A stretch of DNA of 64,000 nucleotides. Origin: Parabacteroides faecis. GTDB taxonomy: Bacteria; Bacteroidota; Bacteroidia; Bacteroidales; Tannerellaceae. The translations under genes were made by a program, and so were the position numbers. How positions within the stretch are numbered: position 1 is the first letter of the stretch; each line of letters opens with the position of its first letter. Shown piece by piece: positions 1-64,000 of the stretch. The notes under the pieces are model-generated. The model was not told where the DNA came from. It ran no database searches and saw only the letters and a program-made list of their open reading frames with translations. The stretch covers positions 347,620 through 411,619 of the forward strand of contig NZ_BMPB01000007.1 of assembly GCF_014647375.1 (NCBI RefSeq). The letters are read 5' to 3'.

Positions 1-775
1 ATGCCTTTAACGAATCACATTCGGCACGTGATATATAACCAGCCTTTTCCATTTGTTCCAGCACTGTATTACGGCGTCCGCGTGTACGTTCATTCTGACG
101 CTTCGGATTGAAATAAGAAGGGTTTTTACACATTCCAACCAGTGTCGCGGCTTCTTCTATTTTCAGATTCTTAGGAGTCGTTCCAAAATAGACACGTGCA
201 GCCGATTGAATACCAACCGCATTATACAGGAAGTCAAATTTATTCAGATACATGCTGACGATCTCTTCCTTCGTATAATTACGTTCCAACTGAACGGCTA
301 TTACCCATTCGATCGGCTTCTGGAACAGACGTTCCATAAAATTGTCAGCACTTGGTGAAAAAAGCTGCTTAGCTAACTGCTGGGTGATGGTACTACCGCC
401 TCCACCACTCTTCTGCATCAGGAGACCACGTTTCACAACAGCACGGAACAATCCCTGCGCATCGATACCGCTATGCTCTGCAAAACGGATATCTTCAGTA
501 GCGATCAGGGCTTTCACCAGGTCGGGCGAAAGGTCTTTGTAATTTGCCATAATACGGTTATCCTGACTATGCGCATAACTACCCAACGTTTTTCCATCTG
601 CAGAAATGATCTGGGAAGCGAACTTGTCGATAGGATTTTCCAGCTGTTCCACACGGGGCATATACCCGATCGAACCATTTGCAATAGCTGTAAACAACAG
701 GAACACAGTCCCTACTACTGCAACGAACAGCACCCAAAACGAAATTATAATGCCTTTTGTTACTTTTGAAGCCAT
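1..775 (-). CDS. Penicillin-binding protein 1A-type glycosyltransferase (C-terminus outside window)
   Basis: The first 258 residues of a class A penicillin-binding protein, which polymerises lipid II into glycan strands at the outer face of the inner membrane. An N-terminal membrane anchor (about residues 8-32) is followed by the family GT51 signature with the catalytic glutamate at residue 94 (TEDIRFAEHSG) and later GGSTITQQLAKQLF, both typical of PBP1A/MtgA enzymes. The reading frame runs off the left edge without a stop, so the transpeptidase domain that would follow cannot be checked. The ATG at 775 is chosen because the anchor and positively charged start follow it. A minus-strand -7 box (TACCTTTG, 887-894) lies upstream, so the 100-nt leader contains the inverted repeats at 787-878. 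PBP1A rather than PBP1B or PBP1C is an inference from overall resemblance. Confidence 0.88.
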   Translation of the reverse strand, partial: MASKVTKGIIISFWVLFVAVVGTVFLLFTAIANGSIGYMPRVEQLENPIDKFASQIISADGKTLGSYAHSQDNRIMANYKDLSPDLVKALIATEDIRFAEHSGIDAQGLFRAVVKRGLLMQKSGGGGSTITQQLAKQLFSPSADNFMERLFQKPIEWVIAVQLERNYTKEEIVSMYLNKFDFLYNAVGIQSAARVYFGTTPKNLKIEEAATLVGMCKNPSYFNPKRQNERTRGRRNTVLEQMEKAGYISRAECDSLKA

Positions 776-786
776 AATATTTAATC

Positions 787-878
787 AGTTGACAACTGAC
801 AGTTGACAGTTGATAAATAACAGCCGGCAGGTCGTAACCATTTCTTACTGTCAATCATCAACTGTCAACTGTCAACTT
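787..878. repeat. Inverted/direct repeats of a TGACAGT core in the PBP leader
   Basis: Copies of GACAGTTGACAGTTGA near 797-812 are mirrored by TCAACTGTCAACTGTCAAC at 858-876, with a 46-nt loop. The arms contain short direct repeats themselves. The block lies between the -7 box at 887-894 and the start codon at 775, so it would be transcribed as the 5' leader of the PBP gene and could form a long hairpin. Such repeats are common intergenic sequences in Bacteroidales; a role is not shown. Confidence 0.65.
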
Positions 879-905
879 TTGAGGGGCAAAGGTAATAAAA
901 AACAA

Positions 906-1847
906 TTAAACCAACATTATTACCCCTAAACTGATCAATCCGATAAATACCCAAAGAATAACTCCCTGAACCATCGGACGAACTCCGACCTGCTTAATTA
1001 CTTTTCTCGATAGCCCCGCCCCGATCAGAAACAGAGTAACTGTCAACCCTTTCTTTGCCAACCAGACTAACGAACTCGTTATCGTTTCAGGAATTGTCAG
1101 GAAGGTATTTGCCACCATAGCCAAAATAAAGAAAAAGATAAACCAGGGGATACTGATCTTCGCACCTTTCTGTTTAAAAATAAACATAGTAGCAATTGTC
1201 ACAGGAATGATCCATAACGCCCGCGTCAACTTAACCATCGTTGCTATTTCAAGCGCTTGTTCACCATAAGCGGCACCGGCTCCTACCACCGAGCTTGTAT
1301 CATGTATGGCAATAGCCGCCCACATACCAAACTGTTCCTGGCTTAATCCCAGTAAATGACCGATAGGCGGAAAGATAAACAACGCAATCGCATTTAGAAT
1401 AAAAATAGTCCCTAACGACATCGACATCTCGTTATCATTGGCTTTCACTACCGGTGCAACGGCTGCAATAGCACTTCCTCCGCAAATAGCAGTCCCGGCA
1501 GAGATCAGATAGGCCGTTTTACGATCCATCATCAACCTTTTACCCAGATACATACCTAACGCCAAAACTGCAACAACCGACACGACAGTGAAAAGCATCC
1601 CTTCTTTTCCCGTTCTCAGCGATTCATGCAGATTCATTCCGAATCCCAGACCAACGACAGAGAACTGCAATAAATATTTAGAAGTCTTCTTACTGAATTT
1701 CGGGAAAGGTTGTCCGGCTGTCATTCCCAGCGCAAGCCCCAGGAACAGGGCAACTGCAGGTGAAACAAAAGGCATCAGACAAAAAATAAAAAGAAGAATG
1801 AAAAGAGATTTGTTATACTTCGTAAGTACTTGTTCAATTGTATTCAT
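906..1847 (-). CDS. YeiH/UPF0324 family putative sulfate exporter
   Basis: A 313-residue polytopic membrane protein with about nine to ten hydrophobic segments. The conserved stretch around residues 120-125 (TAICGGSAI) and the HDTSSVVGAG motif further on are hallmarks of the YeiH/YadS (Cons_hypoth698) family, annotated as putative sulfate exporters although the substrate is not firmly established. The next gene on the same strand is an O-acetylhomoserine sulfhydrylase, and Lrp and LysR regulators follow, so a role in sulfur metabolism fits the context. A -7 box (TACCTTTG on the minus strand, 1886-1893) lies 39 bases upstream of the ATG, indicating its own promoter. Confidence 0.85.
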   Translation of the reverse strand: MNTIEQVLTKYNKSLFILLFIFCLMPFVSPAVALFLGLALGMTAGQPFPKFSKKTSKYLLQFSVVGLGFGMNLHESLRTGKEGMLFTVVSVVAVLALGMYLGKRLMMDRKTAYLISAGTAICGGSAIAAVAPVVKANDNEMSMSLGTIFILNAIALFIFPPIGHLLGLSQEQFGMWAAIAIHDTSSVVGAGAAYGEQALEIATMVKLTRALWIIPVTIATMFIFKQKGAKISIPWFIFFFILAMVANTFLTIPETITSSLVWLAKKGLTVTLFLIGAGLSRKVIKQVGVRPMVQGVILWVFIGLISLGVIMLV

Positions 1848-1974
1848 TACTATAATATCTTAGTTATCCTTTATTTTTGATGGCGCAAAGGTAGACTTAA
1901 AAAAGATATCGCACCAATCACATTATGGAATAGCTGATAACTTGAAGTTATAACATTCCCCTCTTTCCAATTGT

Positions 1975-3261
1975 TCAGATTTTAGCAAGCGCTTCCTCCA
2001 GATCTGCAAGCAAATCATCTATATGCTCCGTTCCGATCGATAAACGAACTGTTCCCGGATAGATTTCCTGATCGGCAAGTTCTTCGGCACTAAGTTGCGA
2101 GTGTGTCGTACTTGCCGGATGAATAACAAGGGATTTAACATCGGCAACGTTTGCCAACAAAGAGAAAATCTCCAGGCTGTCGATGAAACGGTGCGCTTCC
2201 TCTTGTCCTCCCTTTATTTCAAAGGTAAAAATAGAACTGCCACCTTTCGGGAAATACCGCTTGTATAAAGCATGGTCGGGATGATCCGGCAATGACGGAT
2301 GATTCACTTTTTTCACTCTCGGATGGTCTTTCAGAAAATTCACAACCTTCAGGGCATTTTCCACATGACGTTCCACACGTAATGAAAGCGTTTCCAGTCC
2401 TTGTAATAAAATGAATGCATTGAAAGGACTGATGCAAGCCCCTGTATCACGCAGTAAGATGGCGCGAATACGGGTCACATACGCCGCCGGACCTGCTGCA
2501 TCGACGAAACGTACACCATGATAACTCGGATCCGGTTCCGTCAGTTGCGGGAACTTACCGGAGGCAACCCAGTCGAATTTACCGGAATCAACAATCACAC
2601 CACCTAACGATGTTCCGTGACCACCTATAAACTTAGTTGCAGAATGTACCACAATATCAGCACCGTACTCGATCGGGCGGATCAGATAAGGAGTACCGAA
2701 AGTATTATCGACGATCAAAGGGATTTGATGACGATGAGCGATATCAGCAACAACTTCTATATCTATAATATTGGAATTCGGATTTCCGAGAGTCTCGATG
2801 AAAATAGCCTTCGTATTCGGTTGAATAGCTTTCTCGAAATTCGACAGATCGGCAGGATCGACAAAAGTTGCAGTTATTCCATAAGTAGGCAACGTATGTG
2901 CCAACAAATTATAACTTCCCCCATAAATAGTTTTAGCAGCGACAATATGGTCACCGGCACGGGCAATGTTTTCAAATGCATATGTAATAGCAGCCGCACC
3001 GGAAGCTACAGCCAACCCGGCCACCCCCCCTTCAAGAGCGGCTACACGTTGCTCGAAAACACCTTGTGTCGAATTGGTCAGACGTCCGTATATATTACCC
3101 GGATCCTGCAAACCGAAACGTGCAGCGGCATGTGCCGAGTTATGGAATACATAAGAAGTTGTCTGATAAATGGGCACTGCACGTGAATCTGTTGCCGGAT
3201 CGGCCTGTTCCTGCCCTACATGAAGCTGTAATGTCTCGAAATGTAATTCTCTTTTTGCCAT
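1975..3261 (-). CDS. O-acetylhomoserine sulfhydrylase (PLP enzyme)
   Basis: A 428-residue Cys/Met-metabolism PLP enzyme. It would make homocysteine (or cysteine) from O-acetyl-homoserine (or serine) and sulfide in the cytoplasm. The PLP-binding lysine sits in SATKFIGGHGTSLGG, the typical long MetY form; the N-terminus (FETLQLHVGQE) and C-terminus (VRLSIGTEHIDDLL) also match MetY. The start is placed at the ATG at 3261 because the 24 further upstream residues of the open frame are not family-like and overlap the promoter. A -7 box TAACTTTG with an upstream TTTG, 16 nt apart, is found at 3307-3334. The divergent Lrp gene and the nearby YeiH and LysR genes suggest a sulfur amino-acid block. Confidence 0.93.
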   Translation of the reverse strand: MAKRELHFETLQLHVGQEQADPATDSRAVPIYQTTSYVFHNSAHAAARFGLQDPGNIYGRLTNSTQGVFEQRVAALEGGVAGLAVASGAAAITYAFENIARAGDHIVAAKTIYGGSYNLLAHTLPTYGITATFVDPADLSNFEKAIQPNTKAIFIETLGNPNSNIIDIEVVADIAHRHQIPLIVDNTFGTPYLIRPIEYGADIVVHSATKFIGGHGTSLGGVIVDSGKFDWVASGKFPQLTEPDPSYHGVRFVDAAGPAAYVTRIRAILLRDTGACISPFNAFILLQGLETLSLRVERHVENALKVVNFLKDHPRVKKVNHPSLPDHPDHALYKRYFPKGGSSIFTFEIKGGQEEAHRFIDSLEIFSLLANVADVKSLVIHPASTTHSQLSAEELADQEIYPGTVRLSIGTEHIDDLLADLEEALAKI

Positions 3262-3306
3262 GATCTTATTCTTTTCAGTTTGATTTATTATCGAATTATT
3301 TTCCAG

Positions 3307-3334
3307 CAAAGTTATCATACACGGAAATATCAAA
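3307..3334 (-). promoter_or_regulatory. Promoter of the O-acetylhomoserine sulfhydrylase gene
   Basis: Read on the minus strand: TTTG (3331-3334), 16-nt spacer, TAACTTTG (3307-3314), close to the Bacteroidetes consensus. It lies about 45 nt upstream of the ATG at 3261. A plus-strand -7 box for the divergent Lrp gene (TATTTTTG, 3366-3373) is only about 30 bp away, so one regulator could control both. Confidence 0.55.
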
Positions 3335-3439
3335 CAAGAAATATCATAAATACAGAAAATAACCCTATTTTTGCAGTATCATACAGAATAAACGAACCAG
3401 ACAACAGTTAAAAAAGATCAGATAAAAGAATTTTATTCT

Positions 3440-3901
3440 ATGGAGACTTTAGATAAAAAGGATTTACAAATCCTCCGTACGCTACAAGAAAATGCACGAC
3501 TAACGACCAAAGAGCTTGCCGCCCGGGTAAACCTTTCGTCGACACCCGTCTTCGAACGCCTCAGACGCCTGGAGAACGGAGGGTATATAAAGAAGTATAT
3601 TGCCGTATTGGATGCAGAAAAACTGAATCTGGGTTTTGTCGTCTTTTGCCGGGTCAAACTCAGTAAGCTCAACAAAGAGATAGCGACCGATTTCACACGA
3701 GTCATACAAGATATTCCTGAGGTAACCGAATGTTACAACATATCGGGCAGTTACGATTACCTGCTAAAGATACATGCTCCCAATATGAAATACTATCAGG
3801 AGTTTATCCTGAACGTTCTGGGGACAATCGACAGTCTCGGATCGCTGGAAAGTACTTTTGTGATGGATGAAGTGAAACATGATTACGGCATCCATATCTG
3901 A
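3440..3901 (+). CDS. Lrp/AsnC family transcriptional regulator
   Basis: A 153-residue Lrp-type feast/famine regulator. Residues 1-60 form the winged-helix DNA-binding domain (LDKKDLQILRTLQENAR, then LSSTPVFERLRRLEN as the recognition helix). The rest is the RAM ligand-binding and oligomerisation domain with the characteristic GSYDYLLKI turn. It is divergent from the sulfhydrylase gene, so it is a natural candidate to regulate it in response to an amino acid such as methionine or leucine; this is inferred from position only. The -7 box TATTTTTG (3366-3373) lies about 66 nt upstream of the ATG. Its stop is 2 nt from the convergent LysR gene's stop. Confidence 0.93.
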   Translation: METLDKKDLQILRTLQENARLTTKELAARVNLSSTPVFERLRRLENGGYIKKYIAVLDAEKLNLGFVVFCRVKLSKLNKEIATDFTRVIQDIPEVTECYNISGSYDYLLKIHAPNMKYYQEFILNVLGTIDSLGSLESTFVMDEVKHDYGIHI

Positions 3902-3903
3902 TA

Positions 3904-4788
3904 TCATTTATATGCCTGCATATACCGGATAAAACTTTCTTCCAACCCTCCGCTTTGCCCCTGCAATTGTACAAAGGAGAACATACGTTCGGCAGAAAAA
4001 TTCGTGATATCGATCACTTTCAAGGTACCTGACATCAACTCGCGGGTAACGGCACGCACCGATACGATAGCCAAAGCATCCGAGTTTTCAAGAAATAACT
4101 TGATACTTTCGGTACTCCCTAACTGCATCAGCACATTTAACTGCGATAATTTGATCTGATGTTCGGCAAGCGTTGATTCCAAAACCGCCAATGTTCCGGA
4201 ACCATTTTCCCTGAGCACCAGCGGAAGTGTACAAAGCTGTTCCAGCGACAGTTCTTCAAAATGAGCCAGTTTACTACCGGTATGTGTAATAACAACCAAT
4301 TCGTCTTTCATAAAAGGCGTATAATGAAGAGAACTTTGGCGGGCATTTCCTTCCACCAGCCCCAAAGTGATTTTACCCTCACACAAAGCCTTTTCAATAT
4401 CATGGCTGTTACCGTTCAGTAAAGAAGCACGAATATCGGGGAACTTCCTGATAAAAGTAGATAATATAGGTGGTAAAACATATTGGGCGATCGTAGTACT
4501 GGCCCCCAGGCGCAGGTCGCCACATATATTATCGGTCAGCAGATTCATCTCGAAGTCCAGTTGCCGGTAAGCGGCAAGCAGCGTATTGGTATGCGACAAC
4601 AACAGTTCTCCGGCCCGCGTCAACATGATACGGCTGCCTGTACGGTCGAACAGAGGCATCTTATATTGCATTTCCAACTCATGAATATGCTTACTTATAG
4701 CAGGTTGACTTATATACAACTCTTTTGACGCTTTCGTAAAGCTCAGGTTAGTCGCTACGCTGTAAAATACCTTCAGACGAAAATCCAT
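3904..4788 (-). CDS. LysR family transcriptional regulator
   Basis: A 294-residue LysR-type regulator: N-terminal helix-turn-helix (LSFTKASKELYISQPAISKHIHELE, abbreviated; residues about 15-40) and a C-terminal periplasmic-binding-protein-like effector domain. The inducer cannot be deduced. It is divergent from the AsmA gene and convergent with the Lrp gene; the sulfur-related genes nearby allow a CysB-like role, but nothing specific in the sequence proves it. A minus-strand -7 box (TATCTTTG, 4823-4830) lies 35 nt upstream of the ATG and faces a plus-strand box at 4845-4852, so the two divergent promoters overlap and may be co-regulated. Confidence 0.92.
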   Translation of the reverse strand: MDFRLKVFYSVATNLSFTKASKELYISQPAISKHIHELEMQYKMPLFDRTGSRIMLTRAGELLLSHTNTLLAAYRQLDFEMNLLTDNICGDLRLGASTTIAQYVLPPILSTFIRKFPDIRASLLNGNSHDIEKALCEGKITLGLVEGNARQSSLHYTPFMKDELVVITHTGSKLAHFEELSLEQLCTLPLVLRENGSGTLAVLESTLAEHQIKLSQLNVLMQLGSTESIKLFLENSDALAIVSVRAVTRELMSGTLKVIDITNFSAERMFSFVQLQGQSGGLEESFIRYMQAYK

Positions 4789-4844
4789 ATTCCTATATTC
4801 TTTTAAATAAACTTATCAGGTACAAAGATATGGGTTTATTTACA

Positions 4845-4852
4845 TACTTTTG
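4845..4852 (+). promoter_or_regulatory. -7 box of the AsmA gene, inside an ATAC-N4-GTAT palindrome
   Basis: TACTTTTG matches the Bacteroidetes -7 consensus and lies 23 nt before the AsmA ATG at 4876. It is embedded in ATACTTTTGTAT (4844-4855), a small palindrome of the T-N11-A type favoured by LysR proteins, which would suit the divergent LysR regulator. No good -33 TTTG is visible. Confidence 0.45.
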
Positions 4853-4875
4853 TATGACCAATACATGAAGACAAT

Positions 4876-7800
4876 ATGAAGATCAATAAAAAATTAGTTA
4901 CAACCATTATCGTTATCGCCGTTACCCTGTTCTTTATCCTTCCGGGTATCGGGTTCAGCATTCTGAATTGGGGTGTCCTCCCACCGGAGAAACTGACCCC
5001 GCTTGTCATCGAACAGACTAATAAATTTCTCGATGCCCACCTGGATTGCGAACGGATCGAACTGACTTATTTCGAAACATACCCGCATCTGGGCATCCGG
5101 CTTACGAACGGTCATCTGATCTCACATGCAGCAGAAGACTCTACAGCACATAAAGAAAAACTGGCTATCTCCTCCGATTCGTTACTTGCATTCAAAACGG
5201 CTGTCATCTCCCTCCGACCGACCGACTACCTTTTCGGCGGCAAAATAACCATAGGCGAGATCAGCATTGATGAACCCCGCTTCTATGGATATGTCAATAA
5301 AAAAGGAGCGGCTAACTGGGATATTTATTCCAGCAAAACGGATTCTGCCGAGACCGACAAAAAACCGTTGCCTCCTATTGACCTGCAAAAAGTCCGTATC
5401 TCAAACGGCCGTTTCACTTACGACGACCATGAAGCAGATTTATTTGCCGAAATCAACGGCTTTTTCCTCAATCTCGACGGCTCGCTAACCAACGGAAAAA
5501 ATAAACTGGATATTGAAACAGGTTCTACCTCCATCCTGTTCAGCAGCCCGACTTATACATTGGAAAACAAACTGGCATTAAAACTAAAAAGCCAGCTCTT
5601 ACTTTCTGACAACTTCAATACAATCACATTGAACGATGCCGAACTGCTGGTAAACGACCTCCCTTTTACCGCTAACGGCTCTGTCAGCAGTGTACCTCCG
5701 CTAAAACAGACTAAAATAGACATGGAGGTAGGACTCAAAGTATCCGATATGAACGATTTGCTGAAATTCATTCCCGATGCTTATTTTCAGAACAGAGAAA
5801 AAACACTGGCAAAAGGGGCAATCGTTGTGGAAGGCAACATACATGGTTACCTGGGCGACAGCATTGTGCCCTCTGTAAACCTATGCTGCAAAATAGAGAA
5901 TGGCTCCTATCACGTCAAAGGTCTCAAACAAGGGATCGACACCATACAGATGGATATGGATCTTCACCTGAACGGTATGTATCCCGACTCTTCTTTCATG
6001 TCATTGGAACAGCTGACATTAAAAGGTCTGACAACCTCCCTGGACATGAGCGGAAAAGTCACCAACCTGCTGACGTCCCCCAATATAGATGCGAATATAA
6101 AAGGGAAGATCGATTTTACACGACTGGCAAAAGAGTTTCTGAACCCGGACACATTGCTCCTTCAGGGAACTATGGATGCCGACCTTTCCGCCTCATTCAA
6201 TGTCGACGATCTACTGAACAGCCAATACGGGAAGGTACATGCATCCGGTCGTTTGAATATTGATACGTTGAAAGCCTATAGCAAGCCGTTAGGAATGGAT
6301 GTCTTTATTACTAATGCCGGTTTCTCGGTCGACTCGACACAGCTAAGCAGTTCTTATCTGGAAAATAAAGATTTGTTAAGCACGACTTTATCGGTCGATA
6401 GCCTGAACATCAAATACCAGGATGCAATCAGCACAAACATCAGCCGATTGACTATACAGGCAAAAACATCTCCTGTCATAGATACGACGGCTGTTATCCC
6501 GATGACTGCTCAACTGAAATTTGACTATCTGCGTACCCGCCTCCCCGATTCCGTATGGCTGGTTGCCGGACAAACAGTCATGAAAGGAGGGATCAAATCA
6601 TCCGCATCCAACAAACGTATACCGACTGCCGGTGCTACCATCTCAGTCGATACCCTTCGTTATTTCATTCTACCGATGCGTACCGGAATGATCCTTTCCG
6701 GAAATACATTTAATATAGAAGCACTCCCCTACCGCGATGCAATGCGTCAACGCTGGCTGGCACGGACCGATACGACTACCCATACCACAACCGCAAGAGC
6801 GACACGTACGCGCCGTCCAAGAACACCTGACCAGACACAGACAGACACGACTGATGTAACGACACAGTTATTACGCCGTTGGGAAGTCCGTGGCAGTCTT
6901 TCTTTCAACAAAATGCGCGGATTCAGCCGTCTTTTACCCGTTCCCATGAAAATGGACCAAACCACCATGAAGTTCAATACCAACGATATTACCCTTACCA
7001 ATGCTCACCTGCATCTGGGTAAAAGCGATTTCATGCTGAACGGAGAAATAAAACGTATTCGCCAGGCGATGTTACGCGGAGGGAAATTACAAGGAAACTT
7101 CTCCCTGACATCCGACTATATCGACTGCAACCAGCTAATGAAAGCGATGAACTCAGGCATGCAATATACAGAGCTACATTCCGCAACTACCGACCAGTCA
7201 GTTATTGACGAAGAAAATCTAGTCACAATGGATACCCATGCATTACAGGATTCCATTGCTACAGCAACGTTAGACACAACAGACCGCGTATTCGTTATCC
7301 CAGCCTATCTGGATATGACGCTTCACACAGATGCAAAAAAGATAGATTTCAAAGATGTCGAACTTAGTAACGTTCTCGGTGAAGTGATCATCCGTGATCA
7401 AAGCATCAACCTCAGTAACCTCAAGATGGATTCGAATATCGGTCGTGGACATATGACCATGTTCTACACAGCTAAAGATGAGAGCGGCGCTTCTGCCGGT
7501 TTCGATATTGATATGGAAAATGTGATGGTCGAGAAACTGATCGGGTTATATCCTGCCATCGATACCCTGGTCCCTATGTTACGTTCTTTTGAGGGGGTAG
7601 TCGACTGCCAGATAACAGCTACTTGTAAAATGGATTCGGTAATGTCACTCGATCTCCCTTCTTTAAATTCAGCCTGCTATCTGCATGGAGAAAATATGGT
7701 ACTGCTCGATGGCGAGACTTTTACGGAAATATCCAAGACGCTTATGTTCAAAAATAAGAAACGGAATGTCATAGACAGTATCTCTGTCGACCTTGCCATC

Positions 7801-8175
7801 AAAGACAATAAAATCGAAGTATTCCCCTTTCTGGTCGAAATGGACAGATATAAAGTGGCAGTCGGAGGAACACATAACCTGGACATGACATTCAACTATC
7901 ATTTATCCGTACTCAAGTCGCCCGTTCCTTTCAAACTGGGAATAGACATCACCGGCAACCTGGACGATTTTAAATACAAGATCGTAAAATGCCGTTACAA
8001 AGATTTATTCAAACCGGCTAAAGAAGCCGAACTGGATAGCACACGGACAAACATCCGGAAAGAGATACGGGAATCGATACGCAATCAAATAAAAGAGACT
8101 GCTCCCGAATTGGTGAGCAGCCTCTCCTCAAATCATTCAGCGACTCCTCCGGATGGAGAAGCCAGTGTTTTATAA
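4876..8175 (+). CDS. AsmA family outer-membrane biogenesis protein
   Basis: A 1099-residue AsmA-like protein with one N-terminal transmembrane anchor (about residues 7-30) and a long periplasmic region of repeating beta-rich segments, as in the AsmA/TamB group of proteins proposed to bridge the two membranes and carry phospholipid. A low-complexity Thr/Arg-rich linker (TTTHTTTARATRTRRPR near residue 635) separates two halves. The C-terminal part (FKLGIDITGNLDDFKYKIVK) is typical of the family. The gene stands alone, with its own -7 box, and its last 6 nt overlap the 3' end of the convergent rmlB gene. A second, larger member of this superfamily (TamB) is encoded at 31181-35737. Confidence 0.85.
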   Translation: MKINKKLVTTIIVIAVTLFFILPGIGFSILNWGVLPPEKLTPLVIEQTNKFLDAHLDCERIELTYFETYPHLGIRLTNGHLISHAAEDSTAHKEKLAISSDSLLAFKTAVISLRPTDYLFGGKITIGEISIDEPRFYGYVNKKGAANWDIYSSKTDSAETDKKPLPPIDLQKVRISNGRFTYDDHEADLFAEINGFFLNLDGSLTNGKNKLDIETGSTSILFSSPTYTLENKLALKLKSQLLLSDNFNTITLNDAELLVNDLPFTANGSVSSVPPLKQTKIDMEVGLKVSDMNDLLKFIPDAYFQNREKTLAKGAIVVEGNIHGYLGDSIVPSVNLCCKIENGSYHVKGLKQGIDTIQMDMDLHLNGMYPDSSFMSLEQLTLKGLTTSLDMSGKVTNLLTSPNIDANIKGKIDFTRLAKEFLNPDTLLLQGTMDADLSASFNVDDLLNSQYGKVHASGRLNIDTLKAYSKPLGMDVFITNAGFSVDSTQLSSSYLENKDLLSTTLSVDSLNIKYQDAISTNISRLTIQAKTSPVIDTTAVIPMTAQLKFDYLRTRLPDSVWLVAGQTVMKGGIKSSASNKRIPTAGATISVDTLRYFILPMRTGMILSGNTFNIEALPYRDAMRQRWLARTDTTTHTTTARATRTRRPRTPDQTQTDTTDVTTQLLRRWEVRGSLSFNKMRGFSRLLPVPMKMDQTTMKFNTNDITLTNAHLHLGKSDFMLNGEIKRIRQAMLRGGKLQGNFSLTSDYIDCNQLMKAMNSGMQYTELHSATTDQSVIDEENLVTMDTHALQDSIATATLDTTDRVFVIPAYLDMTLHTDAKKIDFKDVELSNVLGEVIIRDQSINLSNLKMDSNIGRGHMTMFYTAKDESGASAGFDIDMENVMVEKLIGLYPAIDTLVPMLRSFEGVVDCQITATCKMDSVMSLDLPSLNSACYLHGENMVLLDGETFTEISKTLMFKNKKRNVIDSISVDLAIKDNKIEVFPFLVEMDRYKVAVGGTHNLDMTFNYHLSVLKSPVPFKLGIDITGNLDDFKYKIVKCRYKDLFKPAKEAELDSTRTNIRKEIRESIRNQIKETAPELVSSLSSNHSATPPDGEASVL

Positions 8176-9315
8176 CTCACGGCCGGAGTACATCCGGTCG
8201 TAATATTTCATATAGTCACCACCGGTAATCTCTTCCACCCATTGCTGGTTTTCCAGATACCAGCGGATTGTTTTGACAATACCGACTTCAAAACTGGTTT
8301 CAGGTGTCCAGCCGAGTTCTTCCGAGATCTTTGTTGGATCGATAGCATAACGCTGGTCATGTCCGAGGCGGTCTTTCACAAAAGTGATCAGGCTTTCGTT
8401 GATCCAGTCGATCCTAATCTCTCCGTCAGGACCGATCTCTTTCTTCTTCAATACCTGACGATATTCGGGGTGTTCAGTCATCAACTGACGAATCGTCTGA
8501 ATGGTCAGTTTAACAATCTCGATATTCTGCTTTTCGTTATGTCCGCCAACATTATATACTTCTCCTACCCGACCGCGATGAATAACCGCATCGATAGCTT
8601 TACAATGATCTTCCACATACAACCAGTCCCGAACATTGGTACCGTCACCATACACAGGCAAAGATTTTCCTTCCAGGATATTTTTGATAATAAGCGGAAT
8701 CAGTTTTTCCGGGAAATGATAGGGACCATAGTTGTTGGAACAACGGGTAATACTTACCGGCATTTTATAAGTATCGGAATATGCCTTTACAAACAAATCG
8801 GCACTGGTCTTGGAAGCGCTATACGGACTTCTTGGATCCAGCGGAGTCGTTTCATGGAAATAACCTTCTGCACCAAGACTGCCATACACCTCATCCGTCG
8901 ATACCTGATGGAAACGAACACCTTCACGCCACTGCGGATAACCGGTCTCCTCTTTTCCCGTCACCCAGGCTTTGCGCGCAGCGTCCAGCAGGTTTTGTGT
9001 TCCCAGAATATTCGTCACTAGGAACAACTGCGGATTTTCAATACTACGATCTACATGGCTTTCTGCAGCAAAATTGACTACATAATCGAAATTATACTTT
9101 GCAAAAAGTTCATCAACCAGCGTACGGTCACAGATATCCCCCTTTACAAACTCACAACGTTTGCCATCGATATCTCCTGCTATTGTACCCAGATTACCTG
9201 CATAAGTAAGCAAGTCGAGAACTACAATCTTTATATCCTGATGCTCTGCCAGCATATATTTGATAAAGTTGGCACCAATAAAACCAGCGGCACCCGTAAC
9301 CAGATAAGTCTTCAT
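8170..9315 (-). CDS. rmlB: dTDP-glucose 4,6-dehydratase
   Basis: A 381-residue short-chain dehydrogenase that converts dTDP-glucose to dTDP-4-keto-6-deoxyglucose, the second step of dTDP-rhamnose synthesis for surface polysaccharide. The N-terminus has the NAD-binding GAAGFIGANF; the catalytic DE pair is in VSTDEVYGSLG and the YxxxK in YSASKTSAD. It is slightly longer than E. coli RmlB because of insertions around residues 120 and 265. rmlC lies 8 nt upstream on the same strand and is probably co-transcribed. rmlA and rmlD are not in the window. Confidence 0.95.
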   Translation of the reverse strand: MKTYLVTGAAGFIGANFIKYMLAEHQDIKIVVLDLLTYAGNLGTIAGDIDGKRCEFVKGDICDRTLVDELFAKYNFDYVVNFAAESHVDRSIENPQLFLVTNILGTQNLLDAARKAWVTGKEETGYPQWREGVRFHQVSTDEVYGSLGAEGYFHETTPLDPRSPYSASKTSADLFVKAYSDTYKMPVSITRCSNNYGPYHFPEKLIPLIIKNILEGKSLPVYGDGTNVRDWLYVEDHCKAIDAVIHRGRVGEVYNVGGHNEKQNIEIVKLTIQTIRQLMTEHPEYRQVLKKKEIGPDGEIRIDWINESLITFVKDRLGHDQRYAIDPTKISEELGWTPETSFEVGIVKTIRWYLENQQWVEEITGGDYMKYYDRMYSGREL

Positions 9316-9323
9316 CGTCCGTA

Positions 9324-9884
9324 TTATTTATATGTAAAATTATATTCTGCCTCACTTAAGAGAGGCGCTTTTGTATCTTTCTCTGATAAAGTTAGAGATT
9401 CCGTGTCGGAAATCCTCCAATCGACCCCAATCGAAGGATCATCAAAATGAAGTCCCCTTTCATGACTCGGCATGTAAAGATTATCTACTTTATAAGTAAA
9501 TACAGCTTCGTCGCTCAAGACATGAAATCCATGAGCAAATCCCTGGGGAATAAAGAATTGACGTTTATTCTCTGCTGAAAGTTCGACAGCTACATATTTT
9601 CCGAATGTCGGAGAACCGACACGGATATCCACCGCTACATCCAGAACACGTCCGGTGATCACCCGTACCAACTTCGACTGCGAATAAGGAGCCAACTGGT
9701 AATGTAATCCACGAAGTACTCCCCTTGAAGAACAGGATTCATTATCCTGAATAAAATTTATTTTACCGATATGTTGCTCGAACTCTTCTTTCTTCCAAGC
9801 TTCCATAAAATATCCCCGTGCATCATTAAAAACCTTAGGTTCAATAATCCATACACCCGGGATTTCTGTCTCAATATAATTCAT
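9324..9884 (-). CDS. rmlC: dTDP-4-dehydrorhamnose 3,5-epimerase
   Basis: A 186-residue cupin-fold epimerase acting after RmlB in dTDP-L-rhamnose synthesis. Family motifs seen are ARGYFMEAW, SSRGVLRGLHYQ (catalytic histidine region), GKYVAVELSAENKRQFFIPQGFAHGF and DDPSIGVDW. The ATG at 9884 is chosen over an upstream start at 9980 because homologues begin at MNYIETEIPGVW and the promoter (9985-10015) gives a transcript start close to 9978. It heads the rmlC-rmlB operon and is divergent from the tRNA-Cys pair. Confidence 0.94.
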   Translation of the reverse strand: MNYIETEIPGVWIIEPKVFNDARGYFMEAWKKEEFEQHIGKINFIQDNESCSSRGVLRGLHYQLAPYSQSKLVRVITGRVLDVAVDIRVGSPTFGKYVAVELSAENKRQFFIPQGFAHGFHVLSDEAVFTYKVDNLYMPSHERGLHFDDPSIGVDWRISDTESLTLSEKDTKAPLLSEAEYNFTYK

Positions 9885-9973
9885 CCTTTCATTTTTATAA
9901 CTAACAGAAGACAAAGTAACTTCTTTTTCCTTAGTTCTGCAACTATCAACGCCTGCAAAAAGAATGAAAAAGA

Positions 9974-10005
9974 TTTGCATAATCCAAACATAATCCTTTT
10001 CTTTG
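9974..10005 (+). promoter_or_regulatory. Possible promoter of the tRNA-Cys pair
   Basis: TTTG (9974-9977), 20-nt spacer and TTTCTTTG (9998-10005), which differs from the -7 consensus at its second base. It lies about 38 nt upstream of the first tRNA and interleaves with the rmlC promoter on the other strand. Confidence 0.4.
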
Positions 10006-10015
10006 CACTCGCAAA
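9985..10015 (-). promoter_or_regulatory. Promoter of the rmlCB operon
   Basis: On the minus strand: TTTG (10012-10015), 19-nt spacer, TATGTTTG (9985-9992), a very good match to the Bacteroidetes sigma-ABfr consensus. It predicts a leader of about 95 nt before rmlC. Confidence 0.7.
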
Positions 10016-10042
10016 ACGATAAGACGTTATTTGAAACAAATT

Positions 10043-10114
10043 GGTTCCTTGGATGAGTGGCTTAGTCAGCGGTCTGCAAAACCGTGTACGGCGGTTCGAA
10101 TCCGCCAGGAACCT
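10043..10114 (+). tRNA. tRNA-Cys (GCA), copy 1
   Basis: A 72-nt cloverleaf: acceptor GGTTCCT pairs with AGGAACC, the T arm is GGCGGTTCGAATCCGCC, the anticodon loop is CTGCAAA with anticodon GCA, and the discriminator base is T, the known identity base of cysteine tRNAs. CCA is not encoded. Confidence 0.96.
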
Positions 10115-10150
10115 CTAAAAAGAGTAACAGATTATCGATAAATAAATATT

Positions 10151-10222
10151 GGTTCCTTGGATGAGTGGCTTAGTCAGTGGTCTGCAAAACCATGTACGGC
10201 GGTTCGAATCCGCCAGGAACCT
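10151..10222 (+). tRNA. tRNA-Cys (GCA), copy 2
   Basis: Identical to the copy 108 nt upstream except for one compensated base pair in the anticodon stem (C-G becomes T-A). Same anticodon GCA, T discriminator and no encoded CCA. The two genes are separated by 36 nt and are followed at once by a long hairpin terminator, so they form one transcription unit. Confidence 0.96.
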
Positions 10223-10275
10223 CTAAGAAAGCAGAAAGACTTCAATTAAGAATTGAAGTCTTTCTGCTTTCTTAG
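10223..10275. terminator. Perfect 25-bp hairpin after the tRNA-Cys pair
   Basis: Perfect inverted repeat with arms 10223-10247 and 10251-10275 and a 3-nt loop (AAG). It begins immediately after the second tRNA. It lacks a clean T-run, so it may also serve as an RNA-processing or protective structure. Confidence 0.7.
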
Positions 10276-10389
10276 TATATACGTGGGTCTGTTTTTCAGG
10301 AAAGTTTCAACCTGTAATTTGTAAACCGAAGCTATCAAAAAACAAATTATGTCGTTCAAACAGGGTTTTATGCTGTCTGTGGAATATTT

Positions 10390-10420
10390 TTTGTCATCCG
10401 GTCGAAGTCCTCTACTTTTG
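10390..10420 (+). promoter_or_regulatory. Promoter of the AGE-family epimerase gene
   Basis: TTTG (10390-10393), 19-nt spacer, TACTTTTG (10413-10420): a textbook Bacteroidetes promoter. The predicted transcript starts near 10427, giving a short leader to the ATG at 10451 and ruling out the upstream in-frame start at 10349. Confidence 0.75.
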
Positions 10421-10450
10421 CGGCGTGAAATAAAAATCAAGGAAACAAAA

Positions 10451-12034
10451 ATGAAACAAAAAACATTTCTACTATTGGCTGCTGCTACTCTATTGGCAGC
10501 CTGTACCCCTTCTCCTAAACAGGTTTCGACCACTGAAATCGTGGAAATAACAAATACACTGCCACAAAAGAGGACAAATGTTTATAATGTAGATTCACTG
10601 GTAAAAGATCCCTGTAATAACCCGGAATTATGGATAGGACATCTGGAGAACGACCTGATGAAATTCTGGAACGGAAAGAATATACCAGAAGGAAAAAGTA
10701 TCTTCTTCTCTACGTTCAGAAGCAACGACGGACAGGTCATTCCACAAGATACGGCACAATGGCCGACAGAATATAAGGAAGCGATGAAAGTTGCCGACCT
10801 GAAAGGGCTGGTGGAAGACGCAACCCAATATAACTATATCCGTGCCCATTCACGCCAGACTTTCGCATACGGCATTGCGTATAATATGACAGGAAATACC
10901 GATTATCTGCAAAAATGCCGCCAGGGAGCAATGGCGATCCTACAGGCAATGGACGAAAACAACGGCTTGTATAACAAACAAGATATCAATACCGGCGAAT
11001 GGATGGACCCTGCCGACAAACGTAACAGTCAGGATCTGGCTTACGGAATAACCGGATTAGGCTATTATTACTACCTGACTCATGACGAAGCGGTTCTGAA
11101 ACCATTACTTGCTGCGCGTAAATACATCTTCGATACTTATTTTGACGAAGGTAAAGATTTTCTGACCTGGCTACCCACATCAGTAACGGAAGGGAATGAC
11201 AATGTAGAGATCGTCTCCCAGCTGGACCAGTTGTATGCTTATATGCTCTGGGTCACTCCCTCTCTGCCAGAACCTTACCAGACAGAATGGAAAGCCGACT
11301 TGAAAAAACTGGCGAATGTAATGATAAACCATTTCTACAGCGAACGTTACGGTACTTTCTGGGGAAGTGCCACAAATGACCTGTCTAAAGAGTTAGGTAC
11401 AGATCATACCGACTTCGGTCACTCTGTAAAAGCGATGTGGGTCATTTATGAGATCGGCAAAATCACCGACGATATTGCTTATGTAAATTTTGCCCGCGAA
11501 AAGATCAAAGTCATTTTAAACCGTGCATATATCGATGGAGACGGTTCATGGGCACGTCGTTACAATGCAGACGGTACATTAGACAAAGACAAAGAATGGT
11601 GGGGATTAGCCGAGCTCGATCAGGCTGCAGCTATACTTTCCTTGAATGACCCTTCTTATCTGCGGTTTACAAACAATACGTATAAATACTGGTTCGAATA
11701 CATGGTCGACAAGCAGAATGGCGAAATCTGGCACATGGTAGATGCCAAAACCAATCTACCGTCACCGGAATACCCTAAGATACATGCCTGGAAGACATCT
11801 TTACACAGTTTCGAGCACTGTTTCCTGGGTTACGTGATCTCAAGCTATCACCGCAATCAACCTGTGACACTCTATTACGCATTTACAGAAAAAGAACCGG
11901 TTTCTTCCAGAAACGTTAATCCTTATTTCTTACGTGGTCATATCAAAGAGCAGAAAAAAGGAAACGTAATCGCATTAGATAATAACGAAAAAGGACGTAA
12001 CGTTGTAGAGATAACGTTCGATTATATACATTAA
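10451..12034 (+). CDS. AGE-family epimerase/isomerase-like lipoprotein
   Basis: A 527-residue lipoprotein: residues 1-18 are a signal peptide ending in the lipobox LLAAC. The mature part resembles the (alpha/alpha)6-barrel N-acylglucosamine 2-epimerase family. Supporting features are repeated helical Trp/Tyr-rich segments, the HTDFGHSVKAMW motif with two conserved histidines, WWGLAELDQAAA and a C-terminal HAWKTSLHSFEH histidine pair. This family isomerises sugars at C2; here the lipid anchor places it in the periplasm or at the outer membrane, so a role on imported or surface oligosaccharides is likely but the substrate is unknown. It forms a single-gene unit between its own promoter (10390-10420) and a strong terminator (12074-12114). 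Confidence 0.75.
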   Translation: MKQKTFLLLAAATLLAACTPSPKQVSTTEIVEITNTLPQKRTNVYNVDSLVKDPCNNPELWIGHLENDLMKFWNGKNIPEGKSIFFSTFRSNDGQVIPQDTAQWPTEYKEAMKVADLKGLVEDATQYNYIRAHSRQTFAYGIAYNMTGNTDYLQKCRQGAMAILQAMDENNGLYNKQDINTGEWMDPADKRNSQDLAYGITGLGYYYYLTHDEAVLKPLLAARKYIFDTYFDEGKDFLTWLPTSVTEGNDNVEIVSQLDQLYAYMLWVTPSLPEPYQTEWKADLKKLANVMINHFYSERYGTFWGSATNDLSKELGTDHTDFGHSVKAMWVIYEIGKITDDIAYVNFAREKIKVILNRAYIDGDGSWARRYNADGTLDKDKEWWGLAELDQAAAILSLNDPSYLRFTNNTYKYWFEYMVDKQNGEIWHMVDAKTNLPSPEYPKIHAWKTSLHSFEHCFLGYVISSYHRNQPVTLYYAFTEKEPVSSRNVNPYFLRGHIKEQKKGNVIALDNNEKGRNVVEITFDYIH

Positions 12035-12073
12035 ATTCACGACCCTAACCCGCATAAACAATAATACTTGCAT

Positions 12074-12114
12074 GGAAGGTGTGTCTACTTATATAGGTGC
12101 ACCTTCCTTTTTTT
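12074..12114 (+). terminator. Rho-independent terminator of the AGE-like gene
   Basis: Stem GGAAGGTG (12074-12081) with CACCTTCC (12100-12107), followed by seven T residues (12108-12114). Confidence 0.8.
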
Positions 12115-12488
12115 ATCCATGCCTAGTCCTAAAAAGCGTTACACCTATCCGTACAGACAAGCGCAGCCCGACAATCATTTTTCCATCTTATTAGAAAACT
12201 TGTATCCAAAAAGATAATCCTTAACTTAACTTCTGTACAGTTCCGTATTTCACCGGCGAACCGGAACCGGATACTTATGAAGCAAAGATTCTGAAGGAAA
12301 AATAGCAGAATGACATTTCAACATCCAAAGCATAAAAATCAGGATGTTTGATTACATGAATAACATAATTTTTCTCATTCATATATTTTAAACCCGTTAT
12401 AACATTATAGGATAGACGCTTACGAAAAATCGGTCATCATCTCTATTTCTTTTAACGTATTCCATGCTATTGGATTCCCAAATTCTGC
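12115..12488. other. Non-coding stretch before the nrdAB leader
   Basis: No gene is supported here. The only notable item is a short open stretch at about 12242-12304 whose last 20 codons look coding-like (TGEPEPDTYEAKILKEK then stop) but which has no start; it may be the tail of a decayed gene. Confidence 0.4.
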
Positions 12489-12496
12489 TACCTTTG
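12489..12496 (+). promoter_or_regulatory. -7 box of the nrdAB transcript
   Basis: TACCTTTG matches the Bacteroidetes -7 consensus. It would start transcription near 12503, exactly at the beginning of the cobalamin riboswitch. Confidence 0.6.
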
Positions 12497-12505
12497 CTTT
12501 TGAAC

Positions 12506-12692
12506 TGGTTCCGGATGGATTTCCTTCCATTCGGATTAAAAGGGAATCGGGTGAAAATCCCGAACAGTCCCGCTGCTGTAAAACTCCGCTCTACTTTCCG
12601 ATAAAGACAATTGCCACTGGAGGTCATCCCCTTAAAGGGAGGACACCGGGAAGGTATCGGAAATTAAGGAGTCAGTCAGAAGACCTGCCGTT
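12506..12692 (+). ncRNA. Cobalamin (B12) riboswitch
   Basis: The leader of nrdA carries the conserved cobalamin aptamer elements in order. These are the AAAAGGGAATCGGGTGAAAA core (12538-12557), CCCGAAC..GTCCCGCTGCTGTAA, GCCACTGG (12613-12620), GGGAAGG (near 12648) and the B12 box AGTCAGTCAGAAGACCTGCC (12670-12689). The remaining 79 nt to the ATG at 12772 are the expression platform. Binding of adenosylcobalamin is expected to switch the downstream genes off. This is not a B12 gene operon but a B12-independent ribonucleotide reductase, so it acts as a nutritional switch between enzyme classes. Confidence 0.92.
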
Positions 12693-12771
12693 CATTAAAG
12701 GCTGTTTCTACTCGTGGGGATAGGGGAACAGTACGAAAGTATACTCTAATTTTATTTTTCAAAAGTATCTC

Positions 12772-15291
12772 ATGGAAATAACCAAGAGAAATGGGGCATC
12801 CGAACCTTATAACAGGGAGAAAATAACCGTTGCCATCCGGAAAAGCTTTGCCAGTACCGGACAGGAAATAACGGACGAAAACATCCGCAGCATGGTGGAT
12901 GAAGTGGAGCGTTTTGTAAACAGCAATGTAGCAAACCGCAGTGTAGAACGCATTCAGGACGAAGTGGAACGTAGCCTAATGGAACATGGTTTTTATGCCG
13001 AAGCTAAAAACTATATACTCTATCGCTGGCAACGGACGGAACGAAGGAAAGCCCTCAATCACATTACACATGAAGTGGGCGATACGACCATAATGGAGAC
13101 ACTCAAGGGTATACAGGATAAATTCACAGCCAACGAATATAGTCTGACTATACTGGCTGAGAAGTTTTTCAGTTTCTGCAAACCGGAAATGCCATCCAAA
13201 GAACGGCTGACAGCACTCATCAAAGCGGCTGTGGAACTAACTACGCAGGAAGCTCCCGACTGGGAGTTCATCGCTGCCCGCCTGCTCAACTTCCAATTGG
13301 CAAAGAAACTAAAAAAGCAGGAAGAAGCTGTCGGTTTCCATACATTCTATGATAAATTAAGCTATCTCACCAACGAAGGATTATATGGTAACTATATACT
13401 GGCTAATTACTCTCAGCAAGAGATAGAAGAAGCTGCCGGATTTATCTGTCCGGAAAGAAATGAACTGTTTAATTATTCAGGACTGGATTTACTGGCGAAA
13501 CGCTACCTTATCCGTACCCGTTCCCATGAACCGGTTGAGTCCGTACAGGAGATGTTTCTGGGAATCGCCCTGCATCTTGCCATGCCCGAACAGCACGACC
13601 GGATGTTGTGGGTTAAAAAGTTCTATGACCTGTTGAGCAGCCTCCAAGTTACGATGGCCACTCCTACGCTTTCCAACGCACGCAAGCCTTATCACCAACT
13701 TTCCAGTTGCTTTATCGATACCGTACCCGATAGCCTGGAAGGTATCTACCGCAGTATCGACAACTTTGCGATGGTCAGCAAGTTTGGCGGAGGTATGGGG
13801 ATGTACTTCGGGAAAGTACGCGCCACAGGTGGCAATATACGAGGATTTAAAGGTGTTGCCGGAGGTGTGATCCGTTGGATGAAACTGGTAAACGATACAG
13901 CTGTCGCCGTAGATCAGCTAGGTATGCGGCAGGGAGCCGTAGCAGTGTATCTCGACGTATGGCACAAAGATTTACCCGAATTTCTCCAACTCCGCACCAA
14001 TAATGGCGACGACCGGATGAAGGCCCATGATATATTCCCGGCAGTATGTTATCCTGACCTGTTCTGGCGTATGGCAAAAGAAGACCTGAATCAAATATGG
14101 TATCTGTTTTGCCCGAATGAGATAATGACTATCAAAGGATATTGCCTAGAAGATTATTATGGCGAAGAATGGGAACAAAGATATCTGGACTGCGTGAACG
14201 ATAACCGTCTTTCAAAACGTAGTATAAATATTAAAGATATTGTCAGGCTGGTATTACGCTCGGCTGTAGAAACCGGTACTCCTTTCACTTTCAACCGTGA
14301 CACCGTAAACCGTGCCAACCCAAATCCCCACCGGGGTATTATTTACTGTTCGAACTTATGTACGGAAATAGCACAGAACATGTCATCCATCGAATCCGTA
14401 TCTACTGAAATCCTCACAGAGAACGGTGATACGGTCGTGGTGAAAACAGTTCGCCCAGGCGATTTCGTGGTATGTAATCTAGCCAGTTTGTCACTTGGAC
14501 ATTTACCTCTGGAAGACGAACAACTAATGAAAGAAAAAGTAGCGACAGTAGTCCGGGCACTCGATAATGTGATCGACCTTAATTTCTATCCGGTACCTTT
14601 TGCACAGATAACGAATCATCGTTACCGCAGTATCGGTCTTGGAGTGAGCGGCTACCATCATGCACTTGCCGTGCGCGGCATCCGTTGGGAAAGCGAAGAA
14701 CATCTGACTTTTATGGACAAAGTATTCGAACATATCAACTATGCGGCTATTGAAGCGAGTGCTGAATTGGCGAAAGAAAAAGGCCGGTACGAATATTTTG
14801 AAGGAAGCGACTGGCAAACCGGAGCTTATTTCATGAAACGTGGATATAAATCAGTAGAATGGAACCGGTTACAGGAAAAAGTCAGGATAAATGGCATGAG
14901 AAATGCCTATCTTCTTGCCATAGCTCCCACCAGCAGTACAAGCATTATCTCCGGGACAACAGCAGGAGTAGATCCGGCAATGAAACGTTTCTTCCTCGAA
15001 GAGAAAAAAGGTACCATGCTCCCACGCGTGGCTCCTGCCCTGTCGGACAAGACTTACTGGCTATATAAAAGCGCCTACCAGATAGACCAGCAATGGAGTA
15101 TCCGTGCTGCGGGTGTCCGGCAACTACACATCGATCAGGCACAAAGTATGAACCTCTATATCACCAACGAGTTCACCATGAAGCAATTGTTCAACCTCTA
15201 CCTGCTGGCTTGGGAATGCGGAGTGAAAACGGTATATTATGTTCGAAGTAAATCACTGGAAGTAGAAGAATGCGAAAGTTGTACATCATAA
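12772..15291 (+). CDS. nrdA: Ribonucleoside-diphosphate reductase, alpha subunit (class I)
   Basis: An 839-residue catalytic subunit that reduces ribonucleoside diphosphates to deoxyribonucleotides using a radical delivered by NrdB. Residues 1-95 are an ATP-cone allosteric domain (EITKRNGASEPYNREKI). The barrel domain shows LSSCFIDTVPDSLEGIY (first redox cysteine), the SKFGGGMGMYFG loop, SNLCTEI, the thiyl-radical cysteine in VVCNLASLSLG, and PTSSTSIISGTTAGVDP. The C-terminus ends in the mobile redox pair CESC. The gene is preceded by a cobalamin riboswitch and followed 15 nt later by nrdB. Length matches class Ia enzymes (about 760-850). Confidence 0.96.
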   Translation: MEITKRNGASEPYNREKITVAIRKSFASTGQEITDENIRSMVDEVERFVNSNVANRSVERIQDEVERSLMEHGFYAEAKNYILYRWQRTERRKALNHITHEVGDTTIMETLKGIQDKFTANEYSLTILAEKFFSFCKPEMPSKERLTALIKAAVELTTQEAPDWEFIAARLLNFQLAKKLKKQEEAVGFHTFYDKLSYLTNEGLYGNYILANYSQQEIEEAAGFICPERNELFNYSGLDLLAKRYLIRTRSHEPVESVQEMFLGIALHLAMPEQHDRMLWVKKFYDLLSSLQVTMATPTLSNARKPYHQLSSCFIDTVPDSLEGIYRSIDNFAMVSKFGGGMGMYFGKVRATGGNIRGFKGVAGGVIRWMKLVNDTAVAVDQLGMRQGAVAVYLDVWHKDLPEFLQLRTNNGDDRMKAHDIFPAVCYPDLFWRMAKEDLNQIWYLFCPNEIMTIKGYCLEDYYGEEWEQRYLDCVNDNRLSKRSINIKDIVRLVLRSAVETGTPFTFNRDTVNRANPNPHRGIIYCSNLCTEIAQNMSSIESVSTEILTENGDTVVVKTVRPGDFVVCNLASLSLGHLPLEDEQLMKEKVATVVRALDNVIDLNFYPVPFAQITNHRYRSIGLGVSGYHHALAVRGIRWESEEHLTFMDKVFEHINYAAIEASAELAKEKGRYEYFEGSDWQTGAYFMKRGYKSVEWNRLQEKVRINGMRNAYLLAIAPTSSTSIISGTTAGVDPAMKRFFLEEKKGTMLPRVAPALSDKTYWLYKSAYQIDQQWSIRAAGVRQLHIDQAQSMNLYITNEFTMKQLFNLYLLAWECGVKTVYYVRSKSLEVEECESCTS

Positions 15292-15306
15292 AAAACTAAA
15301 AGAACA

Positions 15307-16356
15307 ATGGAAACAAAAATATTAAAAAAGAACGCCTTGTTCAATCCGGAAGGCGACACAGAAATCCGTCTCCGGAAAATGATCGGCGGAAATACCACCA
15401 ATTTGAACGACTTCAATAATATGCGTTACAAATGGGTGAGCAGTTGGTATCGTCAGGCAATGAACAATTTCTGGATACCGGAAGAGATCAACTTGTCACA
15501 AGATACAAAGGATTATCCTCATCTGGAACCAGCTGAGCGGACAGCTTACAACAAAATCCTCAGTTTCCTGGTCTTCCTCGATTCTCTACAGAGTAACAAC
15601 CTGCCGGCTATCAGTGAATACATCACCGCCAACGAAGTCAATCTTTGTCTTCATATCCAGGCTTTTCAGGAATGTGTACATAGCCAAAGCTATAGTTATA
15701 TGCTCGATTCTATTTGCAGTCCCGAAGAACGCAATGATATCCTCTATCAATGGAAAACGGATGAGCACTTATTGAAAAGAAATACGTTCATCGGCAATTG
15801 TTACAACGAGTTTCAGGAGAGCCAGAACGGCTTTACATTGATGAAAACCCTGATAGCAAATTACATTCTGGAAGGTATTTATTTCTATAGCGGTTTCATG
15901 TTCTTTTACAACCTGAGCCGTAACGGAAAGATGTCCGGGTCCGCCCAGGAAATACGCTATATCAACCGGGATGAAAATACGCATCTATGGTTATTCCGTA
16001 ACATCATTCTCGAACTGAAAAAAGAAGAACCCGAACTCTTTACACCCGATAAGGTTAAAGTGTACGAGGAAATGATGCGTGAAGGAGTGAGACAGGAAAC
16101 GGAATGGGGACAATATGTGATAGGCAACAACATCCAGGGACTCAACCAGCAAATGGTGGCAGATTATATCCGCTATTTAGGTAATATCCGTTGGCTCAGT
16201 CTGGGTTACGAACCGCTGTTTGATGATAACCGCAAGGAGCCGGAAAGCATGCACTGGGTATCGCAATATTCAAATGCCAATATGGTGAAGACAGACTTCT
16301 TCGAAGCCAAAAGTACAGCCTATGCCAAAAGTACGGCATTGGAAGATGATTTGTAA
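15307..16356 (+). CDS. nrdB: Ribonucleoside-diphosphate reductase, beta subunit (class Ia)
   Basis: A 349-residue ferritin-like radical-generating subunit. Metal ligands are visible in FLVFLDSLQ (Asp), AFQECVHSQSYSYM (Glu and His), NYILEGIYFYSGF (Glu) and NRDENTHLWLF (Glu and His). The radical-bearing tyrosine is present just after the first His ligand (HSQSYSYM aligned with the HSRSYTHI of E. coli), so this is a tyrosyl-radical (class Ia-type) enzyme. It is in an operon with nrdA under the B12 riboswitch. It is oxygen-dependent in known members, which is notable in an anaerobe and suggests use under micro-aerobic or B12-poor conditions. Confidence 0.95.
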   Translation: METKILKKNALFNPEGDTEIRLRKMIGGNTTNLNDFNNMRYKWVSSWYRQAMNNFWIPEEINLSQDTKDYPHLEPAERTAYNKILSFLVFLDSLQSNNLPAISEYITANEVNLCLHIQAFQECVHSQSYSYMLDSICSPEERNDILYQWKTDEHLLKRNTFIGNCYNEFQESQNGFTLMKTLIANYILEGIYFYSGFMFFYNLSRNGKMSGSAQEIRYINRDENTHLWLFRNIILELKKEEPELFTPDKVKVYEEMMREGVRQETEWGQYVIGNNIQGLNQQMVADYIRYLGNIRWLSLGYEPLFDDNRKEPESMHWVSQYSNANMVKTDFFEAKSTAYAKSTALEDDL

Positions 16357-16388
16357 CAGATCCTCCTTTTAAATCGAATAACAAGGGA

Positions 16389-16415
16389 CCGGATATATGA
16401 ATAATGTGTATCCGG
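16389..16415. terminator. Hairpin between convergent nrdB and amidase genes
   Basis: CCGGATA (16389-16395) pairs with TATCCGG (16409-16415). There is no strong T-run, so termination is only suggested by its position between two convergent genes. Confidence 0.35.
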
Positions 16416-16432
16416 ACTCTTATCTAAATTTA

Positions 16433-17023
16433 TTATTCTTCTGGTATTAAAACTGTTTTGAGGTATTTTAAAATAGCCTGTACATGTATATCGGCAATTA
16501 TCGCTCTTCCCTTTTCCGAACAAAGAAACAAAAAATCGTCCCAGGTATCCATAAATAGATTTTCAGTAAGAATAGCCGGACAATTGGTATGCTTTAGAAT
16601 GAACAAAGGATCATATTTCAAACCTCTGTTCCTGAAAGGGAAATCCGTGTCATGCCGGGATGTTACTTCTTCTGAAAAGACCGAAGCGATTTTTTGAGAA
16701 GTCATGACATCACGGGTATAAAAGACTTCCCATCCTGTTCCACCTCCTGCATTAGCATGAATAGAAACAAGCATGCAGTTTGTCTTTCCAACCTGATTGG
16801 AAATAGTATTTACCCGGTTACAGCGTTCCTGGAGTGAGACATCATTAATTTCCTTTACTATCAGCTCACAATCTATATCTTTTTGAGTTAGCGTTTCATG
16901 TACCCGCCTTGCAATATCCCGATTAAATTCCCATTCAAACAAACGTCTGCTTTCATTCGGCCATTCCGGAGAACGTTTGCCCGGAGTTTCTATACCATGC
17001 CCATTATCGATCAATATCTTCAT
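16433..17023 (-). CDS. N-acetylmuramoyl-L-alanine amidase (Amidase_3)
   Basis: A 196-residue zinc amidase that cuts the bond between muramic acid and the stem peptide of peptidoglycan. The zinc histidine is in ILIDNGHG (residues 3-10), a second ligand glutamate is likely in FEWEFN, the third zinc site is in SIHANAGGG, and the catalytic glutamate is in ILTENLFMD. No signal peptide or extra domain is present, unlike housekeeping AmiA/B/C, so it resembles stand-alone or phage-type endolysins. It lies downstream of a probable protease-inhibitor gene and a short open frame, but a hairpin at 17037-17071 separates them, so co-expression would depend on readthrough. Confidence 0.85.
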   Translation of the reverse strand: MKILIDNGHGIETPGKRSPEWPNESRRLFEWEFNRDIARRVHETLTQKDIDCELIVKEINDVSLQERCNRVNTISNQVGKTNCMLVSIHANAGGGTGWEVFYTRDVMTSQKIASVFSEEVTSRHDTDFPFRNRGLKYDPLFILKHTNCPAILTENLFMDTWDDFLFLCSEKGRAIIADIHVQAILKYLKTVLIPEE

Positions 17024-17036
17024 AAAATAAAAAGTT

Positions 17037-17071
17037 AAAAGGAGCTACTAAATATATTACCAGCTCCTTTT
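17037..17071. terminator. Hairpin between the short ORF and the amidase gene
   Basis: AAAAGGAGCT (17037-17046) pairs with AGCTCCTTTT (17062-17071). On the minus strand it is followed by a T-rich tract, so it should terminate or attenuate transcription entering the amidase gene. Confidence 0.6.
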
Positions 17072-17098
17072 ATGAATAAAATGATTAACCTTCCAATC

Positions 17099-17218
17099 CT
17101 ATTTCAAAAAACAACGTTGTACCCTTGTACGGTAAGTAGCAACAGCATCCCAAATCACACGAAATTCCTGTATAAAACCTGCTGCATTTACACATGCAAT
17201 TCTATTTACTTCCTGCAT
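17099..17218 (-). CDS. Short ORF of 39 codons, unknown
   Basis: ATG at 17218, stop TAG at 17099; the product begins MQEVNRIACVNAAGFIQEF and ends in a basic tail. It lies 20 nt after the stop of the inhibitor gene on the same strand and just before a hairpin, so it is probably transcribed with it. The N-terminal half has a regular alternating pattern like the first strands of a small beta protein, so this could be a truncated gene rather than a complete peptide. No function is recognised. Confidence 0.35.
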   Translation of the reverse strand: MQEVNRIACVNAAGFIQEFRVIWDAVATYRTRVQRCFLK

Positions 17219-17238
17219 AATTGTCTTGGTTTTTATTA

Positions 17239-17826
17239 TTAATCTCTCAAAAACGGAACAATTTTAGTGATCATCACTTCACCACCATTGCAAGGCAAAG
17301 CCTGATGAACATATACCATTGCATAGGATTCCCGAGGAGGATTCGTTTCAGTTACTGACTTACAGACATAACGATAATTTACACCTTCCACAATCTGAAC
17401 AGCTACCGATACAGGTGTATATTGAACTCCGACAACTCCACGCATCGCTTCCTGAAAGACTGCCATCTCTTCCGGCAACAATTCATGATGATCTGTCCAA
17501 CCTCCTGACTTCCGGTCGATATGGTCGTCCTCTATTTCAACAGGTTGAATCTGTTCGTAAAGAACACCAGCTTCCGACACATGTGTCTGAGCCAACTGAT
17601 AAAGAGCTTTCCCGGGAGCTACAGCTTTAAAAACAAACACTTTTTTTCCCGGTGCACCGAGCAACTCTGCATCCGGTTCTATTGCATCTTCATCCAATAA
17701 GATCAAACCACCTTCCAAACGTGATAGAAAACAGTTCTCGCCTGTATTAAAATTAACTTCACGTTCTACTGTAAAGGTCTCATACAATTTCAAACTTCTA
17801 CCTTGTGAATTTTCTTTTTCTTCCAT
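17239..17826 (-). CDS. Probable double cysteine-protease inhibitor (chagasin-like + cystatin-like)
   Basis: A 195-residue protein without a signal peptide. Residues 12-98 resemble the chagasin/I42 inhibitor fold: an NTGENCF loop (27-33) where chagasins have NPTTGF, an EGG turn, then VFVFKAVAPGKALYQL in the position of the conserved Phe-x-Ala...Gly...Leu strand. Residues 105-192 resemble a cystatin. They have the N-terminal Gly-Gly (108-109), a helix PEEMAVFQEAMRG, the cystatin hallmark Q-x-V-x-G as QIVEG (144-148) followed by NYRY, then MVYVHQALP aligning with the third strand. Both folds block papain-like cysteine proteases. A cytoplasmic double inhibitor could protect the cell from its own C10/C11-type proteases. 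Assignment is by motif reading only. Confidence 0.5.
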   Translation of the reverse strand: MEEKENSQGRSLKLYETFTVEREVNFNTGENCFLSRLEGGLILLDEDAIEPDAELLGAPGKKVFVFKAVAPGKALYQLAQTHVSEAGVLYEQIQPVEIEDDHIDRKSGGWTDHHELLPEEMAVFQEAMRGVVGVQYTPVSVAVQIVEGVNYRYVCKSVTETNPPRESYAMVYVHQALPCNGGEVMITKIVPFLRD

Positions 17827-18057
17827 GCTTATAAAATTTAAGATTCAAATTATAATAAGACAGCCCTTAAACCATCCTATCTTTACTGGCAAAGGAATGG
17901 TAAATTTTAATACGTACAAAGAAATTCAACCCTTAAGAAGTGACAACAGGAGCATTGTCATAAGACAAAAGAGATGTCACCCTCAAGACGTCGGATTGTC
18001 ACATCAGCGAAACTCAATAATTAATGATTATTCATATCGCCGATTCATTTATTTAGC

Positions 18058-18065
18058 TACTTTTG
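18058..18065 (+). promoter_or_regulatory. -7 box of the RimK-like ligase gene
   Basis: TACTTTTG fits the Bacteroidetes -7 consensus and lies 19 nt before the ATG at 18085. No clear -33 element is seen. Confidence 0.5.
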
Positions 18066-18084
18066 CGCACTTATTATATTCGAC

Positions 18085-19557
18085 ATGAATAACGTGCTAA
18101 TTTTATTAGACAGCCTGAATGATTGGAAACCGTATTATAAGACAAGCAGTATCTTAACCGTTTCCGATTATTTGAAGAACAAATCTCTCCAGAAAGAAAA
18201 GGGGAATAAGTTTGTCATCAACCTGAGTAACGATTACAGTTATAATTCCGAAGGATATTACTGTTCGCTACTAGCCCAAACCAGGGGACACAAAGTGATT
18301 CCCGGAGTAGATATCATTAACAAGGTGGAAGCCGGAGCCGGTGTCCGTATGGACCGGAACTTACAAAAGCTCTGTTATCAGTGGATACAGAAAAATGATA
18401 TCACCGAAGACATCTGGAACCTGGATATCTATTTCGGTACATGCAAAGAGAAAGGGTTGGAAAAAATAGCCCGTTTTATCTTTGAGAACTACCCGGCCCC
18501 GCTACTAAGAGTCAGTTTGAATACCCGCCAAAAGAATCAAATCGAAACGATCCAGTTCCTTTCGCTGGAACAGTTGAACGACGACGAACAAAGTTTCTTT
18601 GCCGATGCGCTGGACCGTTTCAACAAAAAAGTATGGCGTGCTCCGCAGTCCGTCAAATCAGCACGGTATAGCCTGGCTGTATTATACGACCCGGAAGAAA
18701 AGTTTCCACCCAGCAACAAACAGGCTTTGAACAAATTGCTGGATGTTGCTAAAAAGATGGATATACATGCCGAACTGATCACGGAAGAAGATGCTACTCG
18801 GTTAATGGAGTTCGACGCTCTGTTTATCCGAACCACTACGTCGCTGAACCATTATACTTTCCGCCTGTCACAACTGGCGAAGCAAAACGGGATGGTGGTG
18901 ATCGATGATCCATTATCTATCATCCGGTGTACCAACAAGGTCTACCTGAACGAATTATTTGAGAAAGAAAAGATACCGGCTCCGCTGTCTATGTTAATCT
19001 TTAAGTCGAATGAAAATACATTCGAACAGATCTGCGAGCAACTAGGTTCTCCTTTCATCCTGAAAATTCCGGACGGATCGTTCTCTTTCGGAATGAAGAA
19101 AGTAACCAATGAGACAGAACTGAAAGCGGCACTCAATCTGCTTTTCGATAAATCGTCGATCCTTCTGGCACAAGAATTTACACCGACTGAATTCGACTGG
19201 CGAATCGGTATCCTGAACGGAGAACCGTTGTTTGCCTGCAAATATTATATGGCAAAAGGACATTGGCAGATCTATTGCCATTACGATTCGGGAAGAAGCC
19301 GGTGCGGACTGGTCGATACCATTCCCATTTATCAGGTTCCCCGTAAAGTACTCGATACGGCGGTCAAGGCAGCTTCCCTGATCGGGAAAGGGCTTTATGG
19401 AGTAGATATGAAGATGGTTAACGACCGGGCTATGGTTATCGAGATCAACGATAATCCGAGTATCGATCACGGGATTGAAGATGCCGTACTGGGAGACGAC
19501 TTGTATTACCGTATACTGAATCATTTCGGGCGGACACTGGATATGAAACATTTTTAA
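18085..19557 (+). CDS. RimK-like ATP-grasp ligase with N-terminal RLAN domain
   Basis: A 490-residue protein with two parts. Residues 1-200 match the RimK-like ATP-grasp N-terminal (RLAN) domain, including SNDYSYNSEGYYCSLLAQTRGHKV. Residues 215-485 are an ATP-grasp domain with FILKIPDGSFSFGMKKV (nucleotide loop), LAQEFTPTEFDWRIGILNG and the metal-binding VIEINDNPSIDHG. Such ligases form peptide or isopeptide bonds, as in glutamylation of ribosomal S6 or small peptide synthesis. A GNAT acetyltransferase starts 4 nt after the stop; in other bacteria GNAT and RLAN-RimK units are found fused or adjacent, so the two probably act together, perhaps making and N-acylating a small peptide. Substrates are unknown. 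Confidence 0.8.
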   Translation: MNNVLILLDSLNDWKPYYKTSSILTVSDYLKNKSLQKEKGNKFVINLSNDYSYNSEGYYCSLLAQTRGHKVIPGVDIINKVEAGAGVRMDRNLQKLCYQWIQKNDITEDIWNLDIYFGTCKEKGLEKIARFIFENYPAPLLRVSLNTRQKNQIETIQFLSLEQLNDDEQSFFADALDRFNKKVWRAPQSVKSARYSLAVLYDPEEKFPPSNKQALNKLLDVAKKMDIHAELITEEDATRLMEFDALFIRTTTSLNHYTFRLSQLAKQNGMVVIDDPLSIIRCTNKVYLNELFEKEKIPAPLSMLIFKSNENTFEQICEQLGSPFILKIPDGSFSFGMKKVTNETELKAALNLLFDKSSILLAQEFTPTEFDWRIGILNGEPLFACKYYMAKGHWQIYCHYDSGRSRCGLVDTIPIYQVPRKVLDTAVKAASLIGKGLYGVDMKMVNDRAMVIEINDNPSIDHGIEDAVLGDDLYYRILNHFGRTLDMKHF

Positions 19558-19561
19558 CCGA

Positions 19562-20020
19562 ATGGAAAAGGAGTTGGAAATCAGGCAGGCAGTCCGTTCG
19601 GATCTCGATTCGATACTGGAGATTGAAACCGTTTGCTTCGGTGCGGACAGTTTTTCAAGGAGACAGATCTTATACCTTATTACCCAGGCAAAAGGAATCT
19701 TTTATGTTGTTACGGATAAGGGAAAAGTGATTGCATACAGTTCGTTGATATCGAATGCCCGTACTCATAACCTACGTATTTATTCCATAGCCGTTCATCC
19801 GGATGCTAGAGGCAGGAAGTTAGGGCAGCAATTGATGGAAAAAGCGATCGGATTTGCCCGGTCGTATCAACTCAAAAAAATTACGTTGGAAGTAAATGTG
19901 ACTAACGAAGCCGCCATCGGCCTTTACCTAAAAAACGGATTCGAACACATCCGCATAATCAATAATTATTACGCGGATGGTTCGAATGCTTATTATATGT
20001 ATAAGCTTATTAACTCCTAA
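19562..20020 (+). CDS. GNAT N-acetyltransferase
   Basis: A 152-residue GNAT. The acetyl-CoA-binding motif A is IYSIAVHPDARGRKLGQQLM, with the usual R/Q-x-x-G-x-G/A-like loop as RGRKLG; motif B is VNVTNEAAIGLYLKNGFEHI. It resembles RimI-type alpha-amino acetyltransferases. It is separated from the RimK-like ligase by 4 nt and is surely in the same operon, then ends 15 nt from the convergent GH2 gene. Confidence 0.85.
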   Translation: MEKELEIRQAVRSDLDSILEIETVCFGADSFSRRQILYLITQAKGIFYVVTDKGKVIAYSSLISNARTHNLRIYSIAVHPDARGRKLGQQLMEKAIGFARSYQLKKITLEVNVTNEAAIGLYLKNGFEHIRIINNYYADGSNAYYMYKLINS

Positions 20021-20034
20021 ACGTTTGATTAAAA

Positions 20035-22635
20035 CTACAAATTCGTCGGGTTTCCCCCTACCTTAACTTCGGACAATCCGGCATTTCCGGAGATAAAACT
20101 GATGCGGACAAAGCGAATATTCTTTCCGAGGTCACCATCTATACGCTGCTTCTTTTCTTTCTTATTGCTGGTGCGCTGGTTGGATACGGTTATCCATGAT
20201 TGGTTATCGGAAGATACTTCAATGACGTATTGATGTATATCGACTGTTGGGAAGACCAGTTCGATCGCGTTCAGATCATAGGAGGCTTCCAGATCGAGTT
20301 TCCACCAGGCAGCCTTATCTGAGGGGTCGGCAAACCAGGCGGTCTGGTCGTCACCGTCATTTGATAAAGTGCGGGAAGAAAGTTCCGCTGTCGAACTGAC
20401 AAAAGAAGGACGGTTAACCGCCAATAACAACTCATTTACAGGTTCTTCTTTCTTCGGGGCAATATAGCGTTTATAAGGACGGTCCGCCACTTTCGGACGA
20501 CCGGCCGACTCCCAGGTTGGCTGTCCTAATGTCCGAATAGTGAGGGTAGATGCGGGTAGCCCTTCAGCAGACGCTTCAATAATGGTAGTTCCGGCATAGT
20601 AACTACGGAATTCGATTGCAGCCTTTCCGTCACGGATCGTAATATCGGAGGTTTCCTCTTCTGAAGGAGGCATAAACTGGATGGACGAACCTGTTGGAAA
20701 TTCACCGGGGCCGGACAGGACGGATAGCTTAACGGGGATCTCATTACTAACCGGTTTGCCGCTTGCATCCAACAAAGAGATCAGGATATGAACATCATCT
20801 GTCCCGTCGGGAGCAGCTATCGTTGTCTTATCCGCAGACAAACCGATCTTTGCAGGAATACCCGATTCAGGCCATTGCGGTTCAACCGGGTTCCTGTTTC
20901 CTTTGGCATAAGCCTCCCGATACCAGTACCAGGAACGCTTCGGGATACGGAAATAATCCACCAATCCCATAATAGCCAGACCGGTTCCACCGACTGTCCC
21001 GTGATCGAAGCCACACCAGATCACTTGTCCTCCACGCCATTCCGGACGGTTAAAGCCATCTTTCAGGTCTGCCCATCCCGGTTCGAACGTACCCGGACGA
21101 TGTGTCGTTACACTACCATATTCAGAAACCATACTAGGTACACCGGGATTCAGGAAACCCGCCCCGTCGCCATTATAAAAAGCGATCTGGTTCTTCCCTA
21201 GTTTATCTACGCCTTTACGCTGGCTACCGCCGATAGCGACCAGGCGCGTCGGATCCCAAACATGCGTACTGTCGGTTGCCTTGTTCAGCAATTGCTTCAT
21301 CCGTTCATTGGTGGATGCATCCGTAAAGAAAGGTTCATTACTCATACTCCATGCCGTAATAGAAGGACTATTCCGGTTGATTCGGATCAGCTCTTTCAAC
21401 TGGTACAACACACTCCGGTCGAAACGATCCTGGTCTTCCGGATTCGGAGGATAACAACCGGACGAAGGAGTCCCCCAACCGTCACGGTCACCCGAACCGC
21501 CTCCCATACCCCAGAAAGCATTCTCTGGGAAGAACAGTATGCCGATCTCATCACAAGCCTGTGCAAATGAAGGGTCGTGCGGATAATGTGATCCGCGGAT
21601 CGTATTGAAACCACAATCCTTCATCATCTGTATATCCCGACGGAAACCGGCATTTGTTACGGCATCTCCCCAGCCGGCATGATCCTGATGGACGTTTGCC
21701 CCCAACAGGTAAAAATGTTCGCCGTTAAGGAAGAACCCTTTGTCTGCTGTCCATTCGAACCAACGGATACCGAAAACGGTTTCTTTCCGGTCGGTCACTT
21801 TATTCCCCTGCTGAATCGTTGTCACCGCTTTATAAAGGTTCGGACTATCCGGATGCCAGAGAGCCGGGTCGATGATACTTGCCGGATACTGAGTGAATAT
21901 TCGGGAACTGCCGGCTTCAAGCGTTTCTTTTGTTTCTGCTTTTGAAACAATTTTACCCTTGGGTGAAACGATCTCTGTCCGGATCGTAAACTGTTGCGGA
22001 CGGGCATGGTCATTTCTTATTTCTGTCTCTGCCCTAAAAGAGGCAGACGATTTCGACACTTCCGGTGTTGTGATGAACGTTCCGCACCAGGCGACATGCA
22101 AAGGATCCGTTATATGTAAATACACATCGCGGTAGATACCTCCGCTAAACTGGTGATCGCCGGCACGTGGCGCCACATCCGCCTTCCAGAGATTGTTGAC
22201 ACGGACCGCTAAGATATTTTTTCCGGGTTTAAGGAAAGGTGTCAGGTCATAGCAGAAACCGGTATATCCTCCGGTATGCTCTCCTACCCGCTGCCCGTTC
22301 AGGAAAACTTCGCTTTGAATAAATATGCCTTCAAATTCAACCGATACTTGTTTACCCTTCCATGCTGCCGGCATTTCAATCGTCTTCCGGTACCAGCCAT
22401 ACCCATTGTATACGCTCTTCCACATGAAGTAAGGAAGAGAAAATGAGTGAGGAAGATTCACTTGTTCCCAACTTTGATCGGAAAAGGAGGTTTGTTCTGC
22501 CTCTTCCACATCGCCTAAAGTAAAGAGCCAGCCACGGTTCAAATTGATCTGTTGGCGCACAGGGGCAGCATTCAGATTCCAGCAGATCATAATCTGCAAG
22601 AAGAAAATAATCGTTACGAGAGTTTTTTTATTCAT
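20035..22635 (-). CDS. Secreted GH2 beta-galactosidase-type glycoside hydrolase
   Basis: An 866-residue exported retaining glycosidase. A signal peptide (residues 1-23) is followed by the GH2 jelly-roll sugar-binding domain, an immunoglobulin-like domain, and a TIM barrel with the acid/base glutamate in SMSNEPFF and the nucleophile glutamate in MVSEYGSV. After the barrel comes an invasin-like Ig domain (IGLSADKTTIAAPDG) and a C-terminal F5/8 type C (discoidin-like) carbohydrate-binding domain of about 120 residues. Beta-galactosidase is the common activity of this architecture, but beta-glucuronidase or mannosidase cannot be excluded. It probably follows the GH97 gene in one transcript (99-nt gap). 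Confidence 0.9.
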   Translation of the reverse strand: MNKKTLVTIIFFLQIMICWNLNAAPVRQQINLNRGWLFTLGDVEEAEQTSFSDQSWEQVNLPHSFSLPYFMWKSVYNGYGWYRKTIEMPAAWKGKQVSVEFEGIFIQSEVFLNGQRVGEHTGGYTGFCYDLTPFLKPGKNILAVRVNNLWKADVAPRAGDHQFSGGIYRDVYLHITDPLHVAWCGTFITTPEVSKSSASFRAETEIRNDHARPQQFTIRTEIVSPKGKIVSKAETKETLEAGSSRIFTQYPASIIDPALWHPDSPNLYKAVTTIQQGNKVTDRKETVFGIRWFEWTADKGFFLNGEHFYLLGANVHQDHAGWGDAVTNAGFRRDIQMMKDCGFNTIRGSHYPHDPSFAQACDEIGILFFPENAFWGMGGGSGDRDGWGTPSSGCYPPNPEDQDRFDRSVLYQLKELIRINRNSPSITAWSMSNEPFFTDASTNERMKQLLNKATDSTHVWDPTRLVAIGGSQRKGVDKLGKNQIAFYNGDGAGFLNPGVPSMVSEYGSVTTHRPGTFEPGWADLKDGFNRPEWRGGQVIWCGFDHGTVGGTGLAIMGLVDYFRIPKRSWYWYREAYAKGNRNPVEPQWPESGIPAKIGLSADKTTIAAPDGTDDVHILISLLDASGKPVSNEIPVKLSVLSGPGEFPTGSSIQFMPPSEEETSDITIRDGKAAIEFRSYYAGTTIIEASAEGLPASTLTIRTLGQPTWESAGRPKVADRPYKRYIAPKKEEPVNELLLAVNRPSFVSSTAELSSRTLSNDGDDQTAWFADPSDKAAWWKLDLEASYDLNAIELVFPTVDIHQYVIEVSSDNQSWITVSNQRTSNKKEKKQRIDGDLGKNIRFVRISFISGNAGLSEVKVGGNPTNL

Positions 22636-22734
22636 AAGTACTTTAATATTAATGGCGAAAAAAAACAGAACAGAAGGAGAATAGCATTTACCTGCTGTTC
22701 CCCTTCTATTTATACTAAGATCTAACGGATACTA

Positions 22735-24726
22735 TTATTTACAGATTTTGGCAGCATACCCTCCGCCCGGAGCCATCTTGATCTTCAGCTTACGATCAGC
22801 CGGGACAGGTATGATTTCTTTTTTGTAATCGCTGGCAGCACGGTCGGCATTGATACCGTCTTTAAACAGTTCCAGCTTGTAATCGCCGTCACCCAGGAAA
22901 GAAAGATCCAGCTCCAGCTCACGCGGTTCCCAGTTGGTGAGGGCACCCACGTACCAGTTGTCGCCATGTTTGCGAGCCATTGCTATATATTCGGACACTT
23001 TTGCATCGAGCACCTGGGTTTCTTCCCATACGGTGGGAATAGCTGCTATAAATTCCGTACATTCCTTTTCACGCATATAATTCGTCGGATTGTCACACAG
23101 CATATTCAGAGGCGATTCGAAGATCACATAAGTAGCCAACTGGCGGCAACGTGTCCCCTGGCTCATCGGTTCGGAATAAACCGGACGGTAGTTTTGGCGG
23201 ATCGCATTACGCATAGCCCCTTGTGTATAATCTACCGGGCCGGCCACCATACGGATGAACGGGAAAGTCACATCGTAAGTAACCATATCGTATGATTCGG
23301 GCGACCACTTCAACTGTTCCAGGCCGTTCACACCCTCATAATTGATCACGTTCGGATACGTGCGCTGCAACCCTGTCGGTTTACAGATCCCGTGGAAGTC
23401 GACCAACATATTATAACGCGCACAAGTCTCCGCCGCACGATACAGGAAGTCTATTATTTCCTGATCGTCACGATCCATAAAGTCTACTTTGAAACCTTTC
23501 ACACCCATATCGGCATATCGTTTCACCACATTTTCCATATCGCGGTCGAAAGCATAATAACCGGCCCAGAGGATAATATCCACATTCTTCGATTTAGCAT
23601 ACGATACAATTTCTTCCAAATTGATTTCCGGGATCACCTGCAATAAATCAGCTTTCAGGTTTACAGCCCATCCCTCATCGAGGATCACATATTCGATGCC
23701 ATGATCGGCAGCGAAATCGATATAATATTTATAAGTTTCGTTATTGATACCGGCACGGAAATCGACTCCGGAAATATTCCAGTCGTTCCACCAATCCCAG
23801 GCAACCTTACCCGGTTTGATCCAGGAGATATCCTTTACACGAGACGGGGCAGCCAGGCGATATACCATATCGCAATCGGCCAACTGCTTGTCATTGTCCG
23901 AAACAACGAACACACGCCAGGGGAAAGAACGGTTTCCTTTTGTCTTGGCTATATAATTCTCGCGTTCCTTTACCAGCATCTGCAACTGATTATGTCCGCC
24001 TTGCTGTTTCACCTTCGGATACGGAGCATGGACAGATTTCAGAGAAGGCTTGTCCGTCGTGTTATTCAGGAACATACCCGGATAACTTTCAAGGTCGGCC
24101 TCTGTGATACAAACTTTCTTTCCATTTCCCAAATCGACCAGGAACGGCAGGATCATCAGACGCTTGTCGTTCAGCTTTGTGATCGGTTCGTTGTAATAAG
24201 GCTGTTCGAACGAATTGGAAAATTGCTCTTCAAACGTCGGCTTGGTGCTGTTCACATAAGCGGCGAAGGTCTTATGGTCGGTAGAGAAGTTGTAGGATGC
24301 CTCCTCATCTTTCACGATCATATCTCCTTTTTTCTTCGTCACGAAACGATACGCCATACCGTCGTTATACAGGCGGAACACGATACTGTAATCGCCGCGG
24401 AAAGCGATCGTCATCTCATTATATATATCGCTTACTTCCGATTTCTTATAGAATGGTGAGGGGATCGACTTATCGACGGAACCTTTCGTCACTTTCGAAA
24501 CTTTTGGACTGTTGCCCCCCAGCACCTCTCCGGTCTGCAAGGTCATGGATATAGCAGAAGGAGCCAACACCTCCGTCCCGTCATGGTTCAACGAGAACTC
24601 TACATTATCTCCAACTGTCACTACTGTTTGCAGCTTCCTGTCGGGCGACTGCAACTGATAACTTTTCTGCGCCAATAAAGGCATGCTTCCCAACAACAGG
24701 AAAGTAAGCAGTACTTGTACTTTCAT
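22735..24726 (-). CDS. Secreted GH97 glycoside hydrolase (retaining alpha-galactosidase type)
   Basis: A 663-residue exported GH97 enzyme: signal peptide (residues 1-20, ending PLLAQ), an N-terminal beta-sandwich (SPDRKLQTVVTVGDN), a TIM barrel with WDWWNDW and YVILDEGWA, and a C-terminal beta domain. The barrel carries GFKVDFMDRDDQ, with an aspartate where retaining GH97 enzymes have their nucleophile; inverting SusB-like alpha-glucosidases use two glutamates instead. This favours an alpha-galactosidase. The ATG at 24726 is used, since the 11 codons upstream overlap a -7 box (TATATTTG on the minus strand, 24757-24764). It probably heads the GH97-GH2 operon, and together they could strip galactose residues from plant or host glycans. 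Confidence 0.92.
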   Translation of the reverse strand: MKVQVLLTFLLLGSMPLLAQKSYQLQSPDRKLQTVVTVGDNVEFSLNHDGTEVLAPSAISMTLQTGEVLGGNSPKVSKVTKGSVDKSIPSPFYKKSEVSDIYNEMTIAFRGDYSIVFRLYNDGMAYRFVTKKKGDMIVKDEEASYNFSTDHKTFAAYVNSTKPTFEEQFSNSFEQPYYNEPITKLNDKRLMILPFLVDLGNGKKVCITEADLESYPGMFLNNTTDKPSLKSVHAPYPKVKQQGGHNQLQMLVKERENYIAKTKGNRSFPWRVFVVSDNDKQLADCDMVYRLAAPSRVKDISWIKPGKVAWDWWNDWNISGVDFRAGINNETYKYYIDFAADHGIEYVILDEGWAVNLKADLLQVIPEINLEEIVSYAKSKNVDIILWAGYYAFDRDMENVVKRYADMGVKGFKVDFMDRDDQEIIDFLYRAAETCARYNMLVDFHGICKPTGLQRTYPNVINYEGVNGLEQLKWSPESYDMVTYDVTFPFIRMVAGPVDYTQGAMRNAIRQNYRPVYSEPMSQGTRCRQLATYVIFESPLNMLCDNPTNYMREKECTEFIAAIPTVWEETQVLDAKVSEYIAMARKHGDNWYVGALTNWEPRELELDLSFLGDGDYKLELFKDGINADRAASDYKKEIIPVPADRKLKIKMAPGGGYAAKICK

Positions 24727-24800
24727 GGTATCTATGTTTTTTATTTTTAACAGGGGCAAATATACGTGAATAAACGAAAATAAAATTTCTAAAATTGTAC

Positions 24801-24808
24801 TATCTTTG
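24801..24808 (+). promoter_or_regulatory. -7 box of the double SGNH hydrolase gene
   Basis: TATCTTTG, 43 nt before the ATG at 24852, divergent from the GH97 promoter box at 24757-24764. The 36-bp space between the two boxes is the likely shared control region of the glycan cluster. Confidence 0.5.
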
Positions 24809-24851
24809 TCAATATTGTGTCAAAAAGTATGGTATATAAATAGATCGACCT

Positions 24852-26588
24852 ATGAAAAGACTGTTGAATATCTTTATTCTATGTATGGTATGCCTCTCTG
24901 CCGGGGCAGAATGGAAATGGCAGAATCCGATGGACGCTGGTTTTCCCGTGATCCAGAACCAGGGCTGGCCCGATGAGATCGGACAGACCTATGTACGCCT
25001 ACCCGACCGGGCAAAGGCCGAAGTCAGAGAACCGGTTTGGAACCTCTCCCGCAACTCAGCCGGACTGGCTATTCATTTTTATTGCAACTCCCCCCAGATA
25101 ACCGTACGTTACCAGGTAAGCGGTGGGTATGCTATGCCGCACATGCAATCGACCGGCGTATCGGGGCTCGACCTGTACAGCATCGACAGCGAGGGCAAGT
25201 GGAGTTTCTGTTTCGGTAACTACTCATTCGGGGATACGATCCGATACAGCTATACAAACCTGGGACAAGACAAGTTCCATAACCGCGGGTTTGAATACAG
25301 ACTCTACTTACCTTTATATAATAGTATCAAGTGGATGGAGATCGGCACACCGGAAGGAACCGAACTGACTTTCATTCCCCAATCGCCGGAGAAGCCGGTT
25401 GTCCTTTACGGTACTTCCATCGCACAGGGCGCTTGCTCTTCACGTCCGGCTATGGCGTGGGCGAACATCCTGCAACGTGCCCTGGGCTATCCGCTGATCA
25501 ATCTGGGATTTTCCGGTAACGGGCAGTTGGAAAAAGGCGTATTGAATTACGTCATCGAACAGGATGCCCGCATCTATATCCTCGACTGCCTGCCTAACCT
25601 CACCCAAAAGACCGAGCAGGAAGTGACAGACCTGGTGATCGCCGCCGTAAAACAGATCCGGGAAAAACGGAACGCCCCGATCCTCCTGGTAGAACATGCC
25701 GGTTACAGCAACGCACCCAGCGACCAGCGACAATACGAATCGTACACCCGCCTGAACGCCGCTTCACGCAAAGGATACGAAGCCTTGTTGCAAGCAGGTG
25801 TCAAGGACCTGTATTACCTGACACACGAAGAATTGAACTATCCGCCCGATGCCTGGGTTGACTACGTACACCCATCCGACCTCGGAGCCACCTACCAGGC
25901 GACAGCCGTTGAAAAGAAAGTACGCGACATCCTCCGGCTGTCGGTAGGAGACCGCCCGACGACCCAGCCTGTTACCCAACGTCGCGAACCGAACAATTAC
26001 GAATGGCAGACCCGTCACCGCGACATATTGAAGCATATCCAACAAAACCCGCCCAAAGCCATCATCCTCGGCAACTCGATCACTCATTTCTGGGGAGGAG
26101 AACCGGCAGGACCGAGAAGCAGCGGCGCGAAAAGCTGGAAGAAGATCATGGAACCGGCCGGATTCCAGAATCTGGGATACGGTTACGACCGTATAGAAAA
26201 CGTACTTTGGCGCATCTACCACGGTGAGTTGGATGGATATGAAGCGGATAAAGTTGTCCTGATGATCGGAACGAACAATATGGGAATCAGCCCGGACAAA
26301 GATATTGTAGAAGGTCTGCGTTTCCTCATCACAGCTATCCGTAACCGCCAACCGAAAGCGACGGTTAAAGTGATCGGTATCCTTCCCCGCCGGGAACACG
26401 AGGATTGGGTGAAAAACATCAACCTGCAAATCCGCACAATGGCAAACGAGGAAAACTGCCTGTTCAGCGATGCCGGAACAACCTTGCTCCTGCCCACCGG
26501 CAAGATCGACGAATCGCTTTTCAACGACGGCCTGCATCCGAACGAGAAAGGGTATCAGTTAATAGCTAAAACAATAGCCGAGGATTAA
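24852..26588 (+). CDS. Secreted protein with two SGNH/GDSL esterase domains
   Basis: A 578-residue exported protein (signal peptide residues 1-19). Residues 20-180 form the GxDLY domain (GLDLY at 105-109), which precedes many SGNH esterases. Residues 183-365 are the first esterase: nucleophile Ser189 in GTSIAQG, a GNG oxyanion turn, and the Asp-x-x-His pair in VDYVHPSD. Residues 390-575 are a second, different SGNH domain: GNSITHFWGG, GTNN, and DGLHPNEKG. Both triads look intact. It is divergent from the GH97-GH2 pair, so it probably removes acetyl or other acyl groups from the same glycan; two domains suggest two ester positions. The exact substrate is unknown. Confidence 0.88.
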   Translation: MKRLLNIFILCMVCLSAGAEWKWQNPMDAGFPVIQNQGWPDEIGQTYVRLPDRAKAEVREPVWNLSRNSAGLAIHFYCNSPQITVRYQVSGGYAMPHMQSTGVSGLDLYSIDSEGKWSFCFGNYSFGDTIRYSYTNLGQDKFHNRGFEYRLYLPLYNSIKWMEIGTPEGTELTFIPQSPEKPVVLYGTSIAQGACSSRPAMAWANILQRALGYPLINLGFSGNGQLEKGVLNYVIEQDARIYILDCLPNLTQKTEQEVTDLVIAAVKQIREKRNAPILLVEHAGYSNAPSDQRQYESYTRLNAASRKGYEALLQAGVKDLYYLTHEELNYPPDAWVDYVHPSDLGATYQATAVEKKVRDILRLSVGDRPTTQPVTQRREPNNYEWQTRHRDILKHIQQNPPKAIILGNSITHFWGGEPAGPRSSGAKSWKKIMEPAGFQNLGYGYDRIENVLWRIYHGELDGYEADKVVLMIGTNNMGISPDKDIVEGLRFLITAIRNRQPKATVKVIGILPRREHEDWVKNINLQIRTMANEENCLFSDAGTTLLLPTGKIDESLFNDGLHPNEKGYQLIAKTIAED

Positions 26589-26614
26589 AGCAACAGATAT
26601 AAAGACAGTAAGTT

Positions 26615-27472
26615 ATGACACAGCAAAATGCAATCAAAATCTTTGAAGAAAAAAAAGTACGCACCGTATGGGATAGCGAAACGGAAGAATGGTATTTTTC
26701 CATAGTGGATGTAATTGCCGTATTGACGGATAGTGATAACCCACGTCGTTATTGGAGCGACTTGAAACGTAAGTTATCAAAAGAAGGAAGTCAGTTGTAC
26801 GCTAAAATCGTACAACTGAAAATGCCCTCTGGTGATGGCAAATACTACAAAACCGACGTAGCCACCACCGAGCAACTTTTCCGCCTGATCCAGTCTGTCC
26901 CTTCGCCTAAGGCAGAGCCTTTTAAACTCTGGATGGCTCAGGTAGCAAAAGAGCGCCTTGACCAGATGCAAGACCCGGAATTATCCATCGAACAGGCTAT
27001 GACCGATTACAAACGTTTGGGCTATTCCGACAATTGGATCAACCAACGTCTTAAAAGTATCGAGATACGTAAAGACCTGACTGATGAATGGAAACGTCAC
27101 GGCCTGGAAGAAGGCGTACAGTTCGCTACTCTTACAGATATTATTTATAAGACATGGGCGGGAAAAACGGCAAAAGAATACAAACAATTCAAGAACCTAA
27201 AGAAAGAGAACCTGCGTGATAACATGACTAACAAAGAATTAGTTCTAAACATGCTTGCAGAGCTTTCAACGAAAGAGATCTCGGAAGCCATAGGTCCGGA
27301 CTCTTTCGATGAGCACTCTGAAGTAGCCCGACAAGGAGCTACAGTAGCACGCAACGCCAGGTTGGAGCTGGAGGAAAAGACAGGACAGCCAGTTGTCACC
27401 CCTCTTAATGCCAAAAATATTCAGTCTTTGCAACAAGACAAAAAAGAGAATGAAAAGACTGAAGAAGAGTAG
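26615..27472 (+). CDS. BRO-N domain protein, DinD/antirepressor-like
   Basis: A 285-residue protein. Residues 1-110 are a BRO-N domain (VRTVWDSETEEWYFSIVDV, then DPRRYWSDLKRKL-like and TEQLFRLIQSVPSPKAEPFK), found in phage antirepressors and in DNA-damage-inducible DinD of E. coli. The rest is a helical region typical of chromosomal BRO/DinD proteins (ERLDQMQDPELSIEQAM, GATVARNARLELEEKTG) ending in a charged tail. It starts 26 nt after the SGNH gene without its own obvious promoter. No other phage gene is nearby, so it is an isolated member. DinD inhibits RecA-dependent reactions; a similar role here is possible but unproved. Confidence 0.8.
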   Translation: MTQQNAIKIFEEKKVRTVWDSETEEWYFSIVDVIAVLTDSDNPRRYWSDLKRKLSKEGSQLYAKIVQLKMPSGDGKYYKTDVATTEQLFRLIQSVPSPKAEPFKLWMAQVAKERLDQMQDPELSIEQAMTDYKRLGYSDNWINQRLKSIEIRKDLTDEWKRHGLEEGVQFATLTDIIYKTWAGKTAKEYKQFKNLKKENLRDNMTNKELVLNMLAELSTKEISEAIGPDSFDEHSEVARQGATVARNARLELEEKTGQPVVTPLNAKNIQSLQQDKKENEKTEEE

Positions 27473-27490
27473 GCTGCCAGTATGTCAACC

Positions 27491-28843
27491 TTATCTCTTT
27501 AACGACCTGCGCACCAGCCAGTAAGAGACTGACAACGTGCAAATCTCAGCGATCGGTATATCATACCAGATGGCGTCGATACCGAATACAGCGGGGAGGA
27601 CAAGTATACCGATTCCTACGAATATGAGTCCTCTCAAAGCTGATATAATGATCGAAATCTTCGCATTCCCGATAGCCGTAAAATAGCTGGATGCCAGGAT
27701 ATTCAGACCACACAACAAAAAGGCAAAACAATAGATCGAGACACCTCGCGACGCAATAGCAAAGGCCTCGCTGCTGTGATCGTTGAAAAACAATCCGATA
27801 ATCTGTTCGCCGAACAATAACAATACCAGGAACAAACCGATCCCGATCGCAGAATTAACCCGCACGGCAAGTCCCAGGATCGACTTGATACGTTCCTGCT
27901 TCTTCGCCCCGTAGTTATATCCTATAATAGGTATGATACCATCCGATATCCCCAGGAATATGGTGGTTCCGATAAACAGGATATAATTGATTGCCGTAAA
28001 CGCCGCCACCCCACTTTCACCCAGATACTTCATCATCGTGATATTGAAGAGGAAAACGGTAATTGCCACCGACAGTTCAGACATACCCTCCGACGACCCG
28101 TTATAGAAAGCATTCCATACCAGCCGCCAATTGTAGCGTCCACGTTGGACGGCAACGACTTCGTGACGCGAAAACAACCGGGGCACATTCAGGCAAGCAC
28201 CGATCGTAAAGGCAATACCGGTCGCCAGTCCGGCTCCCATCACGCCCCAACCCAATACGGCAACGAACACGAGGTCGAGAATAATATTCAGGATCACGGT
28301 CGTCCCCATGACCGAAGTCGCATACAAGGGATGCCCCATCGCCTTAATGATATAGTCGCCGAAGAACATCGTACACAAAAACGGGAAGAAAGGGACCAAT
28401 GCCCGGATATATCCTACGGCATCCCCCTGCAACACGGCATTCGCCCCCAGGAAAGAAACGATCTCCCCCGCAAATAAATAGATCAACAGGCTCACCGCCA
28501 AAGACATGGCAATCAGGAACAGGAATACCGAACGCAACGCGTTGTTCGCTTCCTGCTTATCACCTTTTCCCAGACTGATACTGACAATCGTCTGTCCCCC
28601 GATGCCCATCACGATGGCAAACGCCGAGATCAAACTATAACACGGTAAGATCAGATTCACACTAGCCAGCGCATTAGCGCCCACAAACCGTCCGAGCACA
28701 ATCCCGTCGATCACGGACTGGATACCCAGAAATAATAGTCCCGCCACGCCGGGAAGTGCATACTTTGTAAATAACCGGGGAATCTCACCTGTCAACAATA
28801 ACCTCTCTCTTTCCTGGCGGAAGAGAGCTTTTTCCTTACTCAT
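27491..28843 (-). CDS. MATE family multidrug/sodium antiporter
   Basis: A 450-residue protein with 12 predicted membrane segments in two homologous halves, of the MepA/DinF-like MATE group that exports cationic drugs in exchange for Na+ or H+. Family features are the N-terminal FTKYALPGVAGLLFLGIQSVID and the IIPIIGYNYGAKK loop in the second half. The ATG at 28843 is preferred to one 10 codons upstream because a minus-strand -7 box (TACCTTTG, 28871-28878) overlaps the longer form. The gene is followed by the convergent BRO-N gene. Confidence 0.9.
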   Translation of the reverse strand: MSKEKALFRQERERLLLTGEIPRLFTKYALPGVAGLLFLGIQSVIDGIVLGRFVGANALASVNLILPCYSLISAFAIVMGIGGQTIVSISLGKGDKQEANNALRSVFLFLIAMSLAVSLLIYLFAGEIVSFLGANAVLQGDAVGYIRALVPFFPFLCTMFFGDYIIKAMGHPLYATSVMGTTVILNIILDLVFVAVLGWGVMGAGLATGIAFTIGACLNVPRLFSRHEVVAVQRGRYNWRLVWNAFYNGSSEGMSELSVAITVFLFNITMMKYLGESGVAAFTAINYILFIGTTIFLGISDGIIPIIGYNYGAKKQERIKSILGLAVRVNSAIGIGLFLVLLLFGEQIIGLFFNDHSSEAFAIASRGVSIYCFAFLLCGLNILASSYFTAIGNAKISIIISALRGLIFVGIGILVLPAVFGIDAIWYDIPIAEICTLSVSYWLVRRSLKR

Positions 28844-28930
28844 AAAACAACTTGCTTTTGGTTCCGGCTGCAAAGGTAAGGAGGTCTTTTCAGAGAAAAA
28901 TTACCATAAGATAATTTCGGTTTGCTCTTT

Positions 28931-29485
28931 TTATTTAGAAGAGGAACGGATACGGCTCAACGATTGCGGCGTGATCTGCAGGTAGGAAGCGATATGTTTC
29001 AACGGCACTCGCTGGAACAGATCCGGGCGCGAGTGCATCAGACTCTCGTATTGTTCGCGGGCATCACTCCAACTGTCGTTGATAAAATAGTTCTCATATT
29101 CCCGCAGGTAATAGTCGAGCAGCTTCAATCCCCAGATAGCGATATCGTGCGACTGTTCGAAAAGTTTGTCCAGTTTCGTGGCAGGGATGCGGAACAGGAC
29201 GGTATCCTCCACCATCTCCACGTTATAGACCGAGATGTCGCGGTAAACGAAATTGATCATTTCGCCGTCGCTGGCAAACCATAAGGTGATATCTTTCGTA
29301 TCCAGTTCGACATATGCCCGGACCAATCCCTCTTTGACGAACCAGACAAACGGGTCGCGGTCGCCTTCCCTCGTCGAAAGTTCTCCTTTCGAGAAAGCCA
29401 CCTCCTCCATCTCGTCGACCAGCAACCGGATCGCTTCGTCGGACATGGGATAAACCGCCCGCTGTTGTTCTATGAATTTATCCAT
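28931..29485 (-). CDS. Crp/Fnr family transcriptional regulator
   Basis: A 184-residue Crp/Fnr-like regulator with a cyclic-nucleotide-binding fold (residues about 15-120) and a short C-terminal helix-turn-helix (PLKHIASYLQITPQSLSRIR). It lacks the cysteines of Fnr and the key cAMP contacts of Crp are not evident, as is usual for Bacteroidales members with unknown ligands. The start overlaps the cinA stop by 8 nt, so the two are translated from one transcript. It could regulate the neighbouring MATE gene, which lies just beyond its 3' end. Confidence 0.88.
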   Translation of the reverse strand: MDKFIEQQRAVYPMSDEAIRLLVDEMEEVAFSKGELSTREGDRDPFVWFVKEGLVRAYVELDTKDITLWFASDGEMINFVYRDISVYNVEMVEDTVLFRIPATKLDKLFEQSHDIAIWGLKLLDYYLREYENYFINDSWSDAREQYESLMHSRPDLFQRVPLKHIASYLQITPQSLSRIRSSSK

Positions 29486-29969
29486 GCTGTTTTTGTAACA
29501 AGTCCAATAACAGGGTCAACGCAGCATCCGCCGCCGCCTGTATATTTTCCGCCCTGACCGTTCCGAAATGAAAACAATGTGAGACGATTTCACCTTTCAG
29601 GGCTGCGGCGATCCAAACCGTGCCGACCGGTTTTTCCGGGGTTCCTCCGCCGGGTCCTGCAATACCGGAAGTCGCTACAGCACAGTCGCATCCGAGGGTA
29701 CGGATCGCTCCCTGCGCCATCTGTTCCACCACTTCGCGGCTGACGGCCCCATGCTGGCGAAGACTTTCTTCCGAAACACCCAATACATGCTGTTTCACTT
29801 CGTTGCTGTAAGAGACAACTCCCCCGACAAAATAATCGGAGCTACCTGCCACCAGCGTGATCATATTGGCTATCCGGCCACCCGTGCAGCTTTCCGCCGT
29901 CCCCATCGTCAGTTTCCGTGAACGTAAGACGTCGCCTACCCGTTCACCTAAGACTTTATTCTCTGCCAT
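29478..29969 (-). CDS. pncC: CinA C-terminal domain protein, nicotinamide-nucleotide amidase
   Basis: A 163-residue single-domain CinA/PncC protein that deamidates nicotinamide mononucleotide to nicotinate mononucleotide for NAD recycling. The conserved catalytic serine region is GTAESCTGGRIAN and the second motif is TSGIAGPGGGTPEKPVGTVW. The N-terminal molybdopterin-like domain of full CinA is absent, as in PncC of E. coli. It is the first gene of the pncC-crp unit, whose upstream region carries an array of four 22-bp repeats (29990-30078). Confidence 0.92.
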   Translation of the reverse strand: MAENKVLGERVGDVLRSRKLTMGTAESCTGGRIANMITLVAGSSDYFVGGVVSYSNEVKQHVLGVSEESLRQHGAVSREVVEQMAQGAIRTLGCDCAVATSGIAGPGGGTPEKPVGTVWIAAALKGEIVSHCFHFGTVRAENIQAAADAALTLLLDLLQKQHG

Positions 29970-29989
29970 AATTCGATGCTATCTTCTGA

Positions 29990-30078
29990 AAAATAGGATG
30001 CATCCTTTTCCAAAATAGCATGCACCCTTTTTGTAAATAGCATGCACCCTTTTAAAAAAGAGGATGCATGCTTTTTTC
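29990..30078. repeat. Four tandem 22-bp repeats with palindromic cores upstream of pncC
   Basis: Four consecutive units at about 29990-30011, 30012-30034, 30035-30055 and 30056-30078 follow the pattern AAAATAGSATGCAYSCTTTT. Each centre (GGATGCATCC, GCATGCACC or similar) is near-palindromic. The 22-bp period puts the cores on one face of the helix. The block fills most of the 132-nt gap between the tsaD stop and the pncC start, so it lies in the promoter or leader of the pncC-crp unit. Confidence 0.75.
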
Positions 30079-30101
30079 TATACCGTAATTACACCTGATA
30101 A

Positions 30102-31121
30102 TCAGATAACTACCCGTGAGAACGGAACAGCGTCCATCGGACAAAAATCCTTATCGAGGAATTTATAATAACCAGTGATGGCAACCATCGCCGCGTTGTC
30201 TGTAGTAAACGCGAACTTCGGGATATGCACTTTCCAGCCATACCGCTTCGCATGGTCGAGGAAGGCATCGCGCAAACCGGAGTTTGCCGAAACACCGCCG
30301 GCCACCGCCACCTCTTTTATATTCAGGTCTTTCGCTGCCTTGCGCAACTTATCCATCAGGATATCGATCACGGTCGACTGAAGGGAGGCACAAAGGTCAC
30401 GTTTATTCTTTTCGATGAAGTCCGGATCTTCCTGTAGTTTATCCCTCAAGGTGTAGAGAAAAGAAGTCTTCAGCCCGCTAAAGCTATAATCGTATCCCGG
30501 AATATGCGGTTTGCTGAAAGTAAAGGCTTTCGGATTTCCTTCGTTGGCCAAGCGGTTCACCACCGGACCACCCGGATAACCCAGTCCCATCACCTTCGCA
30601 CATTTATCGAAGGCTTCGCCCGCTGCGTCGTCTATCGTCTGCCCTATCACCTCCATATCGTTATAAGCATTTACTTTGATGATCTGCGAGTTACCGCCCG
30701 ACACCAGCAAACACAGGAACGGGAACGAGGGAGCATGATCGTCTTCCGGCGTTTCCTTGATAAAGTGAGCCAGTACATGCGCCTGCAAATGGTTGATCTC
30801 GATCATCGGGATGTCCAAAGAAGCCGCAAACCCTTTGGCAAAGGAGGTTCCGACCAGTAGGGATCCCATCAACCCCGGCCCGCGTGTGAAGGCAACGGCG
30901 CTCAGTTCCGACTTATCGATGCCTGCACGCTTGATAGCCTCTGCGACCACCGGGATGATATTCTGCTGGTGGGCACGCGAAGCCAGCTCGGGAACCACGC
31001 CACCATATGCTTCGTGAACCGCCTGACTGGCTATCACATTCGACAGCATCACGCCGTCGCGTATTACGGAAGAGGAAGTATCATCACAGGATGATTCTAT
31101 CCCCAATATTGTTACACTCAT
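30102..31121 (-). CDS. tsaD: tRNA N6-adenosine threonylcarbamoyltransferase
   Basis: A 339-residue Kae1/TsaD protein that transfers threonylcarbamoyl to A37 of tRNAs reading ANN codons. The ASKHA-fold motifs are present: ILGIESSCDDTS at the N-terminus, the metal-binding HQQNI and HLQAHVLAH histidines, and GGVSANSGLRDAF near the C-terminus. Length equals that of bacterial TsaD. A -7 box (TAAATTTG on the minus strand, 31144-31151) precedes it, divergent from tamB. Confidence 0.96.
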   Translation of the reverse strand: MSVTILGIESSCDDTSSSVIRDGVMLSNVIASQAVHEAYGGVVPELASRAHQQNIIPVVAEAIKRAGIDKSELSAVAFTRGPGLMGSLLVGTSFAKGFAASLDIPMIEINHLQAHVLAHFIKETPEDDHAPSFPFLCLLVSGGNSQIIKVNAYNDMEVIGQTIDDAAGEAFDKCAKVMGLGYPGGPVVNRLANEGNPKAFTFSKPHIPGYDYSFSGLKTSFLYTLRDKLQEDPDFIEKNKRDLCASLQSTVIDILMDKLRKAAKDLNIKEVAVAGGVSANSGLRDAFLDHAKRYGWKVHIPKFAFTTDNAAMVAITGYYKFLDKDFCPMDAVPFSRVVI

Positions 31122-31180
31122 ACTCTTCTCTCGTTTTTTTGTGCAAATTTAATGAATTCTATCGCGATATTGTTGTAGAT

Positions 31181-34100
31181 TTGCGTTTAAAATATAGTAA
31201 AGATATCAGAGGACTCAAATACATAATCATTACCCTACTTGTTTTGTTCTGGATATTCTATGCGATGCCCTTTATCTTGTTGAAGATACCCTACATCCAA
31301 CATCAGGTTTCCGACATTGCATCGACCGAATTATCCGGCCATCTCGGTGTGCCCGTAAAGATAGGAAATGTTAATATCGAATGGTTCAACCGTTTGGTCC
31401 TCGACAACTTATACCTCGAAGATCAGGAAGGTCAGACATTATTCGAAGCCAATCATGTGGCGGCGGGCTTTGAAGTTCTTCCGTTGTTTAAAGGAAAATT
31501 CGTTTTCACTACCGTGCGGCTATTCGGTTTTTCCGTCAATCTCAAAAAGAAGACACCCGAAAGTCCGCTCAATCTCCAGTTCGTGCTGGATGCTTTTGCC
31601 AGCAGGGACACGATCAAGAAGAATCCGAATATCGACCTGCGTTTCAACTCGATCCTGATCCGCCGGGGAAACTTCCGGTACGACGTGCAAAGCGAGGCCG
31701 AAACGCCAGGAAAATTCAACGCCAGACATGTGGCTATCAAAAACCTGAGTGCGAAGATTTCCATGAAGGCCTTCAACAAGGACAGCCTGAACGCCAACAT
31801 CAAAAAGATGAGCTTCGACGAGGCTTCCGGCCTTACGCTGAATAAACTGTCGATGAACGTTATCAGCAACCGCGACAGTGCTTTCATCAACAATTTCGAA
31901 ATAAAACTACCGGAAACGGATTTGAAAATCAGCCGGGCAAAGATCGACATGCAGGAAGTGAAGAACGCTTCCGAGCTGCTGAACCATGCCCCGTTGGAAT
32001 TGAATATTTCCCCGTCGCAAATCTGTCTGAAAGACCTCTCTCCTTTCGTCCCGGCTTTCAGCAACTTCACCGAGACCATCGAATTATCGGCAGAAGCGTC
32101 CGGCTCCGTCAACAATATCAACCTGCAACGGCTGACAATCCGTTACAGCGACAAGATGCTGTTTATCGGAAAAATGGACCTGAAAGGGATCAGCCATCCG
32201 GAAGATGCCTATATCTTCGGACAAGTAAACAAGATGTATATCACGACCGACGGACTGGCGGGCCTGGTAAACAATTTCAACAAGAAGCCGGTCGTGCTGC
32301 CCGATCCTGTCGTCAGGTTGGGTACGATCAATTTTACCGGAGAGATATCCGGCTTCTTCGATAACCTGGTGGCGTTCGGAAAGTTCTCTTCGGCGATCGG
32401 TTCGGTGCAGACCGACATGATATTCGGTACAGACAAAGAAAACAATGTTGCAGCATACCTGAAAGGACATATTTCTACCTCCGGCCTGCATCTGAACGAA
32501 CTGTTCAACGATGGCAACCCTTACGGGAACACCCGCCTGAGCATCTCGCTGGATGCCAAACGCTACAACAACAGCAGTTTCTTCGGAAATATTAAAGCGA
32601 ACATCAACGAGTTCGAGTTCAAAAAATACAAGTACGAGGATATCCAGCTGTCCGGAAATTTCAAAAAGAACAGCTTCGACGGCATGGTACAGGTGAACGA
32701 CCCGAACGGGAAGTTGCATGCCCAGGGTATGTTCCGCCACGAGGGGAAGAACTCTATGTTCAACTTCACCGCCAATCTGGAACATTTTCGTCCCGACAGC
32801 CTCAACCTGATCGACAAATATGAATCGCCGGATATCTCGCTATCCCTGAATGCCGATTTTACGGGGAATAATATCGATAACCTGGAAGGTAATATCACAA
32901 TAGACAGCCTTTCGTTCCTGACGGCTCCAAGCAGCTTCTTCCTGAAAAAATTCCAGGTAACGGCATCCGGACATTCACTGGACCGCCATCTGACTATCTC
33001 GTCCGATATCCTGAACGGAGAGGTTACCGGTGCATACTCCTTTACCACGATCGTACCGAGTTTTATGAACACTTTCAAAGGATACATCCCGGCACTGATC
33101 AATGCGACGCAGAAGAAAAAAGAAGTAGAAGAGAACAATTTCTCGCTGTTGCTGACAGTAGAGAATACGGAAAAGATATCCGAAACACTCAAACTGCCGG
33201 TGACGATGGTCAACCAGGCACGCATCACCGGACACTACAATAACTTGTATAATAAATTCCGCATCGAGGCTTTCCTCCCTAAATTCAAACTGGGAAACTC
33301 CCTGTTCGAATCCGGTTACCTGACTTGCGACAACCCGCAGGATAATATCAACCTGCAACTGAGGGCAACCAACTACAACCAGAAAGGACTTCGTAACTAC
33401 CTCGACCTAAAAGCGGATGCCCGCGACAACCGGATCAATACGCTGATCGGCTGGGCGAACAATAAGGAAAAGGTGTTCCGTGCCGAGCTGTCGGCGTCTG
33501 CCCTCTTCACTGAAAAAGAACAGGAAAAGAGGCCTTCTACCCTGCGAACCGATATTTCCGTCAAGGAGAGCCAACTGGTGCTGAACGATTCTCTATGGAC
33601 TATCCATCCTTCGAATATTGTAATTTCCGACGGGCAGATAGGTATCCGTAAATTCCTGGTAGGCAATGAGAAACAATCGTTGCTGCTGGATGGAAACATC
33701 TCCAAAAATCCGTCGGATACGCTTTTGATGGACCTGAAACAGGTCGAGCTCAAATACATTTTCGATATACTGAATATCCCGGTATTGCAGTTTGCCGGGA
33801 AAGCGACAGGTACATTTAATATAAGCGACCTGTACGGCAGTCGTATGCTGAACACCGATCTGGAGATAAAAGACTTCTCATTCAACCAGACACCGCTGGG
33901 CAGGCTGAACCTTTTCAGCGAATGGGACGATGAGCAAAAGGGTATCCTGATGCTCGGCAGTATCTATAAGAACGATACGACATGGACCGACGTAAGCGGT
34001 TACATCTTCCCGGTAGGACAGAATGCCGGGTTGTCCTTATTCTTCGGAGCCAACGATATCAATCTGGAATTCCTCCACCCCTTTGTGGAAAAGGTGGCTA

Positions 34101-35737
34101 AGAATATGAAAGGACGGGGCTTCGGAAACGTCCACCTGCACGGTCCGTTCAAGTCGTTGACCGTCGAGGGAGATGCGTATGTGCTGGACGGCGGCCTGGG
34201 TATCGAATATACGAATACATATTATACCTTCTCCGACTCCATCCATCTGGATGCCGGTTCCATCAATATGCGGAACCTGACCGTCCATGACGAGTTCGGT
34301 AATCCGGGTATCATCAACATGAGTGTCTATCACAATCACTTCAAAGATGTCAGTTTCGACGTAAATGTCAAGACAAACAATATGTTGGTGTTTAATGCGA
34401 CACGCAGGCAGAACCCATTGATCTACGGAACAGTCTTCGGTAGCGGATCGGCGTCGATCAAAGGAAATGACAAGCTGATCAACTTTGACATCAATATGCG
34501 GAGCGATCCTAAGACGGCCATCACATTCGACTTTATAAACAATACGACGGCTGCCGACTACGACTTTATCACGTTCGTCGATAAGAAACAGTTGAACGAA
34601 TCCATCGCAAACGGGACAATCTCGCCCGACTCTTTGAAAATGGCTGCCGCCAACGAAGAAGAAGGTGCCGAAATGCGCATGAATTTCCTGCTCGACATCA
34701 CACCCGATGCCCGGATCGAGCTGATCATGGACCCGGTTGCCGGAGATAAGATAACCGGCAACTGTAGCGGAAGCATGCAAATAGAATACGGGACAAAAAC
34801 GGATTTACGCATGTACGGAAACATGGGAATTGTCAGCGGCAACTACAATTTCAGCTTGCAACAGATCATCCATAAGGACTTTAAGATACGCGAAGGCAGC
34901 TCCATCGACTTCCGGGGTGACCCGTTCAATGCCACGATGCAAATAAATGCCATTTATAATGTAACTGCCAACCTGCGCGACCTGGATGAAAACCTGGCAC
35001 TGGAAAGTCCGCGAACCAACATACCCGTCAACTGCGTGCTTAACCTCGACGGCATGTTACGCAGCCCTGCTATCTCGTTCGACCTGGAACTTCCCGGTTC
35101 AAACGAAGAAATAGAACGTCAGATGAAAGCGTTGGTCGATACGGAAGACATGATGACACGCCAGATTATCTACCTCCTGGTGCTGAACAAATTCTACACT
35201 CCCGAATACAGCCAGAATGCCTACCGTTCGAGCGAATTCAGCGCCGTGGCTTCTTCCGCCATCTCCTCCCAACTGTCGAGCATACTCAACAGCTTGACGG
35301 ATAAGGTGCAGATCGGTACGAACATCCGCACCAGCGATGACGGCATACAGGATACGGAAGTGGAAATGTTGCTATCCAGCCAATTACTCGACAACCGTCT
35401 GTTATTCAACGGAAGTTTTGGATACAGGAATAATACGTACCAGGGGAAGAACGACTTCGTCGGTGAATTCGACCTGGAATATAAGCTGACCCCAAGCGGA
35501 GAGATCCGCCTGAAGGCTTACAACCATGCCAATGATATGTATAAGTATCTGAACCGGGCCTTAACGACCCAGGGGGTAGGTGTCATGTTCAGGAAAGACT
35601 TCAGTAACATTTCCGAGTTCTTCCGCCGACGGAAAAGACTGCTGCCGATCGTGCCGCTTGCTCCGGCTGATACTATCTCGCCGGCAAAGACGGATACTAC
35701 GGCTGTAACAACTCCTTTACCGCCTGCTGATAAGTAG
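31181..35737 (+). CDS. TamB-like translocation/assembly protein (DUF490)
   Basis: A very long protein (about 1518 residues) with one N-terminal transmembrane anchor (GLKYIIITLLVLFWIFYAM), a beta-rich periplasmic body, and the C-terminal TamB domain (GNMGIVSGNYNFSLQQI, EGSSIDFRGDPFNATMQINAIY, LDLPGSNEEIERQ-like). TamB proteins span the periplasm and act in outer-membrane protein and lipid homeostasis. The start is uncertain: no ATG lies between the tsaD start and the anchor, so a TTG at 31181 is proposed; the frame remains open back to 31007 inside tsaD, which is unlikely to be used. The TTG overlaps a -7-like TAGATTTG (31176-31183), which argues for caution. The 3' end overlaps the convergent dus gene by 41 nt. 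Confidence 0.85.
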   Translation: MRLKYSKDIRGLKYIIITLLVLFWIFYAMPFILLKIPYIQHQVSDIASTELSGHLGVPVKIGNVNIEWFNRLVLDNLYLEDQEGQTLFEANHVAAGFEVLPLFKGKFVFTTVRLFGFSVNLKKKTPESPLNLQFVLDAFASRDTIKKNPNIDLRFNSILIRRGNFRYDVQSEAETPGKFNARHVAIKNLSAKISMKAFNKDSLNANIKKMSFDEASGLTLNKLSMNVISNRDSAFINNFEIKLPETDLKISRAKIDMQEVKNASELLNHAPLELNISPSQICLKDLSPFVPAFSNFTETIELSAEASGSVNNINLQRLTIRYSDKMLFIGKMDLKGISHPEDAYIFGQVNKMYITTDGLAGLVNNFNKKPVVLPDPVVRLGTINFTGEISGFFDNLVAFGKFSSAIGSVQTDMIFGTDKENNVAAYLKGHISTSGLHLNELFNDGNPYGNTRLSISLDAKRYNNSSFFGNIKANINEFEFKKYKYEDIQLSGNFKKNSFDGMVQVNDPNGKLHAQGMFRHEGKNSMFNFTANLEHFRPDSLNLIDKYESPDISLSLNADFTGNNIDNLEGNITIDSLSFLTAPSSFFLKKFQVTASGHSLDRHLTISSDILNGEVTGAYSFTTIVPSFMNTFKGYIPALINATQKKKEVEENNFSLLLTVENTEKISETLKLPVTMVNQARITGHYNNLYNKFRIEAFLPKFKLGNSLFESGYLTCDNPQDNINLQLRATNYNQKGLRNYLDLKADARDNRINTLIGWANNKEKVFRAELSASALFTEKEQEKRPSTLRTDISVKESQLVLNDSLWTIHPSNIVISDGQIGIRKFLVGNEKQSLLLDGNISKNPSDTLLMDLKQVELKYIFDILNIPVLQFAGKATGTFNISDLYGSRMLNTDLEIKDFSFNQTPLGRLNLFSEWDDEQKGILMLGSIYKNDTTWTDVSGYIFPVGQNAGLSLFFGANDINLEFLHPFVEKVAKNMKGRGFGNVHLHGPFKSLTVEGDAYVLDGGLGIEYTNTYYTFSDSIHLDAGSINMRNLTVHDEFGNPGIINMSVYHNHFKDVSFDVNVKTNNMLVFNATRRQNPLIYGTVFGSGSASIKGNDKLINFDINMRSDPKTAITFDFINNTTAADYDFITFVDKKQLNESIANGTISPDSLKMAAANEEEGAEMRMNFLLDITPDARIELIMDPVAGDKITGNCSGSMQIEYGTKTDLRMYGNMGIVSGNYNFSLQQIIHKDFKIREGSSIDFRGDPFNATMQINAIYNVTANLRDLDENLALESPRTNIPVNCVLNLDGMLRSPAISFDLELPGSNEEIERQMKALVDTEDMMTRQIIYLLVLNKFYTPEYSQNAYRSSEFSAVASSAISSQLSSILNSLTDKVQIGTNIRTSDDGIQDTEVEMLLSSQLLDNRLLFNGSFGYRNNTYQGKNDFVGEFDLEYKLTPSGEIRLKAYNHANDMYKYLNRALTTQGVGVMFRKDFSNISEFFRRRKRLLPIVPLAPADTISPAKTDTTAVTTPLPPADK

Positions 35738-36632
35738 ATAACTGGTTGCTTTTAAGTATTTTCTTCCGCAAACGTTTTTCTGCGTCCGGCAAGAGGTAAT
35801 CCCAAAGAGTTTTCATTTTGGCAAGCACCTGGTGCTCTCCGCCTTCAAGTATGGCGCTGTATTTCTCAAATAAAAGTGTATGGAAACGGAACAGTCCGGC
35901 TTTCTTTTCCGTGTCCGGCAGCTCCTTTCCTGCCATATATTCCTTCGCCAGCCAGGGGGAAGACAATAAGCCGCGTCCCAACATCACCCCGCTCAACCGG
36001 GGATACAAGCGAATGATCCGGTCGATATCGGCCGGACAGTTCAGATCGCCGTTATAGAAAAGCGGGTGTGCACATGCTTCGTAGAAACGGGTAAAGCTGT
36101 CCATATCCACATGCCCTTTGTACTGTTGCCGCCCTATCCGAGGATGCAAAGTCACATGTGTAAGCGGCAACGAATCGATAAAGGGAAGCAAAGCAAAGAC
36201 TTCGTCCGGTGAATCCCATCCTAACCGGAGCTTGACAGAGAAATTCATTTCCGGAAATTCACGGACTGTCTGCAACAGGGCGGCAGCATCTCCCGTATGA
36301 GGCAGGATACCTGCTCCCCGGTGAAGACGTGCCTGCATCGGGAAAGGGCACCCCATATTGATATCTGCCTGCTGGTATCCTTGTCCGAGAAATAAAGTTA
36401 CCAGACGCCGGAATTCCTCAGGCGTGGCCGCTATCAACTGGGGAACGACCGGAGTAGCCACATTCCTGCCGGACGTTATATCCCGGAGATCCTTGTTCCG
36501 GAAACCGTCTTTCTCCACCCGCACAAAAGGGGTATAGTAGGCTTCGACTCCTCCGAATACCTGTGCATGCACTTCCCGGTACACGGCATCCGTATAGCCT
36601 TGCAAAGGGGCAAAATGTATCTTGTACTCCAT
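35697..36632 (-). CDS. tRNA-dihydrouridine synthase
   Basis: A 311-residue Dus-family flavoprotein that reduces uridines in tRNA D-loops. The N-terminus has the FMN-barrel signature APLQGYTDAVYR (homologues: APMxGxTDxxFR), the catalytic cysteine is in INMGCPFP, and the phosphate-binding region is FYNGDLNCPADI then GVMLGRGLLSSPWL. Which uridine it modifies cannot be told. Its start overlaps the lipB stop by one nt (ATGA-type coupling), and its 3' end lies under the tamB 3' end. Confidence 0.9.
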   Translation of the reverse strand: MEYKIHFAPLQGYTDAVYREVHAQVFGGVEAYYTPFVRVEKDGFRNKDLRDITSGRNVATPVVPQLIAATPEEFRRLVTLFLGQGYQQADINMGCPFPMQARLHRGAGILPHTGDAAALLQTVREFPEMNFSVKLRLGWDSPDEVFALLPFIDSLPLTHVTLHPRIGRQQYKGHVDMDSFTRFYEACAHPLFYNGDLNCPADIDRIIRLYPRLSGVMLGRGLLSSPWLAKEYMAGKELPDTEKKAGLFRFHTLLFEKYSAILEGGEHQVLAKMKTLWDYLLPDAEKRLRKKILKSNQLSTYQQAVKELLQP

Positions 36633-37297
36633 CAGGGGAACAGTTCTGAAAATAATGAATGAAGCTGTGTTTTAGCTTGTTTGAAATCCTGCTTTTTCCC
36701 TAATTCTTTCTCCAGAGAGGTTACACCTTTATCCGTAAATCCACAAGGGTTAATCAGGGAAAAATAACTCAGGTCGGTATTGATATTCAGAGCAAAACCA
36801 TGCATAGCAACGAACCGGCTGCTCTTTACTCCGATCGCACAGATCTTGCGGGCACGTCCTTTTACATCCGGATCGATCCATACGCCGGTAGCACCGTCGA
36901 GACGTTCTCCGCGTATCCCGTAAAGGGCGAGGAAACGGATAATGACTTCTTCCAGCCGATGGATATACTGTTTGAGTCCCAACTGCCAATATTCCAGGTC
37001 GAAGACCGGGTAACCGGTTATCTGCCCGGGGCCGTGATAGGTAATATCCCCTCCCCGGTTGATATGGTAGAAAGAGACGCCACGCTGCTGCAACAGTTGT
37101 TCCGGTATCAGGAGATTGGCATCTTTCCCGCTCTTTCCGATCGTCAGCACGGGTTGATGTTCGCAGAAGAACAACTTATTTTCTTCGCTGCCTCCCTCCT
37201 TCTTTGCCTGAAGCAAGGTTTCAAAAGCATCTGTCTGAACCTTTAGCGCATCTGCATAATCAATGCGTCCGAGGTCGTGAAAAGTGAAGCTCTCCAT
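36632..37297 (-). CDS. lipB: Octanoyltransferase (lipoate biosynthesis)
   Basis: A 221-residue LipB that moves the octanoyl group from acyl-carrier protein to lipoyl domains of dehydrogenases. Seen motifs: HQPVLTIGKSG, RGGDITYHGPGQITGYPVFDL, the catalytic lysine in RKICAIG and the catalytic cysteine in NPCGF. The ATG at 37297 is kept since the first residues (FHDLGRIDYADAL) match family N-termini. The gene overlaps the mtgA 3' end by 55 nt and is coupled to dus at its own end. Confidence 0.95.
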   Translation of the reverse strand: MESFTFHDLGRIDYADALKVQTDAFETLLQAKKEGGSEENKLFFCEHQPVLTIGKSGKDANLLIPEQLLQQRGVSFYHINRGGDITYHGPGQITGYPVFDLEYWQLGLKQYIHRLEEVIIRFLALYGIRGERLDGATGVWIDPDVKGRARKICAIGVKSSRFVAMHGFALNINTDLSYFSLINPCGFTDKGVTSLEKELGKKQDFKQAKTQLHSLFSELFP

Positions 37298-38037
37298 TTC
37301 TTTCTTTTTTTTATTTTTCCGTTCGTATTATCGATCTCACCGGCTCCGTAACCCATCTGTATCTTCAACAACTTACCCATCAGGGAAAGGATTTGTCCCT
37401 GTCGTTTCAACATATAGGGAGAAGGTTTACCGGAATTGAATTTCCTGGGATTCGGCAAAGATGCAGCGATCAACGCAGCCTCCTCGCGATTTAACCGGGA
37501 AGCCTGCTTCTTAAAATGGGCCTTGGCTACCGCTTCTGCTCCATAAATACCGTCGCCCATCTCGATGGAGTTCAGATAGACCTCCATGATTCTTTCTTTC
37601 CCCCATATCCACTCGATCAAGAGGGTGAAGTAGGCTTCGATCCCTTTCCTTATATAGCTTTTGGCAGGAAGAAGGAATACATTCTTGGCTGTCTGCTGGG
37701 AGATGGTACTGGCGCCGCGTACGCGTTTTCCCTTTTCCGCTTCATCGCGTGCTTTCTGTATCTGTTCAATATCAAAACCGTTATGATCGAGAAACAAATT
37801 ATCCTCCGAAGCGACAACCGCCTGTACCAACGGTTGTGCTATCTGCGACAACGGGACCCATTTATGTTCCAGCTTGAAGGGTTTCCCCCCCTTGTACTGA
37901 TCGTACAACCGCGTCAGCATCAACGGCGTATAATAAACAGGGATGAACTTATACGCCACCACCGCCAGGATGCTGGATATAAAAAGAAACAGAAAGATAT
38001 TCCTGCATCCGGTCAGAATCCGTTTTATAATAGGCAT
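37243..38037 (-). CDS. mtgA: Monofunctional peptidoglycan glycosyltransferase
   Basis: A 264-residue single-domain GT51 enzyme with an N-terminal membrane anchor (residues about 10-33). The catalytic glutamate is in VASEDNLFLDHNGFD and the second motif is GASTISQQTAKNVFL, both matching MtgA; no transpeptidase domain follows. The ATG at 38037 is used; a TTG two codons earlier is unnecessary. The basic C-terminal tail (GKIKKRKKWRASLF) extends 55 nt into lipB. It is probably the first gene of an mtgA-lipB-dus unit. Confidence 0.92.
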   Translation of the reverse strand: MPIIKRILTGCRNIFLFLFISSILAVVAYKFIPVYYTPLMLTRLYDQYKGGKPFKLEHKWVPLSQIAQPLVQAVVASEDNLFLDHNGFDIEQIQKARDEAEKGKRVRGASTISQQTAKNVFLLPAKSYIRKGIEAYFTLLIEWIWGKERIMEVYLNSIEMGDGIYGAEAVAKAHFKKQASRLNREEAALIAASLPNPRKFNSGKPSPYMLKRQGQILSLMGKLLKIQMGYGAGEIDNTNGKIKKRKKWRASLFTTSDALIMQMR

Positions 38038-38166
38038 ATTCAATATCGTTTACTGCCGGCAAATGTACGAAATGTTACTTTCCTCCAAAAAGAAAAGTAA
38101 CCAAAAATTCAGGCTGTATTTGCCTTGAACTTCCGGTTACTTCCTAACCAATCTAGTATATGGGAA

Positions 38167-39714
38167 TTATCTTTTCCAGTATTGTTCCATCTGTTCCAAC
38201 GTCTTTCCTTTGGTTTCGGGGACGAATTTCCAGATAAAGGCGGCAGCCAGGATACCCATCAGACCGTATATCCAGTAGGCCATACCATGATTAAATGTTT
38301 CAGTCAGGTACTGATTCTTGTCGAGCATCGGGAAAGTCCATGATACCAGGAAGTTGGCAATCCACTGTGCCGCAACGGCAATACTCATCACCGTAGAACG
38401 GATAGAGTTCGGGAATATTTCAGCCAGCAATACCCAGCAAACCGGTCCCCATGACATGGCAAAACCAGCCGTATAAACCAACATGCAAACCAGCGAACCG
38501 ATGCCGACGGAATGGGTATAGAAAGTCGTACCCAGTATAGTCATCGAAACAGCCATAACCAAAGCTCCGATGATCATCAACGGACGGCGGCCGAACTTAT
38601 CGACCGTAAAGATAGCCAGTACGGTAAACGACAGGTTCACGGCACCTACCACGATCTGCTGCAACAAAGCGGCATCGGTAGCGGCCCCCATCGTCTTGAA
38701 TATCTCCGGTGCATAATATAATACTACGTTAATACCGACAAACTGCTGGAATGCTGACAACAACACACCCACCAGAATGATCAGAACGCCAAACGAACGG
38801 ATCGGGAGTATCAAAGAGACAAAGAAGCTGCCAATCAAAGCGATCTCCAACGCACTCGTACTGCCAGCCAGTTCCAATCCTCCGTAAGAGATCAGAAACA
38901 GAACCAACCAGGTTCCCATAAACTGGAAGTAAGGACGCATAGATGGTGCTTTTTCCTTGAAACTTTCTTTAATATCTACCAATTCTTTCGATGCTTCTTC
39001 CTTATCCATCAAACGACTAAGAATAGAGAAGGCTTTTTCTGTTTTACCACGCATGACCAGATAACGGGGAGTTTCCGGTACGAACATCAGGAAAACAAGG
39101 AATAAGACTGCCGGGATGGTCTCAGAGGCAAACATCCAACGCCAGCCGGTGGCATGCAGCCACGCTGCATCTCCTTGTAAAGCAATAGTATAGTTCACGA
39201 AATAAACCACCAGCATACCGAAGATGATAGCAAACTGGTTCCAGGAAACCAGATTACCACGGCGGTCGGCAGGCGCCACTTCAGCAATATACATAGGAGA
39301 AACCATAGAAGCCAGTCCGACCCCTATTCCTCCCAATATTCTATAGGCAACGAACAAATACATATAAGTATGATCTCCGCTTCCGGGTAGTCCCAAGCCG
39401 AATTCCGGCCATGCGGAACCGATCGCAGAGAGCAGGAAAAGGATAGCCGCAACGACCAACGTCGGCTTACGACCATACCGCTGGCTCACCCATCCGGCAA
39501 AAGAAGCTCCGAGGATGCAACCGATCAGCGCACTGCTGACCACAAATCCTTCCAGCGAATTAGCCTGATCGAGAGGTAATCCGTAAGGTTCGATAAAAAA
39601 TTTCCGTAGTGATTCTACTGTTCCGGAGATAACAGCCGTATCATATCCGAATAGTAACCCTCCAAGGGTAGCAACGAGGGTAAGGCCAAAAATGTAACTA
39701 TTGTTGTTTTTCAT
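38167..39714 (-). CDS. xylE: Sugar:proton symporter, probable D-xylose transporter
   Basis: A 515-residue major-facilitator sugar porter with 12 membrane segments. Sugar-porter signatures: GGLLFGYDTAVISG in helix 1, RYGRKPT between helices 2 and 3, QQFVGINVVLYYAPEIF in helix 7, DKFGRRPLM and the closing PETKGKTLEQME. Its place as last gene after xylulokinase and xylose isomerase makes xylose the likely substrate. The ATG at 39714 fits family N-termini; the open frame extends 26 codons further into the spacer. Confidence 0.9.
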   Translation of the reverse strand: MKNNNSYIFGLTLVATLGGLLFGYDTAVISGTVESLRKFFIEPYGLPLDQANSLEGFVVSSALIGCILGASFAGWVSQRYGRKPTLVVAAILFLLSAIGSAWPEFGLGLPGSGDHTYMYLFVAYRILGGIGVGLASMVSPMYIAEVAPADRRGNLVSWNQFAIIFGMLVVYFVNYTIALQGDAAWLHATGWRWMFASETIPAVLFLVFLMFVPETPRYLVMRGKTEKAFSILSRLMDKEEASKELVDIKESFKEKAPSMRPYFQFMGTWLVLFLISYGGLELAGSTSALEIALIGSFFVSLILPIRSFGVLIILVGVLLSAFQQFVGINVVLYYAPEIFKTMGAATDAALLQQIVVGAVNLSFTVLAIFTVDKFGRRPLMIIGALVMAVSMTILGTTFYTHSVGIGSLVCMLVYTAGFAMSWGPVCWVLLAEIFPNSIRSTVMSIAVAAQWIANFLVSWTFPMLDKNQYLTETFNHGMAYWIYGLMGILAAAFIWKFVPETKGKTLEQMEQYWKR

Positions 39715-39732
39715 ATCTATCAGACTAAGAAA

Positions 39733-39843
39733 CAAAAAGTAACTTCTCCACTCCGGAGAAAGGTTCGGAGATGTGCTATCATTTGGAAACACGTAATTAT
39801 CACACGCCTCCTGCCTTTCTCCAAGAGAAGAGAAAGTTACTCT
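39733..39843. other. Folded spacer between xylA and the xylose transporter gene
   Basis: The 141-nt spacer contains imperfect arms AAAGTAACTTCTC (39735-39747) and GAGAAAGTTACTCTTTG (39830-39846), plus CTCCGGAG and TTTCTCCAAGAGAAGAGAAA. It may fold into an attenuating or RNA-stability structure that lowers transporter expression relative to xylA. Confidence 0.3.
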
Positions 39844-39855
39844 TTGTAACTAATT

Positions 39856-41184
39856 TTATATATATAAATTGAGAATCATTTCATATAATTCCTGCTTGCC
39901 ACTGATCTGCTTCGGTTCGCCGTCACGAAGAGCGATCGTACGCAAGTCTTCCAAAGTCAGCTTGCCGTCTTCGAATGCTTTACCTTCGCCGTTGTCGAAG
40001 CTGGCATAACGCTCAGTACGCATTTTCTTGTAATCGGAGTTTTCAAGGATGGCAGCAGCCGTTATCAAAGCACGGGCAAAAACATCCATACCACCGATAT
40101 GAGCCAGGAAGATATCGTCCAGGTCGGTCGAGTTACGACGGGTCTTCGCGTCGAAGTTCGTTCCTCCGGTAGTCAGACCGCCACCCTGAAGGATAACCAG
40201 CCATGCCTGGGTCAGCTCGTAGATATCCATCGGGAACTGGTCGGTATCCCAACCGTTCTGATAGTCACCACGGTTAGCATCGATACTGCATAACATACCA
40301 GCATCGACAGCAGCCTGCAGTTCATGTTCGAATGTATGTCCCGCCAATGTAGCATGGTTCACTTCGATGTTCAGGGCGAAGTCTTTATCCAGACCATAAT
40401 GACGCAGGAAGCCGATCACCGTTTCAGAATCCACATCATACTGGTGTTTAGTCGGTTCCATCGGTTTCGGTTCGATCAGGAAAGTTCCTTTGAAACCATT
40501 CTTACGACCATAGTCACGTGCCATGGTAAGCATCATGGCCAGGTGATCTTTTTCACGTTTCATATCGGTGTTCAGCAGGCTCATATAACCTTCGCGACCA
40601 CCCCAGAATACATAATTCTCACCGCCCAATGCGATACAAGCGTCGATAGCGTTCTTGATTTGCGTACCGGCACAAGCGACAGCCGGGAAATACGGATTGG
40701 TAGCTGCACCGTTCATATAACGTTTGTTACCGAATACGTTGGCTGTCGACCATAACAGTTTCTTGCCTGTTGCCTGCTGCAAACCTTTGGCATGTTCAAC
40801 CATTGTCTGCAGGTCTTTTTCAAACTCAACCATTGTAGGAGCCTCGTCTACAACATCCACATCGTGGAAGCAATAGTAAGGAATGCTACATTTGGTCATA
40901 AATTCGAAAGCGGCATCCATTTTATATTTTGCACGGCTGATACGGTCAGCCTCCGTGTTCCAGGGGAATGTTTTTGTCCCGCCGCCAAACTGGTCACCAC
41001 CTTCGGCACAAAGTGTATGCCAGTAAGCCATAGCAAAACGGAGATGGTCTTTCAATGTCTTACCCATTACCACCTTATTTTCATCATAATAATGAAATGC
41101 CATCGGATTCTTAGAATCGCTTCCTTCAAACTGAATCTTTCCTATTCCGGGAAAGAATTCTTTTTCACCTTTATAAAAGTCCAT
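39856..41184 (-). CDS. xylA: Xylose isomerase
   Basis: A 442-residue type II xylose isomerase converting D-xylose to D-xylulose. Metal and catalytic residues are visible in [11 protein letters not shown] (catalytic His-Asp), [25 protein letters not shown] and [18 protein letters not shown], then [17 protein letters not shown]. Length equals that of E. coli XylA. It lies 26 nt after xylulokinase in the operon. Confidence 0.97.
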
Positions 41185-41210
41185 GAAATTAATTGTTTTA
41201 ATGATTTATA

Positions 41211-42716
41211 TTACATTGGTATATTATTATTTGCCATTAATGTATCCAGACGTTCTTTCCAGATACTGTATGCAGCGCAGTATTTGTCCGCTTTCAATCC
41301 GTCAGGCTCGATCACATCGATCTTCTTCAGAGAGGCGAATGCTTCTTCCGCCGACTGATAGATTCCGGCACCGATACCGGCTCCCTTAGCAGCACCGACG
41401 GCTCCGTTCGTATCGAACAGTTCGATTACCGTTCCTGTCACACCCGACAAGGTATCACGGAAGACCGGGCTCAGGAACATATTGGCATTACCGGCACGGA
41501 TCACATCGATGTCGATACCCATTTCGTTCATAATATCCATACCGTATTTGAAAGAGAACACGATTCCCTCCTGGGCGGCACGAGCGATATGCGCTTTACT
41601 ATGAATATTAAAATTCAGTCCGTGTATAGAGCAGTCGATCTGTTTGTTCTGTAACATACGTTCGGCACCGTTACCAAACGGCAGGATAGACAATCCTTCC
41701 GAGCCGACAGGGATATCGGCAGCCAGATCATTCAGTTCGGGATAGCTGATACCTTCCGGCGCTACGTTTTTCTTCACCCATGAGTTCAGGATGCCGACGC
41801 CGTTGATACATAGCAATACGCCTAAACGGGTCTGCTCGGATGAATGGTTCACATGAGCAAAAGTATTCACTCTCGATAATGTGTCGAAGTTTACTTTTCC
41901 ATTCACGCCATACACCACCCCGGAGGTTCCTCCTGTTGCTGCGATCTCTCCCGGATTCAGTACGTTAAGCGATAAGGCATTATTGGGTTGGTCACCCGCA
42001 CGGTAGGTAACAGGAGTACCTTTCTTCAAGCCCAGTTCCGTTGCGACAGAGCCCAGCAGTTCGCCCTGCAAGCCGAATGTCGGCCGGATTGCCGGTATCA
42101 GATCGTTGCTGAATCCGAAGAAGTTCATCAAGTCCTCAGATACCGTCTCGTTCTTGAAGTCCCAGAAGATGCCTTCCGACAAACCGGAAACCGTAGTAAC
42201 GATATCTCCCGTCATACGCATGGCGATAAAGTCACCCGGCAACATAAACTTATGGACGGAACGGAACAGTTCGGGTTCAAATTCTTTTACCCAGGCCAGT
42301 TTGGCTGCGGTAAAGTTTCCCGGAGAGTTCAGCAGATGGGACAAGCACTTCTTCTCCCCTATATTCTTGAATGCCCGGTCGCCATAAGGAACGGCACGAC
42401 TGTCACACCATATAATGGACGGACGCAATACTTCCATCTTCTTATCTACCAGTACAAGTCCGTGCATCTGATAAGAGATACCGATCGCTTTGATATCTGT
42501 TCCCTGGATATCGGCTTTAGCAATGGCTCCTTTTATAGCCTCTTTCAGATATTTCCACCAGTCATCCGGTTCCTGTTCTGCCCAACCGGGTTTCACAGCC
42601 TTAATAGGAGCTTCTTCCTTCGGATAAAAATCGGCACCGACCGTCAGTCCCGAATTGGCATCTACTATAGATGCCTTGACAGAAGAACTACCTATGTCAC
42701 AACCTAATAAATACAT
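41211..42716 (-). CDS. xylB: Xylulokinase
   Basis: A 501-residue FGGY-family sugar kinase phosphorylating D-xylulose for entry to the pentose phosphate pathway. Seen: N-terminal phosphate loop LLGCDIGSSSVKA, ISYQMHGLVLVD with the catalytic region, the AGDQPNNALSLNVLNPGE segment and GTSGVVYG, and the C-terminal adenosine motif RAGNANMFLSPVF. It starts 12 nt after the regulator gene, so both are co-transcribed. Confidence 0.95.
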   Translation of the reverse strand: MYLLGCDIGSSSVKASIVDANSGLTVGADFYPKEEAPIKAVKPGWAEQEPDDWWKYLKEAIKGAIAKADIQGTDIKAIGISYQMHGLVLVDKKMEVLRPSIIWCDSRAVPYGDRAFKNIGEKKCLSHLLNSPGNFTAAKLAWVKEFEPELFRSVHKFMLPGDFIAMRMTGDIVTTVSGLSEGIFWDFKNETVSEDLMNFFGFSNDLIPAIRPTFGLQGELLGSVATELGLKKGTPVTYRAGDQPNNALSLNVLNPGEIAATGGTSGVVYGVNGKVNFDTLSRVNTFAHVNHSSEQTRLGVLLCINGVGILNSWVKKNVAPEGISYPELNDLAADIPVGSEGLSILPFGNGAERMLQNKQIDCSIHGLNFNIHSKAHIARAAQEGIVFSFKYGMDIMNEMGIDIDVIRAGNANMFLSPVFRDTLSGVTGTVIELFDTNGAVGAAKGAGIGAGIYQSAEEAFASLKKIDVIEPDGLKADKYCAAYSIWKERLDTLMANNNIPM

Positions 42717-42728
42717 ATTCTTACGTGA

Positions 42729-43469
42729 TTAATTCTTATTAAATTTTGAATGCATCTTATTATATTTCACTTTATCGAAACGATAATAGCGGGCGGCACG
42801 ATGGGCAACTCCTGTTTCAACCTCGTCGGTCGGCACTATATATTCCAGCGAACTCATTTTCTTATGGAAGTTACGAACGTCCATTTCCTTATTATATATG
42901 ATCTCATAAGTACGCCTCAACTGGTAAGCCGTAAACTTCAACGGCAAGTAATCGAAAATGATAGACGGTTCTTTCTCCACCCATTCCCGTATTTCTTCCA
43001 CGGCAGCTCCGATAATCTCCCTGTGGTCGAAAGGCAAAGCCGGAAGAGAATCGACAGGGAACCAGGCAAGCGAGTTATATTTATTGGTCGGATTCGATTT
43101 CCGTCCGATCTTGCTTAACGCCAGGTAAGCTACAGTAACGATCCGTTCGATCTTCAGCTTCATGGCATTTTCCAGCCACTGCATATCGTCTGCATTTTTG
43201 GTACGTGACGGAGACCCGAAGCTACGGAACTGTTTCAAAGGAACGCGTTTCAAACCGGTGGCTTCATTAAATACCCGATAAGCAGCCGTATCCAGATCTT
43301 CATTCTCGTAAATAAGACTACCGGGTAATTTGTAATGTTTCTCATCACTATTATCTATCTTCCGTTCCACCAGCAGTACGCAAAGTTTGTCTTCATTGAC
43401 TCCCAATAGCACGCAATCGACAGATACGTGCGAATAAAGCATTTTCTTGTTTTCCATATGTGTTTCCAT
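42729..43469 (-). CDS. Nudix-type (NrtR family) transcriptional regulator of the xylose operon
   Basis: A 246-residue protein with an N-terminal Nudix fold (residues about 10-150) and a C-terminal winged helix (LPLKFTAYQLRRTYEIIYNKEMDVRNFHKKM), the NrtR/AraR/XylR arrangement known in Bacteroidetes sugar regulators. The Nudix box is degenerate: where REUxEExGU is expected it has RVFNEATGL, so metal-binding glutamates are missing and it should be a sensor, not a hydrolase. As the first gene of the xyl operon it is expected to repress it and release DNA on binding a sugar or sugar phosphate. A second in-frame ATG at 43457 is also possible. Confidence 0.85.
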   Translation of the reverse strand: METHMENKKMLYSHVSVDCVLLGVNEDKLCVLLVERKIDNSDEKHYKLPGSLIYENEDLDTAAYRVFNEATGLKRVPLKQFRSFGSPSRTKNADDMQWLENAMKLKIERIVTVAYLALSKIGRKSNPTNKYNSLAWFPVDSLPALPFDHREIIGAAVEEIREWVEKEPSIIFDYLPLKFTAYQLRRTYEIIYNKEMDVRNFHKKMSSLEYIVPTDEVETGVAHRAARYYRFDKVKYNKMHSKFNKN

Positions 43470-43489
43470 GATATTACGTTAATCAGTTG

Positions 43490-43518
43490 CAAATATAATC
43501 ATTTATCCAATATACAAA
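43490..43518 (-). promoter_or_regulatory. Promoter of the xylose operon
   Basis: On the minus strand: TTTG (43515-43518), 17-nt spacer, TATATTTG (43490-43497), 21 nt before the regulator's ATG. The sequence around it is very AT-rich. Confidence 0.65.
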
Positions 43519-43603
43519 ACACACAAAACTATTTTTTCAATATTTATAACAGCTTATTTATCTGCTATTTTACTATCTTACCTCATACAATAACATTTAT
43601 CAC

Positions 43604-43631
43604 CCATAATGTAAACAAAACAATATTATGG
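43604..43631. promoter_or_regulatory. Inverted repeat CCATAAT-N14-ATTATGG, possible operator
   Basis: Arms 43604-43610 and 43625-43631 lie in the 268-nt gap between the xyl operon and the potassium transporter gene, 86 bp upstream of the xyl -33 element. It may be a regulator site; no direct link is visible. Confidence 0.3.
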
Positions 43632-43710
43632 TAAAACGTTGATATTTTTCTTTTTAACATGCTTTATCAAAACTTTCTAAACTATTCCCACCCCGGAATA
43701 CTTTTATTAA

Positions 43711-43718
43711 TACATTTG
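43711..43718 (+). promoter_or_regulatory. -7 box of the trkH-trkA operon
   Basis: TACATTTG, 19 nt before the ATG at 43738, fits the Bacteroidetes -7 consensus. It argues against the slightly earlier TTG start at 43732 being needed. Confidence 0.5.
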
Positions 43719-43737
43719 CTACAGATTTTACTTGATC

Positions 43738-45561
43738 ATGGACATAAAACATATACAGTTCACATGCCGGATGTATTGGGCCAACGCAAAAGGGCTGCTG
43801 AATATAGCGGCAGAAGGTATCATACTCCTGGCATCCATCGCCTCCCTGTTTGTTCTGGTTTATCAGTTCGGGTTTCAGCAGACCAGCGAAACTATACATC
43901 ATTTATACCTGAGCCGTATCTATATTTTACTGGGGTTCTTTATCGGGATCACGCTGCGCTATATAGTCCGGTTCAATGAGATTATACAGGAGAAGTTGCT
44001 GTATTTGGATATCGGGATCTATTTTCTCCTGTTTGCCGTTCTATCGGCAAAGGTCTTTTTCAGGGACGTCATCGAGCGGTCATTGCCTTATCTCGACTTC
44101 CTTTCGAAGCCGTTGTTCGTATATACTTTACTATTGCTGCTGAGTGTTATCCATTTATCGCGGCAGACATTCACACTGATGCAGACCCGTATCAAACCAT
44201 CGCTACTGTTCCTGCTCAGTTTTATTTTCGTAATCCTGATCGGCGCAGGATTATTGATGTTGCCGAATGCCACTACCCGGCCGATCCATTTTGTGGATGC
44301 CCTGTTTACGGCTACGACTTCGGTTTGCGTAACAGGACTTACGACGGTGGATGTAGCGACCACTTTCACTCATATCGGGCATGTAATCATTATGATCCTG
44401 ATACAGATCGGAGGGATCGGCGTGATGACTTTCACCAGTTTCTTTGCGCTGTCTTTTATGGGGCATTCTTCTTTTACCAGCAAACTGATGCTGAAAGATA
44501 TGTTGAATGAAGAGCGTACCGGAGGACTGTTCCGGGTGATCCTGAATATCCTGTTTGTTACTTTCTTCATCGAAGGGATCGGGGCTTATTTCATTTATAT
44601 GGATATAAGAGGCACGTTACCGGGTGCCACGGTACAGGATGATATATTCTTTGCCATTTTTCATGCAGTATCGGCTTTCTGTAATGCCGGGATCTCTACG
44701 TTAAGCGGTAATATGTGCGATCCGTTAGTTGTACATAATTACAATCTGCATGTCTGGATTTCCCTGCTGATCATCTTCGGCGGACTGGGTTTCCCGATCG
44801 TATTCAACTATCTGAAACTGTTAAGGCATTTTATCGTAAATACGTTCATGGTCGCTACCAGGCTGCAAAAACGGTATATCCATACTCCCCGCATTATCAA
44901 TATCCATACTTATATCGTAGTGATAAGTACGCTGGCGTTGATCATCGGCGGAATGATCCTCTATTTTATTTTTGAAACGGACAATACGCTGGCAGGGCTT
45001 CCGCTCAAAGGGAAACTGGCGGATTCTTTACTGGGAGCAGTCACCCCGCGAACAGCCGGATTTACGGTAGCCGATATGGGAACACTTCGTCCGGTAACCT
45101 TGATGCTTACGCTTATTCTGATGGTTATCGGTGCTGCACCGATGTCTACCGGGGGTGGGTTGAAGGTAACGACGGTTTTCGTGGCGATCGTCACGGCATT
45201 GAACGTTGCCCGTGAAAAAGAGAAGGTGGAAGTACGTAAACGGGAAATATCTCCCGCAACAATCCGCCGGGCGTTTGCGACCATTGTCCTTTATTTCATT
45301 TTCGCCTCGGTTGCAGTCTGGATGCTGTCTTACACAGAAGAAGGGACGCCGATCTTTACACTTACCTTCGAAGTTGTTTCTGCCTTGAGTACGGTAGGGT
45401 CGAGCCTGAATTTTAGTCCGCTGCTTTCCATGGCGGGAAAGCTGATCATCATCTGCACGATGTTGATCGGACGTATCGGGGTACTGACTTTTATGGTCAG
45501 CTTTATAAAAGAGTACAAAAAGAGGGATTATACATACCCTCAGGAAAATATATTAATGTAA
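43738..45561 (+). CDS. TrkH/KtrB-type potassium channel subunit
   Basis: A 607-residue membrane protein. After an unusual N-terminal extension of about four helices (residues 15-140), four repeated membrane-pore-membrane units follow. Selectivity-filter strands are recognisable as TTSVCVTGLTTVD, AFCNAGISTL, TPRTAGFTVAD and ALSTVGSSLNF, each with the conserved glycine. This is the K+-conducting subunit of a Trk/Ktr uptake system at the inner membrane. The regulatory subunit follows 12 nt downstream. The start at 43738 (ATG) is preferred. Confidence 0.92.
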   Translation: MDIKHIQFTCRMYWANAKGLLNIAAEGIILLASIASLFVLVYQFGFQQTSETIHHLYLSRIYILLGFFIGITLRYIVRFNEIIQEKLLYLDIGIYFLLFAVLSAKVFFRDVIERSLPYLDFLSKPLFVYTLLLLLSVIHLSRQTFTLMQTRIKPSLLFLLSFIFVILIGAGLLMLPNATTRPIHFVDALFTATTSVCVTGLTTVDVATTFTHIGHVIIMILIQIGGIGVMTFTSFFALSFMGHSSFTSKLMLKDMLNEERTGGLFRVILNILFVTFFIEGIGAYFIYMDIRGTLPGATVQDDIFFAIFHAVSAFCNAGISTLSGNMCDPLVVHNYNLHVWISLLIIFGGLGFPIVFNYLKLLRHFIVNTFMVATRLQKRYIHTPRIINIHTYIVVISTLALIIGGMILYFIFETDNTLAGLPLKGKLADSLLGAVTPRTAGFTVADMGTLRPVTLMLTLILMVIGAAPMSTGGGLKVTTVFVAIVTALNVAREKEKVEVRKREISPATIRRAFATIVLYFIFASVAVWMLSYTEEGTPIFTLTFEVVSALSTVGSSLNFSPLLSMAGKLIIICTMLIGRIGVLTFMVSFIKEYKKRDYTYPQENILM

Positions 45562-45573
45562 TAAGAATGCCTT

Positions 45574-46260
45574 ATGAAATTTCTGGTTATAGGATTAGGT
45601 AATCTGGGACGTGCCATCGCGGAAAATTTAACCCGCATCGGCGACGAAGTGATCGGTGTCGATTTGAATCTGCATAAAGTAGAGGCTGTCAAGCAGACCA
45701 TTTCCGGTTCTGTCAGCCTCGACACGACCGACAGGGATGCACTGAACACGCTTCCGCTAAGCGAGATGGATGCTATTTTTGTGACCTATGGGAAGAATTT
45801 CGGTACTTCGGTACAAACAGTCGCCTTATTAAAGAGCCTGGATGCCGGCAGGCTGATCGTCCGTTCCATCTCTCCCATCCATGAAACGGTGATCCGTTCT
45901 ATCGGTGTGTCGGAAATCATTCGCCCGGAACAGGATTATGCCGCCACATATGCTTCCCAGAGCTTGCTGGGCGATCTGTTCCAGCGTTGGTATCAGGTGA
46001 CGGAGACGCATCATCTGTACAAAATAAAGACACCGGGTGCTTTGGTCGGACAGACTTTAAGGACGATCGACTTCCAAACGAACTTCGGTATCCGCTTGGT
46101 CGGAGTAGAACGAGCCAAAGAAATACGAAACCTGATTGGATTGAAACAAACAGAATATTATGTGGTCGACCCTCTAACCGATGATCTGGTGCTGGAATCC
46201 AACGACAAGCTGATCCTCTTCGGAAAAATGGAGGTGCTTCATAAGATCAAAGAACTGTAA
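45574..46260 (+). CDS. TrkA/KtrA-type potassium uptake regulator
   Basis: A 228-residue cytoplasmic RCK protein: an N-terminal Rossmann domain with the nucleotide loop VIGLGNLGRAIAENL and a conserved acidic residue at the second strand (VDLN), then a C-terminal RCK-C domain (LVGQTLRTIDFQTNFGIRLVGV). It binds NAD(H)/ATP or c-di-nucleotides in known members and gates the channel encoded just upstream. It ends the operon before two strong hairpins. Confidence 0.93.
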   Translation: MKFLVIGLGNLGRAIAENLTRIGDEVIGVDLNLHKVEAVKQTISGSVSLDTTDRDALNTLPLSEMDAIFVTYGKNFGTSVQTVALLKSLDAGRLIVRSISPIHETVIRSIGVSEIIRPEQDYAATYASQSLLGDLFQRWYQVTETHHLYKIKTPGALVGQTLRTIDFQTNFGIRLVGVERAKEIRNLIGLKQTEYYVVDPLTDDLVLESNDKLILFGKMEVLHKIKEL

Positions 46261-46288
46261 GAAGAGAGAAACTATACAGAAGGCTTTT

Positions 46289-46328
46289 CAAAGCATATAT
46301 GTTTCGTCATTAAAACATATATGCTTTG
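46289..46328. terminator. Hairpin 1 after the potassium operon
   Basis: CAAAGCATATATGTTT (46289-46304) pairs perfectly with AAACATATATGCTTTG (46313-46328). Confidence 0.6.
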
Positions 46329-46333
46329 AATAC

Positions 46334-46371
46334 AAAAGTCCCTTATTTTGATTACAAAATAAGGGACTTTT
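46334..46371. terminator. Hairpin 2, bidirectional terminator
   Basis: AAAAGTCCCTTATTTT (46334-46349) pairs perfectly with AAAATAAGGGACTTTT (46356-46371). A-rich and T-rich flanks on the two sides suit termination in both directions between the convergent genes. Confidence 0.75.
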
Positions 46372-46488
46372 CAAATCTACTCAGTGAATGTCACTATTAA
46401 GAAAGAGGATACGATACATTCCTCTTTCGAATTATGGCTTACAGTTTCAGGGAAATCCTTCCACTATTTAATCTTCGTACAAAGAATA

Positions 46489-47757
46489 TCAATCTATCTT
46501 CTTCACCAACACCTTGTCGATACGTGCCCCATCCATATCCACGATCTCAAATTCGAAAGTTAACCAATTAAGTGTCTCACCGGTCTTCGGGACACGTTCC
46601 AATATTTCCAGGATCAAGCCGCTCAACGTATTATAATCATGTTCGGCATAGAGATCTTCCATATCGAAATACTCCAGAAAATCATAGAAGTTATACTGTC
46701 CGTCCACCAACCAGGAACCATCGGCACGCTGAGTAATCTCAGCCTCTTCTCCCAATTCCGGAACCTGGCCGATCAAACCTTCCATGATATCTTTCAAAGT
46801 AACGATACCTTGGATACCTCCGAACTCATCCGTCACGATACCATATTTAACACGTGCCTGTTTGAACTGCTCCAACGCATTATAAACACTTTGGTTTTCC
46901 GGCAGATACTGAGCCGGACGTATTACCTGTTCCAGCGAGAAATCAGGTTCATCGATCCGTCCGAACAGATCTTTCAGGTAAACGACACCTTTGATATTAT
47001 CGAATTTTTCGGAAGCTACCGGATATATATTAAACAGGTTTTCCTGTACCTTTTCACGGATCTTTTCAATACTATCCGTTACATCCAGCCAAACCAAGTC
47101 ACTCCGGTGTGTCATAATCGAACCGACATTACGGTCTCCCAGGTTGAACACACGTTCCACAATGTCCTGTTCAACTTCCTGCACTTCACCTCCGTCAAAG
47201 CCTTCTTTGACGATCGCCTTGATCTCTTCTTCCGTTACTTTATTTTCTTCATTTGCTTTAATTCCGGTAATTTTAATAACAAAGGAAGTACTTTTAGACA
47301 ATAACCATACAAAGGGTAAAGCCAGCTTTGATAGCAGAAACATGGGTCTGGCAACCAGCATCGAAACCCGTTCGGCATATCCCATGCCGATACGTTTCGG
47401 CACAAGCTCACCCATGATCAAAGTAAGATAAGTAACGATTATAACGATTACAGTCTTTGACAATCCTAGCGCATAAGGCTCAAGTACGGGAACATGACGT
47501 ACCACTTCTGACAGATTATAGGCGAAAGCCTCTCCTGAATACAAACCGGTCAGGATTCCGATCAGCGTGATACCGATCTGGATAGTAGATAAGAAACGAT
47601 CGGGCTCACCAGCCAACTTCAGGGCTGTTTGCGCAGATTTATTACCTCTTTTTGCCTCTAGTTCCAACCGGGCCTTACGGGCAGACACTAAAGCGATCTC
47701 AGACATCGACAAAATACCATTCAACAAAATAAGGCCGACAATAATAAAAATTTCCAT
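46489..47757 (-). CDS. HlyC/CorC (CNNM-like) family membrane protein
   Basis: A 422-residue protein: an N-terminal DUF21 membrane domain with three to four helices (IFIIVGLILLNGILSMSEIAL, then STIQIGITLIGILTGLYSG), two CBS domains (residues about 200-320, MTHRSDLVWLDV and YGIVTDEFGGIQGIVTLKDI) and the C-terminal CorC_HlyC domain. Family members are Mg2+ or Co2+ transporters or are called hemolysin-like for historic reasons. It stands alone and is divergent from the CARF nuclease gene. Confidence 0.92.
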   Translation of the reverse strand: MEIFIIVGLILLNGILSMSEIALVSARKARLELEAKRGNKSAQTALKLAGEPDRFLSTIQIGITLIGILTGLYSGEAFAYNLSEVVRHVPVLEPYALGLSKTVIVIIVTYLTLIMGELVPKRIGMGYAERVSMLVARPMFLLSKLALPFVWLLSKSTSFVIKITGIKANEENKVTEEEIKAIVKEGFDGGEVQEVEQDIVERVFNLGDRNVGSIMTHRSDLVWLDVTDSIEKIREKVQENLFNIYPVASEKFDNIKGVVYLKDLFGRIDEPDFSLEQVIRPAQYLPENQSVYNALEQFKQARVKYGIVTDEFGGIQGIVTLKDIMEGLIGQVPELGEEAEITQRADGSWLVDGQYNFYDFLEYFDMEDLYAEHDYNTLSGLILEILERVPKTGETLNWLTFEFEIVDMDGARIDKVLVKKID

Positions 47758-47853
47758 TTGCTATATATACAGCGATTGATTAGGGAGCGAAGATATGAAT
47801 TATATCGAAATTAATACTACATTTAGAACCTTAATTAATATATGATATAAAAC

Positions 47854-48975
47854 ATGAAACATCAGATCATATTACTTGGCAAAGATATCACCTCTGTTTA
47901 TCACGGGATCAAAGAGTTTGCACCCGACCATGTGCATCTTCTTTGCACAAACGAGACAAAAGATGTAGCTGCCCCTTTATTTCCGCTACTCCCCGCCAGT
48001 ATCCGCCGGACCTTATACCGGACCGAACCGTACGACGGAGAAAACGTTCGCAACGTGTGCCGCAAGATACACCAGGCCTACCCTACCGACGAGTTTGCCT
48101 ATAATCTTTCGGAAGGAACCAAGCTGATGGCATTCGCCGCATTTACAATAGCCAAAGAATATAACGCCCCGGCCTTCTACCTGACTCAACTGGGCGACCT
48201 GATCCGGTTGGAAAACTTTGAAAAGCATCCGATGCAAAGCCAGTTGGATAATAAAGAGATATTGGGCCTGAGCGGAAATATCCTGACAGAATACCAGGAC
48301 GCCAAACAATTGAGCGATGCCGACATACAGGCTTCCGTCTCCATCAAGCAGTTTATCGAACAATACCCGAAAGAACATACCATGATCCAGAAGTTCTTCA
48401 ATATATTCTGCAATAAGGAACTATCCCGCTTACCGTCATCACGGGTTTTCAAGAGCGGGTTGCGCTTCAAGCAAAGACAGGATACTTTCCTCATTGCACA
48501 GCAAAACCATGTATTGCTCAGGTTAACGACTCCCAACGCAGGTATGTTATTTTTCAAAGGACGCTGGTGGGAAACACTCGTTGCCCATAAAGTCAGGACA
48601 TGGAGCCAGAGACATCCCAACCGTCCCGAGGTATGGCAGAGCGTTCTATTCAGGACAGAAAACAACAGTTCCAGGACAAAAAACGAAGTGGATGTCTTGT
48701 TGAACAACCAACAGAAACTAATATTCATCGAATGTAAATCAGGAAATGTAACGCAGAACGATATATATAAGGTAGATGCGGTACGTGAAACCTATGGCGG
48801 AGATATCTCGCTGGCCGTATTAGCCAGTTATTACCCGGTGGAAGACAGTTTACAGGAAAAATGCAAGGATCTGCAGATCAATTTATTTGCCCCTGCCTAT
48901 ATCGACGATCGTATCCATCATCTGGATACCCTTCCCGACTGGTTGGAAAAGCTGTCCAACTCCCTACAGTTATAA
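47854..48975 (+). CDS. Card1/Can2-like CARF + PD-(D/E)XK nuclease (DUF1887)
   Basis: A 373-residue protein with the architecture of the cyclic-oligoadenylate-activated nucleases Card1 and Can2. Residues 1-145 form a CARF-like Rossmann domain, with NLSEGTKLMAFAA (84-96) at the ligand-binding position. Then come a linker winged-helix region and a restriction-type nuclease: Glu240 in GRWWETLVAHKV, Asp280 in NEVDVLL and the E293-x-K295 pair in FIECKSG. All key residues are present, so it should be active. Known relatives cut single-stranded RNA or DNA when bound to cA4 made by type III CRISPR complexes, but no CRISPR array or cas gene lies in this window. It is a single-gene unit with its own terminator. 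Confidence 0.8.
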   Translation: MKHQIILLGKDITSVYHGIKEFAPDHVHLLCTNETKDVAAPLFPLLPASIRRTLYRTEPYDGENVRNVCRKIHQAYPTDEFAYNLSEGTKLMAFAAFTIAKEYNAPAFYLTQLGDLIRLENFEKHPMQSQLDNKEILGLSGNILTEYQDAKQLSDADIQASVSIKQFIEQYPKEHTMIQKFFNIFCNKELSRLPSSRVFKSGLRFKQRQDTFLIAQQNHVLLRLTTPNAGMLFFKGRWWETLVAHKVRTWSQRHPNRPEVWQSVLFRTENNSSRTKNEVDVLLNNQQKLIFIECKSGNVTQNDIYKVDAVRETYGGDISLAVLASYYPVEDSLQEKCKDLQINLFAPAYIDDRIHHLDTLPDWLEKLSNSLQL

Positions 48976-48984
48976 AAAAATGAA

Positions 48985-49012
48985 GCCGTTCTACCTTCTC
49001 AGGCGGAACGGC
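48985..49012 (+). terminator. Terminator of the CARF nuclease gene
   Basis: GCCGTTC (48985-48991) pairs with GAACGGC (49006-49012), with a second small stem CCT/AGG inside; A-run before and CTTT after. Confidence 0.65.
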
Positions 49013-49320
49013 CTTTATCAATCGATAAGTTTTTGCTAATCTAATACATATTAGAAAACAATATCGGGAGATAGATACTTACACTTATTCTAAATTCTAA
49101 ACTTCATCATCATATTCATAGAGGGGAACTCACTTATTCCCCAACACCTTTATTTATGCAAATGACGTGCCAAAAGAATATAAAGTCGAAATACACCTAT
49201 CTAATACACTAACTATCAACAGATAAAAACATTTTATATCACATCTTGTATTTCCGTACATCTCACAACTGTGGTGTGGAATCGATGTGGAAGTGTGGAT
49301 TTTTTCCACACCACACTAAA
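49013..49320. other. AT-rich non-coding spacer with a GTGGTGTGGAA inverted repeat
   Basis: No gene is seen. The one structure is an 11-bp inverted repeat, GTGGTGTGGAA (49271-49281) and TTCCACACCAC (49304-49314), with GTGTGGA repeated once more in the loop. Confidence 0.5.
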
Positions 49321-49348
49321 AAAGCCGGTCTATTCCTAGACCGGCTTT
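49321..49348. terminator. Bidirectional hairpin terminator downstream of the sugar-isomerase-like gene
   Basis: AAAGCCGGTCTA (49321-49332) pairs perfectly with TAGACCGGCTTT (49337-49348), loop TTCC, with runs of A upstream and T downstream. It serves the minus-strand gene ending at 49378. Confidence 0.8.
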
Positions 49349-49377
49349 CACACGTACCTTTATATATTATACTTTAC

Positions 49378-50313
49378 TTATTTTACAAACTTGGCTTTCA
49401 AAAGATAATCGGCACAACCTTTTATCCCGTCAAACTGGGTACGGCCATCCGGCATACCTTCCAGTTCTACATAATATTCCTTTACACCGATCTGATAGGC
49501 CTGTTTGAAGATCATCTCAAAGTTCATAAAGCCAGATTGTCCAAGGATTGCACGATCTTTGATATGCAACAGTTTAATACGATTCGGATATTTCTTCATG
49601 TATTCCACCGGATCATTCTGCCCGATCACCGTCCAATATACATCCATTTCAAAGAATACCAGATCAGGATCCGTATCTTTCAGGAAAAGATCATAGATTT
49701 TTTCGCCTTTGTTATGGCGGCCGAATATAGCTTCTTTACCTCCGGGAAGTACTTTGGCAAACTCAAAGTCATGGTTATGGTAGCCAAAAGGAATACCTGC
49801 CGCTTTTACAATTTTTCCGGCTTCGTTGAAAACATCGCAAACATAGCCTACCTCTTCCACACTGCGGGTACGGGGTTGTCCGGGCTGAACCAGATATTTC
49901 ACACCTAACTTGGCATGATCGTCTGCCGTCTTTTTCCAATATTCCATAATCATATTGCGGGTATCCGGCGTGTACTCGCCTGTCGGAGGATTCACGTGAG
50001 AACTGGTGATCTTCAATCCGGCATCTTCTGCCATCTTCTTGAATTCCATCATATCGACACCATTGATCTTGCCGTTATTGTAACCCGCCAGTTCAAGAGT
50101 GGAATAACCCATCTTTTTAAGGTTCTTCATTCCACCGGGAACGTCCTTCATCAGTTCACCTCCCAAAGAATAAATCTGTAAACCGATACTTTTGGCAGCA
50201 GTCGTTTCCGATACGACGGGAGTGGCTGCATGTAATGATTCTGCCTTTCCGGCTACCAGCCCCCCTAAAGTCAGGACAGAGGCACTTTTTAGAAAATTTC
50301 GTCTATTTACCAT
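49378..50313 (-). CDS. Tat-exported sugar phosphate isomerase/epimerase-like TIM barrel
   Basis: A 311-residue protein with a twin-arginine signal (NRRNFLKSASVLTLGG, residues 3-18), so it is exported folded to the periplasm. The mature part is a xylose-isomerase-like TIM barrel with metal ligands likely in TSSHVNPPTGEY, GYHNHDFEF, DVYWTVIGQND and LLHIKD. Similar Bacteroidetes proteins are annotated as sugar phosphate isomerases or epimerases, and some take part in keto-sugar or 3-keto-glucoside metabolism; the substrate here is not known. A minus-strand -7 box (TACCTTTG, 50336-50343) precedes it. Confidence 0.87.
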   Translation of the reverse strand: MVNRRNFLKSASVLTLGGLVAGKAESLHAATPVVSETTAAKSIGLQIYSLGGELMKDVPGGMKNLKKMGYSTLELAGYNNGKINGVDMMEFKKMAEDAGLKITSSHVNPPTGEYTPDTRNMIMEYWKKTADDHAKLGVKYLVQPGQPRTRSVEEVGYVCDVFNEAGKIVKAAGIPFGYHNHDFEFAKVLPGGKEAIFGRHNKGEKIYDLFLKDTDPDLVFFEMDVYWTVIGQNDPVEYMKKYPNRIKLLHIKDRAILGQSGFMNFEMIFKQAYQIGVKEYYVELEGMPDGRTQFDGIKGCADYLLKAKFVK

Positions 50314-50412
50314 GGTCTATTAAAATTTAAGTCTTCAAAGGTATTGTTTTTAATCTGAAAAATAATTCTATATTTGTTCTAAAATAAGAGGCTTATAAAT
50401 AAATTTAAGAGT

Positions 50413-50688
50413 ATGGAACCTATTTATTGTCAAAGTTGCGGTATGCCGCTGATATCCGATACGGATTATGGAACAAACCAGGACGGGAGTAAAAACAAAG
50501 AGTATTGCGCGTTCTGTTTTAAAGACGGGAAATTTGTACAGGATGTAACGATGGATGAAATGATCCAAATCTGTCTTCAGTATTCAGATTCTTTCAAACA
50601 CGACAACGGCGAAAGCTACACAAAAGAAGAAGCGCTTGCCGGCATGCAGTATTATTTTCCTCAACTGAAACGCTGGAAAAAAGAGTGA
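50413..50688 (+). CDS. Small zinc-ribbon protein (Zn_ribbon_2)
   Basis: A 91-residue protein beginning YCQSCGMPL and containing YCAFCFKDGKF, i.e. two CxxC pairs that form a zinc ribbon (residues 6-36), followed by a helical region (TMDEMIQICLQY). It matches the putative zinc-ribbon family often found next to AraC regulators; the function is unknown. A -7 box TATATTTG (50369-50376) lies upstream. It is followed 38 nt later by an AraC regulator on the same strand. Confidence 0.85.
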   Translation: MEPIYCQSCGMPLISDTDYGTNQDGSKNKEYCAFCFKDGKFVQDVTMDEMIQICLQYSDSFKHDNGESYTKEEALAGMQYYFPQLKRWKKE

Positions 50689-50726
50689 ACCTCTACGAAT
50701 CCAATCAAACTGTGTAATACGCCATT

Positions 50727-51533
50727 ATGTACCAGGAATATCCTCCATGCCCGTCACTGGCTCCCTATATCGACAAATATTGGGAGGTGAAAGGCGAGAC
50801 TGAATACGACATGCGTTATAAGATATTGCCTGACGGATGTGCGGATTTCATCTTTTCCATCCAGGAACCGTCGCAACCTCTGAACGGTGAAATGCTGATG
50901 CAGCCTTACCGTTTTTATTTCGTCGGTCCCATGCGGGTTTATTCCGAACTGGTCACACGTTCGACCAACCTTCATATGATGGGTGTACGCTTCTCTCCTT
51001 GCGGACTGGCGGCATTCACAAAGGTTCCTTTGGGAGAATTTACCGACATGCGAATCGATGCTTCCGAATTGGATATGCTTTTCGACAATAGTTTTGCAGA
51101 AATGTTATGCGAAAGAGAATCTTTGCAGGAACGCATACAAATCATAGAAAGGTTCCTCCTTTCCCACTTGTCCGCTATCATTCCCATAGACCGGCAGATG
51201 TTGCAGGCAACCGATCTGATCATCCGGTCGAACGGGATGCTCCCCATCCGTCAACTGACCGATAAATTATATCTCGGCCAACGTCATTTCGAGCGCAAAT
51301 TCAAACACGTCACCGGTTATACACCGAAAGAATTCAGCAGGATCACCAAATTCAGGAACGCAACCCGAGTTTTAAGGGGCATAAAAGATACAGACATGCA
51401 GCAGTTAGCCATCGACTGTGGCTACTACGACCAATCTCATTTTATCAAAGAGTTCAGAAGATTATCTGGAAGCAATCCATCCGCATTCATGTCTTTACCG
51501 ATACCGGAAGACGATCCGCTTACCTATATATAA
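50727..51533 (+). CDS. AraC family transcriptional regulator
   Basis: A 268-residue regulator with an N-terminal sensor of the DUF6597 type (YQEYPPCPSLAPYIDKYWEV) and a C-terminal double helix-turn-helix of the AraC type. Conserved parts are LYLGQRHFERKFKHVTGYTPKEF and the second recognition region LAIDCGYYDQSHFIKEFRRLSG. The ligand is unknown. It probably shares a transcript with the zinc-ribbon gene before it and may control the flavin-type oxidase gene after it. Confidence 0.9.
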   Translation: MYQEYPPCPSLAPYIDKYWEVKGETEYDMRYKILPDGCADFIFSIQEPSQPLNGEMLMQPYRFYFVGPMRVYSELVTRSTNLHMMGVRFSPCGLAAFTKVPLGEFTDMRIDASELDMLFDNSFAEMLCERESLQERIQIIERFLLSHLSAIIPIDRQMLQATDLIIRSNGMLPIRQLTDKLYLGQRHFERKFKHVTGYTPKEFSRITKFRNATRVLRGIKDTDMQQLAIDCGYYDQSHFIKEFRRLSGSNPSAFMSLPIPEDDPLTYI

Positions 51534-51610
51534 TAGAAGAAAGTCGATTTTTTACAACAGCAACCGCGAAGTTTCCCTTATGTTTGCCTCCGAAACAAAA
51601 AAATAGTTTT

Positions 51611-52018
51611 ATGGAAAAGATCAAACAAGAGGCAATCGAATTGCTGAATAACTGCGAGGTAACAACATTAGCCTCCATCGACGAACAGGGTTATCCCCGT
51701 CCCATAGTCATTTCGAAGATCAAGACAGACGGGATCGATACGATCTGGTTCTCAACGGGAACGAGTTCTGAAAAGACAAAGAATTTTATCGAAAACCCGA
51801 AAGCAGGCGTCGCTTTCTTCAAGGAAGGCGACAGTGTGACGCTGACAGGCACCATCGAAGTAGTCGAAGACGCTGCGGAGAAGAAAGCATTATGGGTAGA
51901 CTGGTTTTATGAGCATTTCCCCAAAGGTGTGGAAGACCCGGAATATTGCATACTGAAGTTCAAAGCTGAACGGGCAACTTACTGGATCGGCCATAAGTTC
52001 GTGAAGGGGAAAGTGTAA
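51611..52018 (+). CDS. Pyridoxamine 5'-phosphate oxidase-like (general stress protein 26) protein
   Basis: A 135-residue split-barrel protein of the flavin-binding PPOX-like group (ASIDEQGYPRPIVIS, then STGTSSEKTKNFIENPKAGVAFF). Members bind FMN, F420 or haem, and many are stress proteins of unknown reaction. The ATG at 51611 is chosen over an in-frame start at 51584 because a -7 box (TATGTTTG, 51579-51586) overlaps the latter. It is the last gene of ordinary composition before the AT-rich island. Confidence 0.85.
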   Translation: MEKIKQEAIELLNNCEVTTLASIDEQGYPRPIVISKIKTDGIDTIWFSTGTSSEKTKNFIENPKAGVAFFKEGDSVTLTGTIEVVEDAAEKKALWVDWFYEHFPKGVEDPEYCILKFKAERATYWIGHKFVKGKV

Positions 52019-52132
52019 ACATCATATACGTTTTAAATAAACAATCGTTCGATAACTGTTCTTTATTAATTTAACGCTTACACATACTTGTAATTATATA
52101 ATACTATATATCAGTATATTACATGTATTACA

Positions 52133-52160
52133 ACCCACTTCTCTAAACAGAGAAGTGGGT
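52133..52160. terminator. Hairpin at the left end of the AT-rich island
   Basis: ACCCACTTCTCT (52133-52144) pairs perfectly with AGAGAAGTGGGT (52149-52160), loop AAAC. It lies between convergent genes and can terminate both. Confidence 0.65.
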
Positions 52161-52192
52161 ATAAAGTGATTACTTCTGCTAGTATTTGTTAC

Positions 52193-52747
52193 TTATTTGT
52201 TCTGATTAGAAAGGTCTTTATACGCATTGTACCAGAATTGACCTTGCTCTTTTGAAAGTAAATCCGAAGAAATAAAAGTATTACATCTAATAATAGTAGG
52301 ACTAAGGAAAGTAACTGGTATTATACCATCTTCACATAAATAGAATGCCTGATTTTCAGTATTAAGAAAGCCTACAACATCTTCTCCTGGGATAGTTAAA
52401 TATGCTTTTAGATTCCATAGAACATGAATAACACTTAATAGTTTATCCATAGGGTTACATCTAACATTAAGGTGATTATAAAATGGTCTTCTTTTTCTGT
52501 ATCTGGAAAAGAAATGGTGAGTATATATGTTAACAAATCCAAAATTAAGTTCTACCCAGTCACAAGTATTAGGGTACTCAATACTAGTAAAGACCATACA
52601 TTTACCACAGCCTTTAAGTATTGCTAGATCCTCATACATATAAGGTAATATATAACCCTCAACCTCTTTTAGGTCATTAATATAGTCCTGTACTTCTTTG
52701 CTAAGTACTAGCTGGTGCTTTTCTTCTATATACTCTATTACATTCAT
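52193..52747 (-). CDS. Hypothetical protein, island-encoded
   Basis: A 184-residue protein with no signal peptide or membrane segment and no recognised domain. It has a cluster of cysteines (GCGKCMVF near residue 47, a Cys at the DWVELNFGFV stretch, NVRCNPMDK, YLCEDG) and two aromatic/histidine-rich segments (NIYTHHFFSRYRKRRPFYNHLN). The Cys/His content may bind a metal. Codon use is very AT-rich compared with genes to the left, which marks the start of the island. It is preceded by the terminator of the 97-residue gene, so it may be transcribed separately. Confidence 0.6.
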   Translation of the reverse strand: MNVIEYIEEKHQLVLSKEVQDYINDLKEVEGYILPYMYEDLAILKGCGKCMVFTSIEYPNTCDWVELNFGFVNIYTHHFFSRYRKRRPFYNHLNVRCNPMDKLLSVIHVLWNLKAYLTIPGEDVVGFLNTENQAFYLCEDGIIPVTFLSPTIIRCNTFISSDLLSKEQGQFWYNAYKDLSNQNK

Positions 52748-52763
52748 AATTACTAATAATAAA

Positions 52764-52791
52764 AAAGGCTATTACCGAGGTAATAGCCTTT
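52764..52791 (-). terminator. Terminator after the 97-codon gene
   Basis: AAAGGCTATTACC (52764-52776) pairs perfectly with GGTAATAGCCTTT (52779-52791). Read on the minus strand it is followed by a run of T (52764-52759), a strong Rho-independent signal. Confidence 0.8.
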
Positions 52792-52796
52792 AAAGT

Positions 52797-53090
52797 TTAA
52801 TCCATTTTGTCCAAATAAGCCTTTAATTGCTCTTTGGATAAAGTAGAAAGTAACTTAGTAGCTCTCTCTCGATTAAGTTCCTCGTCAAGTTGTTCAGCAG
52901 TTATACTGTCTTTAAACTGTTTAAGGTTCTTCAATTGAGATTCTAACATCGCAACTTTGCTATCTATTGCAGCTTTCAGGCTTGCCCCGTCAGCAGATGC
53001 AGGAAACCAAGTTCCGAAGTTAGCTACTTGTTCTTTTCTTGAACTTTTAACAATTTGGATAAAACTCTGTGCATTAATAATTGTAATCAT
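52797..53090 (-). CDS. Hypothetical 97-residue helical protein
   Basis: A small, highly charged protein beginning MITIINAQSFIQIVKSS. Its middle has a clear heptad pattern (AIDSKVAMLESQLKNLKQF) that should form a coiled coil, followed by a Glu/Lys-rich C-terminus. No family is recognised. It is followed at once by a strong terminator and then the 184-residue gene, all on the minus strand; the pair could be the edge of a phage or plasmid remnant. Confidence 0.55.
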   Translation of the reverse strand: MITIINAQSFIQIVKSSRKEQVANFGTWFPASADGASLKAAIDSKVAMLESQLKNLKQFKDSITAEQLDEELNRERATKLLSTLSKEQLKAYLDKMD

Positions 53091-53589
53091 TTTAAAAAAA
53101 ATTAAAACATTGGCAATATCACCAAATAAAGGGAGTGCCTTAATTAATGCGAGGGCAAATGTAATAATTGCAATTTATTTCGAAAAATATTTCATATATA
53201 TTAACTACATGTACTAAAGAAATAGGTACTAACAATACTAATAGTACCTATTCTACTACTACTTTTTCTTTAAAAGCTGTCAGAGAAATATTCTACAAAT
53301 ATGAGTATTATAGTAGTTACTAGTTCTATTGTGGGTTGTTAGTCACTCAATAAATGCAGTAGAATACATTCTAACGACGTTTATTTCAAAGTTGGGATAA
53401 AATCCGAAGCTGGGTATATAAAAGGAAAAACTTCCAGAAAAATCCCATGACTGGAACAAATAAAGGTGAAGCATACATAAAGTATGATTTCTCACTTTAC
53501 TTGTAACCACATAAAAAAATGGATACCTTCATTTTTGAAAGTACCCATTTAGAGATATAATAGTTATTCATGGCAAAATGAATATTGAT
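53091..53589. other. AT-rich spacer with two hairpins
   Basis: No gene is supported in this 499-nt gap. AATAGGTACT (53221-53230) and AGTACCTATT (53242-53251) form a hairpin, and AAATGG.TACCTTCA with TGAAAGTACCCATTT (53517-53550) forms an imperfect one just beyond the 3' end of the replication-like gene, where a terminator is expected. Confidence 0.4.
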
Positions 53590-54405
53590 TTATAATATAA
53601 TTGTTGTTTCTTCTTTATTTGGAGATACTGGATAACGAAAATTCAGTATCCTAATAAAGTATTCCAGACTATGAATCCGTTTTTCAGTAAACATTCGGTT
53701 ATCCATTTTACTAATGAAAAAGGATGGTTCGGGACAATTATTGAAAATGACATACATTAGATACTTATTATACTTAGGTGGGATTATTTGCCGTTTTTTA
53801 CAAAAATCCGCTATCTGCTCATAGTATTCTAAATATTGACTGTCAGAAGGTATTTCTTCCTTCTTCATATCCTCATAGATAAAACGGTCAGTAATTTTAT
53901 ATCCAGTACTTTCTTTGCTAATAACATCTAAGGTGATAGCCTTCGCATTTAGTTTCTTGATAGTGGATAAGCCGATTGAAAGAAGTTTCTTTTTGCCTAT
54001 AACATCTAAGCTGTATAGAACAGAATTACTGCCATTATAGCCAATGCACTTCAATAGAAGAAGATAACCCTTTATGTCAGATGGTATTTCTTCTAACAGA
54101 AAATCATACTCAATTCGAAAAAAGTTTATTGTCGGTTTTACTACATGGTAAGTATTCCGATTAAATATACCTTTTTCTCCTTTTATCTGTTCAGTTCTGA
54201 TTGTGAGTAAGCCAATTGACTTAAATTCCTGAATATAAGTGGATATTGTCCTTTTTGAATATCCAGTCATTTCAGCTAATGTTTCTTCCTTTATATGGGA
54301 AATGTAAGTTTCTCTATCTGTATTCAGTAATATACAACAAAAAGTATATGCTTCCTTATTTGTTAGTTTCAATAGTAAGTCTTTGGAGATTATGCGATAA
54401 TTCAT
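53590..54405 (-). CDS. Winged-helix, replication-initiator-like protein
   Basis: About 271 residues if the ATG at 54405 (MNYRIISKDLLLKL) is used; the frame extends to 54543 but those codons give an unlikely hydrophobic start. Residues 15-85 look like a winged helix as found in plasmid Rep and element-borne DNA-binding proteins: KEAYTFCCILLNTDRE, then EMTGYSKRTISTYIQEFKSIGLL as the recognition helix and wing. The remainder is basic and without a recognised domain. It is divergent from the RadC and recombinase genes, suggesting it is the replication or transfer regulator of an integrated mobile element. Confidence 0.6.
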   Translation of the reverse strand: MNYRIISKDLLLKLTNKEAYTFCCILLNTDRETYISHIKEETLAEMTGYSKRTISTYIQEFKSIGLLTIRTEQIKGEKGIFNRNTYHVVKPTINFFRIEYDFLLEEIPSDIKGYLLLLKCIGYNGSNSVLYSLDVIGKKKLLSIGLSTIKKLNAKAITLDVISKESTGYKITDRFIYEDMKKEEIPSDSQYLEYYEQIADFCKKRQIIPPKYNKYLMYVIFNNCPEPSFFISKMDNRMFTEKRIHSLEYFIRILNFRYPVSPNKEETTIIL

Positions 54406-55306
54406 TAGGTGTGACCATTTTAGAAAGTAAATAGGTAATCTGCGAGATTTCCTGTTTGACCTCTGGAAAGAGGTGCAAACCATTATTAAGTAATTTATAA
54501 TTAAGTAATAAACAAGGTGGTGCAAAAAATAACCCGACCACATGCAAAAAGTAAACCGGCATTTATTTTTGATTTAGGTTAGTATTATCTTTATTAATTG
54601 GAATCAGAATGTTCAGTTCTATCAATTTTGCGTATTGAGGATTGTTTATTCTCAATACTTTCTTACATTCTAATCTATTACTGAAAATTCGGTTGGTAGG
54701 TGTGTATAATACCATATTTTAGAAATTGGATTTAGAGAAGGACAATTCAAGTTTTCACATTAAAACCAAACACTGTCCTCTGATTTTGGAAAAATAAGTA
54801 ATCTGGATAATGATAAAAGGTAAAACCGGTATCTATTTTATTGATATACACAAAGATACTGAAATATAGAGAGCTAACAAAATAAACTGTCACTAATTGA
54901 AAAATAAGTCTTTAGACATATATACATTTAAAATATACCATCTTAATTTATCCCCCCTCCCCATAAGAGAAGGAAGTCTTTTTCTTCTTAGATGTTGTTG
55001 GCTGGAAATAAGTCTTACATAATAATATATGTATGCTATACACACATGACTTCACTACTTCTAAAGTCCCCATACGGTAGTTGAAGTGAAAGTGAATATT
55101 TTGCTTGTTTTCCTACTGGATAATTCAGACGGGATTCAGAGTTCAAACGGGTGTAACCTGTATTTGGCTGGAATAGAATATATTTAACAGAACGAATTTA
55201 CAACCAGTTAGAACAGAAATTGGATTCAATCCTTTATCTGGAGATATTCCTTTCACTTCCCAAAATTCATAATTAACAATCAAACAACTTATTAAACAAC
55301 AAACGT
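54406..55306. other. Long AT-rich spacer, possible origin or control region
   Basis: A 901-nt gap with no convincing gene. An overlapping minus-strand frame (54356-54562) reads like a short helical peptide (FPEVKQEISQITYLLSKMV) but is not supported. Around 55063-55107 is a stretch, CTAAAGTCCCCATACGGTAG and on, that resembles a segment near the right end of the island at 63819-63865. Confidence 0.4.
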
Positions 55307-55765
55307 ATGGAAGGGATATTGAAAGTATGTGATGTTAAATTAACGTACAATACAAAGGTTAAGAGTTCAGAAAGACCTGTTATAGTACAAGCAGCAGATG
55401 TATATAAACTTTTAATAGATTATGTATATGATAAGGACATAATCCAGTATAAGGAATGTTTAAAACTAATCCTACTGAATAATGCTGGTAAACTTTTGGG
55501 TGTTGCTCATATTTCAGAAGGTGGAACAAATGAAACATCTGCTGATATACGAATAATTATGCAAGCAGCGATATTAGGAAATGCTTCCAGTATAATTTTA
55601 GCACATAATCACCCTAGTGGAAGTTTAAAACCTAGTGCACAGGATGATTTAGTGACTACGAATCTTAGAAAAGCAGCCAAACTATTTAATATTACTTTAC
55701 TGGATCATATAATAGTGACAGATAGCGGATATTATTCTTATTTGGATGAAGGGAGGGTATTATGA
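55307..55765 (+). CDS. RadC/JAB-domain protein of mobile-element type
   Basis: A 152-residue JAMM/MPN+ protein lacking the helix-hairpin-helix domain of chromosomal RadC, i.e. the short form common on plasmids, phages and conjugative elements in Bacteroidales. The metal-binding motif is intact: AHNHPSGSLKPSAQDD supplies His-x-His and Asp, with ECLKLILLNNAG and ISEGGTN upstream. The biochemical role is unknown. A small membrane peptide gene overlaps its stop (ATGA), and a tyrosine recombinase follows. Confidence 0.9.
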   Translation: MEGILKVCDVKLTYNTKVKSSERPVIVQAADVYKLLIDYVYDKDIIQYKECLKLILLNNAGKLLGVAHISEGGTNETSADIRIIMQAAILGNASSIILAHNHPSGSLKPSAQDDLVTTNLRKAAKLFNITLLDHIIVTDSGYYSYLDEGRVL

Positions 55766-55902
55766 AAGCTATTTTATTTATTACCTTCTTGATCTTTATG
55801 TTTGTCTATCCAGAATTATTTTTAGGATTGATTGCTCTTTACATGCTATTATTCTTAATTGTGTTTTTCTTCTTTGAAGTAAAAAACAAATTGGGGAAAT
55901 AA
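55762..55902 (+). CDS. Small hydrophobic peptide (46 residues)
   Basis: The ATG overlaps the RadC stop codon (ATGA), which implies translational coupling. The product MKAILFITFLIFMFVYPELF and on is two hydrophobic segments joined at Pro17-Glu18, ending in a basic tail (EVKNKLGK), so it should be a small membrane protein. No function is recognised. Confidence 0.5.
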   Translation: MKAILFITFLIFMFVYPELFLGLIALYMLLFLIVFFFFEVKNKLGK

Positions 55903-56032
55903 TCTGAATTAGAAACATTCACTAATGCTAGAAGTGAATGTTTCTCTTATTATCAGCCAGTTACGTTTTAGCCATTTTTTCAGATGGCAGAAAACAATCA
56001 CTTTTATACATAATCAATTAAAACTGAATATT

Positions 56033-56620
56033 ATGAGTTTAAAATATAGTACGACTACAGCGGATTATATGCAATGGGATGAAATGACAAATCTGGTTAG
56101 GCGATTGAGTAAAGATGGAAATTATAAGATGTCTTTACTTATTGCCGTTGGTTGTTTCTGGGGATTAAGAATCTCTGATATTTTATCATTACGCTGGGAT
56201 ACGATCCTTTATGTGGATGAGTTTACCATATTAGAGAAGAAAACAGGTAAGATGAGAACCATTCGTATTAACCCTCAACTGAAGAAACACATTGCAGAAT
56301 GTTACAAACAGATACAGCCTGTTAGTGTCAAGTCCCCTATTCTGGTAAGTCAGAAAGGAACAACCTTCTCTATACAGCGGATAAATGTACTGTTGAAAGA
56401 GATTAAAGCCAGATACAAGGTGAAAGTAAAGAATTTCAGTTGTCATTCTCTTAGAAAGACATTTGGAAGACAGGTTTATAATCAAAATTCAGAGAATGCA
56501 GAATTGGCATTAGTTAAATTGATGGAGTTATTTAATCATTCCAGTGTGTCAATCACTAAAAGGTATCTAGGACTAAGACAGGAAGAAATATTAGAAACTT
56601 ACGATTCTCTCTCGTTTTAG
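56033..56620 (+). CDS. Compact tyrosine recombinase/integrase
   Basis: A 195-residue tyrosine recombinase catalytic domain without the usual N-terminal DNA-binding domain. The catalytic set is visible: Arg in GCFWGLRISDIL, a Lys in EKKTGKMRTI, HSLRKTFG (His-x-x-Arg), the second His in LFNHSSVSITKRYLGL, and its Tyr as nucleophile. The ATG at 56033 (MSLKYSTTTADYMQWDEM) is chosen; the open frame extends 36 codons upstream into low-quality sequence. It is the likely mover of the island or an inverter of local DNA. Attachment sites were not found. Confidence 0.85.
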   Translation: MSLKYSTTTADYMQWDEMTNLVRRLSKDGNYKMSLLIAVGCFWGLRISDILSLRWDTILYVDEFTILEKKTGKMRTIRINPQLKKHIAECYKQIQPVSVKSPILVSQKGTTFSIQRINVLLKEIKARYKVKVKNFSCHSLRKTFGRQVYNQNSENAELALVKLMELFNHSSVSITKRYLGLRQEEILETYDSLSF

Positions 56621-56632
56621 ATGGAGATATAT

Positions 56633-56664
56633 TATTGACAATATAAACGCTTTTCGTAACTTTG
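56633..56664 (+). promoter_or_regulatory. Promoter behind the recombinase gene
   Basis: ATTG (56633-56636), 20-nt spacer and TAACTTTG (56657-56664). It would start a transcript near 56671 that contains no reading frame before the terminator at 56931-56936. Confidence 0.5.
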
Positions 56665-56670
56665 TACCAA

Positions 56671-56936
56671 TTCCTTATACTCATAGTGTTGAGCCTCTAG
56701 GGAAGGACATAATTCACGAAAGGTGTTATTGATATTATCTTCTATTATCAAATCTCGCAAATTTGTATAATTGGAATGAAGATGATAGCAATAGCACCCG
56801 CATCATTTGATATATATTTACCTGTGAAGGGGAAACTATATCCTATTGGTGTGGGTTGCTGTTGCTTTATCCATTCCAAAGGCAATGCGAGAGCCTGATA
56901 ATAGGATAAAGTAAATAGTGTTCCCACACCTTTTTT
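56671..56936 (+). ncRNA. Candidate structured non-coding RNA with intrinsic terminator
   Basis: The roughly 265-nt region between the recombinase and the first cargo gene has a promoter, no open frame, and a nested fold at its end. GGTGTGGG (56848-56855) pairs with CCCACACC (56923-56930); inside it CTTTATCC (56865-56872) pairs with GGATAAAG (56904-56911); inside that GGC (56881-56883) pairs with GCC (56893-56895). Six T residues follow. A 5' hairpin GATGAT...ATCATT (about 56783-56810) is also possible. It could be a stand-alone RNA or a long regulatory leader of the downstream gene. Confidence 0.45.
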
Positions 56937-56949
56937 ATTATTTCACATT

Positions 56950-56964
56950 CCGTAGGGAAACAGG
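56950..56964 (+). promoter_or_regulatory. Shared 5' element CCGTAGGGAAACAGG, copy 1
   Basis: A 15-nt sequence ending 19 nt before the ATG at 56984; an identical copy sits 18 nt before the next cargo gene (57569-57583). Probably a common operator or leader element. Confidence 0.5.
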
Positions 56965-56983
56965 AATATAAAACATTTTTATT

Positions 56984-57469
56984 ATGTCAAGTAGATGTAA
57001 AGGATATTTAATAGGTTCAATATCCATTTTATTATCAACAGTTTGCACACCTCTAAAGTCTCAGAATGATTTTTGTGGTTCAAATAATATTATTGCACAA
57101 TCATCAACTCTCCAAAAATTAACTAGAGGAAAAGGTCAGTTATTTAGATATATCTATAAAGGAGAAGAAGGAGCACCATTATCAACATTCAAATTATTTA
57201 ATAACGAAAGTGCTATTATACTTGTATGTGATAACTCTCTATACGAAGAATATTATATTGAATGTACATTTTTAGGACAAACAGATCGATATAATATAAC
57301 TGACACACGAACAGTCTTGAAAGAAGGAGAAAGATTCATAATCTATGAAGCTATTAATGAAGCGAACCAACATGTAACCTTTTTTGGTGATCCAGAATTT
57401 AAAAAGGTAGTTGCAATGACTTTTCAAGGTGTTCAAGTTCTATTTACCAATAATCCTAAATTACAATAG
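56984..57469 (+). CDS. Hypothetical exported protein
   Basis: A 161-residue protein with a plausible signal peptide (residues 1-26, basic start MSSRCKGYLIG then hydrophobic). The mature part begins near QNDFCGSNN and is predicted to be mainly beta strands; two more cysteines (LVCDNS, IECTFLG) could pair. No domain is recognised. It is the first gene of the cargo run and carries the shared 15-nt element in its leader. Its transcript should end at the hairpin at 57513-57548. Confidence 0.6.
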   Translation: MSSRCKGYLIGSISILLSTVCTPLKSQNDFCGSNNIIAQSSTLQKLTRGKGQLFRYIYKGEEGAPLSTFKLFNNESAIILVCDNSLYEEYYIECTFLGQTDRYNITDTRTVLKEGERFIIYEAINEANQHVTFFGDPEFKKVVAMTFQGVQVLFTNNPKLQ

Positions 57470-57512
57470 TAATATTATTTACTTGAAAATCAACAACAAA
57501 TACTATTAAAAG

Positions 57513-57548
57513 AAAATGCGCAACGCTTGTTGCCTGTTCCTGCATTTT
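57513..57548 (+). terminator. Composite hairpin after the first cargo gene
   Basis: AAAATGC (57513-57519) pairs with GCATTTT (57542-57548), enclosing a tight GCAAC-gctt-GTTGC hairpin (57520-57533). Confidence 0.5.
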
Positions 57549-57568
57549 CAGTTCTATTTTAATGCTTA

Positions 57569-57583
57569 CCGTAGGGAAACAGG
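57569..57583 (+). promoter_or_regulatory. Shared 5' element CCGTAGGGAAACAGG, copy 2
   Basis: Identical to 56950-56964 and placed 18 nt before the ATG at 57602. It is flanked by a direct repeat AGTTCTATTTTA (57550-57561 and 57587-57598). Confidence 0.5.
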
Positions 57584-57601
57584 GATAGTTCTATTTTACA
57601 T

Positions 57602-58117
57602 ATGAAACTTATAAATTATACATTCTTTATTATTCTAATTGCAATTAGTATGTCGTGTTCTTCATTAAAAAGCACTTTTGGACTTACTCAACATGATCGT
57701 GTTTATCCACTATATCAAACTTGCCTTTTAAAAAATGGACTTTGGGGAGATTGGGAACGACATTTTTCATATTTCAGTGTACAAACAGAGTATAATAAAG
57801 TTGGACTAAACATATATCTCTATGCGAAGGGTGAACATCCTTCTAATTATATGATAAAGATAATGATAGACAAATATTCAAGAAGTAATGAAGGATATGG
57901 TTTATACTCTTCCTATCAAGGAGAGGTTATTGTCAGTGAAACAAATATTCTTGATTACACAGAAATTAATGATAAGGGTAGACACAAATGTACTATCTTA
58001 TGTGATAAAGATATGGATAAAGCTATACAAAAAAATGGTTTAGTAGGAACTCTCAATATACTATATGGTAATGGATTTGGAAGAGGATTTAATTTTTGGG
58101 ATGATAGTAATTATTAA
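57602..58117 (+). CDS. Hypothetical lipoprotein
   Basis: A 171-residue lipoprotein: signal peptide with lipobox ISMSC (Cys19). The mature part has aromatic-rich beta-like segments (WERHFSYFSVQTEYNK, YGLYSSYQGEVIV) and ends NFWDDSNY. It matches no family I recognise. The next gene starts 10 nt after its stop, and the run continues on the same strand, so it belongs to an operon of surface proteins. Confidence 0.6.
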   Translation: MKLINYTFFIILIAISMSCSSLKSTFGLTQHDRVYPLYQTCLLKNGLWGDWERHFSYFSVQTEYNKVGLNIYLYAKGEHPSNYMIKIMIDKYSRSNEGYGLYSSYQGEVIVSETNILDYTEINDKGRHKCTILCDKDMDKAIQKNGLVGTLNILYGNGFGRGFNFWDDSNY

Positions 58118-58127
58118 ATATTAAATT

Positions 58128-58535
58128 ATGAAACAATTGATTTTATTATTTTTCTTTATTGTACAATCCATAAACGGATATGCACAATACACAGGTAGTG
58201 GAGCAGGGATTGAACCTATAGATCCCAATGAATGGGGCGATGAAAATTTCAGTTATTGTTATTTCATAGAAAGTAAAAATAGCTATGTCTTGTATGATAC
58301 TGATATTACAATATCAGCTAATCAACACGAAATAAAAATGACTTTGAAAAAAAAGAATTACCATTTTAGAATAAAAGAAATAATAGACTGTGATGATTTC
58401 GCTCTAATACACACATCTAATAAAGAAATATGGCTGAAAGCATATAATTATACTGATGAAAATGGGAAATACAATGACGATGTAATATTTTTTATCAATG
58501 GAGTTACATATATAATAACTAATACAAAAAAATAA
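58128..58535 (+). CDS. Hypothetical exported protein
   Basis: A 135-residue protein with a clear signal peptide (residues 1-19, ending NGYAQ). The mature domain is small, acidic and rich in Tyr/Ile (ENFSYCYFIESKNSYVLYD), probably all-beta. It lies between a lipoprotein gene and a small membrane-protein gene. No family is recognised. Confidence 0.55.
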   Translation: MKQLILLFFFIVQSINGYAQYTGSGAGIEPIDPNEWGDENFSYCYFIESKNSYVLYDTDITISANQHEIKMTLKKKNYHFRIKEIIDCDDFALIHTSNKEIWLKAYNYTDENGKYNDDVIFFINGVTYIITNTKK

Positions 58536-58562
58536 TACATAGATTTCAAATTGTAGAATATT

Positions 58563-58754
58563 ATGATAGTATATAATTCTAAAACAGGAAAAAGCAAAAG
58601 TGTTGTAAATTGGAAAGCAATTAAATTTATTTGGGTTTTCTTCCTCATTGTGGTTATAATCCCTAGTTTATTTCCAGAAGCGAGTAAAAAAATTGCAATG
58701 TTCTTTTTAAATATAATTGCTTCTATTTTAGGATTAGAGTTACAAAATGAATAA
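58563..58754 (+). CDS. Small membrane protein
   Basis: A 63-residue protein with a basic cytoplasmic start (NSKTGKSKSVVNWKAIK), one long membrane segment (FIWVFFLIVVIIPSLF) and a second amphipathic or membrane segment near the end. Its last 8 nt overlap the next gene. Unknown function; coupling suggests it works with the dead transpeptidase-like lipoprotein. Confidence 0.5.
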   Translation: MIVYNSKTGKSKSVVNWKAIKFIWVFFLIVVIIPSLFPEASKKIAMFFLNIIASILGLELQNE

Positions 58755-59679
58755 TTTAATATATAGTATGAGAAAATACTTATTTTATGTAATAATTATT
58801 TGGATTTGTATTTCTTGTATAAGACATCATGACTTTCAAGCTGTATCTCAAGAAGCTCTATTAAATGAACTGATAGAAGTACAGGCAGATTCTGGGTTAA
58901 TAATGATTATCAATCAGACAGGGGAAATTATAACACAAAGTTCCCTTGTCTTATCTGGTGATACATATAAAGATGGAGATACCAATGTGTTTAATCAACC
59001 TAGATATATTGGTGGATTGATTTATCCTTTTCCTATGATGATTGCTTTAAAGGACAAAGTACTTATTCCCTCTGACACTGTAGATGTTGGAAACGGTGCT
59101 TATATCTACAAAGGTGCAAGAATGACGGATCACAATTATAATAATGGTGGATATGGAGTATTGACAGCTAGACAGGTATTTGGATATGGTTCTAATATTG
59201 GTATGGCTAAATTGATATTGAAAGGATATGAGGATCAGCAAATGAAATTTGTTTCTTCCATGATTGACCTGGGATTTAAGATTGATACAACTAATTGGAG
59301 TACTACCTCTTTACCCTGGCTTACTATTGGATATGAAACTATGATTTCCCCTGTAGACCTAATTCACTTATATGGAGATATTGCCAATAATAGAATAAAG
59401 GGTTATGAGAATGTTATTCCAGATATTCAGAATATGATGAGATTCTGTGTCGAAGAAGGTACAGGAAAGAATGTTGATTCTGATTATATGGAGATTGCAG
59501 GTAAAACAAGTACCATAATTACAAGTAAAGAGCAAGAAGTATCTTTCTGTGGTTACTTTTCCATTGATAATTCTATATATACTTGCTTGGTCATTATATC
59601 TAATCCTAAAAATGGTTATCCGTCTGGTGGGATAATGGCTGGGAATGTGATTAAAGAGATTACCCAATATATATATTAA
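58747..59679 (+). CDS. FtsI-like transpeptidase-domain lipoprotein with lost catalytic residues
   Basis: A 310-residue protein equal to the C-terminal half of an FtsI/PBP2-type transpeptidase, attached by a lipobox at Cys24 (ICISC). Alignment by eye to Bacteroidales FtsI uses MMIALKDKVLIPSDTVDVG, ARQVFGYGSNIGMAKLI, PWLTIGYETMISPVDLIHLYG and SFCGYFSIDNSIYTC. All three active-site motifs are altered: the Ser-x-x-Lys position reads GLIY (90-93), S-x-N reads GSN (148-150) and K-T-G reads KTS (253-255). It should therefore not cross-link peptidoglycan, but may bind stem peptides, beta-lactams or a partner. The start could also be the ATG at 58768. It overlaps both neighbours. Confidence 0.75.
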   Translation: MNNLIYSMRKYLFYVIIIWICISCIRHHDFQAVSQEALLNELIEVQADSGLIMIINQTGEIITQSSLVLSGDTYKDGDTNVFNQPRYIGGLIYPFPMMIALKDKVLIPSDTVDVGNGAYIYKGARMTDHNYNNGGYGVLTARQVFGYGSNIGMAKLILKGYEDQQMKFVSSMIDLGFKIDTTNWSTTSLPWLTIGYETMISPVDLIHLYGDIANNRIKGYENVIPDIQNMMRFCVEEGTGKNVDSDYMEIAGKTSTIITSKEQEVSFCGYFSIDNSIYTCLVIISNPKNGYPSGGIMAGNVIKEITQYIY

Positions 59680-61079
59680 TGATTATGCTAAATAGATTCA
59701 AACATTTATTTGGAAATAAAAAAAATAAGGAATTTGGAATAAACAATATTACTCCAATAGAAGAAAAACAGATTGTTCCCAAAGAACAGGTTGATTTGAT
59801 CCGCTTTTTTAGAAATGAACTACCAGATAATAAAAATCGCTATCACAAAGATATTTTACAATTTAATCATGAACAGATAGAATATTATCACGATTTTATA
59901 CAATGGATTCTACCTACTATCGACAAAAGCCAGTTTCACCCAGAAGCACCGACCATTGATGATCACTTTAAAGAACAATTGCAGCAAGACGATTTGGCTA
60001 AGTCAAACTATTGTAGAACCTGTCAATTATATTTGAATTATGTTGGATTCCATTGTAACAAAAGACAGATTCAATGTCAGATTACAGGACGACTTTACGA
60101 ATTGCCATATCACAATCAATTAAGGATTACCCGTATGCTAAATTCTCTCAATCAAGTGGGAAATAATCAATGCTCAACCAAACTATACCATGCTATCATG
60201 AGTGAGATCAAGCCAGATTCTGACAAAATTGATAACAATACATTAGACTATTGGGCAAAAACGCAAAGGATAAATATAAACTGTAATATTCTTATAGGAG
60301 CGATTGCTGGGGATATAATAGGTTCAATTTATGAGTTTAACCCTATAAAATCAATAGACTTCCCTCTATTCAAGAAATATTCCAGATTTACAGATGATAC
60401 TGTAATGACTGTTGCCAATGCTAATTGGTTATTGACTAACAATATCCTGTCTGATATTATGTTAGACTATGGTAATCGTTATCCAAATGCAGGATATGGA
60501 GGTTCTTTTTATAATTGGTTACAACAAGATATTCCAGAACCTTATAATAGTTTTGGAAATGGTTCTGCAATGCGTGTTAGTCCTGTTGGATGGGCGTTTG
60601 AAACATTGGAAGAAACTTTGAAAAAGGCTAAAGAAAGCGCAGAAGTTACCCATAACCACCCTGAGGGAATTAAAGGAGCGCAGGCTACAGCAGCATGTAT
60701 CTATCTGGCACGTACAGGTAAATCAAAGCTGGAAATTAAGGAATATATTGAATCTACTTTTGGCTATAATCTTAATCGAACCTGTGATAAAATACGAATT
60801 GCTTATCAATTCGATGTCACCTGTCAAGGTTCTGTTCCTGAATCCATCATCGCTTTTTTGGAAAGTAAGGATTTTGAACATGCTATTCGTTTGGCTATTT
60901 CTTTAGGGGGAGATGCTGATACAATGGGTGCTATTACTGGAAGTATTGCAGAAGCCTATTACAAAGAAGTTCCAGAGGAAATAAAGAAAGAAGTGCTTAA
61001 GAGATTGCCAAAAGAGTTTATAGATGTGATGGAAAGGTTTTATAAGAAGTTTATAATGAAAAATAAGTCAATTGACTAA
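59679..61079 (+). CDS. OGFr-like domain fused to ADP-ribosylglycohydrolase
   Basis: A 466-residue cytoplasmic protein. Residues about 40-195 resemble the conserved region of opioid growth factor receptor-related proteins (RFFRNELPDNKNRYHKDIL, then YYHDFIQWILPTIDKSQFHP), a family also present in bacteria with unknown role. Residues 203-455 form a DraG/ARH-type ADP-ribosylglycohydrolase: IGAIAGDIIGSIYEF, the metal-binding FTDDTVMT (237-244), GNGSAMRVSPVGW, and GGDADTMGAITGSIAEA near the end. The acidic metal ligands are intact, so it should remove ADP-ribose from protein, nucleic acid or a small molecule. The ATG overlaps the previous stop by one nt, so both are translated together. Confidence 0.8.
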   Translation: MIMLNRFKHLFGNKKNKEFGINNITPIEEKQIVPKEQVDLIRFFRNELPDNKNRYHKDILQFNHEQIEYYHDFIQWILPTIDKSQFHPEAPTIDDHFKEQLQQDDLAKSNYCRTCQLYLNYVGFHCNKRQIQCQITGRLYELPYHNQLRITRMLNSLNQVGNNQCSTKLYHAIMSEIKPDSDKIDNNTLDYWAKTQRININCNILIGAIAGDIIGSIYEFNPIKSIDFPLFKKYSRFTDDTVMTVANANWLLTNNILSDIMLDYGNRYPNAGYGGSFYNWLQQDIPEPYNSFGNGSAMRVSPVGWAFETLEETLKKAKESAEVTHNHPEGIKGAQATAACIYLARTGKSKLEIKEYIESTFGYNLNRTCDKIRIAYQFDVTCQGSVPESIIAFLESKDFEHAIRLAISLGGDADTMGAITGSIAEAYYKEVPEEIKKEVLKRLPKEFIDVMERFYKKFIMKNKSID

Positions 61080-61132
61080 CTTGGAGTAAAATTAAAAAGA
61101 GAATGAGTTATATGATTGAAATTTCCAGAGTG

Positions 61133-61185
61133 AGTACTTTTTTTGATAGATAACGTTTTTATAGTCCCTGTTCAAAAAAGGTACT
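61133..61185. other. Imperfect inverted repeat in the spacer before the lipoprotein pair
   Basis: AGTACTTTTTTTGA (61133-61146) and TCAAAAAAGGTACT (61172-61185) pair with one mismatch. With the T-run in the first arm it may end the OGFr-ARH transcript, or act in the control of the next gene, whose ATG at 61250 has an unusually clear ribosome site (AGGGAGGAA, 61233-61241). Confidence 0.45.
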
Positions 61186-61249
61186 ATCAATGAAGTTAGA
61201 AAGATTAGGATTACTTGAAGTCTGAATATTAGTAGGGAGGAATAAGAAG

Positions 61250-62842
61250 ATGAAGTATTTAATGATTCTATTAAGTTTTTGTTTGATGGCTTGCAATGGG
61301 CGATCTGTTAAACAAGAAGAAAAAACAGATTCCAATATGACGGAAGAAAGTATTGAAATTCCAAATGGCTCACTAACGAAGGGAGAACAAGATTCTTTGA
61401 TAACGGTATTGTCTCCTTATCTGGAAGTCGATACAGCTTTTACTAAAAGAAGGATTGAAATATCTGGGTCTCTTTCTAAGATAATAGATGGAGCAATAGA
61501 TATTGATGAGGATTATACATGGCAAATTATAGCTCACGTGGATTCAGTTATCAAGCAATGTATAAATCATGTTCAATCAAATGAGCCTAAGCAGCTATTT
61601 GATTTATTTGATAAGGAGAAAAAAAATATTTATGCACATCCATCAAACACATGGAAAAATGAACAAAATTTGAATAATATGATATTGTCTTTGTATGAGA
61701 AGTATGATCGTTCTTCAAATAAAAGATTGCTTGCAGAGAAAGTGATAGAGTTATATGAAATTTCTTTCATACACATAAAGTTATTAGAAACATTTGGAGG
61801 TTATTCTCATCCTAGTTTTATACCACTTGCAAAATCCTTGAGAGAATGGTATTTGGTAATATTGAAGAATTATGATAAAGCAATTGAGTTACAAAGACAA
61901 ATTTGCGAACGAATCGAAAAAGAAGAGACAGAAGGAAGGGCAAGCGAGAATTACGGATTTGAGTTGATGAAGTTATCTGAATTATATTTAGCAAATAACG
62001 ATACGATTCGTATGGATTCATGTCACCAGATATTACAAAAGAATCCTTATATAGAAAAAATCTTACAAGAATATAATGAATATAAGAAAACTACACAAGA
62101 AGATAAACAAAAGGTCGATATTTCACAAGAATTTGAAAGTCTAAATTGTCCTCGTGTATATATCAAATATAAACAACCTATAAACGGATATACAGTTAAA
62201 GTATTATGGTTACCTTTTACAGATAAAAGTGGATATACTGCTGAAACAGGAAATGCAGTTCTACATTTTGAGAGTGAAAACAATCACTTTTATATCCAAA
62301 CCCAAAGTTATAGAGATACAGCTGTTTATTCACATACTCATTTAAAAGATGGGGATGTTCTATTTTGGAATTATACACCTAAGAAGAAAGGTGAAATTCT
62401 TTCTAAATATTCACCCTTCTTTTTTTCAGATGTAAACTTTGACGGAGAAAATGAACTTTTAATTAATTGCTATAATGGAGGTTCTAAAGGCTCTAATACT
62501 TATGAGGTTTATAAAATTCATCCTTATTATGCTGAGATTATAAAAGATGCACCTTTTGCCAGTTTAGAGAATGATATGACTGACTTTGACCTTACAAATA
62601 AAACAATTACATGTCATTACCCACTAAGTTCTTTTGAATCTATTACACATATTTATAAACAAGTCAAACAAGAAAGAATGAATTTTGGAGAACTTGAAAC
62701 AGACTATAAATTTGAATTAGTCAAAGTGGATATTCATAATCAATATACAGATAGTAAAGAGCACAAAGTATATATAAAAGATGGATATAATTACAAATTA
62801 GTAAAGGATGACAAAGCATCTGTTAATCAGAAAGATAAATAA
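61250..62842 (+). CDS. Lipoprotein with helical repeat region and DxNFDG domain
   Basis: A 530-residue lipoprotein (lipobox LMAC, Cys15). Residues 70-275 are helical with TPR-like spacing (NYDKAIELQRQICERIEKE, ELMKLSELYLANND). Residues about 295-520 form a beta-rich domain starting VYIKYKQPINGY and containing a calcium-site-like loop DVNFDGENELLI. The same domain makes up the next protein. It resembles XAC2610-type proteins, periplasmic lysozyme inhibitors and immunity factors with a DxNxDG loop, but the match is by motif only. The clear ribosome site and spacer suggest a separate transcript from the upstream genes. Confidence 0.55.
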   Translation: MKYLMILLSFCLMACNGRSVKQEEKTDSNMTEESIEIPNGSLTKGEQDSLITVLSPYLEVDTAFTKRRIEISGSLSKIIDGAIDIDEDYTWQIIAHVDSVIKQCINHVQSNEPKQLFDLFDKEKKNIYAHPSNTWKNEQNLNNMILSLYEKYDRSSNKRLLAEKVIELYEISFIHIKLLETFGGYSHPSFIPLAKSLREWYLVILKNYDKAIELQRQICERIEKEETEGRASENYGFELMKLSELYLANNDTIRMDSCHQILQKNPYIEKILQEYNEYKKTTQEDKQKVDISQEFESLNCPRVYIKYKQPINGYTVKVLWLPFTDKSGYTAETGNAVLHFESENNHFYIQTQSYRDTAVYSHTHLKDGDVLFWNYTPKKKGEILSKYSPFFFSDVNFDGENELLINCYNGGSKGSNTYEVYKIHPYYAEIIKDAPFASLENDMTDFDLTNKTITCHYPLSSFESITHIYKQVKQERMNFGELETDYKFELVKVDIHNQYTDSKEHKVYIKDGYNYKLVKDDKASVNQKDK

Positions 62843-62853
62843 AATTATAGATA

Positions 62854-63792
62854 ATGAAATACAATATTTATTTACTAGGTTTATTACTATTGAGTTGTAA
62901 TAATACACCTTTACAAACATCTGTTACAACACATGTATCTGATGATGTTAAACAGGCTAAAACGGTATATGTTAATTACAAACAAACTATTAAAGGTTAT
63001 AGATTCTATCTTGAATACGAACTTATGGATAGTGAACCTCTATGGGGTAATCTTATTATCGAATCTCCTAATAAAAGAATAGATACTTGCTCAGTACATT
63101 GTTATATGAGTGATTTTTATTTTGATACAGGTATAGAATGGGATTCTTTACAAGATAATGAAACGATAACGGTTGATTATTACAAAATTTATAACAGTAT
63201 TTCTACAGAAAAAGAAGATTGTTTTCCAAACTATATAGAAGATCCATTTGAACACTCAAAATTATTTGGATTTTATGATGCTAATTTTGATGGTAAAGAT
63301 GAGCTTTTTATAAGGTGGAACTCATGGTTAGGACAAAAAAGTCGAGCGTTATATTCTTTCTACACATGTTCAGAAATGAAACCTATATTGGAGGATTATC
63401 AAATAGATAGTGGTTGGCTGTTTGATAAATTGAACAAAAGGATAATCAGCGATTTAACTTGTGGAATAGGATGTCAGACTTATTCTATTTGGGAATGGAA
63501 TGAAAACAAGGATAGTTTGATACATGTAAAAGATATGAAAGAGATAGGATTTCCAGATTCTGTACACATAGCCACTAAACATATCTTTTATAAAGATACT
63601 AATATAGTACTGATAGATACTGTAATAGTCGATTTATTAAAAGGTTCTTATTTTGACCAAAATATACTATATCATGGATTAAAAAACATTAAATCAAATA
63701 ACAGTTTGTCTGAATCTACTCCTAAACTTAGTTTTGTAGATCGTATATTACAATGGTTTGAATGTCTTATTGATGATATAACAAGAGAATAA
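62854..63792 (+). CDS. Lipoprotein with DxNFDG domain (XAC2610-like)
   Basis: A 312-residue lipoprotein (lipobox LLSC, Cys15) that is a shorter relative of the preceding protein. It keeps VYVNYKQTIKGYRFYLEY, parallel to VYIKYKQPINGYTVKVLW upstream, and the loop DANFDGKDELFI with all acidic positions, but lacks the helical repeats. Six cysteines (e.g. DLTCGIGCQTYS) could form disulfides. It starts 11 nt after its neighbour and ends just before a short hairpin at 63794-63809. The pair is probably a tandem duplication of an envelope immunity or inhibitor gene; this is an inference. Confidence 0.55.
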   Translation: MKYNIYLLGLLLLSCNNTPLQTSVTTHVSDDVKQAKTVYVNYKQTIKGYRFYLEYELMDSEPLWGNLIIESPNKRIDTCSVHCYMSDFYFDTGIEWDSLQDNETITVDYYKIYNSISTEKEDCFPNYIEDPFEHSKLFGFYDANFDGKDELFIRWNSWLGQKSRALYSFYTCSEMKPILEDYQIDSGWLFDKLNKRIISDLTCGIGCQTYSIWEWNENKDSLIHVKDMKEIGFPDSVHIATKHIFYKDTNIVLIDTVIVDLLKGSYFDQNILYHGLKNIKSNNSLSESTPKLSFVDRILQWFECLIDDITRE

Positions 63793-63872
63793 AAGCACCT
63801 AACAGTGCTTGATTTTCCCTAAAGTCCCTATATAGTAGAAAGTATGAATGAATTATTCTTGCAAACAAATCA

Positions 63873-64000
63873 GGGGGCGTAAAATAAACTGTGTCATGCG
63901 CTGTTTTTCTTTCAAGCTCATCGGTCGGGGATCGGCTAGCGCCAAGGGGGTGCACCAGCACTCCCGACGAGCGTAAAATTACAACAACTTAAATCTATCT
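63873..64000. mobile_element. Possible insertion-sequence end, continuing outside the window
   Basis: At 63873 the AT-rich sequence changes abruptly to GC-rich sequence beginning GGGGGCGTAAAATAAACTG, which looks like an IS terminal repeat, followed by a folded GC-rich stretch (GCTCATCGGTCGGG against CCCGACGAGC; GGTGCACC). No transposase can be recognised in the 128 nt present. Confidence 0.3.

What the first reader, a model, noticed from the sequence alone, without database searches (positions are those of the whole stretch)
58747..59679. FtsI-like pseudo-transpeptidase as a mobile lipoprotein
The protein aligns with the transpeptidase half of FtsI, but each active-site motif is changed (SxxK to GLIY, SxN to GSN, KTG to KTS), while the surrounding fold motifs are kept. 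This pattern suggests selection for binding without catalysis: a decoy for beta-lactams, phage or toxins, or a regulator of division.
Basis: partly seen in the sequence, partly recalled or inferred. Interest (0 to 1): 0.75.

Follow-up and report, generated by a model that had tools for sequence, protein, structure and literature searches.

The report
Dead FtsI-like lipoprotein in immunity-gene island
A gut bacterium carries, in a low-GC island of defence-type genes, a catalytically dead copy of part of a cell-division enzyme, and the best guess is that it protects the cell by soaking up a rival's toxin that attacks the real enzyme.

Summary

A tyrosine recombinase with RadC heads a co-directional low-GC array with an ADP-ribosylglycohydrolase and two lipoproteins weakly like the XAC2610 immunity family. 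This meets part of the published definition of recombinase-associated interbacterial defence (rAID). A recombinase-first search found another dead FtsI in such an array. Best reading: an orphan periplasmic immunity protein, perhaps an FtsI decoy. No toxin was recognised and no function tested. Many copies lie away from this recombinase. A beta-lactam decoy is unlikely.

The parts
58747..59679 (+). Pseudo-FtsI: stand-alone, catalytically dead transpeptidase domain with export signal / probable lipobox (Cys24); likely true start at Met8 (58768)
55925..56620 (+). Tyrosine recombinase (PF00589) at the head of the array; several relatives begin at the Met corresponding to about 56033
   Evidence: PF00589 E 7.8e-17; relatives with at least 72% identity head low-GC co-directional runs
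55307..55765 (+). RadC-type JAB protein, found beside the same recombinase in other loci
   Evidence: PF04002 E 3.4e-36; co-occurrence in L065, L071, L088, L089, L090
56950..56964 (+). Repeat CCGTAGGGAAACAGG about 20 bases before the first array gene
   Evidence: Exact copy pair; no exact copy in loci from other genomes
57569..57583 (+). Second copy of the repeat, about 20 bases before the second array gene
56984..57469 (+). Array gene 1, exported by eye, unknown family
57602..58117 (+). Array gene 2, lipoprotein-like; relative two genes before pseudo-FtsI in L065 (40% identity)
58128..58535 (+). Array gene 3, exported by eye, unknown family
59679..61079 (+). ADP-ribosylglycohydrolase with an N-terminal OGFr_N domain; start codon overlaps the pseudo-FtsI stop by one base
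   Evidence: PF03747 E 5.7e-36 and PF04664 E 6.5e-12; NCBIfam Tri1 model E 3.1e-11, below its cut-off; overlap
61250..62842 (+). Lipoprotein with a C-terminal XAC2610-like region
   Evidence: NF047539 E 1.8e-6, 28.4 bits against a cut-off of 35
62854..63792 (+). Lipoprotein with an XAC2610-like region
   Evidence: NF047539 E 1.2e-4, 22.5 bits against a cut-off of 35; fold could not be modelled

Best explanation
The gene is an orphan immunity gene in a recombinase-associated array of interbacterial defence genes (rAID-type). Its product is exported to the periplasm and most likely tethered by a lipid. It keeps the shape of the FtsI transpeptidase domain but should not catalyse. SHOWN by sequence: the dead domain, the family, the constraint, the array and its neighbours. 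INFERRED: that it protects against a toxin delivered by rival Bacteroidales into the periplasm, which binds, cleaves or modifies FtsI; and that it does so as a decoy, binding the toxin in place of the real FtsI. Within this explanation 'immunity protein' is more secure (about 0.5) than 'decoy of FtsI' (about 0.3). The protein could also inhibit a toxin through a new surface, having merely been recruited from FtsI.
For: Array: recombinase, then 7 co-directional ORFs of at least 70 aa up to the contig end, each with GC 0.27-0.34, against 0.454 for bases 1-52000; these meet the direction and GC test quoted in PMC12247911 (passages). A dead FtsI lies downstream of this recombinase in 4 of 10 loci where the recombinase is at least 72% identical (window, L065, L071, L091). 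Two of these four (window, L065) were brought in by the FtsI search; of the 8 such loci that recombinase searches reached besides the query, 2 (L071, L091) hold one, and L091 was reached through the recombinase alone. Neighbours: ADP-ribosylglycohydrolase, as in the enzymatic immunity type Imm-ARG (passage of PMC3482391) and Tri1 (passages); XAC2610-like lipoproteins (passages of PMC10933484). Catalytic Lys lost in 11 of 11. dN/dS 0.28 (95% 0.19-0.38), 0.18 (0.08-0.37) and 0.19 (0.12-0.28) for three pairs. L067 looks like a mosaic of two lineages, as expected of an arms-race gene. The window's genome shows no TssD (T6SS tube) match, as expected of an orphan. A periplasmic T6SS toxin that disturbs division and pulls down PBPs is in print, with periplasmic and lipoprotein immunity partners (passages of PMC6899460).
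Against: I recognised no toxin gene beside any copy, so no cognate pair is known; neighbour genes were read by eye and only some were scanned. The reference rAID recombinase (BF9343_RS08045) could not be compared. Among 48 array proteins, the 12 Pfam families listed include no SUKH or Imm family; of 33 NCBIfam families only 25 were shown, and those show no immunity model besides the Tri1 and XAC2610 ones, which in the window's proteins stay below their cut-offs. The 312-aa lipoprotein could not be modelled (pLDDT 36). Nine of the 13 loci with a copy (L062, L063, L064, L066-L070, L072) have no such recombinase in the stretch fetched; L063, L066, L067 and L072 are cut by contig ends on the upstream side, the other five are not. 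L070 and L072 share chromosomal neighbours and are not in arrays. Only 41 of 122 positions conserved in FtsI are kept by the 8-member clade, which argues against faithful surface mimicry. One pair (L062/L067) gave dN/dS 0.43.
Confidence: 0.48

Rival explanations
1. Regulator of division or of septal wall synthesis: the dead domain competes with FtsI for its partners and slows division, for example when the island or its neighbours are active.
For: Fold complete; export to the periplasm where FtsI works; L070 and L072 are kept beside the same neighbours in two species, which fits a housekeeping or regulatory role better than a mobile immunity role.
Against: The N-terminal part of FtsI (PBP_dimer domain in the host protein), which in published divisome structures holds FtsW and FtsL (recalled), is absent (310 aa). 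Sequence is diverse, with loops deleted in most members of the clade, unlike a conserved partner surface. In the genus it is patchy: 9 of 39 genomes.
Confidence: 0.18
2. Ligand-binding protein: it binds peptidoglycan stem peptides, lipid II or a small molecule without turnover, to shield the wall from a hydrolase toxin or to sense damage.
For: KTG is kept in 7 of 11, and a new DSK motif in place of SxN is shared by 5 of the 8 clade members, so the groove may have a new binding role. XAC2610-like neighbours point to peptidoglycan-directed toxins. A PBP used as a beta-lactam sensor is in print (PMC8092216, search listing only).
Against: Active-site residues vary between members; no signalling partner in the window's array was recognised.
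Confidence: 0.15
3. Beta-lactam decoy: it soaks up beta-lactams to spare FtsI.
For: The fold is that of the drug target.
Against: The Ser that is acylated is Gly here and present in only 2 of 11 members; the Lys that activates it is absent in 11 of 11. Without acylation binding should be weak (established PBP chemistry, recalled).
Confidence: 0.03
4. Decaying passenger copy of FtsI without function.
For: Broken or incomplete copies exist: L064 first copy (split), L069 (truncated), L066 (one stop, contig edge); a 57-nt remnant of a 3' end follows the ARH gene in L065.
Against: 11 open copies; the three bootstrapped dN/dS intervals end below 0.4; the dead state is shared on one side of a 99/92 branch.
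Confidence: 0.08

Closest known systems
FtsI / class B PBP (PBP3), transpeptidase domain
   Same: Whole transpeptidase fold, sequence relationship (44% to the host protein in the best segment), shared stretches such as DHN..GGYG and GYPSGG
   Different: No catalytic Lys, mostly no Ser, shortened loops, no PBP_dimer and no PASTA domain (host protein has both); made as a short exported protein
[quoted passage not shown]
   Same: Tyrosine recombinase followed by a co-directional array of low-GC genes, a repeated intergenic motif, an ADP-ribosylhydrolase-type immunity enzyme
   Different: Homology to the reference rAID recombinase untested; no SUKH gene seen in Pfam; two genes far longer than 300 codons; rich in exported proteins; a term search of PMC12247911 found no 'FtsI', 'penicillin', 'lipoprotein' or 'decoy' in its main text
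XAC2610 / X-Tfi periplasmic immunity lipoproteins
   Same: Lipoproteins of the same array show weak similarity; same place of action
   Different: Pseudo-FtsI itself has another fold; XAC2610 blocks a lysozyme-like effector (passages)
VgrG2bC-ter / PA0261 (Tpe-Tpi) effector-immunity pair
   Same: Toxin acts in the periplasm and disturbs division, with PBPs among the pulled-down proteins; immunity proteins are periplasmic or lipoproteins (passages)
   Different: PA0261 is not described as FtsI-like in the passages read; no such toxin was recognised here
Tri1 (ADP-ribosylhydrolase immunity against FtsZ-modifying Tre1)
   Same: An ARH gene overlaps the pseudo-FtsI stop codon and scores with the Tri1 model below cut-off
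   Different: An enzyme that acts on another division protein; has an OGFr_N-type N-terminal domain here

Membership tests
FtsI (septal transpeptidase) | Transpeptidase domain fold | tested here: met
FtsI (septal transpeptidase) | Catalytic motifs SxxK, SxN, KTG | tested here: not met
   GLIY, GSN, KTS; Lys absent in 11 of 11 open family members, all three motifs intact in 47 of 47 FtsI
FtsI (septal transpeptidase) | N-terminal PBP_dimer (pedestal) part; PASTA domain as in the host protein | tested here: not met
   310 aa with Transpeptidase as the only Pfam match; host protein of 727 aa has PBP_dimer, Transpeptidase and PASTA
rAID system | Homolog of the rAID tyrosine recombinase upstream | tested here: inconclusive
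   A tyrosine recombinase is there (PF00589) and its close relatives head similar runs, but the reference BF9343_RS08045 was not at hand
rAID system | Two or more co-directional genes with GC below 41% | tested here: met
   7 genes, GC 0.27-0.34
rAID system | Short genes, about 100-300 codons | tested here: inconclusive
   161, 171, 135, 310, 466, 530, 312 aa: 3 of 7 within the range, 2 just above, 2 well above
rAID system | Conserved intergenic motifs | tested here: inconclusive
   15-nt motif twice in the window; no exact copy in loci from other genomes
T6SS orphan immunity protein | Homolog encoded beside a cognate effector | tested here: inconclusive
   No effector recognised, mostly by eye, around the 13 loci read; one genome per species only
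T6SS orphan immunity protein | Neutralises an effector | not testable with these tools
   Needs an experiment
Known anti-phage defence proteins (PADLOC) | Match to a PADLOC model | tested here: not met
   At E 0.01 no match for 7 of the 8 window proteins scanned, pseudo-FtsI included; one weak HamA match (E 0.005) for array gene 2

The most novel reading that the evidence does not exclude
The septal transpeptidase FtsI is the direct target of an undiscovered toxin that gut Bacteroidales deliver to rivals, and bacteria have answered by spreading dead FtsI domains as sacrificial decoys in recombinase-linked immunity arrays, with the dead site evolving new residues (DSK) at the toxin interface. 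The pseudo-FtsI would then be bait for finding the toxin.
Probability: 0.28. Interest if true: 0.82.

Novelty: new variant of a known kind. Interest (0 to 1): 0.6.

Why it matters
Known immunity proteins mostly block a toxin's active site (as recalled, and as said in PMC13392607's abstract, search listing); copies of the toxin's own target used as decoys are unusual. If right, this family points to FtsI as a natural target of contact-dependent antagonism in the gut, gives a ready bait for finding that toxin, and marks a new way of reaching the enzyme that beta-lactams inhibit. If the decoy idea is wrong, a recurrent dead FtsI under constraint still needs an explanation.

Tried and rejected
Beta-lactam decoy: rejected as main reading because the residues that are acylated are gone. 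Simple pseudogene: rejected on family-wide loss, dN/dS and tree. Recent duplication of the host's own FtsI: not supported, since all 11 dead proteins fall on one side of a 99/92 branch against 47 FtsI, the host's included; long branches make this less than certain and the root is unknown.

Led nowhere: viral contig scan with the family profile (none confirmed); plasmid and phage collections (7 records, best 35% identity, five of them annotated as a PBP, FtsI or PBP2; 2 weak records; one distant match, to the ARH gene); structure of the 312-aa lipoprotein (pLDDT 36, not used); PDB sequence searches with both lipoproteins (nothing convincing); recombinase in plasmids (one distant Sarcina hit); Bacteroidales-type promoter pattern in 55000-64000 (two hits, both inside genes). 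The genome-contig scan gave one relative, the same locus as L062.

Literature: searches (full text of the held open library; 12 to 20 papers listed each) showed no paper that I recognised as describing an FtsI-like or dead-PBP immunity protein; most subscription papers are not held, and I did not see the original rAID paper in the listings, so this is not proof of absence. Passages only were seen of PMC12247911, PMC3482391, PMC10933484, PMC6899460, PMC10789625 and PMC8262886; PMC8092216 and PMC13392607 only in search listings.

Rows dropped before counts: the motif count and tree use 11 open copies; three broken or edge copies (L064 first copy, L066, L069) were left out. Of 12 pairs tried for dN/dS four saturated; the three pseudo-FtsI pairs bootstrapped were chosen among those that did not, and other NG86 values were 0.06, 0.11 and 0.43. 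Of the 57 run ORFs, 48 were scanned; dropped were three large distal genes of L071, four of L092 and one each of L149 and L151. ORFs with masked letters were skipped. Of the 20 recombinase places, 14 were read; the six weakest (41-45% identity) were not fetched. G357, with two profile matches, was not examined. Of the 10 loci (L146-L153, 50-62% identity) show no run of two or more genes by my rule, though L152 ends soon after the recombinase; L092 (55%) has four.

Full report

THE ACTIVE SITE. On the alignment, 47 of 47 FtsI domains read STFK, SSN and KTGT. Across the 11 open dead proteins the Lys of SxxK is lost in 11 of 11; the Ser is Gly in 2, Thr in 6, Ala in 1 and still Ser in 2 (L070, L072). 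SxN reads DSK in 5, GSN, NSN and DSN once each, SSN twice, SSG once. KTG is kept in 7, KTS in 2, KSG in 1, ETE in 1. The letters vary but the loss of the catalytic Lys does not. In the 8-member clade of the window protein, of 122 columns conserved in at least 90% of FtsI, 41 are kept, 4 switched to another fixed residue, 20 deleted in most and 57 relaxed.

THE FAMILY. Stand-alone short forms occur in 9 of 39 genomes of the genus (G000, G005, G011, G015, G016, G017, G021, G033, G037); in G017 and G033 only a truncated or a stop-bearing contig-edge copy was seen. The genus is Parabacteroides by inference: G021's contig has the same length as the named Parabacteroides sp. record behind L005. Others are G443 in the same family and 3 of the 5 genomes of genus g63 (G203, G296, G364). 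In a draw of 393 genomes of the order, the profile search showed short forms, besides the window's own, only in those three among the rows printed; the list was cut. The maximum-likelihood tree puts the 11 dead proteins on one side of a branch (99/92) with the 47 FtsI on the other, and 8 dead proteins (window, L062, L063, L064, L065, L067, L068, L091) together (95/86). Several dead branches are long and the root is unknown. Pairwise dN/dS (NG86, 300 codon bootstraps) is 0.28 (0.19-0.38) for window/L062, 0.18 (0.08-0.37) for L063/L066 (188 codons) and 0.19 (0.12-0.28) for L067/L068. Other pseudo-FtsI pairs gave 0.06, 0.11 and 0.43 or saturated; two FtsI pairs gave 0.006 and 0.079, a third saturated. 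The dead genes evolve faster than FtsI in most pairs but under constraint; dS is high for distant pairs and those values are rough. L067 is close to L062 at both ends (0.88-0.89 and 0.77-0.86 nucleotide identity per 30-codon window) and distant in the middle (0.43-0.68), which looks like recombination. Three copies are broken, truncated or carry a stop at a contig edge (L064 first copy, L069, L066).

THE SURROUNDINGS. Upstream lie a RadC-type gene and a tyrosine recombinase (55925-56620). Then come seven co-directional ORFs of at least 70 aa up to the contig end, GC 0.27-0.34, against 0.454 for bases 1-52000; a 63-aa ORF lies just before pseudo-FtsI. A 15-nt repeat, CCGTAGGGAAACAGG, stands about 20 bases before the first two array genes (two exact copies; with up to 3 mismatches there are 4 hits in the window against 0.91 expected, and 2 of 100 shuffles reach 4). 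The gene after pseudo-FtsI encodes an ADP-ribosylglycohydrolase (PF03747, E 5.7e-36) whose start overlaps the pseudo-FtsI stop by one base. Its top PDB match is a bacterial ADP-ribosylglycohydrolase (2cwc, tied in E-value with an ARH3 entry), and it matches the NCBIfam Tri1 model below cut-off. The last two genes are lipoproteins with sub-threshold similarity to the XAC2610 family; 4 of 48 array proteins hit that model at E 0.01. XAC2610 is a periplasmic lipobox immunity protein against a peptidoglycan-targeting effector (passage of PMC10933484). ARH-type immunity enzymes are described in PMC3482391, PMC10789625 and PMC8262886.

LINKAGE TO THE RECOMBINASE. Recombinase searches (59 genomes of the family; 393 of the order), together with the pseudo-FtsI loci already held, gave ten loci with at least 72% identity (window, L065, L071, L087-L091, L144, L145). 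Each heads a run of 2 to 9 low-GC co-directional ORFs by my rule; L071's run of 9 reaches large genes that probably lie beyond the array. Four of the ten hold a dead FtsI. The window and L065 came in through FtsI, L071 by both routes, L091 through the recombinase alone. Transpeptidase is the commonest Pfam domain among the 48 array proteins scanned (4 of 48), a count that is biased by this choice of loci. Eight loci with 50-62% identity have no run of two or more; L092, at 55%, has four. Nine of the 13 loci with a copy have no such recombinase in the stretch read: L063, L066, L067 and L072 are cut by contig ends upstream, L062 and L068 keep RadC, and L064, L069 and L070 show neither. L070 and L072 share neighbours that look like MlaE/MlaF genes (read by eye) and are not in such arrays.

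COMPARISON WITH rAID. PMC12247911 (passages) defines rAID by a tyrosine recombinase homolog upstream of at least two co-directional genes under 41% GC, short genes and conserved intergenic motifs. The array meets the direction and GC test; gene length and motif are inconclusive; recombinase homology to the reference could not be tested. No SUKH family is among the Pfam matches of the 48 proteins. I therefore call it rAID-type, not a proven rAID member. TssD was found in 3 of 13 genomes that carry pseudo-FtsI (G011, G017, G037) and not in the window's own, as an orphan gene would predict, though a T6SS is not the only way of delivering toxins.

HOW IT MOST LIKELY WORKS. Shown: dead domain, constraint, export signal by eye, immunity-type neighbours. 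Inferred: protection against a periplasmic toxin aimed at FtsI. PMC6899460 (passages) gives a precedent for a periplasmic effector that disturbs division and pulls down PBPs, with periplasmic or lipoprotein immunity partners. Decoy action is the simplest use of a dead target copy, but the modest retention of FtsI-conserved positions and the loop deletions would also suit a recruited scaffold that binds the toxin by a new surface. The pseudo-FtsI/ARH overlap, together with Tri1 protecting FtsZ, suggests division as a common theme; this is speculation.

VERDICT. Observation confirmed; interpretation partly supported and narrowed. Not recognised under any name in my literature searches, within the limits of an open-access library.

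Noticed in passing
L065:10263-10319: A 57-nt stretch after the ARH gene repeats the 3' end of the pseudo-FtsI gene (88%), a remnant of an earlier copy or a recombination footprint.
   Followed up: partly
L067:8826-9680: Pseudo-FtsI with both ends close to L062 and a divergent centre, as if the centre had been swapped.
   Followed up: partly
L062:8651-9601 (-), L067:7871-8839 (-), L068:9404-9838: A protein family of about 320 aa (145 aa in L068), without Pfam match or NCBIfam match in its L062 member, overlaps the 3' end of pseudo-FtsI in three loci, in the place where the window has the ARH gene.
   Followed up: partly
59679-61079: Fusion of an OGFr_N-type domain to an ADP-ribosylglycohydrolase; relatives lie near other pseudo-FtsI copies (L063, L064 part, L065, L066, L069 part).
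   Followed up: partly
L070:9147-10085, L072:5038-5946: A pseudo-FtsI lipoprotein subgroup that keeps the Ser but lacks the Lys, beside shared chromosomal neighbours in two species of genus g63; may have a separate role.
   Followed up: partly
L062, L064, L068: SIR2-type genes near pseudo-FtsI (PF02146 tested in L062 only; similar starts in L064 and L068).
   Followed up: no
L067:10518-10964 (-): A GYF_2 plus CD225 (interferon-induced transmembrane family) protein three genes upstream of pseudo-FtsI.
   Followed up: no
L068:3738-8394: Kinase-like, von Willebrand-like and phosphatase-like genes just upstream of pseudo-FtsI; the kinase hits PADLOC kinase models, the others were read by eye.
   Followed up: no
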